The notes under the pieces: model-generated
What the model was told of the DNA's origin: nothing
The model's database searches: none
The model's input: only the letters and a program-made list of their open reading frames with translations
Assembly: GCA_013299115.1 (NCBI GenBank)
Contig: JAAFKA010000013.1
Coordinates: 62,001 to 126,000 of the forward strand
DNA from: Cytophagales bacterium
GTDB taxonomy: Bacteria; Bacteroidota; Bacteroidia; Cytophagales; Thermoflexibacteraceae
DNA length: 64,000 bases
Direction: 5' to 3'
Translations under genes and position numbers: made by a program
Shown: piece after piece, positions 1 to 64,000 of the stretch
Layout of the letters: every line of letters starts with the position of its first letter
Position numbering within the stretch: the stretch's first letter is position 1

Positions 1-1009
1 TGTTGATAGCCTCCGCAGGATTTTCGTTGAGTAACTCTATCATTTCTTTGTTTGCCAATTTTTGAGGAGGTGCATCGGGCAGGGCGTGGCGAAACCGAAA
101 CCGCAAAACAGCCCTATACAACGTACTATCGAATACAGCAGTCAAAGGAGTTTGCGAGGGCAAATCTCCCAATAATTGCAGGCGTTGTTTCATTGCCACA
201 AGCGCCGCACTACTATCTGCCATTGCGTAAGCACTGTCGGCATCGAAAGTTACAACAGGAGGTTGTTTTTTGGCAAATTGGAGGTAACGCCACAAAGCCT
301 TTTGCAAAGGTTTCCATTGCGGGTGTGTGGGCTGAAAAGCTGCCAAAGTTTGTTGCAAATTTTGCCTATACAAACCCTGAAATACTTGCAAAGCTACACT
401 ATCTTGCAACTGTTGCGGCGTTTGCCACTGTTCAAACTTATATTTTTCTTTGGCAAAAGTAATTCGCCCACAACGGCTGTGCAAGGCAAAACTCAACAGC
501 GAAGCCGACAACAAAACGTCTAATTTGGCTATTTTTTGCAGCGTGGCTGGTTCTTGCGGTGTTTGGGCTTGCAAAGTCAAACGAAAATAGGCTTTTCTCA
601 GGCTGTCTGTCCAATAATCTTGTGTACGCAGCCCTTCGGTGTCGGCTGTCCGCAAAGTATTGAGCAAGGAGTCTGTTTTGGGTAGCACCCAACCCGCAGG
701 CAACCAAACAGGTCGAAAATTGTGGTATTGATAAAACTTTAACAACTGTTTTGCTAAGGCATTTCGGCGGGTGGTGTCGGTAAAATATCGAGGCGAAATT
801 AAAGAATCGGTATAGGTAATGAGCAAAGCAGTCATCTTAGGCACTTGCGAAGTGTGATACAAAGGCGTAAAAACCTGCAAAGTAAACCGTTGGCGGGGCT
901 GAAAAGAGAGTTGAGTAAAAAGAAAAAAGCAAGCAAACAGCCCAACAAAGGCTGTCAATAGTTTGTTTTGGTCTATAAATTGTTGCAACAGAATGACTAT
1001 TTTTTGCAT
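1..1009 (-). CDS. L,D-transpeptidase, YcbB-like (N-terminal part, runs off the window)
   Basis: The minus strand is open without a stop from the ATG at 1009 to base 1, giving 336 visible residues. An N-terminal hydrophobic segment (VGLFACFFLF) acts as signal or anchor. It is followed by a stretch with FRPVWL, GLRTQDYW and a helical region ending in FRFRHALPD, which resembles the scaffold domain and the start of the peptidoglycan-binding region of YcbB-type L,D-transpeptidases. Those enzymes make 3-3 cross-links in peptidoglycan from the periplasmic side. The catalytic YkuD domain with its Cys would lie beyond the left edge, so activity cannot be checked. The start has only 40 bases to the end of nadD, so the two genes may share a transcript. 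Family assignment is from motif memory. Confidence 0.72.
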   Translation of the reverse strand, partial: MQKIVILLQQFIDQNKLLTAFVGLFACFFLFTQLSFQPRQRFTLQVFTPLYHTSQVPKMTALLITYTDSLISPRYFTDTTRRNALAKQLLKFYQYHNFRPVWLPAGWVLPKTDSLLNTLRTADTEGLRTQDYWTDSLRKAYFRLTLQAQTPQEPATLQKIAKLDVLLSASLLSFALHSRCGRITFAKEKYKFEQWQTPQQLQDSVALQVFQGLYRQNLQQTLAAFQPTHPQWKPLQKALWRYLQFAKKQPPVVTFDADSAYAMADSSAALVAMKQRLQLLGDLPSQTPLTAVFDSTLYRAVLRFRFRHALPDAPPQKLANKEMIELLNENPAEAIN

Positions 1010-1049
1010 TTGCTTTGGTGTAACTTCATATACAAGGATAGTTATCCTT

Positions 1050-1625
1050 TTAGATTAAATAAAACTTTTTCAATTTAATAAAATTTTCAACATCTCTATG
1101 TACCAAATAACGAATAGATTTGCCTTGTTGAATAGACTCGCGAATATAAGTAGCCGAAATTTCTACCATTGGCGACTCTATAAACTTCACTTGGGGGTGC
1201 TGGTGAAACGGCGACACTTCGGCAGCAGGTCTGCGATAAACCAAAAATTCGGCAGTTGCCAACAACTGTTCATAATCTTTCCATTTGTGCAGACTCCCCA
1301 AGTTGTCTTCGCCAATGATGAGCTTAAATTGGTGTTGAGGATATTTTTGTTGCAAATGTTTTAACGTATCAATGGTATAGCTCGGCTTGGGCAAATGAAA
1401 CTCCACATCAGAGGCTACAAACTTCGGGTGGTCGGCAATGGCAAGCCTCACCATATCTATTCTATCGAACTCGTGAAGCAAGGTACTTTTCTTTTTTAGC
1501 GGATTGTGTGGCGACACGACAAACCAAACCTGATTTAAGTCGCCAAATTCCGCCATTGCATTGCCTATAATCAAATGCCCAATGTGAATGGGATTGAAAG
1601 AGCCAAAAAATAAACCTATACGCAT
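1050..1625 (-). CDS. nadD: nicotinate-nucleotide adenylyltransferase
   Basis: Cytoplasmic enzyme that joins nicotinate mononucleotide and ATP to give deamido-NAD, the second-last step of NAD synthesis. The 191-residue protein has the normal family length. The nucleotidyltransferase signature GSFNPIHIGH is at residues 8-17 (HxGH at 14-17), and the second motif ISATYIRE, which binds the ATP phosphates, is near residue 156. The protein starts at the ATG at 1625. It lies just upstream of the L,D-transpeptidase on the same strand, with a 40-base gap. The 5' side faces the 107-bp tandem palindrome array, so its promoter probably lies at or before the first array unit. Assignment is secure. Confidence 0.95.
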   Translation of the reverse strand: MRIGLFFGSFNPIHIGHLIIGNAMAEFGDLNQVWFVVSPHNPLKKKSTLLHEFDRIDMVRLAIADHPKFVASDVEFHLPKPSYTIDTLKHLQQKYPQHQFKLIIGEDNLGSLHKWKDYEQLLATAEFLVYRRPAAEVSPFHQHPQVKFIESPMVEISATYIRESIQQGKSIRYLVHRDVENFIKLKKFYLI

Positions 1626-1655
1626 GGTGGTAGATAGTAGTTAGTTATATATGTA

Positions 1656-2103
1656 GTGTGGGCTTCAGCCCACACATAACTCAATACAGGCTTTTAAACG
1701 CCAACTTTTGTATGAATTTGTGCAAAATATAGTCTGTATTATTAAACTGTATCATTAAAAAGGCGTGGGCTGAAGCCCACACATAACTCAATACAGGCTT
1801 TTAAACGCCAACTTTTGTATGAATTTGTGCAAAATATAGTCCGTATTATTAAACTGTATCATTAAAAAGGTGTGGGCTTCAGCCCACACATAACTCAATA
1901 CAGGCTTTTAAACGCCAACTTTTGTATGAATTTGTGCAAAATATAGTCTGTATTATTAAACTGTATCATTAAAAAGGTGTGGGCTTCAGCCCACACATAA
2001 CTCAATACAGGCTTTTAAACGCCAACTTTTGTATGAATTTGTGCAAAATATAGTCTGTATTATTAAACTGTATCATTAAAAAGGTGTGGGCTGAAGCCCA
2101 CAC
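1656..2103. repeat. Tandem array: 20-bp palindrome plus 87-bp spacer, period 107 bp
   Basis: Five copies of a 20-bp palindrome (for example GTGTGGGCTTCAGCCCACAC) start at 1656, 1763, 1870, 1977 and 2084, exactly 107 bases apart. The four intervening 87-base segments are identical except for one base in the second (tagtccg instead of tagtctg). The two-base centre of the palindrome is tc in copies 1, 3 and 4 and ga in copies 2 and 5, that is, the palindrome is present in both orientations. Copy 2 also has gcgtggg instead of gtgtggg. The array lies between nadD and the PorE-like gene in an 804-base gene-free stretch. The remainder, 2104-2429, is AT-rich leader for the next gene. Confidence 0.95.
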
Positions 2104-2306
2104 TACACTACTACACAACTTTCTTTAAATAGTAGATAGCAGTTTGTATTGTAAATTTTTTTGTAACTACCGCAAAAATAACCTAAATTTGATTGCTACC
2201 CAAAAAAACACCCTCAAAAAACGGCACTTAAAAATAAATTTGAATAATTTTTGCTACTTAGTTTTATAAATTGTTGCAAATTAGCTTAAATTTGCGAAAA
2301 TGCTTG

Positions 2307-2314
2307 TATCTTTG
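2307..2314 (+). promoter_or_regulatory. Possible -7 element (TATCTTTG) for the PorE-like gene
   Basis: TATCTTTG matches the Bacteroidota -7 consensus TAnnTTTG and lies 115 bases before the ATG at 2430. I do not find a well-placed TTG 19-21 bases upstream, so this is a weak call. Confidence 0.35.
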
Positions 2315-2429
2315 TTAGCCCTAAACAATTTTTTGCAAAATTCATAGCAAAAAATTACGTTGTTTAGAGATAATAAACTACTTTTGAAACCAAATTGTAT
2401 TTAATAACCTAAATTTACGCTTAAATTTA

Positions 2430-4427
2430 ATGTTTAAACCTATGAAACATAGTAGCAAATATGTCGGTTTGGCATTCCTAAGTGCAACGCTATTTTTTGG
2501 CTCACAAGAGGCAAATGCACAAAAAAAGGAAGTCGAATTGAGTGACAGGTTGTATAAAGCTGATGTGCAACCCAAACGCCAACGCCTACCGATAATTATT
2601 AATGAGTTGCTTGACGACGAATTTGCACCAGCTATTAGTCCTGACGGCAAAACTTTAGTCTATCAATCTAACCGCAAAGGAAAGAAATTTGAAGGCTATT
2701 ATCGTCTATGGGAGTCTAAAAAAGACTCTAACGGTTGGTGGACAGAGCCTACGGCTATCGAGTCTATCAATGCCAAGGCAGCAGCTGGCGACCTCATTGG
2801 AGGTCCCTTCTTTACGTATGATGGCAACCGCATTTACTACTTCGCAAAAATTGCAGGTAGTCAAGCAGAAGACATCTACTATTCAGACAAACAAGGCGAC
2901 AAATGGGGTGAACCCATGCCTGTAAAAGGTGCAGTCAATACAGGTGATTATGAAGGTTTTCCTTCTATTTCTCCTGACGGACAACGCCTTTACTTCATGC
3001 GTAAGTCTGCAAGTGGCGACAACGCAACAGCTTCTGCTGCTCCTGCTGCCACTGGTGCAGAAGGTACAGCGAAGAAAAAAGAACCAAAAGGCAAGCCTTT
3101 GTGCTACAAATTAATGGTAGCTAAATTGCAAGAAGATGGTTCTTGGGGTGGCGTAGAAGAATTGCCTGCTCCTATCAATGCTGATTGCGACAAATATCCG
3201 CACATTGGTCCTGATGGACAAACTATCTACTTCTCTTCAACAAGAGGTGGTGGTTCTCCTGAAAGAACTTATGACTGGAATATTTACGTTTCAGAAATGA
3301 AAGAAGGTGGTAGCTGGGGTGAGCCAAAACCAATGGACACACCGCACTACGTGAAAAACACAGGCTACTCTATCTTAGAAGATGGTCCTATGTCCATTGC
3401 CCCTGCGGGTGATGAGCCTCACGTATTAGGTTTCTTCTCGGCTTACTATGGTTCTTCTCACGATATTTTCAATATTGCTATCCCAGAAGGCTTGCGTCCA
3501 AGACGTACTTGTTTCTTCAAAGGTGTAGTAATAGACTCGGCTACTCGTAAGCCTTTGACAGCTACGGTAACTGTGGAAAACATCACCAGACCAATGAACT
3601 ACAAATTGAAGTCTGAAGAAGCACAAGGTGGTCGTTTTGGTTCTGTGTTTACAGAAACTAACAAATACAAAGTATTAGTAGAACACCCCGACTACAAACC
3701 TTACACTTTCATTGCAGATTTGACTACTTTCAATATGTGGACATCTTGCGAAAAAGAAGTAAGATTGCAGAAAAAAGGTGTATTGGCTACCATTACTGTT
3801 GTTGATGGCGTATCGAAAGAAATGCTCGAAGCCGACTTAGACGTGAAAAACGACAACGAAAAAGGCAAAGTACAGGAGTTCAAAAAAGCTGACAAAGGCA
3901 AATTTACGATGCTCTTAGCTGCGGGAACTACTTACACTGCCACAGGCAAAGTAAAAGACTATGACGACAAAATCCAACCTATCGACTTGACAAACAAAGT
4001 AGATGGCGACACAATCAATCGTTTTGTCTATATGGATGCTTTTGTTGATGCTACTTTTGACAACATCAACTTCGAAACGGCAAGACCTCGCAACCTTACT
4101 CCAAAAGAACTCGATGCTTCGTTAGTACCACGTTCTATCGAAAACTTGAATTTGGTAGTGAAATACTTGCAAGACTATCCAAAAGCTAAAGTAAGAATTG
4201 GCGCACACACAGATGACGTAGGTAAAGACGAATACAATCAAGGTTTGTCTGAAAGACGTGCTGCTGCTGCAAAAAGATACTTACTAAGCAAAGGTATTCC
4301 TGAATCTCGTATAGATGCTGGTGGTTTTGGCGAAACTCAACCTACTGTACCTAATATGGTTGATGGTAAACCTGACAAAAACAACCGTGCTTTGAACCGT
4401 AGAGTTCAATTCAAGGCTTTCAAATAG
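2430..4427 (+). CDS. PD40 beta-propeller / OmpA-family outer-membrane protein, PorE-like
   Basis: A 665-residue exported protein. A signal peptide ends near EANA (residues 1-30); the second Met (residue 5) is an alternative start. Residues of about 60-360 hold PD40/WD40-like repeats with SPDG and GPDG turns (AISPDGKTLVY, SISPDGQRLYF, IGPDGQTIYF). Residues of about 370-450 resemble a carboxypeptidase-regulatory-like domain (GVVIDSATRKPLTATV). The C-terminal 120 residues are an OmpA peptidoglycan-binding domain (NINFET, IGAHTDDVG, LSERRAAAAKRYL, NRRVQF). This order is that of PorE, a type IX secretion accessory protein, though the usual N-terminal TPR part is absent. It is monocistronic, with a strong terminator directly downstream. 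Anchoring to peptidoglycan is expected; the T9SS link is inference. Confidence 0.8.
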   Translation: MFKPMKHSSKYVGLAFLSATLFFGSQEANAQKKEVELSDRLYKADVQPKRQRLPIIINELLDDEFAPAISPDGKTLVYQSNRKGKKFEGYYRLWESKKDSNGWWTEPTAIESINAKAAAGDLIGGPFFTYDGNRIYYFAKIAGSQAEDIYYSDKQGDKWGEPMPVKGAVNTGDYEGFPSISPDGQRLYFMRKSASGDNATASAAPAATGAEGTAKKKEPKGKPLCYKLMVAKLQEDGSWGGVEELPAPINADCDKYPHIGPDGQTIYFSSTRGGGSPERTYDWNIYVSEMKEGGSWGEPKPMDTPHYVKNTGYSILEDGPMSIAPAGDEPHVLGFFSAYYGSSHDIFNIAIPEGLRPRRTCFFKGVVIDSATRKPLTATVTVENITRPMNYKLKSEEAQGGRFGSVFTETNKYKVLVEHPDYKPYTFIADLTTFNMWTSCEKEVRLQKKGVLATITVVDGVSKEMLEADLDVKNDNEKGKVQEFKKADKGKFTMLLAAGTTYTATGKVKDYDDKIQPIDLTNKVDGDTINRFVYMDAFVDATFDNINFETARPRNLTPKELDASLVPRSIENLNLVVKYLQDYPKAKVRIGAHTDDVGKDEYNQGLSERRAAAAKRYLLSKGIPESRIDAGGFGETQPTVPNMVDGKPDKNNRALNRRVQFKAFK

Positions 4428-4451
4428 GCTTTAAGGTTTTTTGAATAGTGT

Positions 4452-4487
4452 AAAAAAAGCCACCTCTGCAAAGGGGTGGCTTTTTTT
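4452..4487 (+). terminator. Rho-independent terminator after the PorE-like gene
   Basis: An A-tract, a GCCACC/GGTGGC stem with a short loop, and a T7 run follow the stop codon at 4427 by 24 bases. The matching A- and T-tracts make it potentially bidirectional. The rest of 4488-4774 has no gene; it carries the promoter of the next gene. Confidence 0.85.
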
Positions 4488-4701
4488 ATACTATCTTGCA
4501 AATTGTTTGAAAGCAAATAAGTCCAAAAGTTAAAAAAACATAAATTTTTTTTACTCCCCATGCAACCATTCTTTTGTGAGTAGGGTCATATCAATAGACA
4601 CGCAGAAGGCAGGTTTGCAAAGTATTCATACAATCAATGCCCCTATAAAACCTTTGCGAAGGAAAAATAGGCAAAAAAAAATATAATTTTTCTTATAACT
4701 T

Positions 4702-4731
4702 TTGCAAACCTAAATTTTAGTCATAACTTTG
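4702..4731 (+). promoter_or_regulatory. Bacteroidota promoter for the long lipoprotein gene
   Basis: TTG at 4702-4704 and TAACTTTG at 4724-4731 are separated by 19 bases. This matches the Bacteroidota consensus TTG-N19-21-TAnnTTTG. The ATG at 4775 is 43 bases after the -7 element, a normal leader length. Confidence 0.75.
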
Positions 4732-4774
4732 TGCGTGAATTAATAAACTTAATTACAATTAACATTTTTAAATT

Positions 4775-7700
4775 ATGAACAAAAATCTCGTAAATTATCC
4801 AATTCGTTTTGGTACTTTACTATTAGCAGGTGCTTCTTTGGCGGCTTGTAGCAAAACTACCTTCACCGAAACAGATGCATTTAGACTTGAAGCACAACGT
4901 GCTAGAGTAACTCGCCAAATTGACTCTTTGTCAAGAGTACAAGCAATGACAGACAGAGTAGCTTTGTTAAACTGGCAAAATGCAGTTGACCAATTGGAAA
5001 AAGCCAATGCAGGTGGTAAAGTATTTTATACTGTAATCCCTGTGAGAGGTACTGATATGGTGTCTGGTTCTGGTGGACCTACACAAGGTGGACGTACTGA
5101 GAATGCGATTGCTAACGCAGTGGTAACAATCACGCAGTTCGGTAGAGTTTCTACAGTAGGTATGACTTCTATGCCTTCTGGTTCAGGCGGTGGACCTATT
5201 ACTACACCTACAACACCAATAGCTAACGTAAACTTCGCTGCAAATGGTGTGTTTACTTTTGGTGATTTGAGAAGTGGTGAAGTTACGGTAAACATCACTG
5301 CTGCAAACATGACAGAGGTAAACTATGTAGCTAACTTGACTCCTGATGGTGGTGTGCCTAACAACGCTACTATCTATGTAGGTAACGTAGTGCCTATGTT
5401 TGAGTTAAGCACAGATGCTACAAGAATGGCTACTGTAAGAGGTAACGTGTATTACGAAGGTGATTTGACTAACGACAGAGAAGAGCCTTTGACTAATGAG
5501 GTGTTTAATGGCGGTGCTGGTACTGGAACAAGATCTATTGTTACAGCAGCTATCGACATGACAAGAAACGACGGTTCTGTAAACGGTTTGCCTTATTTCC
5601 ACCAAAGATTCTTAGCTGAGTCTAATGGCGAAGGTGTAAACTCTTTCGGCGTACCTGTTCGTTCTGGTGCAATCCAAAGAATAGCTTACTCTGCTACGCC
5701 ACCTACTGGTAGCACTGATATTTTGAGAAGTGGTTTGACTGCTGGCACACAAGCTGGTGGTATGAATGTATCTACTTACTCTATGTTAGTTCCTTCTACG
5801 GCTGGTGGTTTGCCAATTCAGTTGCGTTTCGCTGAATTTGCTGATTACAGAACGTATTACAACGAAAGAGGTCAGTTGATTCCTAAAACTGTACAAACTG
5901 GTAGCACAGGTCCTCGTCCTGAAAGATTCTTGTACGGACCTACAGTAGTGCCTACAGATGTTCCTGTTGGTGTTTCTCGTCCACAAATTTCTATTCAGGC
6001 ATTTACTACGCCTGCCGTAGTTTCTGCTACATTTACAGCACAAGTAGCTGGTGCTTGGAAATCTAATTTCGAAGTGCCAGGTGTAAACGGTGTTCCAGGT
6101 AACCACACTGCACCAAATTTGAGAATTAACAATTCTGGTTTGTATATGACTGCACCTAACGTAACCTTGACAGCTGCTGCTGGTTCTGGTGCTACGTTTA
6201 CTGCAATTATGAGTGCTTATCAACCATTTAATCCTCCTGCTAATACAACTTCATTAGCTTATTTGGGTGCTGCACAGCCTACTGCTCAACAATTGGCTGC
6301 TTCTGATTGGAATCACCAAGGCGTTGTGGGCTTAAACATTGGCAATGCTGGTGCTGGTTATGCCGCTGATGACACTTTCTTGCCTTTGACTTTCACAAGA
6401 ACAGACATTGTTAGCAACATTGGTTTTGGTGGTCAATTTACGCCAAGTGGAACAACTGGTAGTGGTTTGGTGCCTTTGAACTCCTTTGCTCAAGTAATTG
6501 ACGGTGGTGCAGGTTTTATTTTTGCAACACCTTCAACAGGATTAGGAGAAGGTATTACTGCTGGCGGTACATTTACTAACTACTTGCCAACGCCTGTATT
6601 TACTGAAACAGACCAGCCTACTTCGGCTGACCCTACAAGAGGTTATACTACGCCTGGTGTTACTATTACTCAAGCTGCAGCAAGATTATTTGTAGATTAT
6701 AATGCTACTTACAATCTTGCAGGTGTGCCTATTGCTCCTATTCCTCCTGTTCCTCCTGCTACTGTTGGTACGCCTGGCACACCTGCTGGTGTTGGTGTAA
6801 CATCTGGTCTTGTAGGTGGTACTGGTGGTGCTCCTTTTGGTGGTGTGGGTGCTATCCAAGAAGTATCTATTACTGGTACTGGTTTTTATCCTGCTGGTAG
6901 CATGCCATTTATTAACTTCTCTTTTGGAGAAACAATTAGTACAAATGGTTTCTTAGCTAATGCAGCTCCTGCGGTAGGTGGTAAAAACTTGTTCATTTCT
7001 GGTGGACCTGGTCTTATTAAATTCAACGCAGGTGCAGGTGCTACTAACATTTCTACTACTGAAGCAGAGAGAATATTCTCTGTGGGTGCAGGAAATGTTA
7101 ATTCATTTACATCTAATAGCGTAACATTTGCAGCTAATCAAGGATGGGGTTCTCGTTATACTTTTGTACCAACGATTCAAATTACCCCAAATGCTGCTAC
7201 AGAAGCTGTTATTGGTGCGCAAACTGCTGCTAATGTAAGAAGTATGCCTGTAGTTGCAACGGTAAGTAACAATCCTAACAGCCCAAGTTTTGGTAAAATT
7301 GTTAAAATCCAATTGACTTCAACGCCTATTGCGGGTTTGAACTCTGGTGCTGATAACAATGACTTCTTAGGTGGTGCTGCTCCGTTTGCTGTGGGTACTA
7401 CTTTAATTGGTATCAACGTAATTCCTAGTCGTTATGGTAATACCTTGCGTGTATTAGGTAGAGTAGGTGGTGCACAAACGCAAAGCACAGGTACAGGTAT
7501 CAATTCTTACTCGTACAACAATGCGAACACTACGTTGAATACTGATGTAGCCCGTATTGCAAGTGCTTCTAACGGTATTTCTTCTAATACTTTGGATGGA
7601 GTAACGATTGGTGTTGCTGCTGGCGTGCCTATTATTGGTACACTTAGCGGTGTATTGCCTGGTGCTACAGTTCAACAAGTTGGTTACTTATTCGGTAATG

Positions 7701-9091
7701 AAATGTTGGTAGCTTTCTCTGCTCCTACTGCTCCTTCTGTAAACAATGCGTTTGCTTGGGGTGTACCTGTATTAAACAACACTGGTAACGGAACAGGTAA
7801 CACATTGCTTGGTGCTCGTATCTTGAATCCAGGTTCTGGTTATGCTGCGCCTGTTTCAAATGCTGGTAACTTTACTTCAAATACTACTGCTACGTTAGTT
7901 CCTAATCCGTTCTTCCGAGGCAATAGAGTTACTTTGAGTAATGGTACTGCATCAGCAACAATTTCCCAACCTGCTGATATTGCTTCTGCAAATACACCAT
8001 TAGGTTTGACTGGTACTGCTCAGTTGTTGGCTGGTGACATCGTTGGTTTCTTGAATGCGATAGCTAATGCTTCTGCTGAAATTCAAAGAGGTAGAACTCC
8101 TGCTACACCTGGTTTCATTGATTTCACTATCACTGCTGCTGGTGCTGGTTATGCTACTACGCCTGATGTGATTGTATTCGGTGGTGGTTTGGATTTGACA
8201 GATTTCACTGGTGCTTTTGGTACAGCTCCTGCTGCTAACCCTGTTTCTCCAAGCGTGGGTGGTTTGATTAGATTAACTGGCACTGGTGCTGTCAATTCTG
8301 CTAATGCTGCAATACCTAACATTACTGCTGCTGGTAACAGAATCAATAGCGTAGGTGGTTTAATTCGTGTAGGTGGTGCTGGTCCTGCTGGTAGTGGTGG
8401 TAGAATCACTTTTGCTGCTAACTCTGCTCCTGCTTACAACATCACTGCTACTACGCCTTTGAACGTAAGAGTAATAGACCGTTTGTCTGAAGATTTGACA
8501 AGACAGACTAATGCAGTTGCTGGACCTACAGGTGTAGGTGCTACGGCTATCATTACGCCTTCTGCTACTAATCCTCAGTCTGGTGTAGTATCTGCGGTTA
8601 CGTTTGGTAGATTAACACCTAACGGTGCTGCTGGTACAGACATGATAACACAAGTTGCTTACGCTGGTAGCTATTCTCAAATCACACAAGGTAATGCTTC
8701 GGCTACAGGTGGTGCATTTACACCAGCTACCTTGCCTGTGTTCTTTGAAATGCCACAAACTGGCTTTGTAGGTGCTACGGCTGCTACTGGTACTGCTTTG
8801 ATTGAAGTAGATAACGGAAACACTTCTGCAAGACACAGAAGAATCTACGCTATCCGCGTTGATAACGGTGGTTCTGGTTATGGTGTAGGTAACAGATGGC
8901 AACGTCAAGATACTGGTACTTCTGTTCACAGAGCTAATCAACCATTCACAGTGTTTGGTGGCTTTGAAGGCGGTGGTATCAATGGTATCTACAACAGTCA
9001 TTTGAACCAAGACAACATCAGATTTGATGCATTTACTGGTATGACTTATACAAGAGATGCACATTACGGTACAGGTCGTTTACTTGACTAA
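4775..9091 (+). CDS. Very long repetitive surface lipoprotein with GxGY repeats
   Basis: A 1438-residue exported protein of unknown function. The signal peptide ends in the lipobox LAAC|S (Cys near residue 25). Residues of about 30-75 look helical and coiled-coil-like (EAQRARVTRQIDSL). The rest is Gly/Ala/Thr/Asn/Pro-rich beta-type sequence with scattered short GxGY/F motifs near residues 526 (GAGYA), 577 (GAGFI), 702 (GTGFY), 1020 (GSGYA), 1122 (GAGYA) and 1367 (GSGYG). Codon use is strikingly narrow (GGT, GCT, ACT, GTA), unlike neighbours, which suggests high expression. It has its own promoter and terminator. I recognise no catalytic domain; a secreted adhesin or sheath-like structural role is a guess. 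Confidence 0.75.
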   Translation: MNKNLVNYPIRFGTLLLAGASLAACSKTTFTETDAFRLEAQRARVTRQIDSLSRVQAMTDRVALLNWQNAVDQLEKANAGGKVFYTVIPVRGTDMVSGSGGPTQGGRTENAIANAVVTITQFGRVSTVGMTSMPSGSGGGPITTPTTPIANVNFAANGVFTFGDLRSGEVTVNITAANMTEVNYVANLTPDGGVPNNATIYVGNVVPMFELSTDATRMATVRGNVYYEGDLTNDREEPLTNEVFNGGAGTGTRSIVTAAIDMTRNDGSVNGLPYFHQRFLAESNGEGVNSFGVPVRSGAIQRIAYSATPPTGSTDILRSGLTAGTQAGGMNVSTYSMLVPSTAGGLPIQLRFAEFADYRTYYNERGQLIPKTVQTGSTGPRPERFLYGPTVVPTDVPVGVSRPQISIQAFTTPAVVSATFTAQVAGAWKSNFEVPGVNGVPGNHTAPNLRINNSGLYMTAPNVTLTAAAGSGATFTAIMSAYQPFNPPANTTSLAYLGAAQPTAQQLAASDWNHQGVVGLNIGNAGAGYAADDTFLPLTFTRTDIVSNIGFGGQFTPSGTTGSGLVPLNSFAQVIDGGAGFIFATPSTGLGEGITAGGTFTNYLPTPVFTETDQPTSADPTRGYTTPGVTITQAAARLFVDYNATYNLAGVPIAPIPPVPPATVGTPGTPAGVGVTSGLVGGTGGAPFGGVGAIQEVSITGTGFYPAGSMPFINFSFGETISTNGFLANAAPAVGGKNLFISGGPGLIKFNAGAGATNISTTEAERIFSVGAGNVNSFTSNSVTFAANQGWGSRYTFVPTIQITPNAATEAVIGAQTAANVRSMPVVATVSNNPNSPSFGKIVKIQLTSTPIAGLNSGADNNDFLGGAAPFAVGTTLIGINVIPSRYGNTLRVLGRVGGAQTQSTGTGINSYSYNNANTTLNTDVARIASASNGISSNTLDGVTIGVAAGVPIIGTLSGVLPGATVQQVGYLFGNEMLVAFSAPTAPSVNNAFAWGVPVLNNTGNGTGNTLLGARILNPGSGYAAPVSNAGNFTSNTTATLVPNPFFRGNRVTLSNGTASATISQPADIASANTPLGLTGTAQLLAGDIVGFLNAIANASAEIQRGRTPATPGFIDFTITAAGAGYATTPDVIVFGGGLDLTDFTGAFGTAPAANPVSPSVGGLIRLTGTGAVNSANAAIPNITAAGNRINSVGGLIRVGGAGPAGSGGRITFAANSAPAYNITATTPLNVRVIDRLSEDLTRQTNAVAGPTGVGATAIITPSATNPQSGVVSAVTFGRLTPNGAAGTDMITQVAYAGSYSQITQGNASATGGAFTPATLPVFFEMPQTGFVGATAATGTALIEVDNGNTSARHRRIYAIRVDNGGSGYGVGNRWQRQDTGTSVHRANQPFTVFGGFEGGGINGIYNSHLNQDNIRFDAFTGMTYTRDAHYGTGRLLD

Positions 9092-9113
9092 GCTGTAAAG
9101 TAAATCTGAAATT

Positions 9114-9198
9114 GTGTGGACTAAAGTCCACACTACATAAAAAAGGTTGGGGAGAAATCTCCAACCTTTTTTGCTGTAGTGCGGACTTTAGTCCGCAC
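9114..9198. repeat. Pair of 20-bp palindromes bracketing a terminator
   Basis: GTGTGGACTAAAGTCCACAC is at 9114-9133 and GTGCGGACTTTAGTCCGCAC at 9179-9198. Both belong to the same palindrome family as the 1656-2103 array and the half-copy at 48066. They sit on either side of the terminator at 9139-9172. Confidence 0.85.
9139..9172 (+). terminator. Terminator after the long lipoprotein gene
   Basis: Stem GGTTGG...CCAACC flanked by an A6 run and a T6 run, 48 bases after the stop codon at 9091. A small GG bulge is possible on the 5' arm. Confidence 0.75.
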
Positions 9199-9223
9199 AA
9201 TATCCGTGTTTATGTCCCTTGCC

Positions 9224-9283
9224 GTTGTTTGTGTTCTTACAAACAACTTTGCTGTGAGTTGCTTGTGTGAGGACACAAGCAAC
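9224..9283. repeat. Two adjacent intergenic hairpins
   Basis: GTTGTTTGT...ACAAACAAC (9-bp arms, 9224-9247) and GTTGCTTGTGT...ACACAAGCAAC (11-bp arms, 4-base loop, 9258-9283). They are similar to each other and lie in the 497-base gene-free stretch 9092-9588. From 9400 to 9588 I recognise nothing; one frame on the minus strand stays open for about 70 codons but has no recognisable content. Confidence 0.8.
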
Positions 9284-9308
9284 GGCAGAAGATTCTCGTG
9301 CATTGTGT

Positions 9309-9398
9309 CCCTACGTTGCACGTAGGGCTATTGTTGTCCAACATCTTCGAGGTTGTGAGTTATTCTTAGCTTAATAGCATTGGACTTGAGTCCAATGC
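9309..9398. repeat. Dispersed palindromic repeat block, copy 1
   Basis: Contains CCCTACGTTGCACGTAGGG (9309-9327), a degenerate TCTTCGA palindrome (about 9343-9353) and the 22-bp palindrome that starts GCATTGGACT (9377-9398). Bases 9309-9391, reverse-complemented, match 48071-48153 at 79 of 83 positions. Confidence 0.9.
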
Positions 9399-9588
9399 TA
9401 ACTTTTATCAACCTCCAGCAGGGCTGATTCTCTTGGACAATCAGCTTGATTGGCAGGAAGTTGAGAGCCATTTTGCTCCTTTGTACTTCGTCAACAGGCT
9501 GACATCCATCTTTTCCTAATTTGCATTTGAGTAGTGCTGAAAAAACCTTGTCATGGATTCGTAAGGTTGCAACTGGGCTTGTATAGGG

Positions 9589-10383
9589 CTACTTTTTTAA
9601 AAACTTTTCTGTTCTGTTGTCAAAAATTAAATAATAACTGCCTGATTTGAGCTTTGCACAATCTATGGAAGCCCCGTTGCCCCGAATCAGTACGTTATAA
9701 TAGATATCGAGTACTTCAAACTTGACAACTTTGGAGAAGGTGATTTCCTCTAATACACTTTTGGGATAAAAAGTAACTCTTTCGGCGTCAGAAACAAAAC
9801 TAACTTCTTGCGAATAGTTAGATTTTCCGCTAATCTCTAAATATTTAATCCTGTATTTGTTTGTGCCAGAGGCATGAGAAATAGGCGAATCATATACATT
9901 ATTGCCTTGTTGGGCTTTGCAATTAAAAACTTTGTCTATCATCCACGCATTGTTTTTGAATACTTCGATAAAGTATTGCCCAAATTTTTTCTCTCCTTTT
10001 GCTACCCAAATTATTTTATCGTCAGTAGCCTCTATGTTTGTGAACTGAAATTCCTCACGTGCTTTTATGGCATTGAGGTTCATAATTTTGGGCATACAAT
10101 CATCTCTATGTATGATTTTAACTGTAATAGCATCTTTTAGCTGCAAAGCAGATAGGTCTATATCGAAGGCAGTAGTGGCGGCGTGTTCTACTCTCTTGTT
10201 ATTAAGATAAACCTCTGAAATACAGTAATTTCCTTTGCCATCATGTGGGTTCTGCACATACAAGTTAGTTCCATGATATACGCCTGTAATGATAAGTTCA
10301 GCAGCTTGTAAACTCAAATGTAGCCCAAAGAAGCAAAAAATGAATAAGTAGCTGATTCTCAATCTCATGATTTGCAATCTCAT
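9589..10383 (-). CDS. Secreted hypothetical protein, possible T9SS sorting tail
   Basis: The frame extends to a TTG at 10425, but ATGs at 10383 and 10368 both precede a good signal peptide (MRLRISYLF, then hydrophobic to LSLQA), so I start at 10383. The mature protein of about 240 residues has beta-rich segments such as VYHGTNLYVQNPHDGKG and a C-terminal tail VLDIYYNVLIRGN...LKSGSYYLI...KFLKK. That tail resembles the type A sorting domain of the type IX system (short beta-strands, Gly/Tyr turn, terminal lysines), though it is a divergent match. It is transcribed towards the palindrome-rich stretch 9092-9588. Function unknown. Confidence 0.65.
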   Translation of the reverse strand: MRLQIMRLRISYLFIFCFFGLHLSLQAAELIITGVYHGTNLYVQNPHDGKGNYCISEVYLNNKRVEHAATTAFDIDLSALQLKDAITVKIIHRDDCMPKIMNLNAIKAREEFQFTNIEATDDKIIWVAKGEKKFGQYFIEVFKNNAWMIDKVFNCKAQQGNNVYDSPISHASGTNKYRIKYLEISGKSNYSQEVSFVSDAERVTFYPKSVLEEITFSKVVKFEVLDIYYNVLIRGNGASIDCAKLKSGSYYLIFDNRTEKFLKK

Positions 10384-10693
10384 AATCGTAAAGAATGAAG
10401 TAATGTAGTTTGTTTTGGTACGCAATAACTTCTAAAAAATATAACGACCATTGATGTAAGCAAATTTAGTTTTTTGAACTAAATAAACAAAGTTTTATCA
10501 AAAAAATATCAAAAGTAACCTTTAAAACAATAATAGCGTGGTTTTTAGATTGTAGAGGTTGTCTGCAAACCATTTCTTTACAATAAATAAGGTTTTTAAC
10601 ACCACAATCTGCAAAAAAGAGGTAAAAACTTTGCAAAGTATAGTCAAAATATACAACTTGCAAGCACTCAAACATATTTTAGCACTTGATAGT

Positions 10694-11569
10694 ATGCAGA
10701 CCCACAAATTAAAGACGAAGGTAAGAGATGATTTATTCAATGCCGACACCATAGCTCATTACTTTCTGTGCCTAAAATTAGGCAAACAACACATAGAAGT
10801 AGCCGTTTTTGACACCAAAATAGACCGTTGTATGCTTTACGAATACCACGACTTTTTGACCGAAGACGAGTCTTTGCAAGTGGTGGGTTTAGCTAATTTT
10901 ATCAAGTCGCACCCATTTTTGCCTACGGCTAACTGGAAGGCTATCTACCTGATGGACTGCAATTTGCATTACAGTTTTGTGCCAGACGAATATCACCACG
11001 CCAATTATGGGGCTACTTTTCTCCGCCTTAATACTGAAATAGACTCCAAACCTTTTGCCCTCCAACACACCAAACACTTGGGGCAAGGCTGTTATTGTCA
11101 TTTTGGGGTGCAAAAACCTGTTTATGAGTGGAGCAAAAATCTATACAGAGATAGGGAAGTAATTTGGGTACACCAAACAGGTGCTTTTTTGGAGGGTGTA
11201 AGCAAAAATCCCGATAGATTGGACAGCAATCACCTGCACGTATTGGTCAATGCAGACAATATTTGTATTGCCAATTTTAGAAGTGGCAAACTCAATTTTT
11301 TTAATTCTTTTGCTTATCAAGATGCAATGGACATGGTTTATTTCGTGCTATTGGTAGCCAAAGAACTGGGACTTGACAATACAGACGTAAAATTGTGGCT
11401 TTATGGCGGAGCAGAAAATGCAAAAACTTTGCTCACGCCACTCTCACAATACATTAAGCAAATTAAAATGGCTACCCGACCCAAAAATCAAAACTTCGGC
11501 TACCGTTTCGATGACATTGAAAATTGGCAGGGCTATGATGTGTTTAGCAGCTATTATTTTACGAAGTGA
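10694..11569 (+). CDS. DUF3822 family protein
   Basis: A 291-residue protein counted from the ATG at 10694 (MQTHKLKTKV). The frame reaches back to a TTG at 10559, but the extra 45 residues do not look like the family. The body matches my memory of DUF3822, a Bacteroidota family of unknown function: ADTIAHYFLCLKLGKQHIEV and FDTKIDRCMLYE near the start, LHVLVNADNICIANFRSGKL in the middle, and LWLYGGAENAKTLLTPL near the end, an alternating beta/alpha pattern reminiscent of actin-like folds. Often such genes sit near rsmD or coaD; here the next gene is unrelated. No signal peptide, so cytoplasmic. Confidence 0.75.
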   Translation: MQTHKLKTKVRDDLFNADTIAHYFLCLKLGKQHIEVAVFDTKIDRCMLYEYHDFLTEDESLQVVGLANFIKSHPFLPTANWKAIYLMDCNLHYSFVPDEYHHANYGATFLRLNTEIDSKPFALQHTKHLGQGCYCHFGVQKPVYEWSKNLYRDREVIWVHQTGAFLEGVSKNPDRLDSNHLHVLVNADNICIANFRSGKLNFFNSFAYQDAMDMVYFVLLVAKELGLDNTDVKLWLYGGAENAKTLLTPLSQYIKQIKMATRPKNQNFGYRFDDIENWQGYDVFSSYYFTK

Positions 11570-11581
11570 AGTATTTTTGAT

Positions 11582-12091
11582 ATGAAGACTCTATTTAGCA
11601 AACAATTATTGGTTGGCTGTTGTTACTTTTTATTCCTATTTACAGCACAAGCACAAGGCAAAGCCAATGACATCTCTGTAGGGCAGTTGCCCGCAGAAGT
11701 GAAAAAAGTATTGGTACAATACATAGACCTACTCTCTACTTCCAAAAATTTAGCCGAGTGTGCTTCCAAATTTGCAACTATTGCGGGAGGTAGTTTGGTA
11801 AACGAATCAACGGACAAAATTACTTTGCGTAGCTCAGTAGAGCCTTATGCACTGAAAAAAGACTACGAAAATTGCAAATTTTATGCTCAGCCCGTAGAAA
11901 TAACAAGGGTCAATGTGTCAAGAACAGCAGGCAGTGGTTTTGGGGCTACTACTTTGGCTGGAACTATTTATAAAGTCTGGATAGCTAAAAAGGAAGGAGA
12001 AGTCGGTTTGCCTGCACCCGTGAGCATTATAGTTCCTGAAAATCACAAAACTATTAAAACTCCAAAAATTATTAATATTGGAAGTTTTTGA
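11582..12091 (+). CDS. Secreted hypothetical protein
   Basis: A 169-residue protein with a signal peptide ending at TAQAQG (residues 1-26). The mature part has two Cys (AECASKF and YENCKFY) that could form a disulfide. It shows no family I recognise. It begins 12 bases after the DUF3822 stop on the same strand, so the two are probably cotranscribed, and the restriction-modification genes start 22 bases after it. Whether it has any part in restriction-modification is doubtful, given its export signal. Function unknown. Confidence 0.6.
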   Translation: MKTLFSKQLLVGCCYFLFLFTAQAQGKANDISVGQLPAEVKKVLVQYIDLLSTSKNLAECASKFATIAGGSLVNESTDKITLRSSVEPYALKKDYENCKFYAQPVEITRVNVSRTAGSGFGATTLAGTIYKVWIAKKEGEVGLPAPVSIIVPENHKTIKTPKIINIGSF

Positions 12092-12113
12092 GCAACTGTA
12101 AATTTTTCTTCTT

Positions 12114-15100
12114 ATGTTTCCCCTATTTTCGCCCAAAGATTTTCCGCAAGACAAGCTACGCAATTTTACCAAAGGGCTTGCCAATTTGGAGCATAAAGTT
12201 GCTGTTGTTCGCAAATGGCAGGCTGCTATTGCAAGTGGCAAGGCTATAGACCTGAAAGAAACCCAACAAGATATGTTTTTTTTGGGTGATATTTTGGGCG
12301 AAGTTTTGGATTACGACTATCAGGGCGTAGAACAGTGGAACTTAGAGGTAAAACCCCGCACCAATGTAGATGCTACCAGACCCGATGCGGTGTTGGGGCT
12401 GTTTAAAGTGGGCAACGAAACCACGCCAGCCCATCGGTTTGTGAAGGCGGTGGTAGAGATAAAAGGCACGACAATAAATTTAGACAATAAACAACGTGAG
12501 AGGGCTGATAAAGCAACGCCAATAGAACAAGCCTTTGGTTATGTGCCGAAGTTGGGAGGGCATTGCAGTTGGGTCATTGTGTCGAACATAGAGGAAATAC
12601 GGCTCTATCATGCCTCCGATATGTTGCGATATGAGGAGTTTCAGGTGAAGGATTTGCTAGTCAATAGCAACCTCGACAAGTTTTTGTTTTTGCTGCACAA
12701 AAGTAGGCTGTTTGGGCAGGGCGAAGGCACAAGTCCCTCATTTACAGATAGTTTGTATGCAGAACGAAGGGCTGCGGAGGAGAAAATCACCATAGAGTTT
12801 TACAATAGTTACAGAGATTTACGCGAAATTTTGTTTTTTAGTTTGTGTAGAACCAACCCCGAAAAAAGCCAATTAGACGTTTTGGCTGCTACACAAAAAC
12901 TGATAGACCGACTAATTTTTATCTGTTTTACTCGTGATGTGATACCGATGGCAAACGTCTTGGGCGAAATGAAACAGTTGGCGGGCAATATTTATTTTGA
13001 GCAAGACGACTTTTTTTGGGAACTGCTACGCAAAACTTTTAAGTCTTATAACAAAGGTTTTAGTCGCAAAATTCCTTTGTTCAATGGCGGTTTGTTTGCA
13101 GATGACCACTTCCTGAACAGCCTGATAATCAAGGATTTTCAACTCCATTCGTTGATAGAATTTTTGCTGAAACACGACTTTCAAAGTGATTTGAATGTTA
13201 CAATTTTGGGGCATATCTTCGAACAGTCTATTGCAGATTTAGAAAAGCTGAAAGAACAAGTTACCACGCACAACGGGCAGTTGGAGGAGGGCAAATTGGA
13301 AAGCAAACGCAAGATAGACGGCGTTTTCTATACGCCCGACTACATTACGCAATATATTGTGCAGCATAGCGTAGGGGCGTGGTTGGAGGAGCAAAAGGAA
13401 ATTTTATTGGAAAAATACCAAAACGAAACCAAAGAATTTTGGGAAGACTACCAAACTGTCTTGCGGAGTTTGCGGGTGTTAGACCCCGCCTGTGGGAGTG
13501 GGGCTTTTTTGGTGGCGGTGTTCAACTTTTTGTGGGTGGAGTGGCAGATGGTTTTGCGGGAGTTGCAAGCCGAGCAAAACCAACAGAAAAACAGCCAAGA
13601 ACAAGGCTTTACCTTCGAAAACAGTATGCAAATGTGGCAAATTCGGAAGGAAATCATAGAAAACAACTTGTTTGGCGTAGATTTGAACATGGAAAGTGTG
13701 GAAATAACCAAACTTTCTCTCTGGATTTTGCAAGCAAATAAAGCTGTGCCTTTGTCTGACCTTTCGCCCAACATCAAACAAGGCAATTCGCTAATCGCCG
13801 ACAAAGCTGTAACCGACTTGGCTTTCGATTGGCAACAGGCTTTTCCGTTTCAGTTTGATGTGGTGGTGGGAAATCCTCCGTATGTGGTATTGCCTCCCGA
13901 AAAATTTAGGGGCTATGAATTTGTGCAGGGCAATTACAATACATACATTGCTTTTTTCGAAAAATCATTTCAATTATTGAAAAGCCCAAATAGTTTTTTA
14001 GGTTTTATAGTGCCTAATACGTGGTTTTCTGGTGATAATTACGCCAATTTTAGAAATGCTTTGCTACAAAATAAACACATTCGGCAAATTGTGCAGTTGC
14101 CATATAATGTTTTTGATGCTTATGTGGATACTTCTATTGTAATTGTTAAAAATAAACTATCACCAAAACCTACAAAGACTTTTCAATATGACATAAAAGC
14201 TGAAAAAGGTAAAATAGAAATTGAAAATTTTGTAACTTTTGACAAAAGTGTTTGGGAAAGATATGGCAAAGTTTTTTTGAATAAAGACCTTTTGCCTATC
14301 GGCGACAAGGTTTGGTTTGCTGCCAGAACTGTCAAATTGGGAGAAATAGCAAAAATAAATAGAGGTTGTTTGCCACCCAAAGAAAGTGAATTATCTAAGA
14401 GAAAAACAGCTATTTTTAATTTGCAATGGTTTAATAATCAAGTATTTAGATACAATATTAGCAAAGAAAATACAGATGTATTTGTTAATTATGATAGTTT
14501 GCAAGAAAACAAACCATTGACTTTATACGAATGTCCAAAAATTTTGGCTCGTCAATTAGTCAGTCGTCAGTTTCGTCTGAACATGACTTATACAGAAGAA
14601 ATTTTTGCTTTTAAGAAAAATTTATATGCAATTTATGACAATGATAGCAACTTTGATTTAAAATATATTTTGGCAGTTCTAAACAGCAAATTATTTAGTT
14701 ATTGTCAAGTTAATTTTAATACTTCTTTGCAAAGAGATGATTTTCCTGCATTTAGTTTGAATGATTTTAAGAATTTTGCTATTCCTATTATTTCATTGGA
14801 AAAACAGCAACTATTTATTAATCAGGTCAATAATTTGTTAAAAGCAAATCAAGAATTAGAAACTTTATCACAAAAATTTATACAAATGCTTGTGGCTAAT
14901 TTTGGTTTGCAAAAAACAAGCAAAAATATAGAAAATTGGTTTACAATATCTCCCAAAGGAATTTTGAAAGAGTTTCAAAAACAAAAAATACACCTCACTT
15001 TAAAACAAAAAGAGGAGTTATTTGAATATTTGGCAAGTAAACAAGCTGTAGCAAAACAATTTCATTATGAATTGCTCGATGCCGACAAATTAATAGATAC

Positions 15101-15179
15101 TTTGGTTTATCAACTTTTTCAGTTAGACGAAACAGAAATACAAAAAGTAGAAGCCAAATATAAAACCAATGAAAACTAA
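12114..15179 (+). CDS. Type IIG-like restriction-modification enzyme (Eco57I methylase family)
   Basis: A 1021-residue cytoplasmic protein that probably both cuts and methylates DNA. The N-terminal 200 residues contain a PD-(D/E)xK nuclease pattern: D91 in RPDAVLG and E115-I-K117 in VVEIKG. The N6-adenine methylase core has motif I LDPACGSGAFL near residue 455 (SAM binding) and motif IV NPPY at 587-590 (catalysis). Residues of about 740-930 look like a target-recognition domain (LGEIAKINRG, and a repeat-like AILAVLNSKLFSY). The gene overlaps the next methylase by 11 bases, so translation is likely coupled. The recognition half is visibly more AT-rich than the first half. Bases 13758-13882 are nearly identical to a tract in the neighbour gene. 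Confidence 0.88.
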   Translation: MFPLFSPKDFPQDKLRNFTKGLANLEHKVAVVRKWQAAIASGKAIDLKETQQDMFFLGDILGEVLDYDYQGVEQWNLEVKPRTNVDATRPDAVLGLFKVGNETTPAHRFVKAVVEIKGTTINLDNKQRERADKATPIEQAFGYVPKLGGHCSWVIVSNIEEIRLYHASDMLRYEEFQVKDLLVNSNLDKFLFLLHKSRLFGQGEGTSPSFTDSLYAERRAAEEKITIEFYNSYRDLREILFFSLCRTNPEKSQLDVLAATQKLIDRLIFICFTRDVIPMANVLGEMKQLAGNIYFEQDDFFWELLRKTFKSYNKGFSRKIPLFNGGLFADDHFLNSLIIKDFQLHSLIEFLLKHDFQSDLNVTILGHIFEQSIADLEKLKEQVTTHNGQLEEGKLESKRKIDGVFYTPDYITQYIVQHSVGAWLEEQKEILLEKYQNETKEFWEDYQTVLRSLRVLDPACGSGAFLVAVFNFLWVEWQMVLRELQAEQNQQKNSQEQGFTFENSMQMWQIRKEIIENNLFGVDLNMESVEITKLSLWILQANKAVPLSDLSPNIKQGNSLIADKAVTDLAFDWQQAFPFQFDVVVGNPPYVVLPPEKFRGYEFVQGNYNTYIAFFEKSFQLLKSPNSFLGFIVPNTWFSGDNYANFRNALLQNKHIRQIVQLPYNVFDAYVDTSIVIVKNKLSPKPTKTFQYDIKAEKGKIEIENFVTFDKSVWERYGKVFLNKDLLPIGDKVWFAARTVKLGEIAKINRGCLPPKESELSKRKTAIFNLQWFNNQVFRYNISKENTDVFVNYDSLQENKPLTLYECPKILARQLVSRQFRLNMTYTEEIFAFKKNLYAIYDNDSNFDLKYILAVLNSKLFSYCQVNFNTSLQRDDFPAFSLNDFKNFAIPIISLEKQQLFINQVNNLLKANQELETLSQKFIQMLVANFGLQKTSKNIENWFTISPKGILKEFQKQKIHLTLKQKEELFEYLASKQAVAKQFHYELLDADKLIDTLVYQLFQLDETEIQKVEAKYKTNEN
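13758..13882 (+). repeat. 125-bp tract shared with the adjacent methylase gene, copy 1
   Basis: Matches 15526-15650 at 123 of 125 bases (two differences, in the segment encoding SLI[A/S]DKA). It codes for the stretch leading into the NPPY catalytic motif. Sequence on both sides differs strongly between the two genes, so it looks like a local gene conversion or a short duplication. Confidence 0.95.
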
Positions 15180-16974
15180 CTACGACCAAGCTTTACCTCC
15201 TGCATTTCGGAAGGAATATGGCGTATTTTACACCCAACAGTTGGTGGCAAAGTATATTATTGAGCAAACCATTGGGAATTGTTGGGCTGATAATCAATCT
15301 TTTGAGGCTTTGCAAAATATTAAGGTTTTAGACAATGCTTGTGGCGATGGTGTCTTTTTGTGTGAGGCTTTTGCATTTTTGCAACAACTCTACCAAACTC
15401 ATTTTCCTACTATTCAAAATACGGCACACCACATTGTTACTCACAATCTTTTTGGTGTGGACATAGACAAAAATAGTGTGGAATTGACAAAAAGCAATTT
15501 GCAAAAGCTAAGTAAAACAGACCTCGACCTTTCGCCCAACATCAAACAAGGCAATTCGCTAATCTCCGATAAAGCTGTAACCGACTTGGCTTTCGATTGG
15601 CAACAGGCTTTTCCGTTTCAGTTTGATGTGGTGGTGGGAAATCCTCCGTACACTTACCGAAATACCAATAATGAACATTTGAAACCTTATTATCATAAAC
15701 ACTACAAAGTAAGTGAAGGAAATTATGAGGCTTATAAGTTTTTTATAGAAAAATCTTTGAACTTGTTAAAAGCAAAGGGCAAATTGGGATTTATTACTTC
15801 GGCAAGTTTTTTGGTGCAAAGTTCTTTCTATAAACTTCGGCAATTATTGGTAGAAAATACAGCAATGGAACTTTTAGCACCTTTGGGTGGTGGAGTTTTT
15901 GACGAAGCTACGGTAGATACTATTATTTTGGTATGTTCAAAACCTCAAAAAGATAATCAACAAATTAAAATTTTAGTGCCTACACCCCCCATGTTGTTAG
16001 AGGAAACACAACCTTATACCATTGCACAAGATAGGTTAAAAAGTAATCCAGATTTGGCTTTCGATTATTTGCTGAATGATAATGAACACCAGCTATTGAA
16101 TAAATTATTTCAAACTTATCCTTCTCTCGAACAAGGTTTTGAGTTTGGTGTTGGTATCAATACAGGTTATATTCGTAATGAATTGGTTGCTGATAAAAAA
16201 ATTAATGAGCATTATCATTTAATGGTTGCAGGAGACGATATTTCTCGTTATGGTGTTGTCAATACAAGTGGTTGGATTATGTATGATAAGGAATTTGTAA
16301 AATCAAAAAAAGATTTAGGGCGTAGTTTACCTGATAAAAAGTTTTTTGATACTGAAAAAATTTTAGTGGTACGTACTCGCAATTTGTCTTTGAAAAGACG
16401 AATTATAGCCACTATTGACAAAGATAAAAAGTACAATTTGAATAGATTATCCAACATTATTGCAAAGGAAGGTTATCAACTCAATGGTTTGTTGGGCATC
16501 TTAAATTCAAATTTATTTCAGTGGATTTTTTCAAAAAAATTCTTTGATTATGAAATTAAGCCTATTTATCTCAAAGTTTGCCCTTTAGCAGACGTAAATA
16601 ACCCACAACTCAATTTGCTTACCAATAAACTCTTAGCTAATTATCAGGAAATAGAGGAATTGAGTAGTGCTTTTGTAAGGCTATTGCCCAAAGATTTTAG
16701 CCCTAAAAAAATTTCTAAAAAATTAGAAAAGTGGTTTGATTTGAACTTTCAAGAGTTTGTTACAGAAGTAGATAAGGGCAAACCTCAAAAAAAACTAAAT
16801 GCAGCTTCTTTTAAAATTAAATTACAAATAGAAAAAGACTTTGTAGAGTTACAAAATGAAGTTGTGGCAAAAAAAGAACTCAACGAGAATCTTGAAAAAC
16901 AAATCAACCAATTAGTTTACCAACTTTACAACCTCACTGCCGAAGAAATAGCTTTGATAAGCAATAAAAACTAA
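15169..16974 (+). CDS. N6-adenine DNA methyltransferase, Eco57I-like, no nuclease domain
   Basis: A 601-residue methylase, a shorter paralogue of the upstream gene. Early residues FYTQQLVAKYII are typical of the family's region before motif I. Motif I reads VLDNACGDGVFL with D55, departing from the usual DPACGSG (N for P, D for S). Motif IV NPPY is at 158-161. The C-terminal half carries a recognition-domain pattern (AKEGYQLNGLLGILNSNLF and PQLNLLTNKLL). No PD-(D/E)xK motif is present. It starts inside the upstream stop region (11-base overlap). I infer that the two proteins form one system, perhaps methylating the two strands of an asymmetric site. No downstream partner gene follows on this strand. 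Confidence 0.85.
   Translation: MKTNYDQALPPAFRKEYGVFYTQQLVAKYIIEQTIGNCWADNQSFEALQNIKVLDNACGDGVFLCEAFAFLQQLYQTHFPTIQNTAHHIVTHNLFGVDIDKNSVELTKSNLQKLSKTDLDLSPNIKQGNSLISDKAVTDLAFDWQQAFPFQFDVVVGNPPYTYRNTNNEHLKPYYHKHYKVSEGNYEAYKFFIEKSLNLLKAKGKLGFITSASFLVQSSFYKLRQLLVENTAMELLAPLGGGVFDEATVDTIILVCSKPQKDNQQIKILVPTPPMLLEETQPYTIAQDRLKSNPDLAFDYLLNDNEHQLLNKLFQTYPSLEQGFEFGVGINTGYIRNELVADKKINEHYHLMVAGDDISRYGVVNTSGWIMYDKEFVKSKKDLGRSLPDKKFFDTEKILVVRTRNLSLKRRIIATIDKDKKYNLNRLSNIIAKEGYQLNGLLGILNSNLFQWIFSKKFFDYEIKPIYLKVCPLADVNNPQLNLLTNKLLANYQEIEELSSAFVRLLPKDFSPKKISKKLEKWFDLNFQEFVTEVDKGKPQKKLNAASFKIKLQIEKDFVELQNEVVAKKELNENLEKQINQLVYQLYNLTAEEIALISNKN
15526..15650 (+). repeat. 125-bp tract shared with the upstream RM gene, copy 2
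   Basis: Second copy of the tract at 13758-13882, 123 of 125 bases identical. It ends exactly within the Tyr codon region of NPPY. Confidence 0.95.
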
Positions 16975-17009
16975 CTACGAAAAAGCTGTAACTTAATAGG
17001 CTATAATTT

Positions 17010-17399
17010 TTAGTGTTTCATACCATTTTGCTTCTTTATTCTATATTCCTTTCCCCATTTCGCCATTGATAGTATGATTGGCGAAAGGGTCAATCCAAAC
17101 TCTGTTAATGTGTATTCTACTCTTGGCGGAATTTCAGCATAGATTTTCCTGCTAATAATTCCATCATCTTCTAATTCTCTCAACTGCTGCGTAAGCATCG
17201 ATTGAGTAATGCCCTTTACACTTCGCTTCAATTCTCCAAACCTTGCAGGAGAGGTATGATAGATAGCATTAATTAAAATTGCTTTCCATTTTCCACCCAA
17301 AACTTTCATAGTTGCCGTTACTGGACAAGAATTTTCATCAAAAATGATTTTTTTTTCTGGCTTATCTTCTTGATTTTCAATATTAGTATTATTTTTCAT
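17010..17399 (-). CDS. HxlR-family winged-helix transcriptional regulator
   Basis: A 129-residue DNA-binding protein. The HxlR signature is clear: CPVTATMKVLGGKWKAILI (residues about 27-45) with the conserved N-terminal Cys that some members use as a redox sensor, RFGELKRSVKGITQSMLTQQ as the recognition helix region, and RVEYTLTEFG as the wing. It is transcribed divergently from the YciI-like gene across a 98-base gap, the usual layout for a local regulator acting on its neighbour. The ligand or oxidant sensed is unknown. An N-terminal Asn/Lys-rich tail of about 20 residues precedes the domain. Confidence 0.92.
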   Translation of the reverse strand: MKNNTNIENQEDKPEKKIIFDENSCPVTATMKVLGGKWKAILINAIYHTSPARFGELKRSVKGITQSMLTQQLRELEDDGIISRKIYAEIPPRVEYTLTEFGLTLSPIILSMAKWGKEYRIKKQNGMKH

Positions 17400-17497
17400 A
17401 CTTACACATTTAAAACGTCCTACTTGATTTATTTATTTTAACTCTGAATATTTGCACTACAAAAGTAAATATAAAGTAACAAAAAAATCAAATCAAC
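17400..17497. promoter_or_regulatory. Shared divergent promoter/operator region of hxlR-type gene and yciI-type gene
   Basis: 98 AT-rich bases between the starts of two divergent genes. I see no clean palindrome of the usual HxlR operator kind, so this is placed by context only. Confidence 0.4.
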
Positions 17498-17845
17498 ATG
17501 GAAAAATTTATGTTTTTATTCAGAGGCGGTGACACTCACCCCGACAATGCCAATGATTCCAAAGAAGCTATGGCATACATTCAATCGTGGATAACCTGGA
17601 TGCAAGGTCTTGGTCAGAAAGGAATCCTTGCAGGAGGCGAATCTCTTCAACGTACAGGTAAACAGGTTAGTGGAAAAAGTAAAGTCGTAACAGATGGAGC
17701 TTTTATCGAAGCCAAAGAAATGGTTAATGGCTATCTTATCATTAACGCAAAAGACATTAACGAGGCTGTAGAGATTTCAAAGGGTTGTCCTATTTTTGAA
17801 GAGAACGGAAAAGTAGAAATTCGCCCATTTCAGAAACAAAATTAA
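17498..17845 (+). CDS. YciI-like (YCII-related domain) protein
   Basis: A 115-residue cytoplasmic protein of the dimeric alpha/beta ferredoxin-like YCII/DGPF family: MEKFMFLFRGG at the start, WMQGLGQKGILAGGESL in the middle, VTDGAFIEAKEMVNGYLII, and EAVEISKGCPIFEENGKVEI at the end. The DG pair (TDGAF) and the terminal VEIRPF are characteristic. Members are related to dyp-like and chlorite-dismutase-fold proteins, and the biochemical role is mostly unknown. Control by the divergent HxlR regulator is probable from the layout. A terminator at 17886 lies between it and the convergent glycosyltransferase. Confidence 0.88.
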   Translation: MEKFMFLFRGGDTHPDNANDSKEAMAYIQSWITWMQGLGQKGILAGGESLQRTGKQVSGKSKVVTDGAFIEAKEMVNGYLIINAKDINEAVEISKGCPIFEENGKVEIRPFQKQN

Positions 17846-17885
17846 TTGCCGACTTCTCAAAATTCAGAAGTTTGCAGAATGATTG

Positions 17886-17932
17886 ACCATCTTTTTCGCC
17901 GCAAGACGGGAAAGATGGTTTCTGTTTTTTTA
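17886..17932. terminator. Terminator between convergent genes
   Basis: ACCATCTTT (17886-17894) pairs with AAAGATGGT (17911-17919), followed by a T-rich tail on the plus strand. It lies between the stop of the YciI-like gene (17845) and the stop of the glycosyltransferase (17941). Confidence 0.7.
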
Positions 17933-17940
17933 CTGTTTTT

Positions 17941-19065
17941 TTACTTGCAACAGCCCAACAACAACTCCACCATACTTGCCCACTGAAATCGAGGTTTTTC
18001 TTGTCGAATATTGGCTGTAAATTCAGTTTGTCTTTGGTTTACCACAAAATCGTGAATAGCATCTGCCACAGCTTTTGCCTCTACTTTTACCACATAACCC
18101 ACTTTGCCATCGGGAATTATCTCACTCAACCCGCCAACATCTGTTACCACAATAGGTTTTTCGAAGTGATAGGCAACTTGCGAAACGCCGCTTTGTGTGG
18201 CGTGTTTGTAGGGCTGCACCAACAAATCGGCAGCCGAAAAATAGGTAGCTACCTCCGAAGAAGGGATAAAATGCGTAGCCCTGATGATTTTGCTCTCCAA
18301 ATTATAGTTGCGAATCAACTCCTCGTATTTTTCTTGGTTTTCATAAAATTCTCCTGCAATTATCAACCGAAGTGGCAAATTTTGCAATCTTTTATCTGCC
18401 AAAGCCTCCAACAGCAAATCCAATCCTTTGTAAGCCCTGATAAAACCGAAAAAAAGCAAATAAGTAAAGTCTGTTGGTAGTTGCAATTTTGCTAAGGCTG
18501 CATTTCTATCTATTGCCTCTCCGTAGGTATCGTAAATGGGGTGAGGGTGATAAAAATGCTGTTTCTTGGGTGCAAAAACGGCTGCATCTGCCAAAACTGA
18601 CCTCGACATAGCCACCACTGCATCGCAAGCCGACAAAAAATAGCGGATAAACAAAGCATCACCTATTCTTTTTTCGTGTGGCACTATGTTGTCTGTAATC
18701 GTAACAATGGGTGTGGATTTTGGTAGCAAACGCAAAAAAGTACCCAAACAAGGCGACAGAAACGGCAACCAAAACCGACAAACAACCAAATCAAATTGCT
18801 TTTTTCTATATGCCAAGCCCATTATCAACCAATTCAGAGGATTGACAGAATTGAGTTTGCTCTGAATGGCAAGCCCTTGCGGTGCAGGCTCGTCTGTAAA
18901 TTGCGAAGTACCAGGAAATAGGAAATCAGGGTATTGCAAACTGAAACTCAACAACTCTACTTCATGCCCCGCCTCCATAAAAGCCTGTGCCAATCTTTCA
19001 CTCGAAGCAGCAATGCCCCCACGCAAGGGGTGGGCAGGACTCACAATCAAGATTTTTTTACGCAT
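17941..19065 (-). CDS. Glycosyltransferase, GT4 family
   Basis: A 374-residue cytoplasmic, membrane-associated transferase that would move a sugar from an activated nucleotide sugar to a glycan or lipid acceptor. The ATG at 19065 gives the family-typical start MRKKILIVSPAHPLRGGIA with the glycine-rich loop; the frame itself extends to a TTG at 19104. The C-terminal Rossmann half has YLLFFGFIRAYKGLDLLLEA and the nucleotide-sugar site in HFEKPIVVTDVGGLSEIIPD with GKVGYVV, matching the GT4 E-x7-E region. It is not in a polysaccharide cluster, so the product is unknown. Its start lies close to the rpsL promoter on the other strand. Confidence 0.85.
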   Translation of the reverse strand: MRKKILIVSPAHPLRGGIAASSERLAQAFMEAGHEVELLSFSLQYPDFLFPGTSQFTDEPAPQGLAIQSKLNSVNPLNWLIMGLAYRKKQFDLVVCRFWLPFLSPCLGTFLRLLPKSTPIVTITDNIVPHEKRIGDALFIRYFLSACDAVVAMSRSVLADAAVFAPKKQHFYHPHPIYDTYGEAIDRNAALAKLQLPTDFTYLLFFGFIRAYKGLDLLLEALADKRLQNLPLRLIIAGEFYENQEKYEELIRNYNLESKIIRATHFIPSSEVATYFSAADLLVQPYKHATQSGVSQVAYHFEKPIVVTDVGGLSEIIPDGKVGYVVKVEAKAVADAIHDFVVNQRQTEFTANIRQEKPRFQWASMVELLLGCCK

Positions 19066-19092
19066 AAAAGACCGAAAAATTTGATAAACATT

Positions 19093-19122
19093 TTGTATAA
19101 TCAAACAAAGCTATTATCTTTG
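19093..19122 (+). promoter_or_regulatory. Bacteroidota promoter for rpsL
   Basis: TTG at 19093-19095, a 19-base spacer, then TATCTTTG at 19115-19122. The rpsL ATG is at 19174. On the other strand, 19106-19113 reads TAGCTTTG, a possible -7 element for the divergent glycosyltransferase, so the two promoters may overlap. Confidence 0.78.
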
Positions 19123-19173
19123 CGGACTAAAATCACTAAGAAGTCTAAAAAAATTCTAAATTTATTTTCATAA

Positions 19174-19605
19174 ATGCCTACAATACAACAGTTAGTAAGG
19201 AAAGGAAGGGAAAAAATAACCTTTAAATCTAAATCTCCAGCGTTGGACTCTTGTCCGCAACGCAGAGGGGTTTGCACAAGGGTATATACAACGACACCAA
19301 AAAAACCAAACTCAGCTCTACGCAAAGTGGCTCGTGTACGTTTGTCTAATACCAAAGAAGTAAACGCATACATTCCGGGCGAAGGTCATAACTTGCAAGA
19401 ACACTCTATCGTCTTAATCAGAGGCGGAAGGGTAAAAGACTTGCCAGGTGTACGTTACCACATTGTAAGGGGTGCCTTAGACACCGCAGGTGTAAATGGA
19501 AGAAAACAACGCCGTTCTAAATACGGTGCAAAAAGACCAAAACCAGGTCAAGCAGCACCAGTAGGAAAAGGCGGAAAAGGAGCAGCACCAGCAAAGAAAA
19601 AATAA
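19174..19605 (+). CDS. rpsL: 30S ribosomal protein S12
   Basis: A 143-residue protein of the small ribosomal subunit decoding centre. The core is textbook: [42 protein letters not shown], and [17 protein letters not shown]. The two lysines of TPKKPNS are of the streptomycin-sensitive type, and the Asp of KDLPG, often methylthiolated, is present. The C-terminus has an extra Lys/Gly/Ala/Pro-rich tail of about 20 residues ([20 protein letters not shown]). The gene has its own promoter and a strong terminator, and is not followed by rpsG and fusA, the usual partners. Confidence 0.98.
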
Positions 19606-19628
19606 TTTTTGCAAGACTTTTTCAAAAG

Positions 19629-19665
19629 ACAACCCCACAAAAGTTTTATGCTTTTGTGGGGTTGT
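19629..19665 (+). terminator. Strong terminator after rpsL
   Basis: Perfect 15-bp arms, ACAACCCCACAAAAG (19629-19643) and its complement (19651-19665), with a 7-base loop, 24 bases after the rpsL stop. Confidence 0.9.
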
Positions 19666-19703
19666 TTATCTATGTAAAACAGTAACACCTAATTTCAGAT
19701 GAT

Positions 19704-19985
19704 ATGAACAAAAAACTATTAATTGCTTATCTGTCTTTTTGCTCTTGTTTGTTGGGCTTGTTTGCAAGTTTTTTATTGAGTAGTTTTTTGGATACCAAAA
19801 CCACTGCCAACCAAAAAGCTAAGAGCAAATTAGCTACCAATTTATTGTTAGTTGATTTTTGTCTTTCTACCGAGTCGCGGCATACTCGGCATTTTACTAT
19901 GCCTGAAACTATAGCACCTTTTCAGGATTTGCCTGCTTACCACGACCATTTTCCAAGTTCTATGTTTTTGGTAAAAAAGCAATAA
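19704..19985 (+). CDS. Small hypothetical protein with one N-terminal membrane segment
   Basis: A 93-residue frame starting at the ATG at 19704. Residues of about 4-30 are strongly hydrophobic (LLIAYLSFCSCLLGLFASFL) and would serve as an uncleaved anchor or signal. The rest has no recognised domain; the C-terminal part includes RHTRHFTMPETIAPF and ends in VKKQ. It ends 5 bases before the convergent folE stop. Coding potential is plausible from codon use and from the terminator that separates it from rpsL, but it could be non-coding. Confidence 0.45.
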   Translation: MNKKLLIAYLSFCSCLLGLFASFLLSSFLDTKTTANQKAKSKLATNLLLVDFCLSTESRHTRHFTMPETIAPFQDLPAYHDHFPSSMFLVKKQ

Positions 19986-19990
19986 CAGCA

Positions 19991-20725
19991 TTATTTGCCC
20001 ACATACTTCAGAAACTCTGCTCTGGTGGCTTCGTTTTGAAATTTGCCATGATAAGCCGCCGTAACCGTGCTGCTATTCACGTCTTGCACACCACGTGAGG
20101 ACACGCAAAGGTGGACAGCATCTATAACCACTGCTACGTCTTCGCTTTGCAAAACTCTTTTGAGTTCTTCGGCTATCTGCACAGTGAGCCTTTCTTGCAC
20201 TTGTGGACGTTTGGCAAAATACTGCACAATTCTGTTTAGTTTCGACAAGCCAATGACCTTGCCATTGGCAACATAAGCAATGTGTGCCTTGCCAATGATA
20301 GGAACAAAATGATGCTCGCAATTAGAATAAAACGTAATGTCTTTTTCTACCAACATTTCGTTGTATTTGTATTTATTGTCAAACAGCTTGACATCGGGCT
20401 TGTTTTTCGGATTCAGTCCGCTAAACACCTCTTTTACGTACATTTTGGCTACGCGGTGTGGCGTACCTCGCAGGCTGTCGTCATTGAGGTCTAAGCCCAA
20501 AATGTTCATAATTTCTGCAAAATGTTTTTCTATTGCAGCTATTTTGGTTTCGTCACTCATCAGAAAAGCATCGGCACGCATAGGCGTATCAAAAGACGTT
20601 GCAATGTGTTCGTCACCGATGGTATCTATCAACTGCATTTCGTCTATGGTTTTTTTCTGTTTGGTGTGTGCAAAACCATTGCCATTAATTGGCGGGGTAC
20701 TCAACAAAGTTTCTTTCAGTTTCAT
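19991..20725 (-). CDS. folE: GTP cyclohydrolase I
   Basis: Cytoplasmic zinc enzyme that converts GTP to 7,8-dihydroneopterin triphosphate, the first step of folate and biopterin synthesis. Diagnostic pieces are RGTPHRVAKMYVKEVFSGL, the zinc and active-site segment SNCEHHFVPIIGKAH, SKLNRIVQYFAKRPQVQERL, and CVSSRGVQD with the third zinc Cys. At 244 residues it is longer than usual. The ATG at 20725 makes a 41-base overlap with the upstream pterin synthase; the internal ATG at 20638 (MQLIDTIGDEH) would remove the overlap and leave a normal length, and may be the true start. Confidence 0.95.
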   Translation of the reverse strand: MKLKETLLSTPPINGNGFAHTKQKKTIDEMQLIDTIGDEHIATSFDTPMRADAFLMSDETKIAAIEKHFAEIMNILGLDLNDDSLRGTPHRVAKMYVKEVFSGLNPKNKPDVKLFDNKYKYNEMLVEKDITFYSNCEHHFVPIIGKAHIAYVANGKVIGLSKLNRIVQYFAKRPQVQERLTVQIAEELKRVLQSEDVAVVIDAVHLCVSSRGVQDVNSSTVTAAYHGKFQNEATRAEFLKYVGK

Positions 20726-21095
20726 AGAGAGTTACTTTTAAATCGTGTTTTTTGTCTATCTGTTTACGCAAAATATTGTAAATCACTACGGCTATATTTT
20801 CTGCCGTAGGGTTGAGGTGTTTAAACTCCTCAATATCGAGGTTCAGGTTGCGGTGGTCTAACTTATCAACAATTTCGGTTTTGATAAGTTCACTCAATAC
20901 TTTCATATCTACCACATAACCTGTTTCTTCATCTACTTCGCCTACCACTTTTACTATCAACTCGTAGTTATGTCCGTGATAGTATTTGTTGTTACACTTG
21001 CCAAAAACTTTTTCGTTTTTTTCGTCACTCCAATTCGGGTTGTTCAGACGATGGGCAGCATTAAAATGTTCTTTGCGGAAAACTGCAACTTTCAT
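20685..21095 (-). CDS. 6-pyruvoyltetrahydropterin synthase / QueD family protein
   Basis: A 136-residue zinc enzyme acting on dihydroneopterin triphosphate, the product of the FolE encoded directly downstream. Zinc-binding histidines are visible in EHFNAAHRL and YHGHNYEL; the catalytic Cys is in FGKCNN and the Glu near the end is in LYETERNFVEY. The FGKCNN...HGHNY and LDHRNLN segments look closer to the biopterin-type (PTPS) than to the short queuosine-type QueD, but both are possible. Coupling with folE (overlap of up to 41 bases, same strand) supports a joint pterin pathway. Confidence in the family is high, in the exact product moderate. Confidence 0.9.
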   Translation of the reverse strand: MKVAVFRKEHFNAAHRLNNPNWSDEKNEKVFGKCNNKYYHGHNYELIVKVVGEVDEETGYVVDMKVLSELIKTEIVDKLDHRNLNLDIEEFKHLNPTAENIAVVIYNILRKQIDKKHDLKVTLYETERNFVEYPAN

Positions 21096-21190
21096 GTAGT
21101 TGGGGTTAAAAATAAAAATTAGATAAAGCCTTGTAAATCAAAGACAATTTTAATGTGCAAAAAGTTCTTTTTATGTACTCTTTGCAAATA

Positions 21191-21353
21191 CCACACGCTA
21201 AAGCGTATGTTACAAACACCACACGCAAGGCGTATGTTACGAACACCACACGCAAGGCGTATGTTACAAACACCACACGCAAGGCGTATGTTACGAACAC
21301 CACACGCAAGGCGTATGTTACAAACACCACACACAAGGCGTATGTTACATTCA
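21191..21353. repeat. 27-bp minisatellite, six units
   Basis: Units start at 21191 (28 bp), 21219, 21246, 21273, 21300 and 21327. The consensus begins CCACACGCAAGGCGTATGTT. Each unit holds a small hairpin ACGC-AAG-GCGT. The base after the ttac of successive units alternates a, g, a, g, a, which gives a higher-order 54-bp period. It lies in the 382-base gene-free stretch 21096-21477, upstream of both flanking genes. Confidence 0.95.
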
Positions 21354-21477
21354 TAATAACGTGATTAAAAATATTTTGTTTAAGTTATTGTGTTAAATAT
21401 TAAACAAAAACAATTTATAGATTTCCAGAGGTTTGGAATAAAAGTTGTTTATAAAGTATCAAATAACTTTTTGTGAT

Positions 21478-21957
21478 ATGAATAGCATTATGATTAAAAC
21501 CTTGCTACCATTTTTAATTTTATTGGGGTTGGTGGTCTTGTTCGTAAACAAAGACACGCAAGCCGCCGTTGCTGCCAAAGAACCCTCTGCCATTCATTGG
21601 TTGAGTTTGGAGGAAGCTGTGCTGCTCTCCGAAAAAGAACGGAAACCTATTTTGGTTAATATTCACGCAGCGTGGAGTGGTGGGTGCAAAAAAATGGAAA
21701 ACGAAACTTTTTCTAAGCCTGCCATTGTGGATTATATCAACGCCAATTATTATGCTGTCCGCATCAATGCCGACCAGCAAAAAATGATAAAAATTCAAAA
21801 TCAGGTCATTGGTTTGCCACAATTGAGCCAATATTTGACAAAAGTAGAAAGTTATCCTTCTATGATTTATATCAACAAAGACAAAGTAATGACTACTGTT
21901 CCTGGTTATCAAAACTCCCACGATTTTGAAATGTATTTGCGGTATTTTGGAAAATAG
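21478..21957 (+). CDS. Thioredoxin-like protein with an incomplete CxxC motif
   Basis: A 159-residue exported or membrane-anchored protein from the ATG at 21478 (the frame reaches a TTG at 21445). Residues of about 6-22 form a membrane helix (LLPFLILLGLVVLF). The thioredoxin fold follows: KPILVNIHAAWSGGCKKMEN, where only the second Cys (C70) of the usual WCxxCK remains and Ser67 replaces the first, then FSKPAIVDYINANYYAVRIN and the cis-Pro region VESYPSMIYI. DUF255-like thioredoxins of this type help in redox repair or cytochrome maturation; without the attacking Cys it cannot be a standard disulfide reductase. No operon partner. Confidence 0.8.
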   Translation: MNSIMIKTLLPFLILLGLVVLFVNKDTQAAVAAKEPSAIHWLSLEEAVLLSEKERKPILVNIHAAWSGGCKKMENETFSKPAIVDYINANYYAVRINADQQKMIKIQNQVIGLPQLSQYLTKVESYPSMIYINKDKVMTTVPGYQNSHDFEMYLRYFGK

Positions 21958-22066
21958 CAAAGAGCAAAGACACAAGCAAAGACACCAATTAAGTTTATCT
22001 TATTGAAAAGGCAACAAATAATAAAAATATAAGTTATTTTTGTATCATTATCAAAAATAACTATTC

Positions 22067-23293
22067 ATGCCACGCACCAAATTAAAATTACTTTGTTACA
22101 CTTTGATTTTGGCAGCTTTTTTTGCCTGTTCTAAAACAGAGGAAACACCCAAAACAGCCCAACGTGGCAAAATGATTAGCCAAACCAAAGTAGGCTTGGC
22201 TGTTTATGAAAAAAGCCAAATTGTGTTGGCTTTTCAGTTACTTTCACCCGCAGCAGCCCAAAGCATCAAGCCTGAATATGATGTTGCCCTCTACAAAGTG
22301 CTATACGAAACCATAGACCCTTCGGGCAATGCCATACAAGCATCGGGTTTGGTGGCTATTCCGCAACAGGTTACGAAGGCATTGCCTTTGGCAAGTTTTC
22401 ATCATGGCACCGTACTGAAAAAAACAGATGTACCTTCGCAATTAGGGACAGGTTTTCAGGTGGGTTTAGCCTTCGGTACGGAGGGGTATGTAACGGCAAT
22501 GCCCGACTTTTTGGGCTTGGGAGAAAGTCCCATGTTGCACCCTTATATGCACGCAGCTACAGAGGCAACAGCTTGTGTAGATATGTTGCGAGCCACCAAA
22601 GAACTCTGTAAAACCTTGTCTATCAACCTCAACGACCAATTATTTATCTTTGGTTATTCGCAAGGAGGTCACGTTACGTTGGCGGTGCAGAAAGAAATAG
22701 AGGCAAAACACGCCACCGAATTTAAAATTACGGCAAGTTCGCCAATGGCTGCCCCTACAGATTTGAGTGGTTTGCAGATGGATAGTTTGTTGAAACCAAC
22801 GCCTTATGTTGCACCTTCTTACCTGCCTTATGTATTGTTTTCGCAAAATCCAATTTACAAAATGTATCCCGATGTGCCAAGTGCTTTGGCAAGTCCTTAC
22901 AATACGACTTTGCCACCGTTTTTTACAGCAGCCATGCCTTTTAGCAGTGCAGAATTGGAAGCTATTTTGCCTGCAAGCAAAATACCAACGGCAATTTTGA
23001 AACCCGAAGAGTTGCAAAAAATTAGAACCAACCGCCAAACTCACCCTACTGTGCTTGCCCTTCGCAACAGTGATGTGTATGATTGGAAACCCGTAGCCCC
23101 CTTAAAATTCTGCCATTGCGATGCAGACCGACACGTTTATTACGAAAATGCAGTAAAGGCAAAGCAGTTTTTTGAAAGAAATGGTGCCCCAACTATCGAG
23201 ATAATCAATCCTTTGCGTGGCGGTGACCACAATACTTGCCTCCTGCCCAGCATTATTTGGGCAAAAGGTTGGTTTAATACCTTGAAAAAGTAA
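22067..23293 (+). CDS. Alpha/beta-hydrolase lipoprotein, secretory lipase-like
   Basis: A 408-residue lipoprotein. The signal peptide ends at the lipobox FFAC|SK (Cys near residue 21). The hydrolase core has the nucleophile elbow IFGYSQGGHVTLAV (catalytic Ser in GYSQG), preceded by VTAMPDFLGLGESP. The other catalytic residues are probably the Asp in CHCDADRHVYYENA and the His in RGGDHNTCL near the end. It resembles the LIP family of fungal and bacterial secreted lipases. The substrate, likely an ester or lipid outside the cell, is not known. It is a single gene; a TATTTTTG at 22035-22042 may be its -7 element. Confidence 0.82.
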   Translation: MPRTKLKLLCYTLILAAFFACSKTEETPKTAQRGKMISQTKVGLAVYEKSQIVLAFQLLSPAAAQSIKPEYDVALYKVLYETIDPSGNAIQASGLVAIPQQVTKALPLASFHHGTVLKKTDVPSQLGTGFQVGLAFGTEGYVTAMPDFLGLGESPMLHPYMHAATEATACVDMLRATKELCKTLSINLNDQLFIFGYSQGGHVTLAVQKEIEAKHATEFKITASSPMAAPTDLSGLQMDSLLKPTPYVAPSYLPYVLFSQNPIYKMYPDVPSALASPYNTTLPPFFTAAMPFSSAELEAILPASKIPTAILKPEELQKIRTNRQTHPTVLALRNSDVYDWKPVAPLKFCHCDADRHVYYENAVKAKQFFERNGAPTIEIINPLRGGDHNTCLLPSIIWAKGWFNTLKK

Positions 23294-23425
23294 AAGTTTA
23301 CTTTATTCAAGGGGTTGTCTTCTGGCAACTAAATAGTTCTACTATAATTTATTTGCTCGGTTTTATCAAATCCCACAAAATGCAAGTTAGTTGTCTAAGA
23401 CCACGCAACGTAACTAATTTCTCCC

Positions 23426-23518
23426 GGAATGATAATTAAATAAACTGTCTTTTCTTACAATTCATTTTCTAAGTCCGTTAGGACTTAAAAAAAAGGTAGT
23501 TTATTTAATTATCATTCC
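23426..23518. repeat. 93-bp nested-hairpin element (21-bp inverted repeat ends)
   Basis: The ends, 23426-23446 and 23498-23518, are a perfect 21-bp inverted repeat beginning GGAATGATAATTAAATAAAC. Inside, AAGTCC-gtta-GGACTT forms a second hairpin at 23471-23486. There is no coding capacity. It lies between the lipase-like gene and the Rpn gene and looks like a miniature element or a strong structured RNA. Confidence 0.85.
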
Positions 23519-23572
23519 TTTAAAACTTTTTAAGTCTTTTTCATATCTTTGCCCTATAAATAACAAAAAACT

Positions 23573-24415
23573 ATGCTCGGAAACTTAGCAAATGAAGTCA
23601 TCTTCAAAAAGGCTTTTACAGATAAATTTGTCTTGCAATGTTTGGTAAGGGATTTATTTAACGTGGACTTTGTGCCTGCAACAGTAGAAACTGAAAAACG
23701 GTTTGTCGCAACGGCGAACCGACCTAAAATAGCCCATATTGACTTCAACAGTAACGACTGCCGATACGACATCTTTGCCCAAAGCAAAGACCAACGAGTG
23801 ATTGTAGAAATTCAGAAGGTCGACTACGACTATAATTTTGACAGATTTTTGTTGTATCACAATATGGCAATAGCCGAGATGCAACGCAATTCAAAAGAAT
23901 ACAAAACTGATAAAGTTGTTTACACCATTGCGGTTTTTACAGGCAAATATGTAGGGACTGAAAGAAACGGCAAAATAGTAGAAAGAGATATTTTGTTCCA
24001 CCACAGCAATTTATTCGATTTAGAGGGCAAAGAGTTTGACGTGTTTGGACACAAATTAATTTTCTTAAACCATCATTACATCAAAGATACCACACCAGAA
24101 GGGTATAGAGATTGGTTAAGTTTGGTAAAAGAGTCAATCAAAAATCCTGAAAACCCAAGCATTAACCTCAAAAATCATGGTGTAAAAAAGGTTGCTGAAT
24201 TGATTGATTATGAACAACTTAGCCCCGAAGAACTAACAGAAAATAAAAACCGCAATGCAGCAGAAAGTGCAACAGAGGCGTATAGATTGGCAGCAGAAAG
24301 AGAAGGTAAAATCCAAGTTGCTAAGAAAATGCTTAAACGTGGAACTTCAATAGAAATTATAGCAGAAGATACAGGCTTATCTATCGAACAAATCCAAGAA
24401 CTACGAGCAGAGTGA
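23573..24415 (+). CDS. Rpn family recombination-promoting nuclease (PD-(D/E)xK transposase-like)
   Basis: A 280-residue member of the Rpn / PDDEXK transposase-like family. Such proteins stimulate RecA-independent recombination in known cases and are common in multiple copies. The catalytic core is visible: CRYDIFAQSKDQRVIVEIQK (D..ExQ, the family's variant of D..ExK), then FDRFLLYHNMAIAEM. The C-terminal helix-turn segment AKKMLKRGTSIEIIAEDTGL ending in IQELRAE is typical. A possible -7 element TATCTTTG is at 23544-23551. It is followed by dnaG after 38 bases. A paralogue is at 46641-47543. Confidence 0.88.
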   Translation: MLGNLANEVIFKKAFTDKFVLQCLVRDLFNVDFVPATVETEKRFVATANRPKIAHIDFNSNDCRYDIFAQSKDQRVIVEIQKVDYDYNFDRFLLYHNMAIAEMQRNSKEYKTDKVVYTIAVFTGKYVGTERNGKIVERDILFHHSNLFDLEGKEFDVFGHKLIFLNHHYIKDTTPEGYRDWLSLVKESIKNPENPSINLKNHGVKKVAELIDYEQLSPEELTENKNRNAAESATEAYRLAAEREGKIQVAKKMLKRGTSIEIIAEDTGLSIEQIQELRAE

Positions 24416-24453
24416 AACCAATCAATTTAGCAGAGCCTACTAACCAAACGTAA

Positions 24454-26412
24454 ATGTCCATTTCTCCAAACACCATACAAAAAATCCAGCAAGCCGTAGA
24501 AATAGTCGATGTGGTTTCTGACTTTGTGAGCCTGAAAAAGAAAGGCAGTAGTTGGCAAGCCTGTTGCCCTTTTCACAACGAAAGAACTCCATCTTTTTCT
24601 GTATCGCCGAGCAAGGGGATTTTTCATTGTTTTGGTTGCCACAAAGCAGGCAATGCTGTTACCTTTGTGATGGAAGCTGATAAGTGCAGTTACCCAGAGG
24701 CTTTGCGATATTTGGCTAAAAAATACCACATAGAAATAGAGGAAACGCATACCACAGACGAGCAAGCAGCCCAGCAGTCTTTGCGTGAAAGTTTGTTGAT
24801 AGCCTTGCAATTTGCCAAAGAAAAATATAGTCAAGACCTGATGCAAACAGACGAAGGGCAAAGTTTGGGCTTGGGCTACTTCAAAGAAAGAGGTTTTAAT
24901 CAGGCAACTATTCAAAAATTTGAGTTGGGTTATAGCCTCGATGCGTGGCAGGGCTTAGAGAGCAAAGCCTTAGCAAAAGGATTTTCGCAAGAGATTTTGG
25001 AAAAGTCAGGGCTAATTATCAAAAAAGATGATGGCAAAACTTATGACAGGTTTCGGGGTAGGGTAATGTTTCCTATTCATAATTTGGCGGGCAAAACAAT
25101 AGGTTTTGGTGCAAGAACTCTGAAAAAAGACGACAAACCAAAGTACCTAAACAGCCCTGAAACAGAGGTTTATATTAAGAATGAAATTTTGTATGGCATT
25201 TATCAAGCAAAAAATGCAATACGCAATCAAGAGGAATGTTTTTTGACCGAAGGCTATACTGATGTGCTTTCTTTGCACCAAAACGGCATTGAAAACGTGG
25301 TGGCAAGCTCTGGCACTGCCTTAACCGACAATCAAATTCGGTTGATTAAAAGATTTACCGACAATATTACCGTTTTGTATGATGGCGACAGTGCAGGGAT
25401 TAAAGCAGCCTTGCGGGGCATAGATTTGTTGTTGGCACAGGGCATGAACGTAAAAGCTGTTGTATTTCCCGACAACGAAGACCCCGATAGTTATGTACGC
25501 AAAGTAGGTGGCGAGGCTTTTCGGCAATATTTGGCGAGCAAAAGCAAAGATTTTATTACATTCAAGACTGAATTGTATTTGGGCGAGGTTGGTAATGACC
25601 CTGTAAAAAAAGCAGGTATCATTCGCAACATAGTAGAAAGTATATCAAAAATTCCTGATTCTATCAAAAGGGCTGTTTTTTTTAAGCAAACCAGCCAACT
25701 ATTAGGCATCAGCGAAGATATTTTGATTGCTGAAAGTAACAAATTGGTAATAGCCGAACAGAAAAAGGCAAGCCAACAAACTGCCACACAAAACCAAGTA
25801 TTTGCTACTGAACTCCAACAAGATGCGTTGATAGAAGGATTAACAGCCCAAACTTTGGAGGCTGTGAGCAAAGAAAGTGTAGAAAAAATTATAGGTTACC
25901 AAGAAAAAGAAAGTATCCGTCTGCTGCTGCGTTATGGGCAATATTATGTAAATAATGAGCAACAACTTTGGCAATATTTGTTTGAGGAACTGGTCGAAAT
26001 CACGTTTCATACGCCTGTGTATAAAGAAATTTTGACTTTGTACCAAACAGCTACCCAAAAAAACGAGGTGGTAGATGTGGAATATTTAATGGCAAAAGGC
26101 AGTCCCGAAGTGCAAACAATGGTCAGCCACTTGCTTTGGGAGAAGTACAGTATTAGCGAAAATTGGCAGAAAATGTACGGCATTTTTATTCCCCAAGAAA
26201 CAGACGTATTGCCAAAATCTGTTTACTCCAATATTTTGCGACTAAAACATAGATTATTGGAGAAAATTATTGCAGAAAACCTCCAAAAATTACAAAACCT
26301 TGCTGCACCCGAAGAGGAGGAAACTATTTTGACAACGCATTTGCAACTAACCCAAACCAAAAACCAAATTGCAAAATTGCTGGGAAGTGTGGTTACAGGT
26401 TGGGTAAATTGA
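24454..26412 (+). CDS. dnaG: DNA primase
   Basis: A 652-residue replication enzyme that lays down RNA primers for the lagging strand with DnaB helicase. The CHC2 zinc finger is complete: C38, H41 in CCPFHNERTPSF and C59, C62 in FHCFGC. The catalytic core follows with EKSGLI, YDRFRGRVMFPIHNLAGKTIG and the Toprim acidic motifs EGYTDVLSLHQNG, VVASSGTAL and YDGDSAG. The C-terminal 200 residues are helical and would contain the DnaB-binding region. Length is normal for the family. It is in tandem with the Rpn gene rather than with rpsU/rpoD. Confidence 0.97.
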   Translation: MSISPNTIQKIQQAVEIVDVVSDFVSLKKKGSSWQACCPFHNERTPSFSVSPSKGIFHCFGCHKAGNAVTFVMEADKCSYPEALRYLAKKYHIEIEETHTTDEQAAQQSLRESLLIALQFAKEKYSQDLMQTDEGQSLGLGYFKERGFNQATIQKFELGYSLDAWQGLESKALAKGFSQEILEKSGLIIKKDDGKTYDRFRGRVMFPIHNLAGKTIGFGARTLKKDDKPKYLNSPETEVYIKNEILYGIYQAKNAIRNQEECFLTEGYTDVLSLHQNGIENVVASSGTALTDNQIRLIKRFTDNITVLYDGDSAGIKAALRGIDLLLAQGMNVKAVVFPDNEDPDSYVRKVGGEAFRQYLASKSKDFITFKTELYLGEVGNDPVKKAGIIRNIVESISKIPDSIKRAVFFKQTSQLLGISEDILIAESNKLVIAEQKKASQQTATQNQVFATELQQDALIEGLTAQTLEAVSKESVEKIIGYQEKESIRLLLRYGQYYVNNEQQLWQYLFEELVEITFHTPVYKEILTLYQTATQKNEVVDVEYLMAKGSPEVQTMVSHLLWEKYSISENWQKMYGIFIPQETDVLPKSVYSNILRLKHRLLEKIIAENLQKLQNLAAPEEEETILTTHLQLTQTKNQIAKLLGSVVTGWVN

Positions 26413-26442
26413 AAAAGCAAGAAAGAGTTTCAATTCATTTTA

Positions 26443-26544
26443 ACTCCGTAGGAGTGAAATATTTATAGAAAACGTGAACTTCATCACATCAAAACTCCGT
26501 AGGAGTTTTGAAACATACTTTCCAAGTCTTTAAGACTTGGAAAG
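26443..26544. repeat. Three intergenic hairpins between dnaG and prc
   Basis: ACTCC-GTA-GGAGT at 26443-26455, CAAAACTCC-GTA-GGAGTTTTG at 26490-26510, and a 27-base palindrome with arms CTTTCCAAGTCTT at 26518-26544. They sit between two convergent genes and probably terminate transcription from both sides. Confidence 0.75.
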
Positions 26545-26611
26545 CAAAGAGGCATTTGATAAATCAAATATTTGTATTTACACAAAAACTGTCAGACAAC
26601 CAAAACCAACC

Positions 26612-28741
26612 TTATTTTTTGTTCACATTCACTATCATTTTGTCGTTTTGCATATCAGCCAATACATTCATTGCCTCTTGCAAATAGACATCTTTTTTGA
26701 GATTTTTATAAAACCTGTCGGCTTTTTCTTTGTTTTCAGGCGTGCTGTTGTTGGCAGTTTCGTCTGTTTTCAGAGCAAAAACATTCACTTCGGGAGTATC
26801 TTTTTGGGCTTCCTCCATACGTTTGTTTTCTTCTCTGTCTTCTTTGAGTTCGGCTCGGTAGCTGCTTAGTTTCAAAGAAATAAGACTCTCCTCACGCATT
26901 TTTTTGGCTCTTTCGGCACTTTCGTTAATCCGTTTGAAAACCTCACTTTTCTTAATCCGTTTGTTGCTTTTTTCTACCAACAGACTTACTTGGTCGCCAC
27001 TCAACCATTGTTTTACAGGCAAAGACCTGATTTCGTCCCAAACCATTGGGTTGTCTTGGTCTTTTTCGCCCAAAGGCAAAAAGCTATACACATCATTCAT
27101 TATCACGTCTGGTACTACGCCTTTGAGTTGCGTAGCCCCGCCGTTTACCCTATAAAATTTTTGCATAGTCAAAGTCAAATTGCCCAAAGGTTTCACTTCT
27201 TGGTATTCAGAAGGCAAAAAATTGTCTAAATCCAAAATTTTTTGCACTGTTCCTTTACCAAAAGTGGCAGGGCTACCCATTACAATTCCACGTTTGTAAT
27301 CTTGCACCGCAGCAGCCAAAATTTCGGAAGCTGAAGCACTGAAAGAATTAACCAAAATTACCAAATTGCCGTCATAAATCAGGCGAGGGTCTGTGTCGTC
27401 ATACACCAAAGGCTGTCCATCTCTGCTTTTTACCTGCACTACGGGTCCTTTGTCTATAAACAAACCCATCATATCTATTACATCTCGCAAAGAGCCGCCG
27501 CCATTGTTGCGGAGGTCTAACACCACGCTGTTTATGTTTTCGGCTTGCAATTTTACCAATTCTTTTTTCACGTCTTCGGCACAACTGCGACTGCCTTTGT
27601 TGTTAAAATCTGCATAAAACCCTGGCAGGTTGATGTAGCCCACTTTGTTTTTGTTTTGTTGAGCCTCTATAACCGCAGATTTTGCATATTTTTCTTCCAA
27701 TATTACTACATCACGCACTATTGGAATTTCTACGATGCTGCCATCGGCTTTTTTGGTAGTCAAAATTACTTTTGTTCCTCTTTTGCCACGTATCTGCTGC
27801 ACCACTTTGTCGAGTCGCATATTGGTAACATCTACGGCATCTTTGCCATCTTGTGCCACCTTGATAATGAAGTCGCCAGCTTTGAGTTGTCCTTGTCGCC
27901 AAGAGGCACTACCAGGCAAAATATCTGCTACTCTAATGTTGCCTTCTCTTTCTTGCAAAGTAGCCCCGATGCCCTCAAACTGCCCTGTCATTTCGATGTC
28001 GAAATTTTGCTTGTTCGATGGCGAATAATACGTAGTGTGTGGGTCATAGCCACCTGTAATGGCGTTGATATACACCGACCAACGGTCTGCTCTTTCCAAT
28101 TTATTGAGGTTGTCGAACCATTCTGTATAAGACTTTTCAACTTTTTTGCGGGCTTCAGCCTCCAATACGTCTTGTTTTTTGGGTTTATAACCTGCTGAGT
28201 CTTTGGCTTTTTTCTCCTCACTTTCCAAATTGCTGACCAACATAGCTAAGGTGCTGTATTTTAATCGCAAACGCCACTGCTCTTTGAGGGTTGCATCATT
28301 GGCTGCAAAACTCAATTTTTCGTCATCTCTTTCAAATTTTTCGTCTTGCGTAAAATCAAAAGGCTGTGCCAGTAGTTCTTTGTAAAAACCTGCAACGGTT
28401 TTCACTTTTTGGTTGATAATGTCGTAAGAAGTCGTAAAAAAATCATAACGACCTTCTTTAATTTCATCATCTATTTTGGTGGCAAAAGGTTGCAATTTGG
28501 CAAGGTCTTCTTGGGTAAGAAACTGCTTGTTGTTGTCCAGATTTTTGAGGTACAACTGATAGACCTTTTTCGAGAGGTTGTCGTCTATGTTGCGAGCTTC
28601 GTAATGCCCTGCGGTCAGCCCTTCTGCCAGCACATAGAGCAACACACTATTTTTGTCTTTGCCATCGGGTGGCATATAAGACGTACAAACCGTAAGGGCT
28701 GTGCCTAAGGTGATGTACTTGATAAAATGTATGATTTTCAT
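26612..28741 (-). CDS. prc: Carboxy-terminal processing (tail-specific) protease, S41 family
   Basis: A 709-residue periplasmic serine protease that trims C-terminal ends of substrates, including lipoproteins and cell-wall enzymes. The ATG at 28741 (MKIIHFIKYITLG) is a better start than the TTG at 28747. An N-terminal export signal is followed by a long helical domain (residues about 30-240), a PDZ domain near 245-330 (GIGATLQEREGNIRVADILP, GQLKAGDFIIKV), and the S41 core with LDLRNNGGGSL, the catalytic Ser in NSFSASASEIL and the catalytic Lys in FGKGTVQ. The C-terminal 150 residues are DUF3340-like and charged. Full-length for the Prc/Tsp subtype. Confidence 0.93.
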   Translation of the reverse strand: MKIIHFIKYITLGTALTVCTSYMPPDGKDKNSVLLYVLAEGLTAGHYEARNIDDNLSKKVYQLYLKNLDNNKQFLTQEDLAKLQPFATKIDDEIKEGRYDFFTTSYDIINQKVKTVAGFYKELLAQPFDFTQDEKFERDDEKLSFAANDATLKEQWRLRLKYSTLAMLVSNLESEEKKAKDSAGYKPKKQDVLEAEARKKVEKSYTEWFDNLNKLERADRWSVYINAITGGYDPHTTYYSPSNKQNFDIEMTGQFEGIGATLQEREGNIRVADILPGSASWRQGQLKAGDFIIKVAQDGKDAVDVTNMRLDKVVQQIRGKRGTKVILTTKKADGSIVEIPIVRDVVILEEKYAKSAVIEAQQNKNKVGYINLPGFYADFNNKGSRSCAEDVKKELVKLQAENINSVVLDLRNNGGGSLRDVIDMMGLFIDKGPVVQVKSRDGQPLVYDDTDPRLIYDGNLVILVNSFSASASEILAAAVQDYKRGIVMGSPATFGKGTVQKILDLDNFLPSEYQEVKPLGNLTLTMQKFYRVNGGATQLKGVVPDVIMNDVYSFLPLGEKDQDNPMVWDEIRSLPVKQWLSGDQVSLLVEKSNKRIKKSEVFKRINESAERAKKMREESLISLKLSSYRAELKEDREENKRMEEAQKDTPEVNVFALKTDETANNSTPENKEKADRFYKNLKKDVYLQEAMNVLADMQNDKMIVNVNKK

Positions 28742-28868
28742 AAACAAGAAATGAAGTGATTATAAGTTAGCAATATAAACAAAATGTACGCAAAAAAATT
28801 ATCAATGACTATGAATTAAGATTTTTTAACAGAAAAGTGCAAACGATGAAAGGTAAATAAATAATAGC

Positions 28869-28900
28869 CTCCCTATAAGGTTTTAAAACCTTATAGGGAG
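28869..28900. terminator. Perfect 32-bp palindrome, likely terminator of the PKD gene
   Basis: Arms CTCCCTATAAGGTTTT and its exact complement, no loop bases. It is 20 bases beyond the 3' end of the minus-strand PKD gene (stop at 28920) and upstream of prc. Confidence 0.7.
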
Positions 28901-28919
28901 CTTATACACTCTTTTGCTG

Positions 28920-30698
28920 CTAATCACATTGGTACTCGTATGTATTCACCGCTGTTACACTCCCTGCGGGTGTATTGGAGATGACGGTTGTTTTAGACAA
29001 CATTCGGTTAGGAAAAAACTCCCCTGTGAGGTCTGTTGCGATATTTCCCGCAGCATCTCTACCAATTACCCGAAGTGGTTGGCAATTTTGGTAAGTTGTC
29101 GTGATTTTTGCGGTTACAGCACCTGTACTGTTGAGTTGGTCTTCGTTTTGCGGTTGCCCTTCTGCCGTAAAGTTGCTGTAAATATTTTGACCTGTAAGTT
29201 GGTTGCTTGCATTATAACTCAATGTTTTTACTAATCTGCCCGACCCATCATATTCGTAGGTGCTATAGCTTTGCAAGACGTTGCTACTCAAATTGTTAGT
29301 TCTTGTTCTTTGGCAACCATTGTAAAGATGTTCGGTTACAGAGGTAGTTGCAGGAGCAAAAGGATTTTGTGTAGTCGTTGTAATTTTGGTGTTTCTTGCT
29401 TGACTATCATACTCATAAAGGCTTGTGTTTGTGATACTTACGCCTACCGAAGAAGTCAAAGTTAATTTGCTTACCACCTTTACACCTGCTACTGTGGTGT
29501 ATTCAAATACGCCTGTCGTGGTGCCACCTGCTACCGACAATACTGTTTTGGTGATGTAACATTTGGGCAAATTGCATTTGTTCTCGTCTTGGCAACCTGT
29601 GCCGCCACCTGTGGAGGCTGTGGCTACGGTTACCGTTTGTGTATTGCGTTGCACATTGCCAAAGGCATCACGCACTGTCAAGATTACGGTATAAGAGCCT
29701 GCGGTGTTGAAAGTATAGTTGGCGGAGGCTGTGGTGGCATTGAAACCAATGGGCAACGAACTCCATTCATACGTGCTTGCTCCTGTGCCTGTGTAGATAA
29801 AAGTTATTCTTTCGCCAGCTTTGGGTTGGGTAGGCTCAAAACGGAAAGCAGCCGTTAAGCTACTTGCAGCTACGGTTACAGCCTTCGTAACAGTGGTGTT
29901 GCCACCTGCACCCGAAGCCACTAAGGTAACTTGGTAAGTACCTGCATTGACAAAGGTGTAGGTAGGATTTTGTTGGGTGGAGGCAAAACCTGCGGGAACA
30001 GACGACCACGCAAAAGAAGTGGCATTGGTGGCAGTAGCCGTAAAACTAACCTGTTGCCCTGCGGTGATGGTGGTAGGCGAAAAAGTGAAATCTGCAACAG
30101 GGGCAGAACTTGCCACTGTGATAGTTTTCGTAACCACAATAGGTGTGCTACCCGCAGCCCCTGTGATTCGCAAGGTAATTTGGTAATTTCCTGCATTGGC
30201 AAAGGTGGCAGTTGGGTTTTGTTGCGTAGAACTCAATCCTGCGGGAGATGACGACCATTCAAAACTTACCGCATTTTGGGCGGTGGCGGTGAAAGTAACA
30301 GGTTGTCCTGCCACCACATTGCTTGGGCTGAATGAAAAATCTCCTGCGGGATTCAGTACAGGGCTGCTGACTGTCAAAGTTTTGGTTGCCACTATACTAC
30401 CGCCATCACCTGTAGCTGTTAAACTGACTTGGTAAGTGCCAGCCGTTGTAATTTTGGTTTTCAACGTGGCTGCATTGCCCACCACACCCGCAGGTACAGA
30501 TGCCCACACAAAGGTTTTGGCATTGGTGGTGGTTGCCGTAAAAGTTATCTCGTCATTTGTTGTCGGATTAGAAGGACTGAAAGAAAATTCTGCCGTTGGT
30601 TTGGGGGCAGGAGTTTCGGTTTTAGACCCTCCACAAGAGGCTAACAACAAGAGCATGAACAAGTTAAAGAGGTGAATACTTTTGAATTTGGTTTGCAT
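28920..30698 (-). CDS. PKD-domain lipoprotein with YD-like C-terminal region
   Basis: A 592-residue surface lipoprotein. The lipobox is LLLASC|GG at residues of about 17-22. Four PKD domains of about 85 residues follow, each beginning with a strand such as AEFSFSPSNPTTNDEITF or ADFTFSPTTITAGQQVSF and containing WSS(V/L)P and AGTYQVTL; these are Ig-like spacers common in adhesins. From residue 380 the pattern changes to a Cys followed by YITKT and short YEYD...G repeats, ending YEYQCD. That last part resembles the lipoprotein encoded at 31684-32658. Location on the cell surface is likely. The role, possibly binding to a polymer, is unknown. Confidence 0.82.
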   Translation of the reverse strand: MQTKFKSIHLFNLFMLLLLASCGGSKTETPAPKPTAEFSFSPSNPTTNDEITFTATTTNAKTFVWASVPAGVVGNAATLKTKITTAGTYQVSLTATGDGGSIVATKTLTVSSPVLNPAGDFSFSPSNVVAGQPVTFTATAQNAVSFEWSSSPAGLSSTQQNPTATFANAGNYQITLRITGAAGSTPIVVTKTITVASSAPVADFTFSPTTITAGQQVSFTATATNATSFAWSSVPAGFASTQQNPTYTFVNAGTYQVTLVASGAGGNTTVTKAVTVAASSLTAAFRFEPTQPKAGERITFIYTGTGASTYEWSSLPIGFNATTASANYTFNTAGSYTVILTVRDAFGNVQRNTQTVTVATASTGGGTGCQDENKCNLPKCYITKTVLSVAGGTTTGVFEYTTVAGVKVVSKLTLTSSVGVSITNTSLYEYDSQARNTKITTTTQNPFAPATTSVTEHLYNGCQRTRTNNLSSNVLQSYSTYEYDGSGRLVKTLSYNASNQLTGQNIYSNFTAEGQPQNEDQLNSTGAVTAKITTTYQNCQPLRVIGRDAAGNIATDLTGEFFPNRMLSKTTVISNTPAGSVTAVNTYEYQCD

Positions 30699-30867
30699 GA
30701 TATAAAAAAGTTAAGAATGAATAAATAGATTGTAAATTAATCTTATTCGGATTGATTGTATTTCTTGTTCCTTAAAATTTTATGAAACAATTTAGTTACA
30801 AACATAGTCAAAATGATTAAATAGCAAACTTTAATCCAAACGAATTACGCATAAACAGAACTTTTAT

Positions 30868-31470
30868 ATGTTCGACCTCATTAGACATTACCTCACCCAA
30901 AATGCCTTAGAACTCACAGGAGCTTTGCTTACCTTAGTTTGTGTTTGGCTGAACACCCAAGCCAATAGTTGGGGTTGGGGTGTGGGCATTGCAGCCACTT
31001 GTTGCTATACATGGGTGGCTTTTCAGGGCAAAATATGGGGTTTTTGCGTGTTAAACGTCTTTTTTGCCTTGCTCAGTGCTTATGGTTGGTGGCATTGGCT
31101 CTTTTACCAATCAACCACCGACCCAATCAAACAAACCTTGCCTATTACTTCCTTGCCTTTTCAGTCCCTTAGTTTATTTGTCGCAATAGGTTTTTTGGGT
31201 ACAGTTGGCATTGGTTTATTTTTGCAGTGGGCAGGCGGTGCTTCTCCTTGGCTCGATGCCCCTATTTTTGCGTTTAGTTTGGTTGCCCAATACCTGCTTA
31301 CCCAAAAAAAAGTAGAAAATTGGCTATTTTGGATAGGAATTAATGCCTTAACTGTTGTGCTTTTTGTCTATTTGCAATACTGGGTTAGTGCGGTGCTGTA
31401 TGCTTTGCTTTTTTTGTTGGCAATGAAGGGTTACGCAGATTGGCGAAAAATAATGGAAATAAAAAAATAG
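30868..31470 (+). CDS. pnuC: Nicotinamide mononucleotide / riboside transporter PnuC
   Basis: A 200-residue inner-membrane protein with about seven transmembrane segments that takes up an NAD precursor (nicotinamide riboside in characterised members). Family features are LELTGALLTLVCVWLNTQAN, the WGWGVGIAATC region, and the tryptophan-rich LSAYGWWHWL, followed by a charge-poor C-terminal helix set with VEVW-like NWLFWIGINALTVVLF. I looked for a TPP or NAD riboswitch in the 169 bases upstream and saw none. It is a single gene. Together with nadD and the NAD(P)HX enzyme it gives three NAD-metabolism genes in the window, though unlinked. Confidence 0.88.
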   Translation: MFDLIRHYLTQNALELTGALLTLVCVWLNTQANSWGWGVGIAATCCYTWVAFQGKIWGFCVLNVFFALLSAYGWWHWLFYQSTTDPIKQTLPITSLPFQSLSLFVAIGFLGTVGIGLFLQWAGGASPWLDAPIFAFSLVAQYLLTQKKVENWLFWIGINALTVVLFVYLQYWVSAVLYALLFLLAMKGYADWRKIMEIKK

Positions 31471-31683
31471 AGTTTTCGCAATTTTTCTTTTACTTTGTTG
31501 TTTATATGCGTTAGTTGCTTGTAAAATACCTTTGTTATGCACCACCCCAATATCGACTACTTTTCTAATAGAACAACAAAGGTAGTGTTGAGAAAAAAAG
31601 AAGGATTTTAGGTTGTTTTTTCTTTCTTTTTTCCAAAGTTTTTATTAGTTTGGCGATTGAATTGGAAATTGATTTTATATCCT

Positions 31684-32658
31684 ATGCAAACCTTATTTAA
31701 TTGTTCCTTAATCATATTTTTTTTGGGTTTGGCAGGTTGCTCGTCAGAAGTCCCCAAACCCCAAACACAACTACAACCACCATCGTTAAGATGCTTTGTT
31801 ACTAAGCAAACTAATGATAACGGAAACTATACTGAATATACTTACAACGGAGATTTGTTGATAAAAACCGAATCTAAATCGTCAAGTGATTATGTTTTTT
31901 CTTCAACAGAATATCAATACACTGGTACAAAACGTACCAAAGTTTTGCAATTTGACAACAAAACAGGTGTATCCATTCTTACTTATTTGTTCACTTATGA
32001 GTATGATGGGAATAATCTCGTTAAAACCCAAATCTCAAATTATGACCAAACAGGCAAGTTGACAAGTCAAGGTACTAATATTTATGAATTTGATGCTAAT
32101 GGTAATCTAATAAAAGAACTTTATACGAGTCATTATATAGACCACATACAGGGTCCCCTTATTGCACTCGAAACGATGATTACGTATGAATACAAAGGAA
32201 AATTAGTAATAAGAAAAAATAGGTTTTCTAAAAATAGAACAACAAACCAATTTATTGCATCAAGTTCCAATACATTTGAATACGACGCAAATGGTAATGT
32301 CGTAGAAGATAAGTATTATGATGGGACAGGACAATTTACTTATTCCTACAAGAATACCTATAGCAGTACCAATAAATTACTAAAAGTGATAATTGAATAT
32401 AATGATGGCAGAAGTTTCCTCTTTGCTTTGTATGAGTATGACGAAAAAGATAAACAAGTCTTAGCTATATCTTTTGGCGAAAATGGAAAAAAATATTCTG
32501 AATATCGCACAACTAATCAGTACGGTTCTAATGGCAATATCCTAAAATCTGTGGTAGTGAATAACAACTACTACAACTCAAATACTGGACAGTATGTAAC
32601 TGCTCCGTTCACGAGCATTGTCAACACTTATACTTATGAATACCTGTGCATGAAATAA
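31684..32658 (+). CDS. YD-like repeat lipoprotein
   Basis: A 324-residue lipoprotein from the ATG at 31684; the frame extends upstream to a non-ATG codon. The lipobox is LGLAGC|SS. The mature protein is made of repeats of about 30-40 residues of the form TYEYDxNGNLxK (FTYEYDGNNLVKTQ, YEFDANGNLIKEL, FEYDANGNVVED, YEYDEKDKQVLA), the RHS/YD type of beta-strand turn, ending YEYLCMK. It begins with a Cys segment CFVTKQTN, like CYITKT in the PKD lipoprotein on the other strand. It is a short stand-alone protein, not a full RHS toxin. Function unknown. Confidence 0.78.
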   Translation: MQTLFNCSLIIFFLGLAGCSSEVPKPQTQLQPPSLRCFVTKQTNDNGNYTEYTYNGDLLIKTESKSSSDYVFSSTEYQYTGTKRTKVLQFDNKTGVSILTYLFTYEYDGNNLVKTQISNYDQTGKLTSQGTNIYEFDANGNLIKELYTSHYIDHIQGPLIALETMITYEYKGKLVIRKNRFSKNRTTNQFIASSSNTFEYDANGNVVEDKYYDGTGQFTYSYKNTYSSTNKLLKVIIEYNDGRSFLFALYEYDEKDKQVLAISFGENGKKYSEYRTTNQYGSNGNILKSVVVNNNYYNSNTGQYVTAPFTSIVNTYTYEYLCMK

Positions 32659-32751
32659 ATACTGCGTAAGGAGAAAGTATAATGTTTCGCAGAATGATAT
32701 TTTGGTATTTTTAGGGCTATGAAAAATATCGACGTAATTATACAAAAAAGT

Positions 32752-32793
32752 TATCAAACACTAACAGTTTTCAAAAACAGTTAGTGTTTGATA
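32752..32793. terminator. Bidirectional terminator between convergent genes
   Basis: Arms TATCAAACACTAAC (32752-32765) and its complement (32780-32793) with a 14-base A/T-rich middle. It separates the YD lipoprotein stop (32658) from the stop of the NAD(P)HX gene (32800). Confidence 0.8.
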
Positions 32794-32799
32794 TAATAT

Positions 32800-34332
32800 T
32801 TAAGCCAATTTGGCAAATGCTTTGCCTATGTATTGAGCTATGTCGCCAGCAATAATTCCTTCTTTTGAGTAGTCGGCAGCAGCCAAATCTCCCGCCAGCC
32901 CATGTATATAGACGCCGAGCATACAAGCTTTGTCCGACTCATAGCCTTGTGCCAATAGACCTGTAAGCAAACCTGTTAAGACATCGCCACTACCTGCGGT
33001 TGCCATACCAGAGTTGCCTGTGATGTTTATCCAACAAGAATTATCAGGCAAACAAACAACAGCATGTGCTCCTTTGAGTATCATGCAAATGTCGTACTTG
33101 CGTGTGATGTGTTGCATCGCCACAATCCTATCAAAAGGGTTGATAGCCTTGCCAAACATTCTATCAAATTCTTTGGGGTGTGGAGTCAAAATACTTTTCT
33201 TGGGTATTTGGAACAGGTAATTTCTATTTTCGGCTATGATATTGAGGGCATCGGCATCTATAACCAAAGGTTTATTGGCAGAGGCAAGCACCTTTAAAAC
33301 TGCATTTCTGGTAGCTTCTGCTGTGCCAAGCCCGCAACCAATGCCAATGGATTTGTATTTATCGAGGTCTGGAAAAGTTACTGATATTTTGTCATTGCTT
33401 TCGTCTGCTCTTACTATGGCTTCGGGTACAGCTGTCTGCAATATATCACCGCCACCTTTTGGGGCTTGTACCGTAACCATACCTGCTCCACTGCGGAGGT
33501 AACCTTTGGCTGCTAATACGGCTGCACCCATTTTACCTTCGCTACCTACAATAAGCAAACCATGCCCAAATGTACCTTTATGTCCTCCTCTTGGACGAGG
33601 TTTATAGTTTTTTTTAATTAATTCGTCATCTATGGTGTGAAAATGTGCGTAGGCATCTTTGAGGTAAGTGGGGTGCAATCCTATGTCTATCAACTCCACT
33701 TTGCCCAAATAATCGAGGTTTTCGTCTATGAAGAAAGATACTTTGGGTGAGTGCAAAGCCAGCGTATAATTTGCATAGATAATATGTTTTTGCCCTGCAA
33801 TTTCGTTTCGTTCAGGAAACAAACCCGAAGGAATATCTATCGAAATAACGGGCATTTTTGCCTCATTGATTTTGTCTATGGTTCTGCCTGAAACAGTTTT
33901 GGCGGGTTTATTTAGCCCTATACCAAAAATGGCATCGACACACAAATCGTATTTCCCCAAACTATCGGGAATGTCTTTATCTGCAAATATGTCTGAAAAA
34001 GTAAGTTTTTTATCTGATTTAGTATTCTTTAATTTGTCTAAGGCATAGCCAAATTCAGAGGTAACTTGGGGTGCTGCATAGACTATGTAAATGTGTATGT
34101 CGCAAATCTGGCGGAGATTGTAAGCCACGCAAAGCCCGTCTGCCCCGTTATTGCCTGTGCCACAAAAAAATACTAATTTTTTGTTTTGAAGGTGGTACGG
34201 ATTTCTATTGGAAAGTAGCCAATCACTAATCCCCAACGCAGCCCTTTCCATTAACTTTATAGGCGTGGTAGGCTCGTGTTGAATGGTGTATCGGTCTGCC
34301 TCGTTGAGTTCTGAAGAATAAAGAATTTTCAT
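32800..34332 (-). CDS. nnr: Bifunctional NAD(P)H-hydrate epimerase / ADP-dependent dehydratase
   Basis: A 510-residue cytoplasmic repair enzyme that rescues hydrated NADH and NADPH. The N-terminal half (1 to about 215) is the YjeF_N epimerase with FFCGTGNNGADGLCVAYNL and DAIFGIGLNKP. The C-terminal half is the ribokinase-like dehydratase with GTFGHGLLIVGSEGKMGAAV, PLVIDADALNII, LTPHPKEFDRM and the ATP/ADP site GNSGMATAGSGDVLTGLL. Fusion of both domains is the normal bacterial form. The DUF58 gene starts upstream on the same strand, with 8 bases between them, so they form an operon. Confidence 0.95.
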   Translation of the reverse strand: MKILYSSELNEADRYTIQHEPTTPIKLMERAALGISDWLLSNRNPYHLQNKKLVFFCGTGNNGADGLCVAYNLRQICDIHIYIVYAAPQVTSEFGYALDKLKNTKSDKKLTFSDIFADKDIPDSLGKYDLCVDAIFGIGLNKPAKTVSGRTIDKINEAKMPVISIDIPSGLFPERNEIAGQKHIIYANYTLALHSPKVSFFIDENLDYLGKVELIDIGLHPTYLKDAYAHFHTIDDELIKKNYKPRPRGGHKGTFGHGLLIVGSEGKMGAAVLAAKGYLRSGAGMVTVQAPKGGGDILQTAVPEAIVRADESNDKISVTFPDLDKYKSIGIGCGLGTAEATRNAVLKVLASANKPLVIDADALNIIAENRNYLFQIPKKSILTPHPKEFDRMFGKAINPFDRIVAMQHITRKYDICMILKGAHAVVCLPDNSCWINITGNSGMATAGSGDVLTGLLTGLLAQGYESDKACMLGVYIHGLAGDLAAADYSKEGIIAGDIAQYIGKAFAKLA

Positions 34333-34340
34333 GGTCTTAG

Positions 34341-35675
34341 TTAAATCATGTTACGAGCTTTTAGCTCCAAGTATTTGTTTATGGTATTGACAGTTAGATT
34401 TTCAGGCGTAGTCAAAATAGAATGAATACCATATTTTGCTAACTCCTTGACTATCAACTTCTTTTCGTAAATAAATTTTTGTGCAATGGTTTTAATATAA
34501 ATTTCTTCTGTTGTAACAGATTTTTGTTCCAACAGCTGGTGGATTTCTGTATTCTCAAAGAAAATAACCACCAACAAATGCTGCTTGGCTATGTTTCTGA
34601 AATAAGGGAGTTGCCTTTCCAACGAGGCTAAACTTTCAAAATTGGTGTAAAGCAATACCAAACTTCTTTGTTTTACTTTGGTTCGCAAGTTAGTGAATAA
34701 GGCTTCATAATCCGACTCTTTGTAGGCTGTTTTTTGGTTGTATAGCACTTCCAAAATTTTGCTCATCTGCCCTGCCTGATTGCTGGCGGGCAAACTACTG
34801 TTTACTTTGGTGCTAAACGTAATAATTCCTGCCTTGTCCGATTTTTGAATGGCAATATTGGAAATTACTAAACTTGCATTGATAGCATAATCCAATAAAG
34901 TCATGCCCTCAAACGGCATTTTCATTGCCCTGCCTTTATCTAACACACTATATACTTGTTGCGACTTTTCGTCTTGGTATTGATTGACCATCAACGAATT
35001 TTTGCGTGCCGTTGCCGTCCAATTTAGTAGCCGAATATCATCGCCTTGCACATATTCACGCACTTGGTCGAACTCACGATTTTGTCCTATTTTGCGTATT
35101 TTTTTTACCCCTAATTCTATCAAATGGTTTGAAATGGCGTACAATTCATACTTACGCATTTGCAAATACGAAGGATAAACAGGCACTGTTCTGCCTACTT
35201 CAAACTGAAAACGGCGAGCCACCAGCCCTAAGTTGTGGTGGACAAATACGTTTAAAGCCCCAAAACTGTATTCACCTCTACGCACAGGTCGCAATGTATA
35301 ACGCAATGTTTTTGCTTGGTTAGGCTGCAAAGTTTCGTTAAACAAAAAGTTTCTGTACTGAAACTGAAACGGCGTTTCGTCTATGACTGCAATATTGGCT
35401 ACAAAGTTATAATTATTTTGAATACTAAGCAAAATTTCGTTCTCATCTCCGTTAGATAATTTATCTGCAAAAATTCTTTGTCCTTTGATTTTGCTACCTT
35501 TGTGAGCATACAAAATCAATAAGTCTGCCAAGAACAACAGCACTAAGACCAACAAAAAAATTTTTGCTATACTTTCCAAAAAAGGATTTACAAAACCGAA
35601 AATAAATAAAGCTATGACGGCTGCCAAAGCATAAAAAAAACGGTTTTGCAAGTATAAAGAACGGATAAATTGCAT
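34341..35675 (-). CDS. DUF58 domain membrane protein
   Basis: A 444-residue protein with two N-terminal membrane helices (residues about 12-55), a beta-rich segment, then the DUF58 signature REFDQVREYVQGDDIRLLNW (residues about 200-220) and TARKNSLMVNQYQDEK, followed by a von Willebrand A-like fold (VYSVLDKGRAM, DKAGIITFST). DUF58 proteins usually stand next to a MoxR AAA ATPase and take part in envelope or metal-chaperone complexes; no MoxR gene is adjacent here. It lies 8 bases before the NAD(P)HX gene and is transcribed first. The 263 bases upstream are AT-rich with no gene. Precise role unknown. Confidence 0.85.
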   Translation of the reverse strand: MQFIRSLYLQNRFFYALAAVIALFIFGFVNPFLESIAKIFLLVLVLLFLADLLILYAHKGSKIKGQRIFADKLSNGDENEILLSIQNNYNFVANIAVIDETPFQFQYRNFLFNETLQPNQAKTLRYTLRPVRRGEYSFGALNVFVHHNLGLVARRFQFEVGRTVPVYPSYLQMRKYELYAISNHLIELGVKKIRKIGQNREFDQVREYVQGDDIRLLNWTATARKNSLMVNQYQDEKSQQVYSVLDKGRAMKMPFEGMTLLDYAINASLVISNIAIQKSDKAGIITFSTKVNSSLPASNQAGQMSKILEVLYNQKTAYKESDYEALFTNLRTKVKQRSLVLLYTNFESLASLERQLPYFRNIAKQHLLVVIFFENTEIHQLLEQKSVTTEEIYIKTIAQKFIYEKKLIVKELAKYGIHSILTTPENLTVNTINKYLELKARNMI

Positions 35676-35938
35676 TGAATAGCTTAACTTATTGACAATT
35701 TATAAAGATTTACGAATTTATTAGCAAACTATGTTATAAATTTAGAAAATATTGCGTAAATTAAAGTCCTTTTTCGAGTTTAGCAAATATTTTTTGTCTA
35801 TACAGAAAAAAAATTGAAAAAAGTAGCAGCATTTTTGCCAAAATATAAAACAATAACCTCACAAAGGTTTAAAATATTTGTGGGGTTTGGAAAAATATTT
35901 TTGCAAACAAGTTTAAAAAGTCTAAATCATCAAAATAA

Positions 35939-36445
35939 ATGATAAATACCCTCACCATTCGCACTGTTATCAATGTCTATGACCATGCTAACGAGTTGCC
36001 CGCCGATGAGCAAGAGCTATTGGTAAAAGCCAAAGCTGCTTGTGCAAGTGCGTATGCACCCTATTCGGGTTTTCACGTAGGGGCAGCTATTTTGCTTGAC
36101 GATGGCACGATTGTAACAGGGAGCAACCAAGAAAATCTGGCTTATCCTTCGGGTTTATGTGCCGAAAGAACAGCCATTTATTACACAGGGGCAAATTATG
36201 CGGGTCGTATCATCAAAAAAATTGCGGTGGCTGCCTACAAACCTGCGGCGGCTCAATTTATGCCCGCCAATCCTTGTGGGGCTTGCCGCCAAGCTATGGT
36301 GGAGTATGAAAACAAGCAAGAACAGCAAATCAAAATCATTTTGGCGGGCGAAAATGACAAGATTTATGTAGCCGACTCCATAGAAGCCTTGCTGCCTTTG
36401 CAGTTTAAAGCAAAACATTTGGGGATAGTAAATAGCCCGCAGTAA
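35939..36445 (+). CDS. cdd: Cytidine deaminase
   Basis: A 168-residue zinc enzyme of pyrimidine salvage that turns cytidine and deoxycytidine into uridine forms. The catalytic motifs are GLCAERTAIYY (zinc Cys and catalytic Glu) and NPCGACRQAMVEY (two zinc Cys). The substrate strand AYAPYSGFHVGAAI and the SNQENLAYPSG segment are typical of the small homotetrameric type. About 25 extra N-terminal residues precede the usual start. A TATTTTTG at 35896-35903 could be the -7 element. The TPR protein follows 22 bases later on the same strand. Confidence 0.95.
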   Translation: MINTLTIRTVINVYDHANELPADEQELLVKAKAACASAYAPYSGFHVGAAILLDDGTIVTGSNQENLAYPSGLCAERTAIYYTGANYAGRIIKKIAVAAYKPAAAQFMPANPCGACRQAMVEYENKQEQQIKIILAGENDKIYVADSIEALLPLQFKAKHLGIVNSPQ

Positions 36446-36467
36446 AGTACCAAAGATAAAAATAACT

Positions 36468-37715
36468 ATGACAAAAATAAAATTTTTGCTTTTGTGTTTT
36501 GTGTGGTTGGCGTTAGGAATTTGTTGGCAAACAGGGCAAGCACAAAGCACCACCGAAGATACACTAAAAATAATAGACCAGACCAATCAAAATGTGCGGG
36601 CAGACATTTTGATTAACGATATTTTGGTGCAAAACGAATGTACGGAAGCCGTCAATGCCCTTTACAATTTTAAGTTTGAGCAAGCCGACATGGGTTTTCG
36701 GTGGCTCAAATTTAAGCACCCTACACACCCCTTGAGCTATTTTTTGCTCGGCTTGTGCGAATGGTGGAAAATTATGCCCAATGTAGAAAATACGCAATAT
36801 GATGACAAGTTTTTGCATTATATGGACACCACCATTATTTTAGCAAAAGACATTTACAAAAAAGACGAAACCAACTACGAGGCAAAATTCTTTTTGGCAG
36901 CAGCCTACGGATTTAAAGGCAGGCTACACGCCGAAAGAAAACACTGGACAAAGGCAACCTTAGCCTCTCGAAATGCCTTAGAATTTCTAAAAAAAGGTCG
37001 TACTCCCAACGAACTTAGTCCTGAATTTTTGTTTGGCGATGCTCTCTACAATTATTATGCGGTTTGGATTGCAGACAACTACAAGTTTTTGCGACCTATT
37101 ATTTCCTTGTTTCCAAAGGGAAATAAAGAGTTGGGTATGCAGCAGTTAGACAAAGTTACTCGATATGCTTTCTACACACGCACAGAGGCACAGTATTTCC
37201 TGATGCGGATTTACGCCAACGAGGAGGGGAACTTATCGAAAGCCTACCCCATAGCCGAATATTTGGCTAAAACTTTTCCTGATAATGCCTATTTTGAACG
37301 AAACTACGCCAGATTATCTTACGAAATGGGCAAACTGACTGAAGCAGAAAAAGCATCGAGAAGTATTTTGGACAAGGTGCAGAAAAAAATGGTGGGCTAC
37401 GAAGGCACAAGTGGACGTTATGCTGCGTTTTATTTGGGTTATATGTACCTCTACAATTACAGAGATAAAGAAAAAGCAAAAGAATATTTGTTGCAAGTCA
37501 ATGAATTTTCTAAGCAAACCAATTCATTGGAGGCAGGTTATAATATTTATTCTTTGCTCTACCAATTCAGAATAGCTAAAGAAGAAAGCAAAAAAGAAGT
37601 TGCGATTGCCCTCTGCGAACAAATTACAGACCTTGCCGAAAAAAATCAAGCTGCCTACAAAGAGGCAAAAGAATACTTGAAACTAAACAAGAAAAAGAAA
37701 TTTTTATTTTGGTAG
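36468..37715 (+). CDS. Exported TPR-type protein of unknown function
   Basis: A 415-residue protein with a signal peptide (residues 1-25, ending QAQS). The rest is helical with tetratricopeptide-like periodicity: NALYNFKFEQADMGFRWL near the start, KWLRA-like segments in the middle, NAYFERNYARLSYEMGKLTE around residue 275 and GYMYLYNYRDKEKAKEYL around residue 325. Such periplasmic TPR proteins are common in Bacteroidota, usually as scaffolds. It lies 22 bases after cdd. The C-terminus is Lys-rich (LKLNKKKKFLFW). No specific function can be given. Confidence 0.75.
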   Translation: MTKIKFLLLCFVWLALGICWQTGQAQSTTEDTLKIIDQTNQNVRADILINDILVQNECTEAVNALYNFKFEQADMGFRWLKFKHPTHPLSYFLLGLCEWWKIMPNVENTQYDDKFLHYMDTTIILAKDIYKKDETNYEAKFFLAAAYGFKGRLHAERKHWTKATLASRNALEFLKKGRTPNELSPEFLFGDALYNYYAVWIADNYKFLRPIISLFPKGNKELGMQQLDKVTRYAFYTRTEAQYFLMRIYANEEGNLSKAYPIAEYLAKTFPDNAYFERNYARLSYEMGKLTEAEKASRSILDKVQKKMVGYEGTSGRYAAFYLGYMYLYNYRDKEKAKEYLLQVNEFSKQTNSLEAGYNIYSLLYQFRIAKEESKKEVAIALCEQITDLAEKNQAAYKEAKEYLKLNKKKKFLFW

Positions 37716-37786
37716 CGTATTTAGAGTGTAAACAAAACAGTTTATCAATTACTACTAAAAAAGTATAGTAAAAGACTAAAAAAATA

Positions 37787-37877
37787 GGTAGTGCCACAGA
37801 TGTAATGCTCAGAACTAACATTTCTTAAAGAAATGTTAGTTCTAAGGTAGTTACAGCATAACTTGTATGGCACTACC
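37787..37877. repeat. 91-bp nested-hairpin element (GGTAGTGCCA ends), copy near the TPR gene
   Basis: Ends GGTAGTGCCA (37787-37796) and TGGCACTACC (37868-37877) are inverted; a central hairpin has 15-bp arms AGAACTAACATTTCT (37811-37843). The 60 bases 37787-37846 recur at 38717-38776. It lies in the 335-base gene-free stretch 37716-38050, which is filled by this and related repeats. Confidence 0.88.
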
Positions 37878-37901
37878 AAAAAATATACTAAAAGCAGGGA
37901 A

Positions 37902-37990
37902 TGTCCGAAAATTCAAAAATTTAGAATTTTATAAAATATAATTTATTGAAAATCAATTATTTATATTTTTTATTTTTTGACTTTCGGACA
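37902..37990. repeat. AT-rich segment bounded by a 9-bp inverted repeat
   Basis: TGTCCGAAA (37902-37910) and TTTCGGACA (37982-37990) bound about 70 AT-rich bases. It is followed at 38003 by another GGTAGTGCCACA end, so it may be nested in a larger composite repeat. Confidence 0.6.
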
Positions 37991-38050
37991 GTCTCAAAAA
38001 ATGGTAGTGCCACAAACGCAATGCGCAGGGTTACAATTATGCAATTTGCA

Positions 38051-38611
38051 TTAAATAGTCAAAATATCTTTCTCTTTTTCCACCAAAACATCATCTAATT
38101 TTTTGATGTAGTTGTCGGTAATGGTCTGCACTTTGGCTTCGGCTGCTTTGATGGCATCTTCGGCTGCTCCGTCTTTGAGGAGTTTTTTCAACGACTCGTT
38201 GGTGTCTTTTCTGATGGCACGCACCCTTACTTTGCCCGCCTCTACCTCGTTTTTCGACTGTTTCACAAGGTCTTTACGTCTTTCTTCGGTCAAGGGCGGA
38301 AAGTTTAGTCGCACCAATTCGCCATCATTTTGCGGATTAATGTTCAAATCACTTGCCTTTATTGCTTTTTCTATCTCCGAAAGCATAGCTTTTTCCCAAG
38401 GTTTAATCACAATGGTTCGGGCGTCAGGCGTATTGACATTGGCAACTTGGGCTATGGGCGTGGGTGTGCCATAATAGTTTACCATCAACCCATCGAGCAT
38501 AGAAGGCATTGCCTTGCCAGCACGAATTTTAGACAATTCGTGTGAGGTGTGTTTGAGGGCTTTTTCCATCGAGTCTTTGGTGTCATCGATGTATAAATTA
38601 ATTTCTTCCAT
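38051..38611 (-). CDS. frr: Ribosome recycling factor
   Basis: A 186-residue cytoplasmic factor that splits post-termination ribosomes with EF-G. Family landmarks are KALKHTSHELSKIRAGKAMP near the start, YYGTPTPIAQVANVNTPDAR (residues about 47-66), VIKPWEKAMLSEIEKAI, LNINPQNDGELVRLNFPPLT and VRVRAIRKDTNESLKKLLKD. Length is that of the family. The gene usually follows pyrH; here both flanks are repeats, and purA lies upstream on the same strand. Assignment is secure. Confidence 0.97.
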   Translation of the reverse strand: MEEINLYIDDTKDSMEKALKHTSHELSKIRAGKAMPSMLDGLMVNYYGTPTPIAQVANVNTPDARTIVIKPWEKAMLSEIEKAIKASDLNINPQNDGELVRLNFPPLTEERRKDLVKQSKNEVEAGKVRVRAIRKDTNESLKKLLKDGAAEDAIKAAEAKVQTITDNYIKKLDDVLVEKEKDILTI

Positions 38612-38716
38612 AATATTGTAAGTAGTTGTAAATTTTTAATTGTAAGTTCTGAATTTGGCAATTTTAAAACAAAAAATTAGACAAATTTTTTACCACACAA
38701 ATCTATAAAATTTTCG

Positions 38717-38776
38717 GGTAGTGCCACAGATGCAATACTCAGAACTAACATTTCTCAAAGAAATGTTAGTTCTAAG
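38717..38776. repeat. Second copy of the GGTAGTGCC hairpin repeat, abutting the purA stop
   Basis: Matches 37787-37846 with few differences, including the 15-bp hairpin arms (38741-38773). The right-hand end TGGCACTACC is missing, because the purA stop codon begins at 38783, so it is a truncated copy. It may terminate purA transcription. Confidence 0.88.
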
Positions 38777-38780
38777 GTTT

Positions 38781-40073
38781 TTACTTCATCAGCGTATCTG
38801 CCCTATTTGGGCTATACGAAAACAGCGTAACAGGCACGTCTAAACTTTCCTCCACAAAAGCTATGTATGCAGCCAAAGCTGGGGGCAAGTCGGCAAAAGA
38901 TTTGAGGTTTTGCAAATCACAATTCCAGCCTTTGAAAGTTTTATAAACAGGTTCAATCACTACATCTGTGATTTCGAAAGGCATTTGCTCTGTCAAAGTT
39001 CCATCGGGTAGTTTGTAATGCGTACAGATTTTGATTTCCTCAAAAGAGTTGAGTACGTCTGCCTTCATCATAAAAAGTTGCGTTACGCCGTTGAGCATAA
39101 TGGCATATTTGAGTGCGGGCAAATCTAACCAACCGCAACGTCTGGCTCTGCCTGTGGTAGCCCCAAATTCATTGCCTATTTTGCGTAGTTTTTCGCCTGT
39201 TTCGTCTGCCAATTCTGTTGGGAAGGGACCTCCGCCAACTCTGGTAGAATAGGCTTTTAAAATTCCAAAGACTTCGCCCACTTTTTTGGGAGCTACGCCC
39301 AAGCCTGTGCAGGCACCTGCTACGGTGGTGTTGGAACTTGTAACAAAGGGATAAGACCCAAAATCTATGTCTAACAAAGACCCTTGCGCACCTTCTGCCA
39401 AAACTTTTTTGCCCTGTTGCAAATAGCTGTTTACCAAATATTCACTGTCGGCTAAGGTCAATTTTTTTAAGGACTCAATGGCAGCAAAAAAATCTGTTTC
39501 CATTGCCTCCAAATCGTAATTCATACCATTTGACAAAGTGCCTTGCAAGGGAAATTGGTAAAAAGACAACCAAGCCAAATGTTTTTCCTTTATTTTGGCG
39601 TATTTATCTGCAAAATCAGTTTGCAAAATATCTCCTACTCTTAGCCCTGTCCGTCCTATTTTGTCTTGATAGGCGGGGCTGATTCCTTTGAGTGTAGAGC
39701 CAATTTTTTTATCACCTTTTGCTTTTTCGGAGGCAGCATCGAGCAGGCGGTGCGTAGGCAAGATGAGTTGGGCTTTTTTAGAAACGACCAATCTTTTTTG
39801 TAAGTCTAAGCCCATATTGACCAGAGCCAAAATTTCTTTGTTGAAAATAACAGGGTCTAACACTACGCCATTGCCTATGAGATTGAGCAGTTTTTCTCTA
39901 AAAATACCCGAAGGAATTTGGTGTAAAACGTGCTTTGTATTTTCGAAGTGCAGGGTGTGTCCTGCATTGGGTCCACCCTGAAAACGTGCTATCAGGTCGT
40001 ATTTGGGTGCTAAAAAATCTACTACTTTGCCCTTGCCCTCGTCGCCCCATTGCAAACCAAGTAAAATATCCAT
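38781..40073 (-). CDS. purA: Adenylosuccinate synthetase
   Basis: Cytoplasmic enzyme that joins IMP and aspartate using GTP, the first committed step to AMP. The ATG at 40073 gives MDILLGLQWGDEGKGK, whose GDEGKGK loop (residues 10-16) is the invariant start of the family; the longer frame to a GTG at 40127 is not used. Other motifs are GGPNAGHTLHF, PSGIF, GSTLKGISPAYQDKIGRTGL, LAEGAQGSLLDIDFGSYPFV, TRVGGGPFPTEL and GATTGRARRCGWLDLPALKY. The 431-residue length is normal. The downstream side is the truncated hairpin repeat; upstream lies the three-gene cassette on the same strand. Confidence 0.97.
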   Translation of the reverse strand: MDILLGLQWGDEGKGKVVDFLAPKYDLIARFQGGPNAGHTLHFENTKHVLHQIPSGIFREKLLNLIGNGVVLDPVIFNKEILALVNMGLDLQKRLVVSKKAQLILPTHRLLDAASEKAKGDKKIGSTLKGISPAYQDKIGRTGLRVGDILQTDFADKYAKIKEKHLAWLSFYQFPLQGTLSNGMNYDLEAMETDFFAAIESLKKLTLADSEYLVNSYLQQGKKVLAEGAQGSLLDIDFGSYPFVTSSNTTVAGACTGLGVAPKKVGEVFGILKAYSTRVGGGPFPTELADETGEKLRKIGNEFGATTGRARRCGWLDLPALKYAIMLNGVTQLFMMKADVLNSFEEIKICTHYKLPDGTLTEQMPFEITDVVIEPVYKTFKGWNCDLQNLKSFADLPPALAAYIAFVEESLDVPVTLFSYSPNRADTLMK

Positions 40074-40183
40074 TGTCTTTTGCGGTCTTTTGCGTGTGCT
40101 GTGTGAAAACTGCCTGAAAATTAGCACAAAAAAATTAATTGCTTGCTATTTGGAAGGAAAAATAAAAGAATCAGGCAATCTTT

Positions 40184-41176
40184 TTAACTAAACTTTAATT
40201 GATGGTTTACAGAAATTTTTGATTTTTTTCCATTGATACTTGTTGACCCCAGATGATTGCCTTCCTTTTTGCTTATATTCGTATTATGAAATTCAAAATC
40301 ACCATGCAAAGTGTCCATTGATAAATGCTTTACACTACCTGTTGCTTTATTTCGTGGCTTGAATACAAGTCTATTATTTTTAGATTTTAGGTAAGTATCA
40401 AGTTGCCAACCATTAATTAAGGCTACTTTTTCGCCTAATAGTTGCTTTTCGTTATGCTCTTGTGTATAAGTTTCAGGCGAATATTTTTTTCCATCATGCT
40501 TAACCTCTGTATAAGCATCTAAAAATAAATTAGATAAATCCTTTAATGGAAGTGCATTTGTATCATCTATTTTCCAATGGCTAAAATCAAAATCTGTTTT
40601 GGGTTTGACGATTTCAACTTTTGACACCAATTTATCAAAAACTTTTTTGTCATCTACAATACTTTGCACAACTGCATATAAATAAAAATTTTGTATATCA
40701 GACAAATCCTCTATACTTTTTAGGGCTATAAGAGTTACTTTTTGATTATTTGTATCCTCTCTCAATATATGAATATTACCATAACGAGTATCACACTCAG
40801 CAGAAATATCAATTACAAAAAATAATTCATCAGGATTTAAGAATTTTCTTTTAGCACATTCTGCAATAGAAGTTTGATTTATGGGGTCTTGATTTGAAAG
40901 AGATAAGGGCGAAAAATAATTGATGCTTGGCTTTTGCTTACTATGTTCTTCCCAATCAACAAAACACCTTGTTAGCGGGGTATCAAACATAGCATTTATT
41001 TTTGTGTTCAAATCTGAATTTCCCTCGTTCAAAATAAGTAAATCTTCTTGAATAGTAAGCCATTTATTCATAGAAACAAGTACCTCTTGATTTTGCTCAT
41101 CAAGAATATCGTATAAATCAAGCAGAAAAGCATTTTTATTTTCTGAAAAACTTCTATCATTTAGGAATATTTGCAT
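40184..41176 (-). CDS. Putative effector with colicin E3-like ribonuclease C-terminus
   Basis: A 330-residue protein from the ATG at 41176 (MQIFLNDRSF), overlapping the ATPase gene by 20 bases; upstream ATGs at 41209 and 41236 are possible. The first 270 residues match nothing I know. The last 60 contain MDTLHGDFEFHN: D288, H291 and E295 have the same spacing as the catalytic D510, H513, E517 of colicin E3 (WDSQHGELE), and this is followed by GNHLGSTSINGKK, as in E3 GQHLGSFDPKTG. Colicin E3 cuts 16S rRNA in the decoding site. I infer a ribosome-targeting effector, kept in check or triggered by its two partners. No immunity gene is visible. Confidence 0.6.
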   Translation of the reverse strand: MQIFLNDRSFSENKNAFLLDLYDILDEQNQEVLVSMNKWLTIQEDLLILNEGNSDLNTKINAMFDTPLTRCFVDWEEHSKQKPSINYFSPLSLSNQDPINQTSIAECAKRKFLNPDELFFVIDISAECDTRYGNIHILREDTNNQKVTLIALKSIEDLSDIQNFYLYAVVQSIVDDKKVFDKLVSKVEIVKPKTDFDFSHWKIDDTNALPLKDLSNLFLDAYTEVKHDGKKYSPETYTQEHNEKQLLGEKVALINGWQLDTYLKSKNNRLVFKPRNKATGSVKHLSMDTLHGDFEFHNTNISKKEGNHLGSTSINGKKSKISVNHQLKFS

Positions 41177-42320
41177 TTTTCTTTTTTTCCTTAAAAAGTT
41201 GATTAACATCGAGGTTATATTGTTGGAAAAAATCATCTTCCCATTCCTGAATAAAACCGTCGTCTTGTAAGATAATTTCTTTTACTATGCTGTTGGGTGC
41301 TAACAAATTACGTTTGAAGAAAAATATTTTTGCTTTTTCTAAATCTAATATTTTCTTGGCAACAGCTAAACGAGTTCCGTTAAATATATGTTCACTATGT
41401 GTTTCACAAAAAATCTGTACGCCATTTTGTGCAGCCAAACATAGTAGTTCGGCAAGTTTAGACTGCCCTTTTGGGTGGAGGTGAGATTCTGGGTTTTCGA
41501 TGATAAGTAAATCTCCTTTTTCTGCGGTTAGCAAAGCTAAGATTACAGAAAAAACATAACTCACACCAAAACCTATATTTTTAGGTTTAAAATCAATGGT
41601 TGTATCTTCTATTTGGCTTTCATTGAGAAAACGGAACTTATATTCAACAACTATTTTTGTGCTATCATTTTCGTCATAATCAGCCTCTACCATAATATTA
41701 GGACTAATTTCACTCAACCAAGCATTCATTTGGTCTTTGATTAAATTAGAAGTAGCCTTAGAATGTTTTAGACTTTCATATAAAATTGGTGTTAGCCTAT
41801 TTTTTACAAAATACTGCCAAGCATATTCGCCTGTTTTGCCAAAATCTTTATTTTCAAGTTTTTTATTATCTGTACTATATCTGCCTTCATCACTTATTCT
41901 TTCTGCTTTTAGGTATTGGAATTTTTTAGGAGAAAAAATGGCTTCTTGTTTCGTATCTGCTTTTAAGACAGAGCTTTTAATTGAAAGTTGCGTATTATCT
42001 TTATTACTTTCAGAATAACCAAAAGTTTCAATATTTATCTTCTGTTCTTTAACATCAAAGATAAATTTAATAGAATTTTCTTCTTTAAATAAACAGAAAA
42101 TTGCATCTTTATATGTACCAATATCTATATATTCTCCTTTCAGGTTTAGATACTTTTCTTTTTTTGATAGTGTATCAGAAGATTGCCTAAGCAAAAGCAA
42201 ACTTTGAATTACAGAAGATTTACCCATACCATTTAAACCCGTCAAAATGTTTAAATTGGCACAGTTTATTTCAATATCTTTTAAAGATTTGAAGTTTTTT
42301 ATATGTATATAATTTATCAT
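41157..42320 (-). CDS. AAA/OLD-type ATPase (DUF3696-like)
   Basis: A 387-residue ATPase of the SMC/ABC-like family. Walker A is GLNGMGKSS at residues 28-36, the signature region lies near IGFGVSYVFSVILALLTAEK, Walker B is LLIIENPESHLHP with the catalytic Glu near 275, and the H-loop is ETHSEHI. The C-terminal segment FIQEWEDDFFQQYNLDVNQLF resembles the short DUF3696 end. Such ATPases act as sensors or motors in several phage-defence systems (for example PARIS, Septu-like and OLD types). It starts inside the stop of the DUF262 gene (ATGA overlap) and runs into the effector gene, so the three are co-translated. The region is visibly more AT-rich than sucC upstream. Confidence 0.85.
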   Translation of the reverse strand: MINYIHIKNFKSLKDIEINCANLNILTGLNGMGKSSVIQSLLLLRQSSDTLSKKEKYLNLKGEYIDIGTYKDAIFCLFKEENSIKFIFDVKEQKINIETFGYSESNKDNTQLSIKSSVLKADTKQEAIFSPKKFQYLKAERISDEGRYSTDNKKLENKDFGKTGEYAWQYFVKNRLTPILYESLKHSKATSNLIKDQMNAWLSEISPNIMVEADYDENDSTKIVVEYKFRFLNESQIEDTTIDFKPKNIGFGVSYVFSVILALLTAEKGDLLIIENPESHLHPKGQSKLAELLCLAAQNGVQIFCETHSEHIFNGTRLAVAKKILDLEKAKIFFFKRNLLAPNSIVKEIILQDDGFIQEWEDDFFQQYNLDVNQLFKEKKKNANIPK

Positions 42321-43861
42321 TTAGTGATTTCTTTTATGAATTGTTCAATGGTTGAAAACCGAATTCGTAAATTTTCACGAGTATAGGGTTGTTCCTCAAT
42401 AGATTGCGTAAATTTAGCTATTTTATTAAGTGTAAGGGCTGCTTCTTTAACAATTTTTTTTCTACTTTTCAAAATTTCTTGTTGTTCTTCCGTAGCCATT
42501 GAAACAGCATAAGTCCAAATTTCGAAAATAGAATTAATAAAACCTGTATTTTGTCCGCCTATCATAGCTTTTGTAAAAGCAACTTCTCCAAAAATATAAT
42601 TTATGACAAATAAGGCTTCTCCAAACTCTTTGTGATAATTAGTTATTAATTCTTCGTCAATAGTAAATATTTGTACCATTGCATCATCGAGCAAGTCGGT
42701 ACTATTTGTTTTTATATCCTCATAATGTGTCATGCGAAAAGCCAAATAACGCAAAGCTATTTCTCTGTCTAACATTCGTTCTTTATTAATTTCGGAAACA
42801 GGAACTACTTTTTCAAAAGCTGGCGTAATGCTCTTATCTGTAAATTTTGCCAACCAATTTGCTGCTTTTCCTTGATTAAGTGCATGGCGAATTTCTTGCG
42901 AAGTTAGATTCAAAGCACTTGTGTTAATAGACCTAAAAATTTTATATTTAACAGCTTTTGGGGTTGGAGGCTCAATAATATAAGTTATAGCTTCATATTC
43001 TTCAATATTTCTTTGTGCAGAACGAGGAAGTTGCCCAAAAGTTTTGCCTTGATATTGAGGTAAATAATATAATTCTTGTAATACAAAACTTTTATCTATA
43101 ACAAATTCCTTAATAGCTGTTAGACGTTGAAGTCCATCTACAATTTGCCAAATATTTTCCTCTTCAGTAGTTTCTGTAGCATCAAAATAAAAAGCAGGAA
43201 TAGGCTGTTTTACTATCAAGGCTTCCATTAATCTACTTTTAGTATCAGTTGTCCATAAACCAGCTTTTCGTTGAAAACCTGTATTGAGATTAATTTCTCC
43301 ATATTTTATGCGTTTCAATATTTTATCCAAAGTCATCACACCTTGCCTAACATTAATCGTGAGTGTATCAAGAGGTAAACGGTCAGGTCTAAGACTTTCT
43401 TTTTGAATTTCTACAATAGTTTCAAAATTATTGGGAATGATGATATTATTTGCTTTTTCCAAATTATTTTCTGCTCTTAATGCTTTTTTAAGTTCATTTT
43501 TCACATAAAATTTCCCCGAATCATTGAGCAAAATTTGACGTAAATACGCACTATGTGGGCGAATAATTAATAATTTTTCTGAAGCAATAACATTCCTTTC
43601 TTCTGTAAAAAGAGCCAAGTTAAAACTTTCACTATCAAAGATAAAATCACCATACTGAAGTTTTAATAATTTTTTAGCAGTGTAATGTTTTTGAATATTT
43701 TTATAAGGAACATATTTAGTATTTTCGATAAGAATAGTATCCTCTTTAAAACAGTTGGAATTTAAGAACAAATAAGCTCCTTCACTGTCGTTATCAGTCA
43801 AATGTTGAGATAAAATAGGTATTCCCCACGATATATTTTCCACTAAATCTTTAAGTTGCAT
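42317..43861 (-). CDS. DUF262 (ParB/Srx-like nuclease fold) protein with S-subunit-like N-terminus
   Basis: A 514-residue protein, first gene of the cassette. Residues of about 180-290 carry the DUF262 core: GFQRKAGLWTTDTKSRLMEA, IPAFYFDA, and the DGxQR motif at 242-246 (IVDGLQRLTAIKEF). DUF262 is the domain of GmrS and of BrxU-type enzymes that act on modified phage DNA. The C-terminal part is helical and has no HNH (DUF1524) motif that I can find, unlike full GmrSD. The first 170 residues (GAYLFLNSNCF, LKLQYGDFIFD, KLLIIRPHSAYLRQILLN) resemble a type I specificity-subunit recognition domain. I infer DNA sensing. A weak -7 element is on the minus strand at 43886-43893. Confidence 0.82.
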   Translation of the reverse strand: MQLKDLVENISWGIPILSQHLTDNDSEGAYLFLNSNCFKEDTILIENTKYVPYKNIQKHYTAKKLLKLQYGDFIFDSESFNLALFTEERNVIASEKLLIIRPHSAYLRQILLNDSGKFYVKNELKKALRAENNLEKANNIIIPNNFETIVEIQKESLRPDRLPLDTLTINVRQGVMTLDKILKRIKYGEINLNTGFQRKAGLWTTDTKSRLMEALIVKQPIPAFYFDATETTEEENIWQIVDGLQRLTAIKEFVIDKSFVLQELYYLPQYQGKTFGQLPRSAQRNIEEYEAITYIIEPPTPKAVKYKIFRSINTSALNLTSQEIRHALNQGKAANWLAKFTDKSITPAFEKVVPVSEINKERMLDREIALRYLAFRMTHYEDIKTNSTDLLDDAMVQIFTIDEELITNYHKEFGEALFVINYIFGEVAFTKAMIGGQNTGFINSIFEIWTYAVSMATEEQQEILKSRKKIVKEAALTLNKIAKFTQSIEEQPYTRENLRIRFSTIEQFIKEITK

Positions 43862-43926
43862 ACCACTAATATTTTAAGTTTTTCACAAAGCTACTAAAAA
43901 TTTACATTTTTGAAAAACCAAAAGCC

Positions 43927-43965
43927 AAAAACCTTACAAAGTTTTCAAAACTTTGTAAGGTTTTT
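43927..43965. terminator. Long palindromic terminator between sucC and the DUF262 cassette
   Basis: A 39-base perfect palindrome with one central base: arms AAAAACCTTACAAAGTTTT. The A/T-rich ends make it usable from both sides; on the minus strand it follows sucC (stop at 44051). Confidence 0.85.
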
Positions 43966-44050
43966 TATTTGAGCAGTCTTGCTTTGGGATTTTACTTTCG
44001 GTTTCGAGAAATAGAAAGCACTTTTGATAAACAGCAACTATTCACAAATC

Positions 44051-45247
44051 TTATTTTCCTCCTATTGCCTCTTTCACTCGTTGGGCTGCATCTTTCAACA
44101 AGATTGCTGATACTACTTTTAAGCCCGACTCGTTGATAACTTTTGCACCTTCTTCGGCATTTGTGCCTTGCAAACGTACAATAATCGGAATGTTGATTTG
44201 TCCAATTTTTTTGTAAGCCTCCACCACACCATTGGCTACTCTGTCGCAACGGACAATGCCACCAAAAATGTTAATCAAGATAGCCTTCACGTTGGGGTCT
44301 TTCAAAATAATGCGGAAACCAGCTTCCACAGTTTGTGCATTAGCACCGCCGCCTACGTCTAAGAAGTTGGCAGGTTCACCGCCTGAAATTTTGATGATGT
44401 CCATCGTTGCCATAGCCAAACCTGCACCGTTTACCATACAGCCCACGTTGCCGTCTAACTTCACATAATTTAAGCCTGAAGCAGAGGCTTCTACTTCTAA
44501 GGGGTCTTCTTCGTTTATATCACGCATTTCTGCCAAAGCCTTTTGACGATAGAGGGCATTGTCGTCTAAGTTTACTTTTGCATCTACTGCCAAAATTTTA
44601 TTATCAGAAGTTTTTAACACAGGATTAATCTCAAACATAGACGAATCGGTGGCGTTGTAGGCTTTGTAAAGGGCAAAAATAAATTTTACCATTTCTTTAA
44701 ATGCTTCGCCTTCCAAACCTAACTCGAAAGCCAACTTGCGTGCCTGAAACTGTTGCAAACCTACGCTGGGGTCTATCCACTCTTTGATAATTTTTTCAGG
44801 CGTGTTGTGTGCCACTTCCTCTATGTCCATGCCGCCTTCTGTACTCGCAATAATGACAGGGCAGGCTTTTGCTCGGTCGAGCAAAATACTCATATAAAAC
44901 TCTTTCGTTGGCGACTCACCAGGATAATATACGTCTTGGGCTATTAATACTTTGTGTACTTTTTTGCCTTCGGGTCCCGTTTGGGGCGTAATGAGTTGCA
45001 TACCTAAGATTTGCTTAGACAATTCTTGTACTTGGTCTAAGTTTTTTGCTAATTTCACCCCACCACCCTTGCCTCTGCCTCCAGCATGAATTTGGGCTTT
45101 GACCACAAACCATTTTGTACCTGTTTCGGCACTGAGTTGGCGGGCTGCTTCTAAGGCAGCCTGCGGTGTAGAGGCTACAATGCCCTCTTGAATGCGAACT
45201 CCAAAGCCTTTGAGTAGCTCTTTTGCTTGATATTCGTGAATATTCAT
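44051..45247 (-). CDS. sucC: Succinyl-CoA ligase (ADP-forming), beta subunit
   Basis: A 398-residue TCA-cycle enzyme subunit that binds the nucleotide and succinate. It carries an ATP-grasp fold: [56 protein letters not shown] with metal ligands, [20 protein letters not shown], and the SucC C-terminus [20 protein letters not shown]. The alpha subunit (sucD) is not in the window, so the two genes are separated, as in many Bacteroidota. Length is typical. It is monocistronic with a terminator downstream at 43927. Upstream, 45248-45525 holds no gene beyond the pdhA terminator. Confidence 0.97.
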
Positions 45248-45475
45248 TTGTCTTGCGAGTTAAAGAATTTTATTGCAGCAAAAATAAGACTTCTAAGTAA
45301 AAAAGCTAATAAGTTTCATGAATTTTTTAATTGTGTGCTTACCAAAGCTATTTACCAACAAGACATAGTTGATACTAAAAGTTATATAGACTTTACTTGT
45401 CATTCTTTCACCAAAGCAAACCTTTGTCAAAGTACAAAGACTTTAACAAAGGTTTAACAAAACTTGCAAATCAAA

Positions 45476-45508
45476 AACTCCGCAAGGGCTTTAAGTCCTT
45501 GTGGAGTT
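45476..45508. terminator. Terminator downstream of pdhA
   Basis: AACTCCGCAAGG pairs with CCTTGTGGAGTT (one G-T position) around a 9-base loop, 18 bases past the pdhA stop on the minus strand and followed there by a T-run. Confidence 0.75.
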
Positions 45509-45525
45509 AAAAAACAAACTAAAAA

Positions 45526-46557
45526 CTAATCCATAATATACGGATAATCAGCCTGCATATACACATCTTTGAAAGCCTCCTCTGGTGCAGGATATGGCGA
45601 CTCCTCTGCAAACTTGACCGCAGCCTCCACTTCAAGCCTTATTTTTTCGTCTATTGCCTCAATTTCTGCTTCGGTTGCAAACTTATATTTCAGCAATTTG
45701 TCTTTCACTTGGTCTATGGGGTCTTTTTGTTTGTAAGACTCCAATTCGTCTTTTGTCCTGTATTTTTGCGGGTCAGACATAGAATGTCCTTTGTAACGAT
45801 AAGTTCTGAACTCCAACAAAGTAGGTCCTTCGCCTTTTCTTGCTCTTTCGGCAGCTTTCGATACAGCCAAATGCACAGCTTCCACGTCCATGCCGTCCAC
45901 AGGTTCAGAAGGCATATCGTAAGCCAAGCCCAACTTGTAAAGGTCTGTTACATTGGAAGTGCGGGCAACGGAAGTACCCATTGCATAGCCATTGTTTTCG
46001 ATGACAAAAATCACAGGCAATTTCCAATTCATTGCCATATTAAAAGCCTCGTGCAAAGCACCTTGACGCACTGCCCCGTCGCCCATAGCCGTAAAACAGA
46101 GGTTGGTCGTGCCTAAATATTTTTCGGCAAAAGCCAAACCAGCACCCAAAGGCACTTGTCCGCCCACGATGCCATGTCCGCCTACGAAGTTCACATTTTT
46201 GTCGAAGATGTGCATAGAGCCACCTTTTCCTTTCGAGCAGCCTGTTGCTTTGGCGTAGAGTTCTGCCATGACAGCTCCAGCCGAAGTACCCAACGCCAAG
46301 GGGTGAGCATGGTCACGATAGGCTGTTATCCATTTGTCGTCTTTGGTAAGTGCCGAAACTGCCCCTGCTGCACAAGCCTCCTGCCCTATGTAGAGGTGGC
46401 AAAAGCCTTTGATTTTTTGCATACCATACAACTGCCCCGCTTTTTCCTCAAATTTTCGCATGAGTTGCATTTTTTCATACCAAAAAAGGTAGGTTTCTTT
46501 CGAAAAGGCTGGTACATCTTTCTTGCCACTGCCTTTGGTTGCTTTATCTGAAGCCAT
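45526..46557 (-). CDS. pdhA: Pyruvate dehydrogenase E1 component, alpha subunit
   Basis: A 343-residue subunit of the E1 heterotetramer that decarboxylates pyruvate with thiamine diphosphate. Visible are KMQLMRKFEEKAGQLYGM, GFCHLYIGQEACAAGAVSAL, AYRDHAHPLALG, the ThDP/Mg motif GDGAVRQGALHEAFNMAMNW...ENN, and the phosphorylation-loop homologue YRYKGHSMSDPQKYRTKDEL. A 15-residue Lys/Ser-rich N-tail precedes the fold. The beta subunit and E2/E3 genes are not adjacent. Pyruvate specificity rather than branched-chain keto acids is supported by overall similarity to Bacteroidota PdhA; I rate it as likely. Confidence 0.93.
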   Translation of the reverse strand: MASDKATKGSGKKDVPAFSKETYLFWYEKMQLMRKFEEKAGQLYGMQKIKGFCHLYIGQEACAAGAVSALTKDDKWITAYRDHAHPLALGTSAGAVMAELYAKATGCSKGKGGSMHIFDKNVNFVGGHGIVGGQVPLGAGLAFAEKYLGTTNLCFTAMGDGAVRQGALHEAFNMAMNWKLPVIFVIENNGYAMGTSVARTSNVTDLYKLGLAYDMPSEPVDGMDVEAVHLAVSKAAERARKGEGPTLLEFRTYRYKGHSMSDPQKYRTKDELESYKQKDPIDQVKDKLLKYKFATEAEIEAIDEKIRLEVEAAVKFAEESPYPAPEEAFKDVYMQADYPYIMD

Positions 46558-46640
46558 TTTTATAATTATGAATTTTTAATTATGAATGTTGAATTTTTAG
46601 TTTTGAATAATGTAATATACAAGCGTATGAAGCACAGTTT

Positions 46641-47543
46641 TTACTCTTTTTGATTTCGTAGATTTCTTATTTGCTCAACTGTCAAGTCTGTCATTTGAGC
46701 AATAAAATCATCAGTAGAGCCTGCTAAAATCATTTTTTTCGCAATTTCAACAGACCTTTTATAATTTTCGTTTTGCCTTATTTTTTCCTCTGCTTCTCTT
46801 AACCTTTCCTCTGCTTCTGCTTGCAACGAAAGTACTTCACTTGCTTTAAGATGCAAATAGTCTAAATAACGATTGTAACCGTATTGTTGCTCTTTGTCCA
46901 AACGCATGATATCCAAGACTTCTTTTGCTTCTGCCAAACCTTTTGCCTTGAAACTATCTTTGACTTCACTATTTTTTAAGAAATAAATCCATTCATCTAA
47001 GGTATCTTTTGCAATATTGTTAAACTGATTAACTTTAATGATATAGTATTCAGGAAAAATATCAGCAACTTCTTTTTTGGTAAATGTTTCTTTTTGTTGG
47101 ATTGAAAGTTGCAAAATATCTTTTTCGTGCAAACCTTCAAAATTCGTTTTACCTTTATACACATAGTCTTTACCTTGTCCTAAATCAAAATAAACGACAT
47201 TGATAGAAATTACTTTTTTGATTTGCGAATATGCCTGCCCCAAACCCAAATGCTCTGCTAAGGCTTTGGAAGAACCATAAGCCATTCTATGAAAGTAGTC
47301 AATTTCATAAGTATTTTGAATTTCTACAATAACTAACTCATTTTTAGAGTTTTGCGTTAAAATATCCACTCGATTGTACTTGTCATCATCAGTTTCTTGA
47401 TTGCCTTCACTTTCTAATATGCTGTCTATTTTAATGGTATCAAATAGCAATTCAGATAAAAAACCTTCTAATACAGCAAAATTTGCTTTATTACGAAGTA
47501 GTTTTTTGACTGCCCAATCAAAACGAATTAGTTTTTTGCTCAT
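46641..47543 (-). CDS. Rpn family recombination-promoting nuclease, second copy
   Basis: A 300-residue paralogue of the protein at 23573-24415. It begins with KLIRFDWAVKKLLRNKANFA, typical of the longer Bacteroidota subfamily, and the nuclease core is YNRVDILTQNSKNELVIVEI followed by QNTYEIDYFHRM (D..ExQ). The middle has VNQFNNIAKDTLDEWIYFLK, then a charged coiled coil (EAEERLREAEEKIRQNEN), and the C-terminal AKKMILAGSTDDFIAQMTDL with VEQIRNLRNQ. The two copies differ strongly outside these motifs, so they are old paralogues or separate acquisitions. It lies alone between pdhA and a VOC gene. Confidence 0.88.
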   Translation of the reverse strand: MSKKLIRFDWAVKKLLRNKANFAVLEGFLSELLFDTIKIDSILESEGNQETDDDKYNRVDILTQNSKNELVIVEIQNTYEIDYFHRMAYGSSKALAEHLGLGQAYSQIKKVISINVVYFDLGQGKDYVYKGKTNFEGLHEKDILQLSIQQKETFTKKEVADIFPEYYIIKVNQFNNIAKDTLDEWIYFLKNSEVKDSFKAKGLAEAKEVLDIMRLDKEQQYGYNRYLDYLHLKASEVLSLQAEAEERLREAEEKIRQNENYKRSVEIAKKMILAGSTDDFIAQMTDLTVEQIRNLRNQKE

Positions 47544-47639
47544 AATAATATTTACTTAATGTATATACTAACACAAAAGTAAGAGGAAATAATGAATATT
47601 TTTAGAGTTTTATTATAAGATTTCCAATCAAAATTGGGT

Positions 47640-48038
47640 CTAAGGTTCTTGTATTTTTGGCTCTATCAAATCCCAAAGATTGCCGTATAAATCTTCAAAA
47701 ACTAACACTTTTCCATAAGGTTCTATGCTGGGTTCTCTGACAATCTTAATTTGGTGGTTTAACAAATTTTGATAATCTCGTTGCAAATTATCTGTATGCA
47801 AAAACAAAAATACTCTGCCTCCTGTTTGGTTTCCTATCCTACTTTTTTGTTCTTCATTACTTGCCTTTGCCAACAGTAAAGCACAAGCTGACCCTTGCGG
47901 ACATACTTTTACCCATCTTTTGGTGGCAGACAACACCGTATCTTCCAAAAGCACAAAGTTGAGTTTTTGGGTGTAAAACGCAAGGGCTTCATCATAATCT
48001 GCTACCACTAAGGTAAGGGCTGCTATTTTCTGTTGCAT
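47640..48038 (-). CDS. VOC (glyoxalase/bleomycin-resistance fold) protein
   Basis: A 132-residue protein with the paired beta-alpha-beta-beta-beta VOC pattern: IAALTLVVADYDEALAFYTQ, LNFVLLEDTVL, KRWVKVCPQGSACALLL, GRVFLFLHTDNLQRDYQNLL, and GKVLVFEDLYGNLWDLIEP. Metal ligands are not obvious at the usual first position. The last strand with D-xx-GN-xW-D-LIEP is that of many uncharacterised family members. It may act in detoxification, but substrate and even activity are unknown. A long palindrome cluster lies upstream (48066-48303). Confidence 0.88.
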   Translation of the reverse strand: MQQKIAALTLVVADYDEALAFYTQKLNFVLLEDTVLSATKRWVKVCPQGSACALLLAKASNEEQKSRIGNQTGGRVFLFLHTDNLQRDYQNLLNHQIKIVREPSIEPYGKVLVFEDLYGNLWDLIEPKIQEP

Positions 48039-48065
48039 TGGGCAAAAAACTTTATATAAATGTAG

Positions 48066-48303
48066 TGTGGACTTTAGTCCAATGCTATTAAGCTAAGAAT
48101 AACTCACAACCTCGAAGAGGTTGAACAACAATAGCCCTACGTGCAACGTAGGGAAGTATTTGCAAATGTGCATCCAACCCCGAAGGGGTTGAACATTCGT
48201 GTAGCAATATGTCATTGTTCAACCCCTTCGGGGTTGTGGAGTGACTTTGCACCTTTTTCCCTACGTTGCACGTAGGGCTATTAATGTTCAACCTCTTCGA
48301 GGT
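48066..48303. repeat. Palindrome cluster, including inverted copy 2 of the 9309-9391 block
   Basis: In order: a hybrid half-palindrome (GTGTGGACTTTAGTCCAATG, from 48066), an AACCTC-GAA-GAGGTT hairpin near 48109, CCCTACGTGCAACGTAGGG (48135-48153), CAACCCCGAAGGGGTTG (about 48175), CAACCCCTTCGGGGTTG (about 48219), CCCTACGTTGCACGTAGGG (48259-48277) and AACCTCTTCGAGGTT (48289-48303). The 83 bases at 48071-48153 match the reverse complement of 9309-9391. It fills most of the 343-base gene-free stretch 48039-48381. Confidence 0.9.
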
Positions 48304-48310
48304 TGTAAAG

Positions 48311-48374
48311 AAACTATCTAAGGTTTAGGAAAAAAGCAAGTTTATGGCTACTAAAAAGAATAAAAAATTTTTAA
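48311..48374 (+). repeat. Direct repeat, left copy, bounding a 2-kb segment
   Basis: The 35 bases 48311-48345 are identical to 50295-50329, and similarity continues for about 30 AT-rich bases beyond. The two copies are in the same orientation 1984 bases apart. Confidence 0.9.
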
Positions 48375-48381
48375 TAAATTC

Positions 48382-49068
48382 TCAAAGAACTATATTTTCT
48401 AATTCTTGAGATTTTACTAAATTTTTTCTGTAACTCCAAATTGTAAACGTAATAATTGGTTGCCCAATAGCAATGGGTATGATTAATAGCAAAACTTGGG
48501 GCAAAAATGGGAATAATTTTGAGTTATTTACCAAAAAAGCTGTTATAGCTGCAATAAACCCATGCGACATTCTAAAAATATGAATAAAAAGCCAATACAA
48601 TTTATTTTCGGGCTTTTTAATGTAATTAAACAAATCGACACCGCAACAATAAAGTCCGATAGTTGAAAACGAAAACAAAACAATGGAATAGAAAATATCT
48701 TTGCCCAAATTTATGATACCTAACAAAATGAATACAAAAGAAGTCAAGACCATACCAATCGTTAAAGCCCAATCTACGATTTGCGGTTTTTGCCCTTTGT
48801 GTAGATTTTTGATAAATAAAATTCTATAGCCCGAAGCTGCTTGATAAAAACTTATAATGGCTATGGGTATAAAAATTTGATAATCAGGTCTAAAAATTCC
48901 TGCATTCAGTCCAAGAGCTGTGGTAACAGTCATTGACCAAAAAAACACTTTGCCTGCTATTCTGTGGTAAAGCTGACCTTTTTTTGTTGTGATTGCAATA
49001 AAGCCACTCAACAAGGTCAAACTTCCTGCTAAAATGTGTATAGGCTTTAAAATGTCTAAAATGTTCAT
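48382..49068 (-). CDS. DUF2306-like multi-pass membrane protein
   Basis: A 228-residue inner-membrane protein with about seven hydrophobic segments. The opening PIHILAGSLTLLSGFIAITT plus KKGQLYHRIAGKVFFW resembles DUF2306 proteins (helix, then K-G-x-x-H-R-x-x-G). Further helices are VVDWALTIGM-like, FILLGIINLG and FPFLPQVLLLIIPIAIGQP, and the His of HIFRMSHGFIAA may bind a cofactor. Function is not known for the family. The gene lies downstream of the Fic gene, between the two direct repeats, and has a pair of TGTATAA palindromes just before its start that could control it. Confidence 0.75.
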   Translation of the reverse strand: MNILDILKPIHILAGSLTLLSGFIAITTKKGQLYHRIAGKVFFWSMTVTTALGLNAGIFRPDYQIFIPIAIISFYQAASGYRILFIKNLHKGQKPQIVDWALTIGMVLTSFVFILLGIINLGKDIFYSIVLFSFSTIGLYCCGVDLFNYIKKPENKLYWLFIHIFRMSHGFIAAITAFLVNNSKLFPFLPQVLLLIIPIAIGQPIITFTIWSYRKNLVKSQELENIVL

Positions 49069-49110
49069 TTCTTGTGTTTTTTAGGTTTTACAGGCTTGTG
49101 GAAGTACCTC

Positions 49111-49180
49111 ATGTATAAGAATTTCGTTTTTTTATACATGAACTAAGCAATATGTATAAGAATTGCATTTTTTTATACAC
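49111..49180. promoter_or_regulatory. Two tandem TGTATAA-N15-TTATACA operator-like palindromes
   Basis: Copies at 49111-49139 and 49152-49180 share ATGTATAAGAATT and TTTTTTTATACA and are 41 bases apart, about four helical turns. They lie in the 113-base gap between the Fic stop (49182) and the start of the membrane protein (49068), so they are placed to control the latter. The second one abuts the Fic stop codon. Confidence 0.65.
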
Positions 49181-49181
49181 A

Positions 49182-50249
49182 TCATACTTTATTTGCAAAT
49201 AAATCGAACAAAGGTTGGTTGATATAATAATTGGTTTTCCCTATTTGGTGTTTTACCAAAAATCCACCAGTTACCAATGCGTTGAGGTATTTGGCTGCTG
49301 TAATTCTGTTTACTTGTAAATCATTTTCTACAAATTCTATTTTGGTATAAGGGTGTTTAAAAAGGTTGTTGAGCAAATCCTGACTGTAAAAGCTATATTT
49401 TTCCCTAATTTGGTGTTTGTATTGTTGCATCAATTCCTTCATTTTTTGTATCAAGACAATAGTTTCTTTTGCCACTTGTTCCACGCCGTCGAGCATAAAA
49501 ATAATCCAATTTTCCCATTCATTATTATCTCTTACGGCTTGCAATTTTTGGTAATAAGCCTGTTTATTTCTAATTACATAACGACTCAAATATAAAATAG
49601 GCAAATCTAACAAGCCTTGCAAAATAAGGTACAACACATTAATAATGCGTCCTGTACGTCCATTGCCATCATAAAAAGGGTGAATACTCTCAAACTGAAA
49701 GTGAATAATTGCCATTTTTACCAACGGGTCGGTGTCTGCCATTGCATTGTCGTTGATATAATTTACCAAATTACTCATCAAGTTGGCTATGGTGTCATAG
49801 TCTTGTGGCGGTGTATAAATTATTTCTCCTGTACTTGCATTTTTAAGTGTAGTGCCTGCTTGCCTTCTGAATCCTGCTTTGTTTTGCTCCAAAAGTTCTT
49901 GCATATAAATAATGTGATTGGTCGTCAGCAAACCTGTATTCTGAACAATCTCAAAACCATTTTTTAGGGCTGTTGCATAGTTTTGCACTTCTTTGGAGGC
50001 TACCGAAGTTACCATAGTAGAAAAAATACTTGCTTTAAACAGTTCATCATGCGTTGTGATGATATTTTCTACAGCCGAACTATCTTTTGCCTCTTGCAAG
50101 AGCAAGGTATTAATAAGAATAGCCTCGTTAGGAATAGTTTTGGCTATGCTGTTCAACGCTGCCAATTCTCTACTTGCCCTTGTTGTTTTTTTCAAAACAT
50201 TTTTGGTTTCTATCTCAAAAGGCAAGGGTAGAGTTAAAATGGAATACAT
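49182..50249 (-). CDS. Fic family protein (AMP transferase-type) with C-terminal winged helix
   Basis: A 355-residue protein that probably attaches AMP or a related nucleotide to a target protein. The Fic motif is complete: HPFYDGNGRTGR from H190. An N-terminal autoinhibitory helix motif SSAVEN (S57 to N62, of the S-x3-E-N type) precedes it, making this a class II Fic protein held inactive by its own helix. The C-terminal 80 residues look like a winged helix (FVENDLQVNRITAAKYLNAL, GKTNYYINQPLFDLF), common in free-standing Fic proteins. It and the membrane-protein gene are bounded by direct repeats, suggesting a mobile cassette. Target unknown. Confidence 0.93.
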   Translation of the reverse strand: MYSILTLPLPFEIETKNVLKKTTRASRELAALNSIAKTIPNEAILINTLLLQEAKDSSAVENIITTHDELFKASIFSTMVTSVASKEVQNYATALKNGFEIVQNTGLLTTNHIIYMQELLEQNKAGFRRQAGTTLKNASTGEIIYTPPQDYDTIANLMSNLVNYINDNAMADTDPLVKMAIIHFQFESIHPFYDGNGRTGRIINVLYLILQGLLDLPILYLSRYVIRNKQAYYQKLQAVRDNNEWENWIIFMLDGVEQVAKETIVLIQKMKELMQQYKHQIREKYSFYSQDLLNNLFKHPYTKIEFVENDLQVNRITAAKYLNALVTGGFLVKHQIGKTNYYINQPLFDLFANKV

Positions 50250-50294
50250 TGTTTTGAATTTGCTAAATAAAACTACTCAATAAACTAATTACTA

Positions 50295-50358
50295 AAACTA
50301 TCTAAGGTTTAGGAAAAAAGCAAGTTTATTGGCACTAAAAAAATAAAAAGTTTTTAAT
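50295..50358 (+). repeat. Direct repeat, right copy
   Basis: 35 identical bases (50295-50329) with 48311-48345 and AT-rich similarity after them. It sits just upstream of the aldo/keto reductase, 50 bases before that start codon. Confidence 0.9.
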
Positions 50359-50411
50359 TTTATTGTTTTCATAAAATTCTTACCTTGTGTTTCTAAAAAC
50401 TAAGAACAACC

Positions 50412-51434
50412 ATGCAATACAAACTTTTTGGCAAAACAGGGCTTCGCGTATCTGAATTGTGCTTGGGTGCCATGACCTTCGGCGAAGAATGGGGGACAGG
50501 AGCAAACAAACAAGAAAGCAAAAATATTTTTGATGCTTTTGTAAAGGCTGGGGGCAATTTTATAGACACTGCCAACCGTTATACAGAAGGGACAAGTGAA
50601 AAATTTTTGGCAGAATTTATCGGCTTAGAAAGAGATAGATTTGTGCTTGCCTCCAAATATTCTTTGTATGACCGCAGAGATGACATTAATGCAGCAGGCA
50701 ACCACCGCAAAAATTTGATAAGGTCTTTGGAAGGCAGTCTTAAAAGATTGAATACCAATTATTTAGACATTCTCTGGGTTCATGCTTGGGATTTTACCAC
50801 TTCTCCCGAAGAAGTCATGCGAGGTTTAGACGATATGGTGAGGCAGGGCAAAGTCTTGTATGTAGGCGTATCCGACACGCCTGCATGGGTCATAGCACAG
50901 GCAAACACCTTAGCCGACTTGCGTGGGTGGACTTCTTTTGCAGGTTTGCAGATAGAATACAGCCTGATACAACGGACAGCCGAAAGAGATTTGATACCCA
51001 TGGCAAAACATTTTGGCATGGCTATTACGCCTTGGGCTCCGTTGGGGGCAGGTATGCTCACAGGCAAGCACAACGAAAAAGCTGCCGAAGGTGCAAGATT
51101 GACCGAAAAAAGTGTGAAAATGAACGAAAGAAACCGCAATATAGCCAAAAAAGTGAGTGAAATTGCCCAAAAACTCAAAGCAAGCCCTGCCCAAATTGCT
51201 TTGAATTGGCTACGTCAACAGCACCAGCAAATTATTCCCATTGTAGGTTCTCGCAAAGTGCCACAAATTCAAGATTCGTTGGGTTGCATCAATTTCCAAA
51301 TTCCTGCCGAATTTATGAAAGAACTAACCGAAGTGAGTGCCATAGAGTTGGGTTTCCCACACGACTTTTTGGCTTCGCCCGGCGTACAAGATGTGATGTT
51401 TGCAGACTTTAAAGATACGTTGCAAAAAAGATGA
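50412..51434 (+). CDS. Aldo/keto reductase
   Basis: A 340-residue NADPH-dependent oxidoreductase of the (beta/alpha)8 AKR fold, related to the YajO/YakC-like group. Motifs are FGKTGLRVSELCLGAMTFGE at the start, FIDTANRYTEGTSEKFL (catalytic Asp and Tyr), LASKYSLY (catalytic Lys), LDILWVHAWDF (active-site His), and the cofactor region IPIVGSRKVPQIQDSLG near 290. It reduces aldehydes or ketones; substrate unknown. It overlaps the following SDR gene by four bases (ATGA), so translation is coupled, and the threonine dehydrogenase follows 33 bases later. Confidence 0.93.
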   Translation: MQYKLFGKTGLRVSELCLGAMTFGEEWGTGANKQESKNIFDAFVKAGGNFIDTANRYTEGTSEKFLAEFIGLERDRFVLASKYSLYDRRDDINAAGNHRKNLIRSLEGSLKRLNTNYLDILWVHAWDFTTSPEEVMRGLDDMVRQGKVLYVGVSDTPAWVIAQANTLADLRGWTSFAGLQIEYSLIQRTAERDLIPMAKHFGMAITPWAPLGAGMLTGKHNEKAAEGARLTEKSVKMNERNRNIAKKVSEIAQKLKASPAQIALNWLRQQHQQIIPIVGSRKVPQIQDSLGCINFQIPAEFMKELTEVSAIELGFPHDFLASPGVQDVMFADFKDTLQKR

Positions 51435-52147
51435 ACATTATTATCACAGGAGCAAGCAGTGGCATAGGTTACGCCACTGCCTTGCAACTCAGCGAAAACC
51501 CCGCAAACTACGTATTGGCTATTTCTCGCAGCGAAGACAAACTACAAGAACTCAAAAAACAGTCAGATTCTTTGTATCGTCATGACAATTTATTGCCACT
51601 TGCCTTAGACATAGAGGGCAACATCACAGGCAATGATTTTGGGCTGTTGCAAAAACAAATAGACAAATTAGGGGAAATTCACGTACTCATCAACAATGCA
51701 GGGGCTTTGCTCAACAAACCTTTTTTGGAACTAACAGACGAAGATTGGTTGCAAATGTACCAAACCAACGTCTTGGGTGCTGTTCACCTTATCAAAAAAG
51801 TGTTGCCTTTTATGGGCAAAACCCAACGAGGGCATATTGTCAATATTGGCAGCATGGGAGGATATCAGGGCAGTAGCAAATTCAGAGGATTGGCGGCGTA
51901 CAGTGCCAGCAAAGCAGCTTTGGCTAACCTGACGGAGTGCCTTGCCGAAGAATTAGCTGAACAAAATATAGCTGTAAACTGTTTGGCGTTGGGTGCAGTG
52001 CAAACCGAAATGTTGCACAAGGCTTTCCCCACCTACCAAGCCCCCGTAAGCAGCCAAGAAATGGCACAATACATTGCTTTTTTTGCCACACATGGGCAGT
52101 TGTTCCAAAACGGCAAAATTGTACCTTTGTCATTGAGTACACCTTAA
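51431..52147 (+). CDS. Short-chain dehydrogenase/reductase
   Basis: A 238-residue Rossmann-fold SDR. Visible are the coenzyme loop GASSGIGYA (residues 7-15), the NNAG motif (INNAGALLNKPF), the catalytic Ser region in IVNIGSMGGYQGSS, and YSASKAALAN with the Tyr-x3-Lys pair. An Arg in the second strand (AISRSEDKL) suggests NADP use. Substrate unknown. It is tied to the aldo/keto reductase by the ATGA overlap and precedes the threonine dehydrogenase, forming a three-gene oxidoreductase operon. Confidence 0.93.
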   Translation: MNIIITGASSGIGYATALQLSENPANYVLAISRSEDKLQELKKQSDSLYRHDNLLPLALDIEGNITGNDFGLLQKQIDKLGEIHVLINNAGALLNKPFLELTDEDWLQMYQTNVLGAVHLIKKVLPFMGKTQRGHIVNIGSMGGYQGSSKFRGLAAYSASKAALANLTECLAEELAEQNIAVNCLALGAVQTEMLHKAFPTYQAPVSSQEMAQYIAFFATHGQLFQNGKIVPLSLSTP

Positions 52148-52180
52148 ATGTAGAAAAGTATATAACCAATAACCAACACC

Positions 52181-53155
52181 ATGCACAACGATAGAATCTT
52201 AATCACAGGGGCTTGTGGGCAACTCGGCTCTGAATTGACCCTTGCCTTGCGAAATTTGTATGGCGAGGCAAATGTAGTAGCCACCGACCTTACGCCCCCC
52301 AAAGGCGGCGAAATAGCGGAAGGAATTTTTGAAAAATTAGACATTTTAGATGGCGAACAAATGGCTACGCTGGTGCGAAAATACAAAATCACACAGATTT
52401 ACCATTTGGCAGCTATCTTGTCGGCAGCAGGCGAAAAAAATCCAAAAATGGCATGGAAAGTCAATATGGACGGCACTTTCAATGTTTTTGACGTGGCAGT
52501 AGAGCAAAAAGTAGAAAAAGTCTATTTTCCAAGTTCTATTGCAGTTTTTGGACCTAATACACCACCCAACTATACGCCCCAATACACCATTATGAACCCT
52601 CGTACTGTGTATGGAATTAGCAAATTGGCGGGAGAAAGATGGTGCAAATATTATTTTGACAACTACCAACTCGATGTACGCAGCTTGCGTTACCCTGGAC
52701 TGATAAGCTACAAAACGCCGCCCGGTGGTGGCACTACAGACTATGCAGTAGATATTTTTTACAAAGCCGTAGCCAAACAGCCTTATCAATGTTTTTTGAA
52801 GGCTGACACGTATCTGCCCATGATGTATATGCCCGATGCCATCAAAGCTACCTTAGATTTGATGCACGCAGATTTTGACAAAATAAAATTGCGTGGGGGC
52901 TATAATTTGGCTGCTATGAGTTTTTGCCCTTCGGAGTTAGCAACCGAAATACGCCATTATGAGCCTGATTTTCAGGTGAGTTACGTACCTGATTTTCGCC
53001 AAAAAATTGCCGACTCCTGGCCTCAAAGCATAGACGACAGCAAAGCAAGAGCAGATTGGCAATGGAAACCTGACTATACAATTTCTATGATGACTCAAGA
53101 TATGTTGCATAATCTAAAATTGTTGCAAAATCAGCAAGAAGAGGTATTGGTGTAG
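52181..53155 (+). CDS. L-threonine 3-dehydrogenase, SDR (epimerase-like) type
   Basis: A 324-residue enzyme that oxidises L-threonine to 2-amino-3-ketobutyrate. It has an NAD Rossmann start ITGACGQLGSELT, the catalytic YGISK, and segments that match the Flavobacterium-type threonine dehydrogenase closely: RYPGLISYKTPPGGGTTDYA, LPMMYMPDAIKATLDLM, YNLAAMSFCPSELA and YVPDFRQKIADSWPQSIDDS. The extended-SDR type is typical of Bacteroidota. No 2-amino-3-ketobutyrate ligase (kbl) is adjacent. A terminator lies at 53167-53200. Confidence 0.92.
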   Translation: MHNDRILITGACGQLGSELTLALRNLYGEANVVATDLTPPKGGEIAEGIFEKLDILDGEQMATLVRKYKITQIYHLAAILSAAGEKNPKMAWKVNMDGTFNVFDVAVEQKVEKVYFPSSIAVFGPNTPPNYTPQYTIMNPRTVYGISKLAGERWCKYYFDNYQLDVRSLRYPGLISYKTPPGGGTTDYAVDIFYKAVAKQPYQCFLKADTYLPMMYMPDAIKATLDLMHADFDKIKLRGGYNLAAMSFCPSELATEIRHYEPDFQVSYVPDFRQKIADSWPQSIDDSKARADWQWKPDYTISMMTQDMLHNLKLLQNQQEEVLV

Positions 53156-53166
53156 GTAATTTCTCT

Positions 53167-53200
53167 TATACTTACCAAGCTTATAAACTTGGTAAGTATA
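53167..53200. terminator. Terminator between convergent threonine dehydrogenase and SCO genes
   Basis: 13-bp arms TATACTTACCAAG (53167-53179) and its complement (53188-53200), 8-base loop. Confidence 0.82.
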
Positions 53201-53214
53201 AAAATTCATAACAG

Positions 53215-53886
53215 CTACTCCTTTTTCAGCCTCTCAATATCTGCCACCAAATCCTGCATTTCTAACAGCAAAGTGCCGTTGTAAATCCCTCTGATGCGGA
53301 GATTTTTGTCCACCAAAATAAAATGTTCGGTGTGCAAGAACTCTGTACTGTCTTTGGTAAAACCAATGTCTTCCTCTGCAAAATAGGATTGGCGAGCCAA
53401 TTCATAGGTTTTGGCTTTGCTGCCTGTCAAAAAATGCCAATTTGGTTGTTGAATATCATAGCGTTGAGCATATTCCTGCAAACGTGGCAAACTGTCTATC
53501 CACGGCGTTACGCTGTACGACAAAAATGCTACTTGTTCGTCTTGTTTGTATTGTTTGGCAACTGTTTTGAGGTTTTTTGTCATCACAGGACAAATGCTAC
53601 CACAAGAAGTGAAAAAGAAATTTGCCACATGGACTTTGCCAAATACAAAATTGTTGTCAATCACCTGCCCGTTTTGGTTGGTGAAGGCAAAATTAGCAAG
53701 GCGGTGGCTCACTTTTTCTGTAACTTCGCTGCTACTTGTCAAAAATAAAGGATTAAATTCGGGTGTGTTGTAGTAGGGCAACACTTCCAATTCTCCTGAT
53801 TTTTTTGGGCTATTGCAAGCCCAAAGAATGGTTGCAAAAAAACAAAAGCCTATTATTTTTTTGCTAAAAGATGCTATCTGAAACAT
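53215..53886 (-). CDS. SCO1/SenC family copper-chaperone lipoprotein
   Basis: A 223-residue thioredoxin-fold lipoprotein with a lipobox-like ILWAC|NS. The copper site is complete: the CxxxC in SCGSICPVM after HVANFFFT, and the His in LHTEHFILVD. SCO proteins deliver copper to or reduce the CuA site of cytochrome c oxidase. The gene is the last of three on the minus strand and overlaps the YwqK-like gene by 23 bases. The YHYH protein upstream has a histidine-rich domain, so the operon may deal with copper. Expected in the periplasm. Confidence 0.9.
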   Translation of the reverse strand: MFQIASFSKKIIGFCFFATILWACNSPKKSGELEVLPYYNTPEFNPLFLTSSSEVTEKVSHRLANFAFTNQNGQVIDNNFVFGKVHVANFFFTSCGSICPVMTKNLKTVAKQYKQDEQVAFLSYSVTPWIDSLPRLQEYAQRYDIQQPNWHFLTGSKAKTYELARQSYFAEEDIGFTKDSTEFLHTEHFILVDKNLRIRGIYNGTLLLEMQDLVADIERLKKE

Positions 53887-54442
53887 TTTTACAATTTTTA
53901 GTGCCTAATAAACCATAACGGCGACCTTTGCTAATTACATAATTGCTTTTGAGTTTGCCGTTTTCATACCATACTTTTTGTCTGCCTTCTTCCTGCCCTT
54001 GGTCGTAGTGGAGTTCACGCCAAAGTTGTCCGTTTTCTGCCCAGTCTTTGCAACTGCCCTGATACACATCTTGCTCAAAATGATAGGCTAATTTGGGTTT
54101 TCCATTGCCCCACCACTCCAAATATTGCCCTGTCTTTTTACCCTTCTCAAAATAACGAACAGACTGCAAGACCTGATTGAGATAAAATTCTTTCCATTCG
54201 CCATCGGGCAAGCCCTGCCAATAGTTGTTGATTTGCAAAGTATCATGCGTAGGCGAATTGAGCAGGTACAATTTGCCAGAAAACAAGGTATCTTGCACAT
54301 AAGTCAATCCGTCTGCCATTTTTAGGTCAATGCCCTCTAACGAAGCAGAGGGCAAATGTTTGTGTGGGCTTTTGTGGTGGTGTGGGCTTTGGCATTGCAC
54401 CCAAAACCCTACACAACAAAAGAGAATAAATAGATTTTTCAT
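53864..54442 (-). CDS. YwqK/MORN-like repeat protein, probably exported
   Basis: A 192-residue protein starting at the ATG at 54442 (MKNLFILFCCVGF); the frame continues upstream into the YHYH gene in another phase and is not used. A hydrophobic export signal with a possible non-standard lipobox (WVQC) leads to a His-rich stretch SPHHHKSPHKH. Five or more YwqK/MORN-like repeats follow: LPDGEWKEFY, KKTGQYLEWWGNGKPKLAYHF, YQGSCKDWAENGQLWREL, QEEGRQKVWYENGKLKSNYV. Called an antitoxin in some databases by homology only, which is unlikely here. It starts 13 bases after the YHYH gene. The His-rich stretch could bind metal. Confidence 0.8.
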   Translation of the reverse strand: MKNLFILFCCVGFWVQCQSPHHHKSPHKHLPSASLEGIDLKMADGLTYVQDTLFSGKLYLLNSPTHDTLQINNYWQGLPDGEWKEFYLNQVLQSVRYFEKGKKTGQYLEWWGNGKPKLAYHFEQDVYQGSCKDWAENGQLWRELHYDQGQEEGRQKVWYENGKLKSNYVISKGRRYGLLGTKNCKNVSDSIF

Positions 54443-54455
54443 GGTTTTTCTTTTT

Positions 54456-56432
54456 TTACTTCGTCCACGTCCCAGCCACTCCAAAATAGCCATTGCCATT
54501 GATATAAGGAGGGTCTGCGGTGATGTGGTAGTGATAAATTCCATTTGGATAGTCGGCAGTGGCGTGTTTATGTCCGTGATAGGCATCGAGGTTTGCACTT
54601 GTCAGCGTAGTGCCATTTTCTAAGGGACCATAGACAGGGAAGCCGTCTAACAAAAATCCTAACAACGCATCTTTACCTTTTGTAGTAGTCAAGAAATTAG
54701 GCTCAATGTGGTAGTGGTATTCATTCATTGGCGTTGGGTGTCCGCCATACAAATCAAAAGATACATATTCACCCACATTTGGCGAAATTAACTGACTTTG
54801 GGCTTGGTATTGGTTGAAAAAAGCAACGCCATTCAACGCAACACCAATCGTGGCAGCCCCCAGAGTTTGTTTGTTTGTGGCTTCGGTTGGGTTCATGGGT
54901 ATTCTAAACGTGATGTTTGAAGTAGCCACTTTGTTGCCTGGTGCCTGATTAAAACCTGCTCTGGTATCATTCACGTACAAGGTGCTTTCCCATTCTGTGT
55001 TTTTATAGTAAGGACTTTTGTGGTCTGGTCTGCCGTTGGATTTGATAACTACAAAATTTCCGTCTTGTGTAACAGAAGTAGCCCCATAAATTCTGCGGTA
55101 AATAGCCAAAGGGTCTGCTACGGTGGACGTAGTGCCTGTGCCTGAAATGGCTATGGTGTTGCTGCCCGAAGTTTGGTTGCCATTGACAGTTACGTTGCCA
55201 CTGTAAACCACTGCCGAAGTAGGGGCAAAAGTGATTGTTACTAACTGTGTGCCGCCGTTGGCATTGACTGTGCCACTAAACGCAGCCGAAAATCCTGCTG
55301 GCAAAGTTAAACCTGTAACAGTCAAATTGCCTGTGCCTGTATTCGTGATAGTCAAGACTTTTGTAGCTGTTTTGCCTGTTTCTACGTTGCCAAAAGCCAA
55401 ACTGCCACTCAAACCAATAATTCTTGTGGAAGTAGCCACCGAAGTTCCTGTAACACTCACAAGATTTCCGCCACTGTCGGCATTGGAGTTAATTGTAATA
55501 TTGCCATTGAAAGTGCCAACTGTGGTGGGTGCAAACGTAATTTTGACCTCTACGCTGGCATCTGCTGCCAAGGTGCCACTGTTGTAACTGCTTTGGTAGC
55601 CTGTGGGTACACTTACACTTTGAATGGTAAGGGGACTGTTGCCTGTGTTTTTAATGGTAAAAGTTTTTTCGGCTTTGTTATTGACCTCAATGCTACCAAA
55701 ATCTAAGGTTGAGGGCAACAAAGCAATGATTTTTGTAGGGCTTTGCGTGCCTGTACCCGAAATGGCAAGGGTGTTTGTACCTGTGCTGTGGTTGGCTGCT
55801 ACGTTTACTGTGCCACTGTACGCAGTGGCTTGTGTAGGCTTGAACGTAATGGCAACCACCTGCGAACCTTTGGCAGCAATCGTACCACTGAAATTGCCAC
55901 TAAAACCTGTGGGCAAACTGATGCCACTCACCACCAAATCTGCTGTGCCTGTGTTCTGAATGGTGAGGTTTTTCTGTGAACTTTCACCGACAGTAACCGT
56001 ACCGAAGTTTAAATCTCCTACCAAATTGATAGATTTTACCAACTGTACTCCTTCGCCAGCTACGCTGATGGTATTTGTGCCTGCCGTTTGGTTGCCTTGC
56101 ACCGTAATAATGCCACTGAAGCTGCCCACCACATCAGGCGTAAAGGTAATATTCACTATTTGCGACCCTTGGGCGGGGATAGAACCCGCAAAAGAACCAC
56201 TAAATTTGGCAGGTAAAATGAAGCCTGTAACCGACAAAGGCGAAGAACCTGTGTTGTTAATTGTAAAGGTTTTGGTAACACTTTTACCAATTTCTACCTG
56301 CCCAAAATTTAGGTTGCCACTAAGGGCAATAATTCTTGTTTCTGTTACTTCGTCTTTTTTGCTGCAAAACGAAGTAAGGCTTGCTACTAAAACGAGCAAT
56401 AATAGGTTGAAAACTCTATGTAAGTTTTTCAT
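54456..56432 (-). CDS. YHYH-domain lipoprotein with choice-of-anchor-D (ASPM/SPD-2/Hydin) repeats
   Basis: A 658-residue lipoprotein; the signal ends around LTSFC|SK. Four to five Ig-like repeats of about 100 residues follow, each with LNFGQVEIGKSVTKTFTINN, NTGSSPLSVTGFILP and ITFTPDVVGSFSGIITV patterns, the ASPM/SPD-2/Hydin or choice-of-anchor-D type. The C-terminal 200 residues form the YHYH domain: DLYGGHPTPMNEYHYHIEPN, GFLLDGFPVYGPLENG, LDAYHGHKHAT and GIYHYHITADPPY. YHYH proteins are often found next to SCO proteins in Bacteroidota, as here. A metal-linked role is plausible. First gene of the operon. Confidence 0.88.
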   Translation of the reverse strand: MKNLHRVFNLLLLVLVASLTSFCSKKDEVTETRIIALSGNLNFGQVEIGKSVTKTFTINNTGSSPLSVTGFILPAKFSGSFAGSIPAQGSQIVNITFTPDVVGSFSGIITVQGNQTAGTNTISVAGEGVQLVKSINLVGDLNFGTVTVGESSQKNLTIQNTGTADLVVSGISLPTGFSGNFSGTIAAKGSQVVAITFKPTQATAYSGTVNVAANHSTGTNTLAISGTGTQSPTKIIALLPSTLDFGSIEVNNKAEKTFTIKNTGNSPLTIQSVSVPTGYQSSYNSGTLAADASVEVKITFAPTTVGTFNGNITINSNADSGGNLVSVTGTSVATSTRIIGLSGSLAFGNVETGKTATKVLTITNTGTGNLTVTGLTLPAGFSAAFSGTVNANGGTQLVTITFAPTSAVVYSGNVTVNGNQTSGSNTIAISGTGTTSTVADPLAIYRRIYGATSVTQDGNFVVIKSNGRPDHKSPYYKNTEWESTLYVNDTRAGFNQAPGNKVATSNITFRIPMNPTEATNKQTLGAATIGVALNGVAFFNQYQAQSQLISPNVGEYVSFDLYGGHPTPMNEYHYHIEPNFLTTTKGKDALLGFLLDGFPVYGPLENGTTLTSANLDAYHGHKHATADYPNGIYHYHITADPPYINGNGYFGVAGTWTK

Positions 56433-56711
56433 AAAATTTAGTTTAAAGTTATTTTATACAACTGATTGAAGTAATATTGGTGTAATTTTAAATATACTTT
56501 TTACAAATAAAAAATATAATTTTGATTTAATTTACAAAAAGTAAATTTATTTTACAAAGAATACTTGTGTAATAATTTAAGACAAAAATGATATTTTTTA
56601 TATTAAGCTATACGATAGGGTTGAAAGAAGGTTACAAAAAATAATATTTTTTTTGGATAAATAGGAATTAAAATAAGTTTAGCTTTGTATATTAAAATTT
56701 AACTGGGAAAT

Positions 56712-56951
56712 ATGACAAACTTACCCGAATATACACAGCAACAACTTGCCCTCCGCAATGGCAACGACAGGGAAGAAATTTGGGTGGCTTATAGAGGGCT
56801 GATTTATGATGTAACTTCTTCAAGGCTTTGGCGAAACGGCAAGCATTATGAACACTGGGCAGGACAAGACCTTACGGCTGAACTTGCAGATGCTCCGCAC
56901 ACCGAAAAAGTTTTTGATAAATTTACACCCATTGGTAGGCTAAAATCGTAA
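56712..56951 (+). CDS. Cytochrome b5-like heme/steroid-binding domain protein
   Basis: A 79-residue single-domain protein. It has YTQQQLALRNGNDREEIWVA, YRGLIYDVTSSRLW, GKHYEHWAGQDLTAEL and APHTEKVFDKF, the bacterial short cytochrome b5 / PGRMC-like form, where aromatic residues around YEHWAG bind heme. No signal peptide, so cytoplasmic. A TAGCTTTG at 56680-56687 could be its -7 element. The 279 bases upstream (56433-56711) are AT-rich with nothing else seen. Confidence 0.85.
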   Translation: MTNLPEYTQQQLALRNGNDREEIWVAYRGLIYDVTSSRLWRNGKHYEHWAGQDLTAELADAPHTEKVFDKFTPIGRLKS

Positions 56952-57026
56952 AAATAGGCACAGATTTGGCAAAAAGAATATAATATAGGCTTTAGCCTGT
57001 GATTTGTCAAAAAATAAAAAGTGTCT

Positions 57027-57626
57027 ATGTGGAAGAAAGTTATCTTTTGTTGGTTGGTGTTTATGAGTATTTCGGCAGTTACGCACTATGTTAGAGGCTA
57101 TTTTAAAACGCCAAAGCCTTATAAAAAAATTTTGGTTATTCAGCACCAAAATTTTGAGGGAACTATTGCTGCCACCAATACAGCCGAAAAAGGTTATTTG
57201 TTGCAACTAACCAATAAAGAAACAGGCAAGATTGATACAATTTTTTTGCGTTATGATGTCTATGCTTTGCAAACAGCAGATATTAACAACAACGGCAAGA
57301 TAGATATTTGTATTGGCGTGGTAAACACCAAAAAACAACCCAAAACTCCCCAAAAAGATTTGTTCTTCTTGGAAATAGACGGTAGTGAAGTAAGACCACT
57401 ATTGCCTCAATCTATTTTGAACAAAGACTTGGAAAGTTTTAAAGTCATAGAAAAAGAGGGACGAAGCATTATTCGAACTATTGAGAGGGAAAAAAATCTG
57501 CAAAATCAAGTCATAGAATACACAGTAGGCGAATACTGTTGGCAAGATACTCAACTTAAATTATTGAGATACAAAGGTAAAAAACTAACCCTGCCCAAAG
57601 CAAAATTTTTGATGTATCAGTTGTAA
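57027..57626 (+). CDS. Membrane-anchored hypothetical protein
   Basis: A 199-residue protein from the ATG at 57027 (a GTG two codons earlier also opens the frame). An N-terminal helix VIFCWLVFMSISAV anchors or exports it. The middle holds a strand pair with a calcium-loop-like segment ADINNNGKIDICIGV, of the kind found in VCBS/FG-GAP repeats, and LFFLEIDGSEVRPLLP. No known family comes to mind. It sits between the cytochrome b5-like gene and the DUF6427 gene, all on one strand. Confidence 0.65.
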   Translation: MWKKVIFCWLVFMSISAVTHYVRGYFKTPKPYKKILVIQHQNFEGTIAATNTAEKGYLLQLTNKETGKIDTIFLRYDVYALQTADINNNGKIDICIGVVNTKKQPKTPQKDLFFLEIDGSEVRPLLPQSILNKDLESFKVIEKEGRSIIRTIEREKNLQNQVIEYTVGEYCWQDTQLKLLRYKGKKLTLPKAKFLMYQL

Positions 57627-57677
57627 CTACTTATTAATTGTTAAATCCATCGTGCTTACTGTTTTATAGTTGTTGCT

Positions 57678-59066
57678 ATGTTTCGTTTTTTTAGAATCAA
57701 TGACCCTTTTCGGTTATTATTTGTTTTTTTGATTTTGGTGAGTATTCGGCTTGCGTTTTTGCTTAATGACGTACCCCTCACTGCTCTCGAAATCAAATGG
57801 GCTACGCTTGGCGAAAAACTAAGCGAAGGGTCAGCTATGTATGCAGGGGTCTGGGACAATACACCGCCTTTGTCAGCTTTTGTATTTTATATCTTAACAG
57901 CTTTGTTTGGCAAAAACTCGTGGGCAAATCATTCGTTGGCTGTCTTGTTGGTGATGTTTCAAGCCTATATTTTCAATGCCGTTTTGCTTAAAAAGAATAT
58001 TCACCGCGAAAAGTCTTACATTTCTGCCTTGTTGTATGTGCTGTTTATGGCGTGCTGTTTCGATTTTATGGTGCTGTCGCCTATGCTCCTGTCTTTGACT
58101 TTTTTGGTACTGATGCTCCGCAATATTTTTTGGCTCAACGATGCTGCCTTAGACGAAGATGTTTTTAGGATTGGTATTTATTTGGGGTTGGCAATCTTGA
58201 CCTACTTGCCTAATTGGATATTTATTTTCTTTGTCTTGTTGGCTATTAGCTTTTTCCGAACTGCCTCCTTGCGACAATACATTTTGTTTTTCTATGGTTT
58301 GCTGTTGGTCATTGCCTTTTTTTCCTTGTTTTATGTGGTGCAAGGCTCTTTTGAGGAGTTTTTTAGTACCTTTCTTTTTACTTTGTTCGATTTTAATTTT
58401 ACCGAAACTTATACACCTTTGCGAAGTTTTGCAATGATTGGTGGCACGTTGCTATTTCTTTTGTTGCTTGGTATTTTCAAAACTTATTCGGCAAGGGGAT
58501 TTATCAACTACCAAAGTCTCTGCCAACTGTTGATGGTGCTTTGGGCATTTTTTGCCACACCAACAGTATTTATGGGACAACAATTTGCTCCTTTGCAAGT
58601 ATTGGTATTTTTTCCTGCCTTAGTTTTTTTTGTTACTTACTTTTTCCTCCTAATCAAACGCAGGTGGCTGACCGAACTGTTTTTTCTCTGTTTTATTGGC
58701 GTCATCAGTTGGTTGGGTTATTACAGCACACATCTCTTGAGTTCTTCCACTTATTGGTTGCCTGCCACTGCCACCGTTGCACCTACTACACAAAAAGTAT
58801 TGGTTTTGGGCAATAATTATCTGCCTTATTACCAAAATCAGTTGGCTACGCCCTATCTGAATTGGGAATTTGCCCAAAAACATTTTAGTAATTTGGATTA
58901 TTACAGCACAGTGATAGAAGTACACAAAGCATTTGAAAAAGAAAAACCTGACCTTATCATAGACCAAGTGGGTTTTATGCCCTCTTTGGTTGCTCGTATT
59001 CCTATGATTACAAACCAATACAAGCAAGACCCAAAGGATAAGGAGAAGTTTAGGTTAAAGAAATGA
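57678..59066 (+). CDS. DUF6427-family multi-pass membrane protein
   Basis: A 462-residue inner-membrane protein with about ten transmembrane helices: FRLLFVFLILVSIRLAF at the start, later LTYLPNWIFIFFVLLAISFF, LLLVIAFFSLFYVV, FLLLLGIFKTY and LFFLCFIGVISWLGYY. The N-terminal FFRINDPFRL and the conserved EG-x-MY-x-G-x-WD-x-TPPLS loop are characteristic of DUF6427, a Bacteroidota family. The C-terminal 90 residues are soluble (KVLVLGNNYLPYYQNQL, KEKPDLIIDQVGFMP). Function unknown. It ends 12 bases before the convergent rsgA stop. Confidence 0.82.
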   Translation: MFRFFRINDPFRLLFVFLILVSIRLAFLLNDVPLTALEIKWATLGEKLSEGSAMYAGVWDNTPPLSAFVFYILTALFGKNSWANHSLAVLLVMFQAYIFNAVLLKKNIHREKSYISALLYVLFMACCFDFMVLSPMLLSLTFLVLMLRNIFWLNDAALDEDVFRIGIYLGLAILTYLPNWIFIFFVLLAISFFRTASLRQYILFFYGLLLVIAFFSLFYVVQGSFEEFFSTFLFTLFDFNFTETYTPLRSFAMIGGTLLFLLLLGIFKTYSARGFINYQSLCQLLMVLWAFFATPTVFMGQQFAPLQVLVFFPALVFFVTYFFLLIKRRWLTELFFLCFIGVISWLGYYSTHLLSSSTYWLPATATVAPTTQKVLVLGNNYLPYYQNQLATPYLNWEFAQKHFSNLDYYSTVIEVHKAFEKEKPDLIIDQVGFMPSLVARIPMITNQYKQDPKDKEKFRLKK

Positions 59067-59078
59067 GAGTTATTTTTT

Positions 59079-60008
59079 CTACCTTCTATTATCTATTCCG
59101 TTAAACATACTCAAATAACTGTGGTAACGGCTAAGTGCTATTTTTTCTTGTTCTACGGCTTGCTTTACGGCACAAGCAGGCTCGTTGGTGTGGCTGCAAT
59201 TATGGTAACGGCACTGCCCCAACAACTCACGCATTTCTGGAAAATAATGGGCAATGTCCGCAGGAGGTATGTCGGTCAAACCCAATTCTTTGATACCCGG
59301 GGTGTCTATCAAGCAAGTATTAGCTGCAATTTCAAACATTTCGGCAAAGGTGGTGGTGTGGACACCTTTGTTAGAAAAATTGGAAATTTCAGATGTTCTT
59401 TGTCGCAAATCTGGTGCTAATCTGTTAAGTAGCGTAGATTTACCCACGCCTGAATGTCCTGAAAGCAAAGTTTTTTTACCTCTAAGTTGTTCCCACAAAC
59501 CATCGAAGTTAGAATCTTCGGCTGCTGAAATCTGTAAACAAGGGTAGCCTATGTTGGTGTAGGTAGCACTCAACTCGGTTTGGTAAGCAAGTCCTACTTC
59601 GTCTAACACATCAGTTTTGTTGAAAACCACCAAAGTTGGGATACGAAAAGCCTCAGTTGTAACCAAAAAACGGTCGATAAAGCCCAGCGAAGTGCGGGGC
59701 ATTGCCAGCGTAGCCAACAAAATAGCTTGGTCTATATTGGCAGCTATCACATGACCCTGATGGTTTTTGTGTGGAGATTGGCGGGCTATGTAGTTGTTTC
59801 TTGGCACTATTTCGTGAATAACTACCCATTGCTGGTCGGCTACATTTTCCAGCTCGAACAGCACGTAATCTCCCACCGCAATTGGATTGGTTAGCTTGTG
59901 GTTTGTCAATTTGTTTTTTCCTCGCAAACGACCTTTGTATAAATGTCCATCTTCATTCACTAAGTCGTACCACGACCCCGTTGAACGAGTAATTAAACCT
60001 TGTTGCAT
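59079..60008 (-). CDS. rsgA: Ribosome small subunit-dependent GTPase A
   Basis: A 309-residue circularly permuted GTPase that helps mature the 30S subunit. The ATG at 60008 (MQQGLITRSTG) is used; a GTG at 60014 also opens the frame. Order of motifs is permuted as in the family: an N-terminal OB fold, then G4 in VVFNKTD, G1 GHSGVGKSTLLNRL, and G3 DTPGIKELG. The C-terminal zinc site is CRYHNCSHTNEPACAV. It is transcribed convergently with the DUF6427 gene and followed upstream by the NfeD gene on the same strand, 50 bases apart. Confidence 0.96.
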   Translation of the reverse strand: MQQGLITRSTGSWYDLVNEDGHLYKGRLRGKNKLTNHKLTNPIAVGDYVLFELENVADQQWVVIHEIVPRNNYIARQSPHKNHQGHVIAANIDQAILLATLAMPRTSLGFIDRFLVTTEAFRIPTLVVFNKTDVLDEVGLAYQTELSATYTNIGYPCLQISAAEDSNFDGLWEQLRGKKTLLSGHSGVGKSTLLNRLAPDLRQRTSEISNFSNKGVHTTTFAEMFEIAANTCLIDTPGIKELGLTDIPPADIAHYFPEMRELLGQCRYHNCSHTNEPACAVKQAVEQEKIALSRYHSYLSMFNGIDNRR

Positions 60009-60063
60009 AATCACAAATATACAAAATAGTTTTTACTTATTTTAAAAAATTGTTTGCTACTTT

Positions 60064-60777
60064 TTAGGCTTTGAGTGTGAAAGGCTGCACCACCAAACTA
60101 TTACCTTTTACACCCACAATTTCGACCAAAGTACCCTTTTCTACAAACTTATTTTGGGTAGAGGCATCATAAATTGTATGATGAACTAGAATCTTTCCAC
60201 TGGGACGAAGTACCGTATATACTACACCTTTCTCACCTATCAGTTGCTCTAAATCAAGTTGTTTGGTATGATAACCAGCCTCACTACTTAGCACAGTTTG
60301 TAGTGAAACTTTTTTGAACCAAGTCGTATGTGTAAGGGCTTGTGCTGTTACCAACAACAGTAAAATACTGCCCAAAGCACCTGCTAACGTAGTAAATAGG
60401 GCTTGCGAAATTTGCCCCGAACTCACTTGACTAAAATCTAAGTAATGATTATTGAGTGTTACTAAACCCAATGCAGCAAAAACCGCAGCAAAACCAGCAA
60501 TGCCTACAACGCCAAAACCGGGTATTACAAAAATTTCGAGCATCAGCAAGACCACGCCTACTACAAAGAGGCACAACTCCCACGTTTGCACAGTTCCAGC
60601 CCAATAATAAGGCAAAAAATACAACAAAGCAGCCAGCAAGGATGCAAGCATTGGAAACAATTTGCCTGGTGCTTTTAACTCCAAAACTAAGCCCCCTATA
60701 ATAAAAAGCATGAGCAATATGTTGCTTGCAGGGTTCATAAGTAGAATAGACAGTAAAATTTTCATAAATAACATCAT
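60064..60777 (-). CDS. NfeD-family membrane protein without protease domain
   Basis: A 237-residue membrane protein. Four or five helices include NPASNILLMLFIIGGLVLEL, the P-G-x-G loop region VIPGFGVVGIAGFAAVFAAL, and IQ-like GALGSILLLLV, then a C-terminal OB domain (residues about 175-235: LIGEKGVVYTVLRPSGKI, FVEKGTLVEIVGVKGNSLVV). In NfeD1b the N-terminal ClpP-like protease comes first; here the protein begins with the last helices, and no protease remains are seen in the 239 bases upstream. It may partner a stomatin/SPFH protein elsewhere. Start could be at 60777, 60774 or 60765. Confidence 0.85.
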   Translation of the reverse strand: MMLFMKILLSILLMNPASNILLMLFIIGGLVLELKAPGKLFPMLASLLAALLYFLPYYWAGTVQTWELCLFVVGVVLLMLEIFVIPGFGVVGIAGFAAVFAALGLVTLNNHYLDFSQVSSGQISQALFTTLAGALGSILLLLVTAQALTHTTWFKKVSLQTVLSSEAGYHTKQLDLEQLIGEKGVVYTVLRPSGKILVHHTIYDASTQNKFVEKGTLVEIVGVKGNSLVVQPFTLKA

Positions 60778-60842
60778 TAATTTGGTATTGTTTTAACGTA
60801 ATGTAAGCAAATAAGTTGTAAAAAAATTGTATCATTGAATAT

Positions 60843-60935
60843 TAGAGTTTATGAATAAATTTTTGTTATGAGGTTTGAAAAAAGATGTCATTTTTTTGAA
60901 AAATGACATCTTTCGAAAATTATTCATAAACTCTA
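60843..60935. repeat. 93-bp nested-hairpin element upstream of the CHAT gene
   Basis: Outer 16-bp inverted repeat TAGAGTTTATGAATAA (60843-60858) / complement (60920-60935) and an inner hairpin with 15-bp arms AAAGATGTCATTTTT (60881-60913). It lies between the divergent NfeD and CHAT genes, in a 239-base gap. Same length and layout as the element at 23426-23518 but unrelated in sequence. Confidence 0.85.
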
Positions 60936-61016
60936 TTATTTGAAACTGTTAAATTTGTGTAGTTTGATAAAATTTTTCTTTATTAAAAAATAGGCAAAAA
61001 ATAAATACAAATTCTT

Positions 61017-63890
61017 ATGCAAGCTAAAAACATATTTCAATTTACTGTTCAATTTATTTTTTTATCCTTCACTTTGGGGTTTTGTGGCTTATTTTGCAAG
61101 TTGCAAGCCCAAAATACACTCACTTGGCAGCAAACTTACAACCAAATTGGCGTGTATAAAAAAGCAAATTTGTTAGATTCAGCTTTGGTTGTAGCCCAAA
61201 AAGCTGTGGAACAAGCCCAAACAGCATTTGGCAACCGCCACGAAAATTATATGGTTTCTCTGTTTGAGGTGGCTACGCTGTGCGAAATGCAGCAACGCTA
61301 CACTTTGGGCTTAGTGCCTATCAATCAGGCAGTTGCTTTGTATAAGGAACTTTACAAACAAGAAGATGCTCGTTTTTTTGATTACATTTCTTTGCAAATC
61401 AGAATTTGGCAACTTACCAATGACCATGACGAGGCAGAAAAATTATGCTCTACTTACCTAAAAATTGCAGAGAAAAATTTTGGAAAAGTATCAAAATCTT
61501 ACACTACTTTGTTGGCTTTGCAGGCGAATAATTACCAAACACGCAAAGATTTTATTAAGGCGGAAAGGTGTTTGACAGAACTATTGCCTTTGCGTGAGCA
61601 ACTGCATGGCAAACTAAGTTTTGAGTATTCGTCTTCTACCTATAATTTGGGTGTGTTGTACCAACGAACAGGGAGGTTTTCTAAGGCAGAAAAGTTGTAT
61701 CTCAACGTCTTGGCGGTACGTGAACAGCTATTTGGAACAAATCACAAATCATTGCGTTATCCTTTGGAGGGTTTGTCGGGCTTGTATAATAACACAGGCA
61801 GGGCTGCGGAAGGTAAAAAATATGCTCTCCGTTATGTGGAGTTAGCAGCTAAACAATTTGGACAAAAAACTCAATCTTATGCAGCAGCACTTTACGTTTG
61901 GGCAGATTGCGAAAAATATTTGGGGAATTATGCAGTAGCAGACTGTTTAATGCAGGTTACTACGCAAATCCACAAGGAGGTTTTGGGCGAGGAAAATGGT
62001 TTTTATGCCTCTTGTTTGAGTACGACAGCAGGAATTTATATGATACAAAAAGACCGCAGGGCAGAAAAGTTATACAAAAAATCGGAGGAAATTATCAATA
62101 CCATTTACGGCAAAAAACACGAAAGTAGCATGGGGAGGTCGCAACATTTGGCTATTTATTATGCTTTGATGGGCGAATACAAGGAGGCAAAAAAGAGGTA
62201 TTTGAAAATATTAGCTGCCACAAGCAAAAAAATTGACAATTATTTTCCGCACTTGAACGAGGAGGACAAAAAGGATTTTTATTTTAACACCAAAGGAATT
62301 TTTGACGATTTCAACGATTTTGCCATACAATATTACGAAAAAGACAAGAAATTGGCAGTCCAACTATTTGAGATGCAACTTAAAACCAAATCTTTGTTGC
62401 TCCATACAAGCAATAAAATGAGGGATAGAATTTTGAGAAGTGAGAATGATAGTTTGATAACTCTCTACAAAAATTACCAAAAACGAAAAGACGACTATGC
62501 CCAAGCCAGTAAAATGAAAGTGGCAGAATTGCAAAAGGCTGGTTATAATTTGGAAAAACTGTTAGATACCTTGCAAAAGCAAGAAAAACAGTTGGCTTTG
62601 CTCTCCGAAGATTTTGCTCGCCATGCCGAAAAACGCAACTATTCTTGGCAGGCTATTCGCCGCCAGCTCAAAAAAGGCGAAGCAATTATAGAAATTATCA
62701 GGGTAGCAAGGGAAAAAATACGATTTAGACCCGAAAAAGATACGTTGTATGTGGCTTTGCTCATTACCCCACACACACGCAAAGCCCCGAAACTGATTGT
62801 GTTGCCCGAAGGAAATAAATTGGAAATGACTTATTACAAAGAATATAAAAATCGGATTAACTATTTTTTGCAAGACACTAATTCTTACAAAAGATATTGG
62901 TTGCCCTTAGCCAAGGAATTGAAAGACATCAAAAAAGTGTATTTTACGCCTGATGGCATCTACCACAAGGTCAATTTGAATACGTTGAAAAATCCGCAAA
63001 CAGGAAATTTTTTGATACAAGATATTGATATTCAGTTGCTTACCAATTCAAAAGATTTGTTGCTTAGTGCCAACGCAAAAGCAAACAAGCCAACGGCAAC
63101 AGCCCAAAATAGTCAAGACAAAAATTATAAAACTTCAAACTCTACGGCTTTTTTGGTAGGCTACCCCGATTATACGTTGTCTGATGACAAGGTAGTGAAA
63201 TTATTGGAAAAAGCCGAACAAGAAAACAAGCTAAACAACCGCAGTACAGGCAAAGAAACCCGAAATTTTACGAATGTGATAACGGAGTTGGTAGGCACAA
63301 AGAAAGAAATTGAGCAAATAGGGCAGTTGTTGAGGCAAAATAACTATGAGGTCAGCACTTGTTTGCAACGCAACGCCACCGAAGATACGATTAAGACTGT
63401 TCACAATCCCACGATTTTGCACATAGCCACGCATGGTTTTTTCAATCAAGTAAGCACCGACAAAGACAATCCCTTGTTTCGGTCAGGGCTGTTGCTTTCG
63501 GGTGCAGCTTTGTATATTACCGAAGACAGCCTGAGTGTGATGGGCAAAGAAGACGGTATTTTGACAGCCTACGAGTCTATGAGTTTAGATTTAGACGAAA
63601 CAGATTTGGTCGTGTTGTCGGCTTGCGAAACAGGATTAGGTGCTTTGACAGACGGCGAAGGGGTTTATGGTTTGCAACGTGCTTTTTTGGTGGCAGGGGC
63701 AAAACAAGTGCTTTCGAGCCTTTGGAAAGTAGATGACACCAAAACTCAAGAACTGATGAACTTGTTTTATGACAATTTGCAAAAAACGACCAACAAAAGA
63801 ATTGCTTTTAGGCAAGCCCAACAGACGCTAAGGCAGAAATATCCGCAGCCGTATTATTGGGGGGCTTTTGTGATGATGGGTGGGGAGTGA
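61017..63890 (+). CDS. Secreted TPR-CHAT protein (caspase-like protease domain)
   Basis: A 957-residue protein with an N-terminal signal (ending KLQAQN). About ten tetratricopeptide repeats fill residues 40-430 (LDSALVVAQKAVEQAQTAFG, SYTTLLALQANNY, FSKAEKLYLNVL). A coiled coil follows (residues about 440-530), then the C-terminal CHAT domain (580-957), a caspase/gingipain-like cysteine protease fold. The catalytic His is in HIATHGFF (H806) and Cys in SACETGLGALTDGEG (C870), so it looks active. CHAT-TPR proteins act in caspase-like defence in some systems, but the export signal argues for an envelope or secreted role. Candidate start ATG 61017; a TAAATTTG at 60950-60957 may be the -7 element. 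Confidence 0.9.
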   Translation: MQAKNIFQFTVQFIFLSFTLGFCGLFCKLQAQNTLTWQQTYNQIGVYKKANLLDSALVVAQKAVEQAQTAFGNRHENYMVSLFEVATLCEMQQRYTLGLVPINQAVALYKELYKQEDARFFDYISLQIRIWQLTNDHDEAEKLCSTYLKIAEKNFGKVSKSYTTLLALQANNYQTRKDFIKAERCLTELLPLREQLHGKLSFEYSSSTYNLGVLYQRTGRFSKAEKLYLNVLAVREQLFGTNHKSLRYPLEGLSGLYNNTGRAAEGKKYALRYVELAAKQFGQKTQSYAAALYVWADCEKYLGNYAVADCLMQVTTQIHKEVLGEENGFYASCLSTTAGIYMIQKDRRAEKLYKKSEEIINTIYGKKHESSMGRSQHLAIYYALMGEYKEAKKRYLKILAATSKKIDNYFPHLNEEDKKDFYFNTKGIFDDFNDFAIQYYEKDKKLAVQLFEMQLKTKSLLLHTSNKMRDRILRSENDSLITLYKNYQKRKDDYAQASKMKVAELQKAGYNLEKLLDTLQKQEKQLALLSEDFARHAEKRNYSWQAIRRQLKKGEAIIEIIRVAREKIRFRPEKDTLYVALLITPHTRKAPKLIVLPEGNKLEMTYYKEYKNRINYFLQDTNSYKRYWLPLAKELKDIKKVYFTPDGIYHKVNLNTLKNPQTGNFLIQDIDIQLLTNSKDLLLSANAKANKPTATAQNSQDKNYKTSNSTAFLVGYPDYTLSDDKVVKLLEKAEQENKLNNRSTGKETRNFTNVITELVGTKKEIEQIGQLLRQNNYEVSTCLQRNATEDTIKTVHNPTILHIATHGFFNQVSTDKDNPLFRSGLLLSGAALYITEDSLSVMGKEDGILTAYESMSLDLDETDLVVLSACETGLGALTDGEGVYGLQRAFLVAGAKQVLSSLWKVDDTKTQELMNLFYDNLQKTTNKRIAFRQAQQTLRQKYPQPYYWGAFVMMGGE

Positions 63891-63914
63891 GGTGGGAGAT
63901 AGCTATTTGGGCTT

Positions 63915-64000
63915 CTACATCTCTATTTTCTCCATCACACACTCTATCACAGTTCTATTTTCGTAGTCAAAGTTCATACCTATCAAACAAACCTGTCGGT
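63915..64000 (-). CDS. C-terminal end of an unidentified gene (possible PD-(D/E)xK nuclease-type protein)
   Basis: The minus strand from 64000 is open for 27 codons to a TAG at 63915-63917, giving RQVCLIGMNFDYENRTVIEC then VMEKIEM. The pattern V-x-L-I-G-x-N-F-x-x-x-x-R-T-V resembles the end of AAA-ATPase/PD-(D/E)xK nuclease proteins common in Bacteroidota, but 27 residues are too few for a firm call. The 24-base gap to the CHAT stop suggests convergent genes. Confidence 0.4.
   Translation of the reverse strand, partial: RQVCLIGMNFDYENRTVIECVMEKIEM

Follow-up and report, generated by a model that had tools for sequence, protein, structure and literature searches.

The window, i.e., the whole stretch of 64,000 nucleotides that was analyzed, harbors a segment in which a gene for a Fic protein and a gene for a membrane protein are enclosed by two direct repeats. 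The segment and its surroundings contain the following features:

40184-43861, genes for NsnA, NsnB and (weakly) NsnC, PADLOC matches
46641-47543, Rpn-family PD-(D/E)XK gene, TIGR01784 above the cut-off
47640..48038, minus strand, glyoxalase-like gene of the left flank
48064..48308, no strand assigned, REP-like palindromic repeated element of 245 bp, directly adjoining the left direct repeat with its right end; a neighbor, not part of the unit
48311..48375, plus strand, left direct-repeat copy, between the REP-like element and the stop codon of the DUF2306-like gene
48382..49068, minus strand, gene for a DUF2306-like membrane protein of 228 amino acids, downstream of the dyad array
49112..49138, no strand assigned, dyad 2 of the candidate operator array, 27 bp, starting 44 bp past the fic stop codon and 41 bp from dyad 1
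49153..49179, no strand assigned, dyad 1 of the candidate operator array, 27 bp, starting 3 bp past the fic stop codon
49182..50249, minus strand, gene for a SoFic-type class II Fic protein of 355 amino acids with Fic_N, Fic (HPFYDGNGRTGR), the inhibitory motif SSAVEN and a C-terminal winged helix
50294..50323, minus strand, candidate fic promoter (TTG-N20-TAnnTTT) inside the right repeat; a weak candidate, with 112 such matches in the 64-kb window
50295..50358, plus strand, right direct-repeat copy, in the stretch separating fic from the divergent aldo/keto reductase gene
50412..51434, plus strand, aldo/keto reductase (AKR) gene of the right flank

The REP-like element is composed of alternating short hairpins (CAACCTC-GAA-GAGGTTG and CCCTACG-TGCAA-CGTAGGG), and a query containing it had 105 matches in its own genome, itself included, often as inverted pairs or arrays. 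The Rpn-family gene has family matches at numerous positions of six related genomes that were searched. The Nsn genes, which we take to be a Menshen defense system, are separated from fic by about 5 kb that include sucC and pdhA.

The fic gene is intact, and both the catalytic and the inhibitory motif are present in its translation, in agreement with the first-pass annotation, which had placed a class II Fic protein in this segment. The Pfam cut-offs for Fic_N, Fic and SoFic-like_C (26.7, 24, and 27) were all exceeded (86.7, 67.3, and 71.5 bits, respectively), and the PADLOC SoFic model matched over its full length (residues 7-352, E-value 7.1e-117). The score against the NCBIfam equivalog model for SoFic (NF046030) was 358.9 bits and did not reach the cut-off of 550. 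By its sequence, the protein is thus a relative within the SoFic family rather than the equivalog, and it is predicted to be an anti-phage AMPylase of this family. An AlphaFold model (mean pLDDT 77.6) could be superimposed on Shewanella SoFic (3zcn) with a Z-score of 41.5 and an rmsd of 2.0 over 349 residues at 38% identity. The name SoFic is also carried by the recent PDB entries 9tc4, 9tch, 9tcl, and 9tb0. A pattern search for SoFic in viral contigs gave no match.

The membrane-protein gene that had been called DUF2306-like is present as described, but its PF10067 score of 23.7 lies below the Pfam gathering cut-off of 31.6. Relatives with 75-81% identity were found in three genomes of another family (f14), whereas in the own family only one of 12 other genomes (G009) had matches, at 33% identity. 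The fic gene has no close relative in these 12 genomes either, the best matches showing 35-40% identity over fragments; its closest relative, with 79% identity, is that of locus L082, where the dyad array is also located 3′ of fic. Nucleotide homology to L082 extends from the fic start (50250) through the end of the array to position 49108, and homology to the three DUF2306 relatives begins at positions 49083, 49081, and 49068. None of 14 fic loci (12-13 kb each) contained a DUF2306 relative beside fic, and no fic gene was found in 6-11 kb around the three DUF2306 loci of the other family, one of which is cut 321 bp upstream by a contig end. Since the homologies to the two sources meet between 49108 and 49083 and the best relatives of each gene lack the other, the segment appears to have arisen by two acquisitions that were joined, not as a two-gene module. 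Both genes look horizontally acquired, judged by the distribution of their relatives. The GC content of the enclosed DNA is 33.0% compared to 43-46% in the AKR, SDR/epimerase, pdhA, and sucC genes. Since other neighbors are AT-rich too, namely the adjoining Rpn gene (31.3%), the glyoxalase gene (37.8%), and the Nsn operon (29.9%), the GC content does not single out the segment.

The direct repeats reported earlier were confirmed: positions 48311-48345 and 50295-50329 are identical over 35 bp on the same strand at a distance of 1984 bp, and the similarity noted beyond them extends in a gapped alignment over 48311-48375 and 50295-50358, with 62 of 66 columns identical. The two copies differ by three 1-base gaps and one mismatch, none of them in the first 35 bp. 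Chance does not account for the repeat, since shuffling the window 100 times gave an expectation of 0.00 for the 27-mer core. No copies beyond these two were found in the 5.5-Mb assembly at up to three mismatches, a 33-mer of the repeat was absent from all 290 other genomes of the order that were searched, and the left copy, taken as 70 bp, had no match among 72,556 plasmid records. Within 464 kb of the own genome, 7 of 21 stretches contained exact repeats of at least 30 bp at a distance of 0.5-5 kb, most of which consisted of several blocks on one diagonal, i.e., duplicated genes. Isolated single-block pairs numbered three among the matches listed, including the one described here, so that with about one such pair per 150 kb it is unusual rather than singular. 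The predicted stability of a hairpin in the direct repeats was below the shuffle mean, and a search for RNA families at the repeats gave nothing beyond microRNA matches to the REP palindrome that stayed below threshold.

The segment had been proposed to be a mobile or recombinational cassette. Its content does look foreign, with no close fic gene in the family and the best DUF2306 relatives in another one, but mobility of the segment is not supported: it contains no recombinase, its ends are unique, and its genes point to two sources. Neither the own genome (at up to three mismatches) nor the 290 genomes of the order yielded other cassettes with the same ends. A syntenic site was found neither via AKR orthologues nor via the neighborhood DNA, the same genus included; in the sole genome of this genus, a draft of about 330 contigs, the window's neighbor genes lie on separate contigs, and among nine AKR-orthologue loci of 10-12 kb each only L072 had kept a neighbor, RsgA, out of 17 further window genes that were tested. 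A tRNA attachment site was considered and rejected, the window containing no tRNA. Locus L019 could not be read as an empty fic site, its contig ending about 120 bp past the dyads. Excision by recombination between the repeats is possible in principle.

That fic and the DUF2306-like gene enter and leave as a unit, with the 35/65-bp repeats serving as attachment or target sites, would account for direct repeats around acquired genes, and some plasmid-borne SoFic genes do adjoin recombinase or integrase genes. We nevertheless consider this distinctly improbable, because the repeat ends have no further copy in the genome and none in 290 others, no recombinase is encoded inside, the two genes come from separate sources, four differences between the copies argue against a fresh event, and this genome has one such isolated repeat pair per roughly 150 kb among the matches listed. 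Alternatively, the repeats might be two copies of one promoter region, the intergenic stretch between the glyoxalase and aldo/keto reductase genes having been duplicated on arrival of the insert such that each side kept its signals. The TTG-N20-TAnnTTT match in the right copy points into fic, and the left copy has the same orientation and is located upstream of the minus-strand glyoxalase gene; on the other hand, this pattern was matched 112 times within the 64 kb scanned and not once in the left copy, the 245-bp repeated element separates the left copy from the glyoxalase gene, and no relative examined keeps this locus. We regard this origin as possible rather than probable. In general, the repeats might represent a duplicated intergenic or promoter stretch left by an insertion rather than active recombination sites, to which the data point only weakly. 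Our preferred interpretation, which we consider fairly probable on the basis of these comparisons, is that the segment consists of a horizontally acquired SoFic-type gene with its own twin-palindrome candidate operator, joined to an unrelated DUF2306-like gene within an old duplication of about 65 bp.

In plasmid loci L225, L226, L228, L229, L261, and L268, SoFic genes are located beside or near recombinase or integrase genes.

The direct repeats alone are of minor interest, and the lasting point of the locus is the candidate SoFic operator array. A matrix scan detected no dyads upstream of the window's fic gene. A strict version of the dyad pattern has no match in the own genome and a single match in each of two among 39 genomes: one match is located before a fic gene, and the other follows a gene with a relative in front of fic in L082. 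Because the pattern was thus found beside fic and a fic-linked gene, SoFic-type loci were collected, 106 with a fic match, giving 104 unique loci including the window after removal of three duplicates among 107; class-wide relatives were represented by 29 plus 60 loci, with the lowest-scoring and some truncated ones left out. Homologous dyads are located after fic in L082 and before fic in other loci. For counting, the dyad matrix was applied in a leave-one-locus-out manner, and sites with 27/28-bp dyads within 300 bp of fic were considered. Dyads were present beside fic in 32 of 42 loci with at least 53% identity, the window included (25 upstream and 7 downstream, the latter also including the window), in 9 of 21 loci with 45-53% identity, and in 3 of 41 loci below. 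In total, these loci gave 68 sites, whereas the reversed flanks gave 4 and fic coding sequence with a combined length of 109,814 bases gave 2. The spacing of dyad pairs was 40-42 bp in 22 of 28 cases, i.e., about four helix turns, and 82-83 bp in four more, as expected for a skipped site. An earlier count without the leave-one-out procedure gave the same picture and was set aside. When 464 kb of the own genome were scanned, five hits were obtained, and the window's two dyads scored best among them.

Dyads were also found in 8 of 10 held-out plasmid loci, including loci from Gammaproteobacteria and a cyanobacterium, two of the eight sharing their site sequence; these loci represented 10 of 12 rows among the matches listed, with 771 records matched. 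A further set of plasmid loci, mostly alphaproteobacterial (14 of 40 rows among the matches listed, 79 records), contained three of 14 that passed the fixed matrix. Inspection by eye of others in this set revealed the same layout with different half-sites, for example TGTTAAG, TGTTCG, and TGTCGAT. When palindromes paired at 40-42 bp were scored without recourse to a motif, 32 of 248 flanks reached at least 18, compared to 0.0 shuffled flanks and to 8, 4, and 8 flanks with three other sets of spacings. At a threshold of 17 the excess was modest, with 48 flanks compared to 1.2 after shuffling and 23, 25, and 19 with other spacings. The flanks used for this score included the matrix-scanned loci and some pairs resembling ordinary terminator hairpins.

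Besides the window, eight loci with the array downstream of fic were inspected; the next gene is hsdR in four of them, a same-strand gene without a Pfam match in one, and an opposed gene in three. In a ninth such locus, L265, the next gene is likewise opposed. L082 contains a partial tandem copy (5280-8985) composed of a 217-aa gene, fic, the array, a similar 218-aa gene, and a decayed fic end with decayed dyads. In L091 (5409-6346), the fic match stops at residue 136, and the next ORF, judged by eye, looks like a Y1/REP-associated transposase. The R-M locus L149 (891-1451) has a gene for a SLATT_4 two-transmembrane effector directly upstream of the SoFic gene.

Within the half-site, only position 5, occupied by T or A, is strongly variable. 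When the association of this base with the variable Fic residues was determined for 49 proteins, residues 320, 316, 319, and 338 occupied ranks 1-4 of 317 variable columns. According to the AlphaFold model, residues 315-327 form the recognition helix and residue 338 lies in the wing turn. In a rerun with fewer permutations, residue 320 was again first, residue 28 outside the winged helix was second, and residues 316, 319, and 338 were among the top five; columns 314-327 (11 of 308) ranked above the others (p 0.003 in a one-sided rank test), and the whole C-terminal domain was not clearly above the catalytic part (p 0.12). With arginine at position 320, base 5 was T in seven of seven loci; with asparagine or serine, T was absent or made up a quarter in 12 of 14 loci; lysine occurred with either base. 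After correction for descent, three supported independent pairs remained, on average 1.6 concordant and 0.0 discordant, and with only three independent contrasts the association cannot be significant after this correction. A clear switch occurred in the window's own clade, where the window and L082 have lysine and T, L089 serine and A. Before position 5 was tested as the sole strongly variable base, every half-site position had been scanned against every column; odd loci at near-invariant positions dominated the top of this ranking, and the best 20 included no column of the recognition helix except residue 313 (untrimmed numbering). The near-duplicate or truncated loci L137, L148, L140, L017, L018, and L091 were left out of the covariation tests and the motif-free score.

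Five loci (L150, L154, L160, L162, and L165) share a recognition-helix class RxTA(I/V)RYL, and upstream of fic in four of them the half-sites look different by eye (TCAAA, CCCAAA), as if the SoFic family followed a readable protein-DNA code.

Instead of being a protein operator, the twin dyads might form RNA hairpins that act as terminators, as an attenuator, or as an antitoxin-like RNA. They fold strongly, with a z-score of -2.64 for the window's array as DNA and a mean of -3.5 over 79 sites, and the palindrome is extended in a site-specific manner: flank positions 4-8 pair in 39% of the cases within a site compared to 26% when different sites of one locus are combined, a difference reached in 0 of 2000 permutations. 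As an operator does not need a palindrome beyond the motif and a hairpin would, this extension counts against a pure operator. In contrast, the arms at position 5 are unpaired (A-A or T-T) in 17 of 79 sites, no T-run is present 3′ of the window's array in the direction of fic, the phasing of about 41 bp is fixed, and base 5 is best associated with the recognition helix. An RNA function in place of an operator is rather unlikely in our opinion. L137, L148, L140, L017, L018, L091, L231, and L234 were left out of the folding and extension analyses, with L091 kept in the count of position 5 arms.

For the operator, we propose the following scenario. A SoFic dimer would bind the dyads via its C-terminal winged helix and repress the adjoining promoter. 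Arrays before fic would serve an autoregulation that holds the toxic AMPylase at a low level, and arrays after fic would act on the next gene, which is the DUF2306-like gene in the window and hsdR in four relatives. The window's fic gene itself may start from the promoter in the right repeat, a weak candidate, and since the array is not located before fic, autoregulation of this fic gene is not obvious. Controller proteins of R-M systems regulate neighboring genes, and control of the neighbor gene by the array in this manner is possible but less certain. Extended to the family, SoFic-type AMPylases might also be sequence-specific controllers: their winged helix would read a family-wide 27-bp palindromic operator phased at about 41 bp, with half-sites changing with the recognition helix, and would set their own level and, in type I R-M operons, that of the restriction subunit, thereby coupling restriction to abortive AMPylation. 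We put this forward tentatively, with the chances in our own judgment somewhat against it. SoFic is a known single-gene defense whose control is poorly understood; a conserved operator by the gene, if true, would assign a concrete job to the winged helix and could explain the low level of a toxic enzyme.

A search of openly licensed literature found no description of a SoFic operator, and a 2023 paper states that DNA binding by SoFic had no experimental demonstration (PMC10628234). Shewanella SoFic (SO_4266, PDB 3eqx/3zcn) and EcSofic of E. coli share with the window's protein the order Fic_N-Fic-winged helix, the class II inhibitory motif, and the fold over the whole length. EcSofic is accompanied by a downstream gene for a 47-aa antitoxin, whereas the 113-bp gap between the window's fic and the next gene is too short for one. 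In the available part of the EcSofic paper, we found no mention of a DNA operator; activation on phage infection is called elusive there, and the wild-type gene is described as hard to clone, its leaky expression being toxic (PMC12249575), to which a self-binding operator would fit. The C-terminal domain of EcSofic is reportedly important for toxicity through its contact with the AMPylase domain (PMC12249575). This role differs from DNA binding and neither requires nor excludes a self-binding operator.

DNA binding is known from related proteins, here compared on the basis of the available parts of the respective papers. CbFic2 of Coxiella is also a class II Fic protein with a winged helix and binds DNA, but its binding was measured on random DNA and no operator was given in that part (PMC10628234). 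CccR of Yersinia pseudotuberculosis, a class II Fic protein with a C-terminal HTH, binds to palindromes in the promoter of its own gene and acts as its own repressor (PMC9755527), and likewise the window has dyads beside its own fic gene. As in the case of this relative, the dyad array is most probably bound by SoFic acting as a regulator. The two systems differ in that CccR is a secreted effector with 29% identity over 45% to Shewanella SoFic, in that its site is a single pair of inverted repeats of 10 bp, spaced by 26 bp (PMC9755527), and not tandem 27-bp dyads at 41 bp, and in that CccR has its sites in its own promoter, whereas the candidate sites of the window follow fic, the position being upstream in 25 of the 42 loci of the close group. 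In the case of RptR from type I R-M defense islands, tandem palindromic repeats also control a defense operon, but RptR is a separate repressor of 6-bp palindromes (PMC12255303), whereas the candidate regulator in the window is the Fic enzyme itself.
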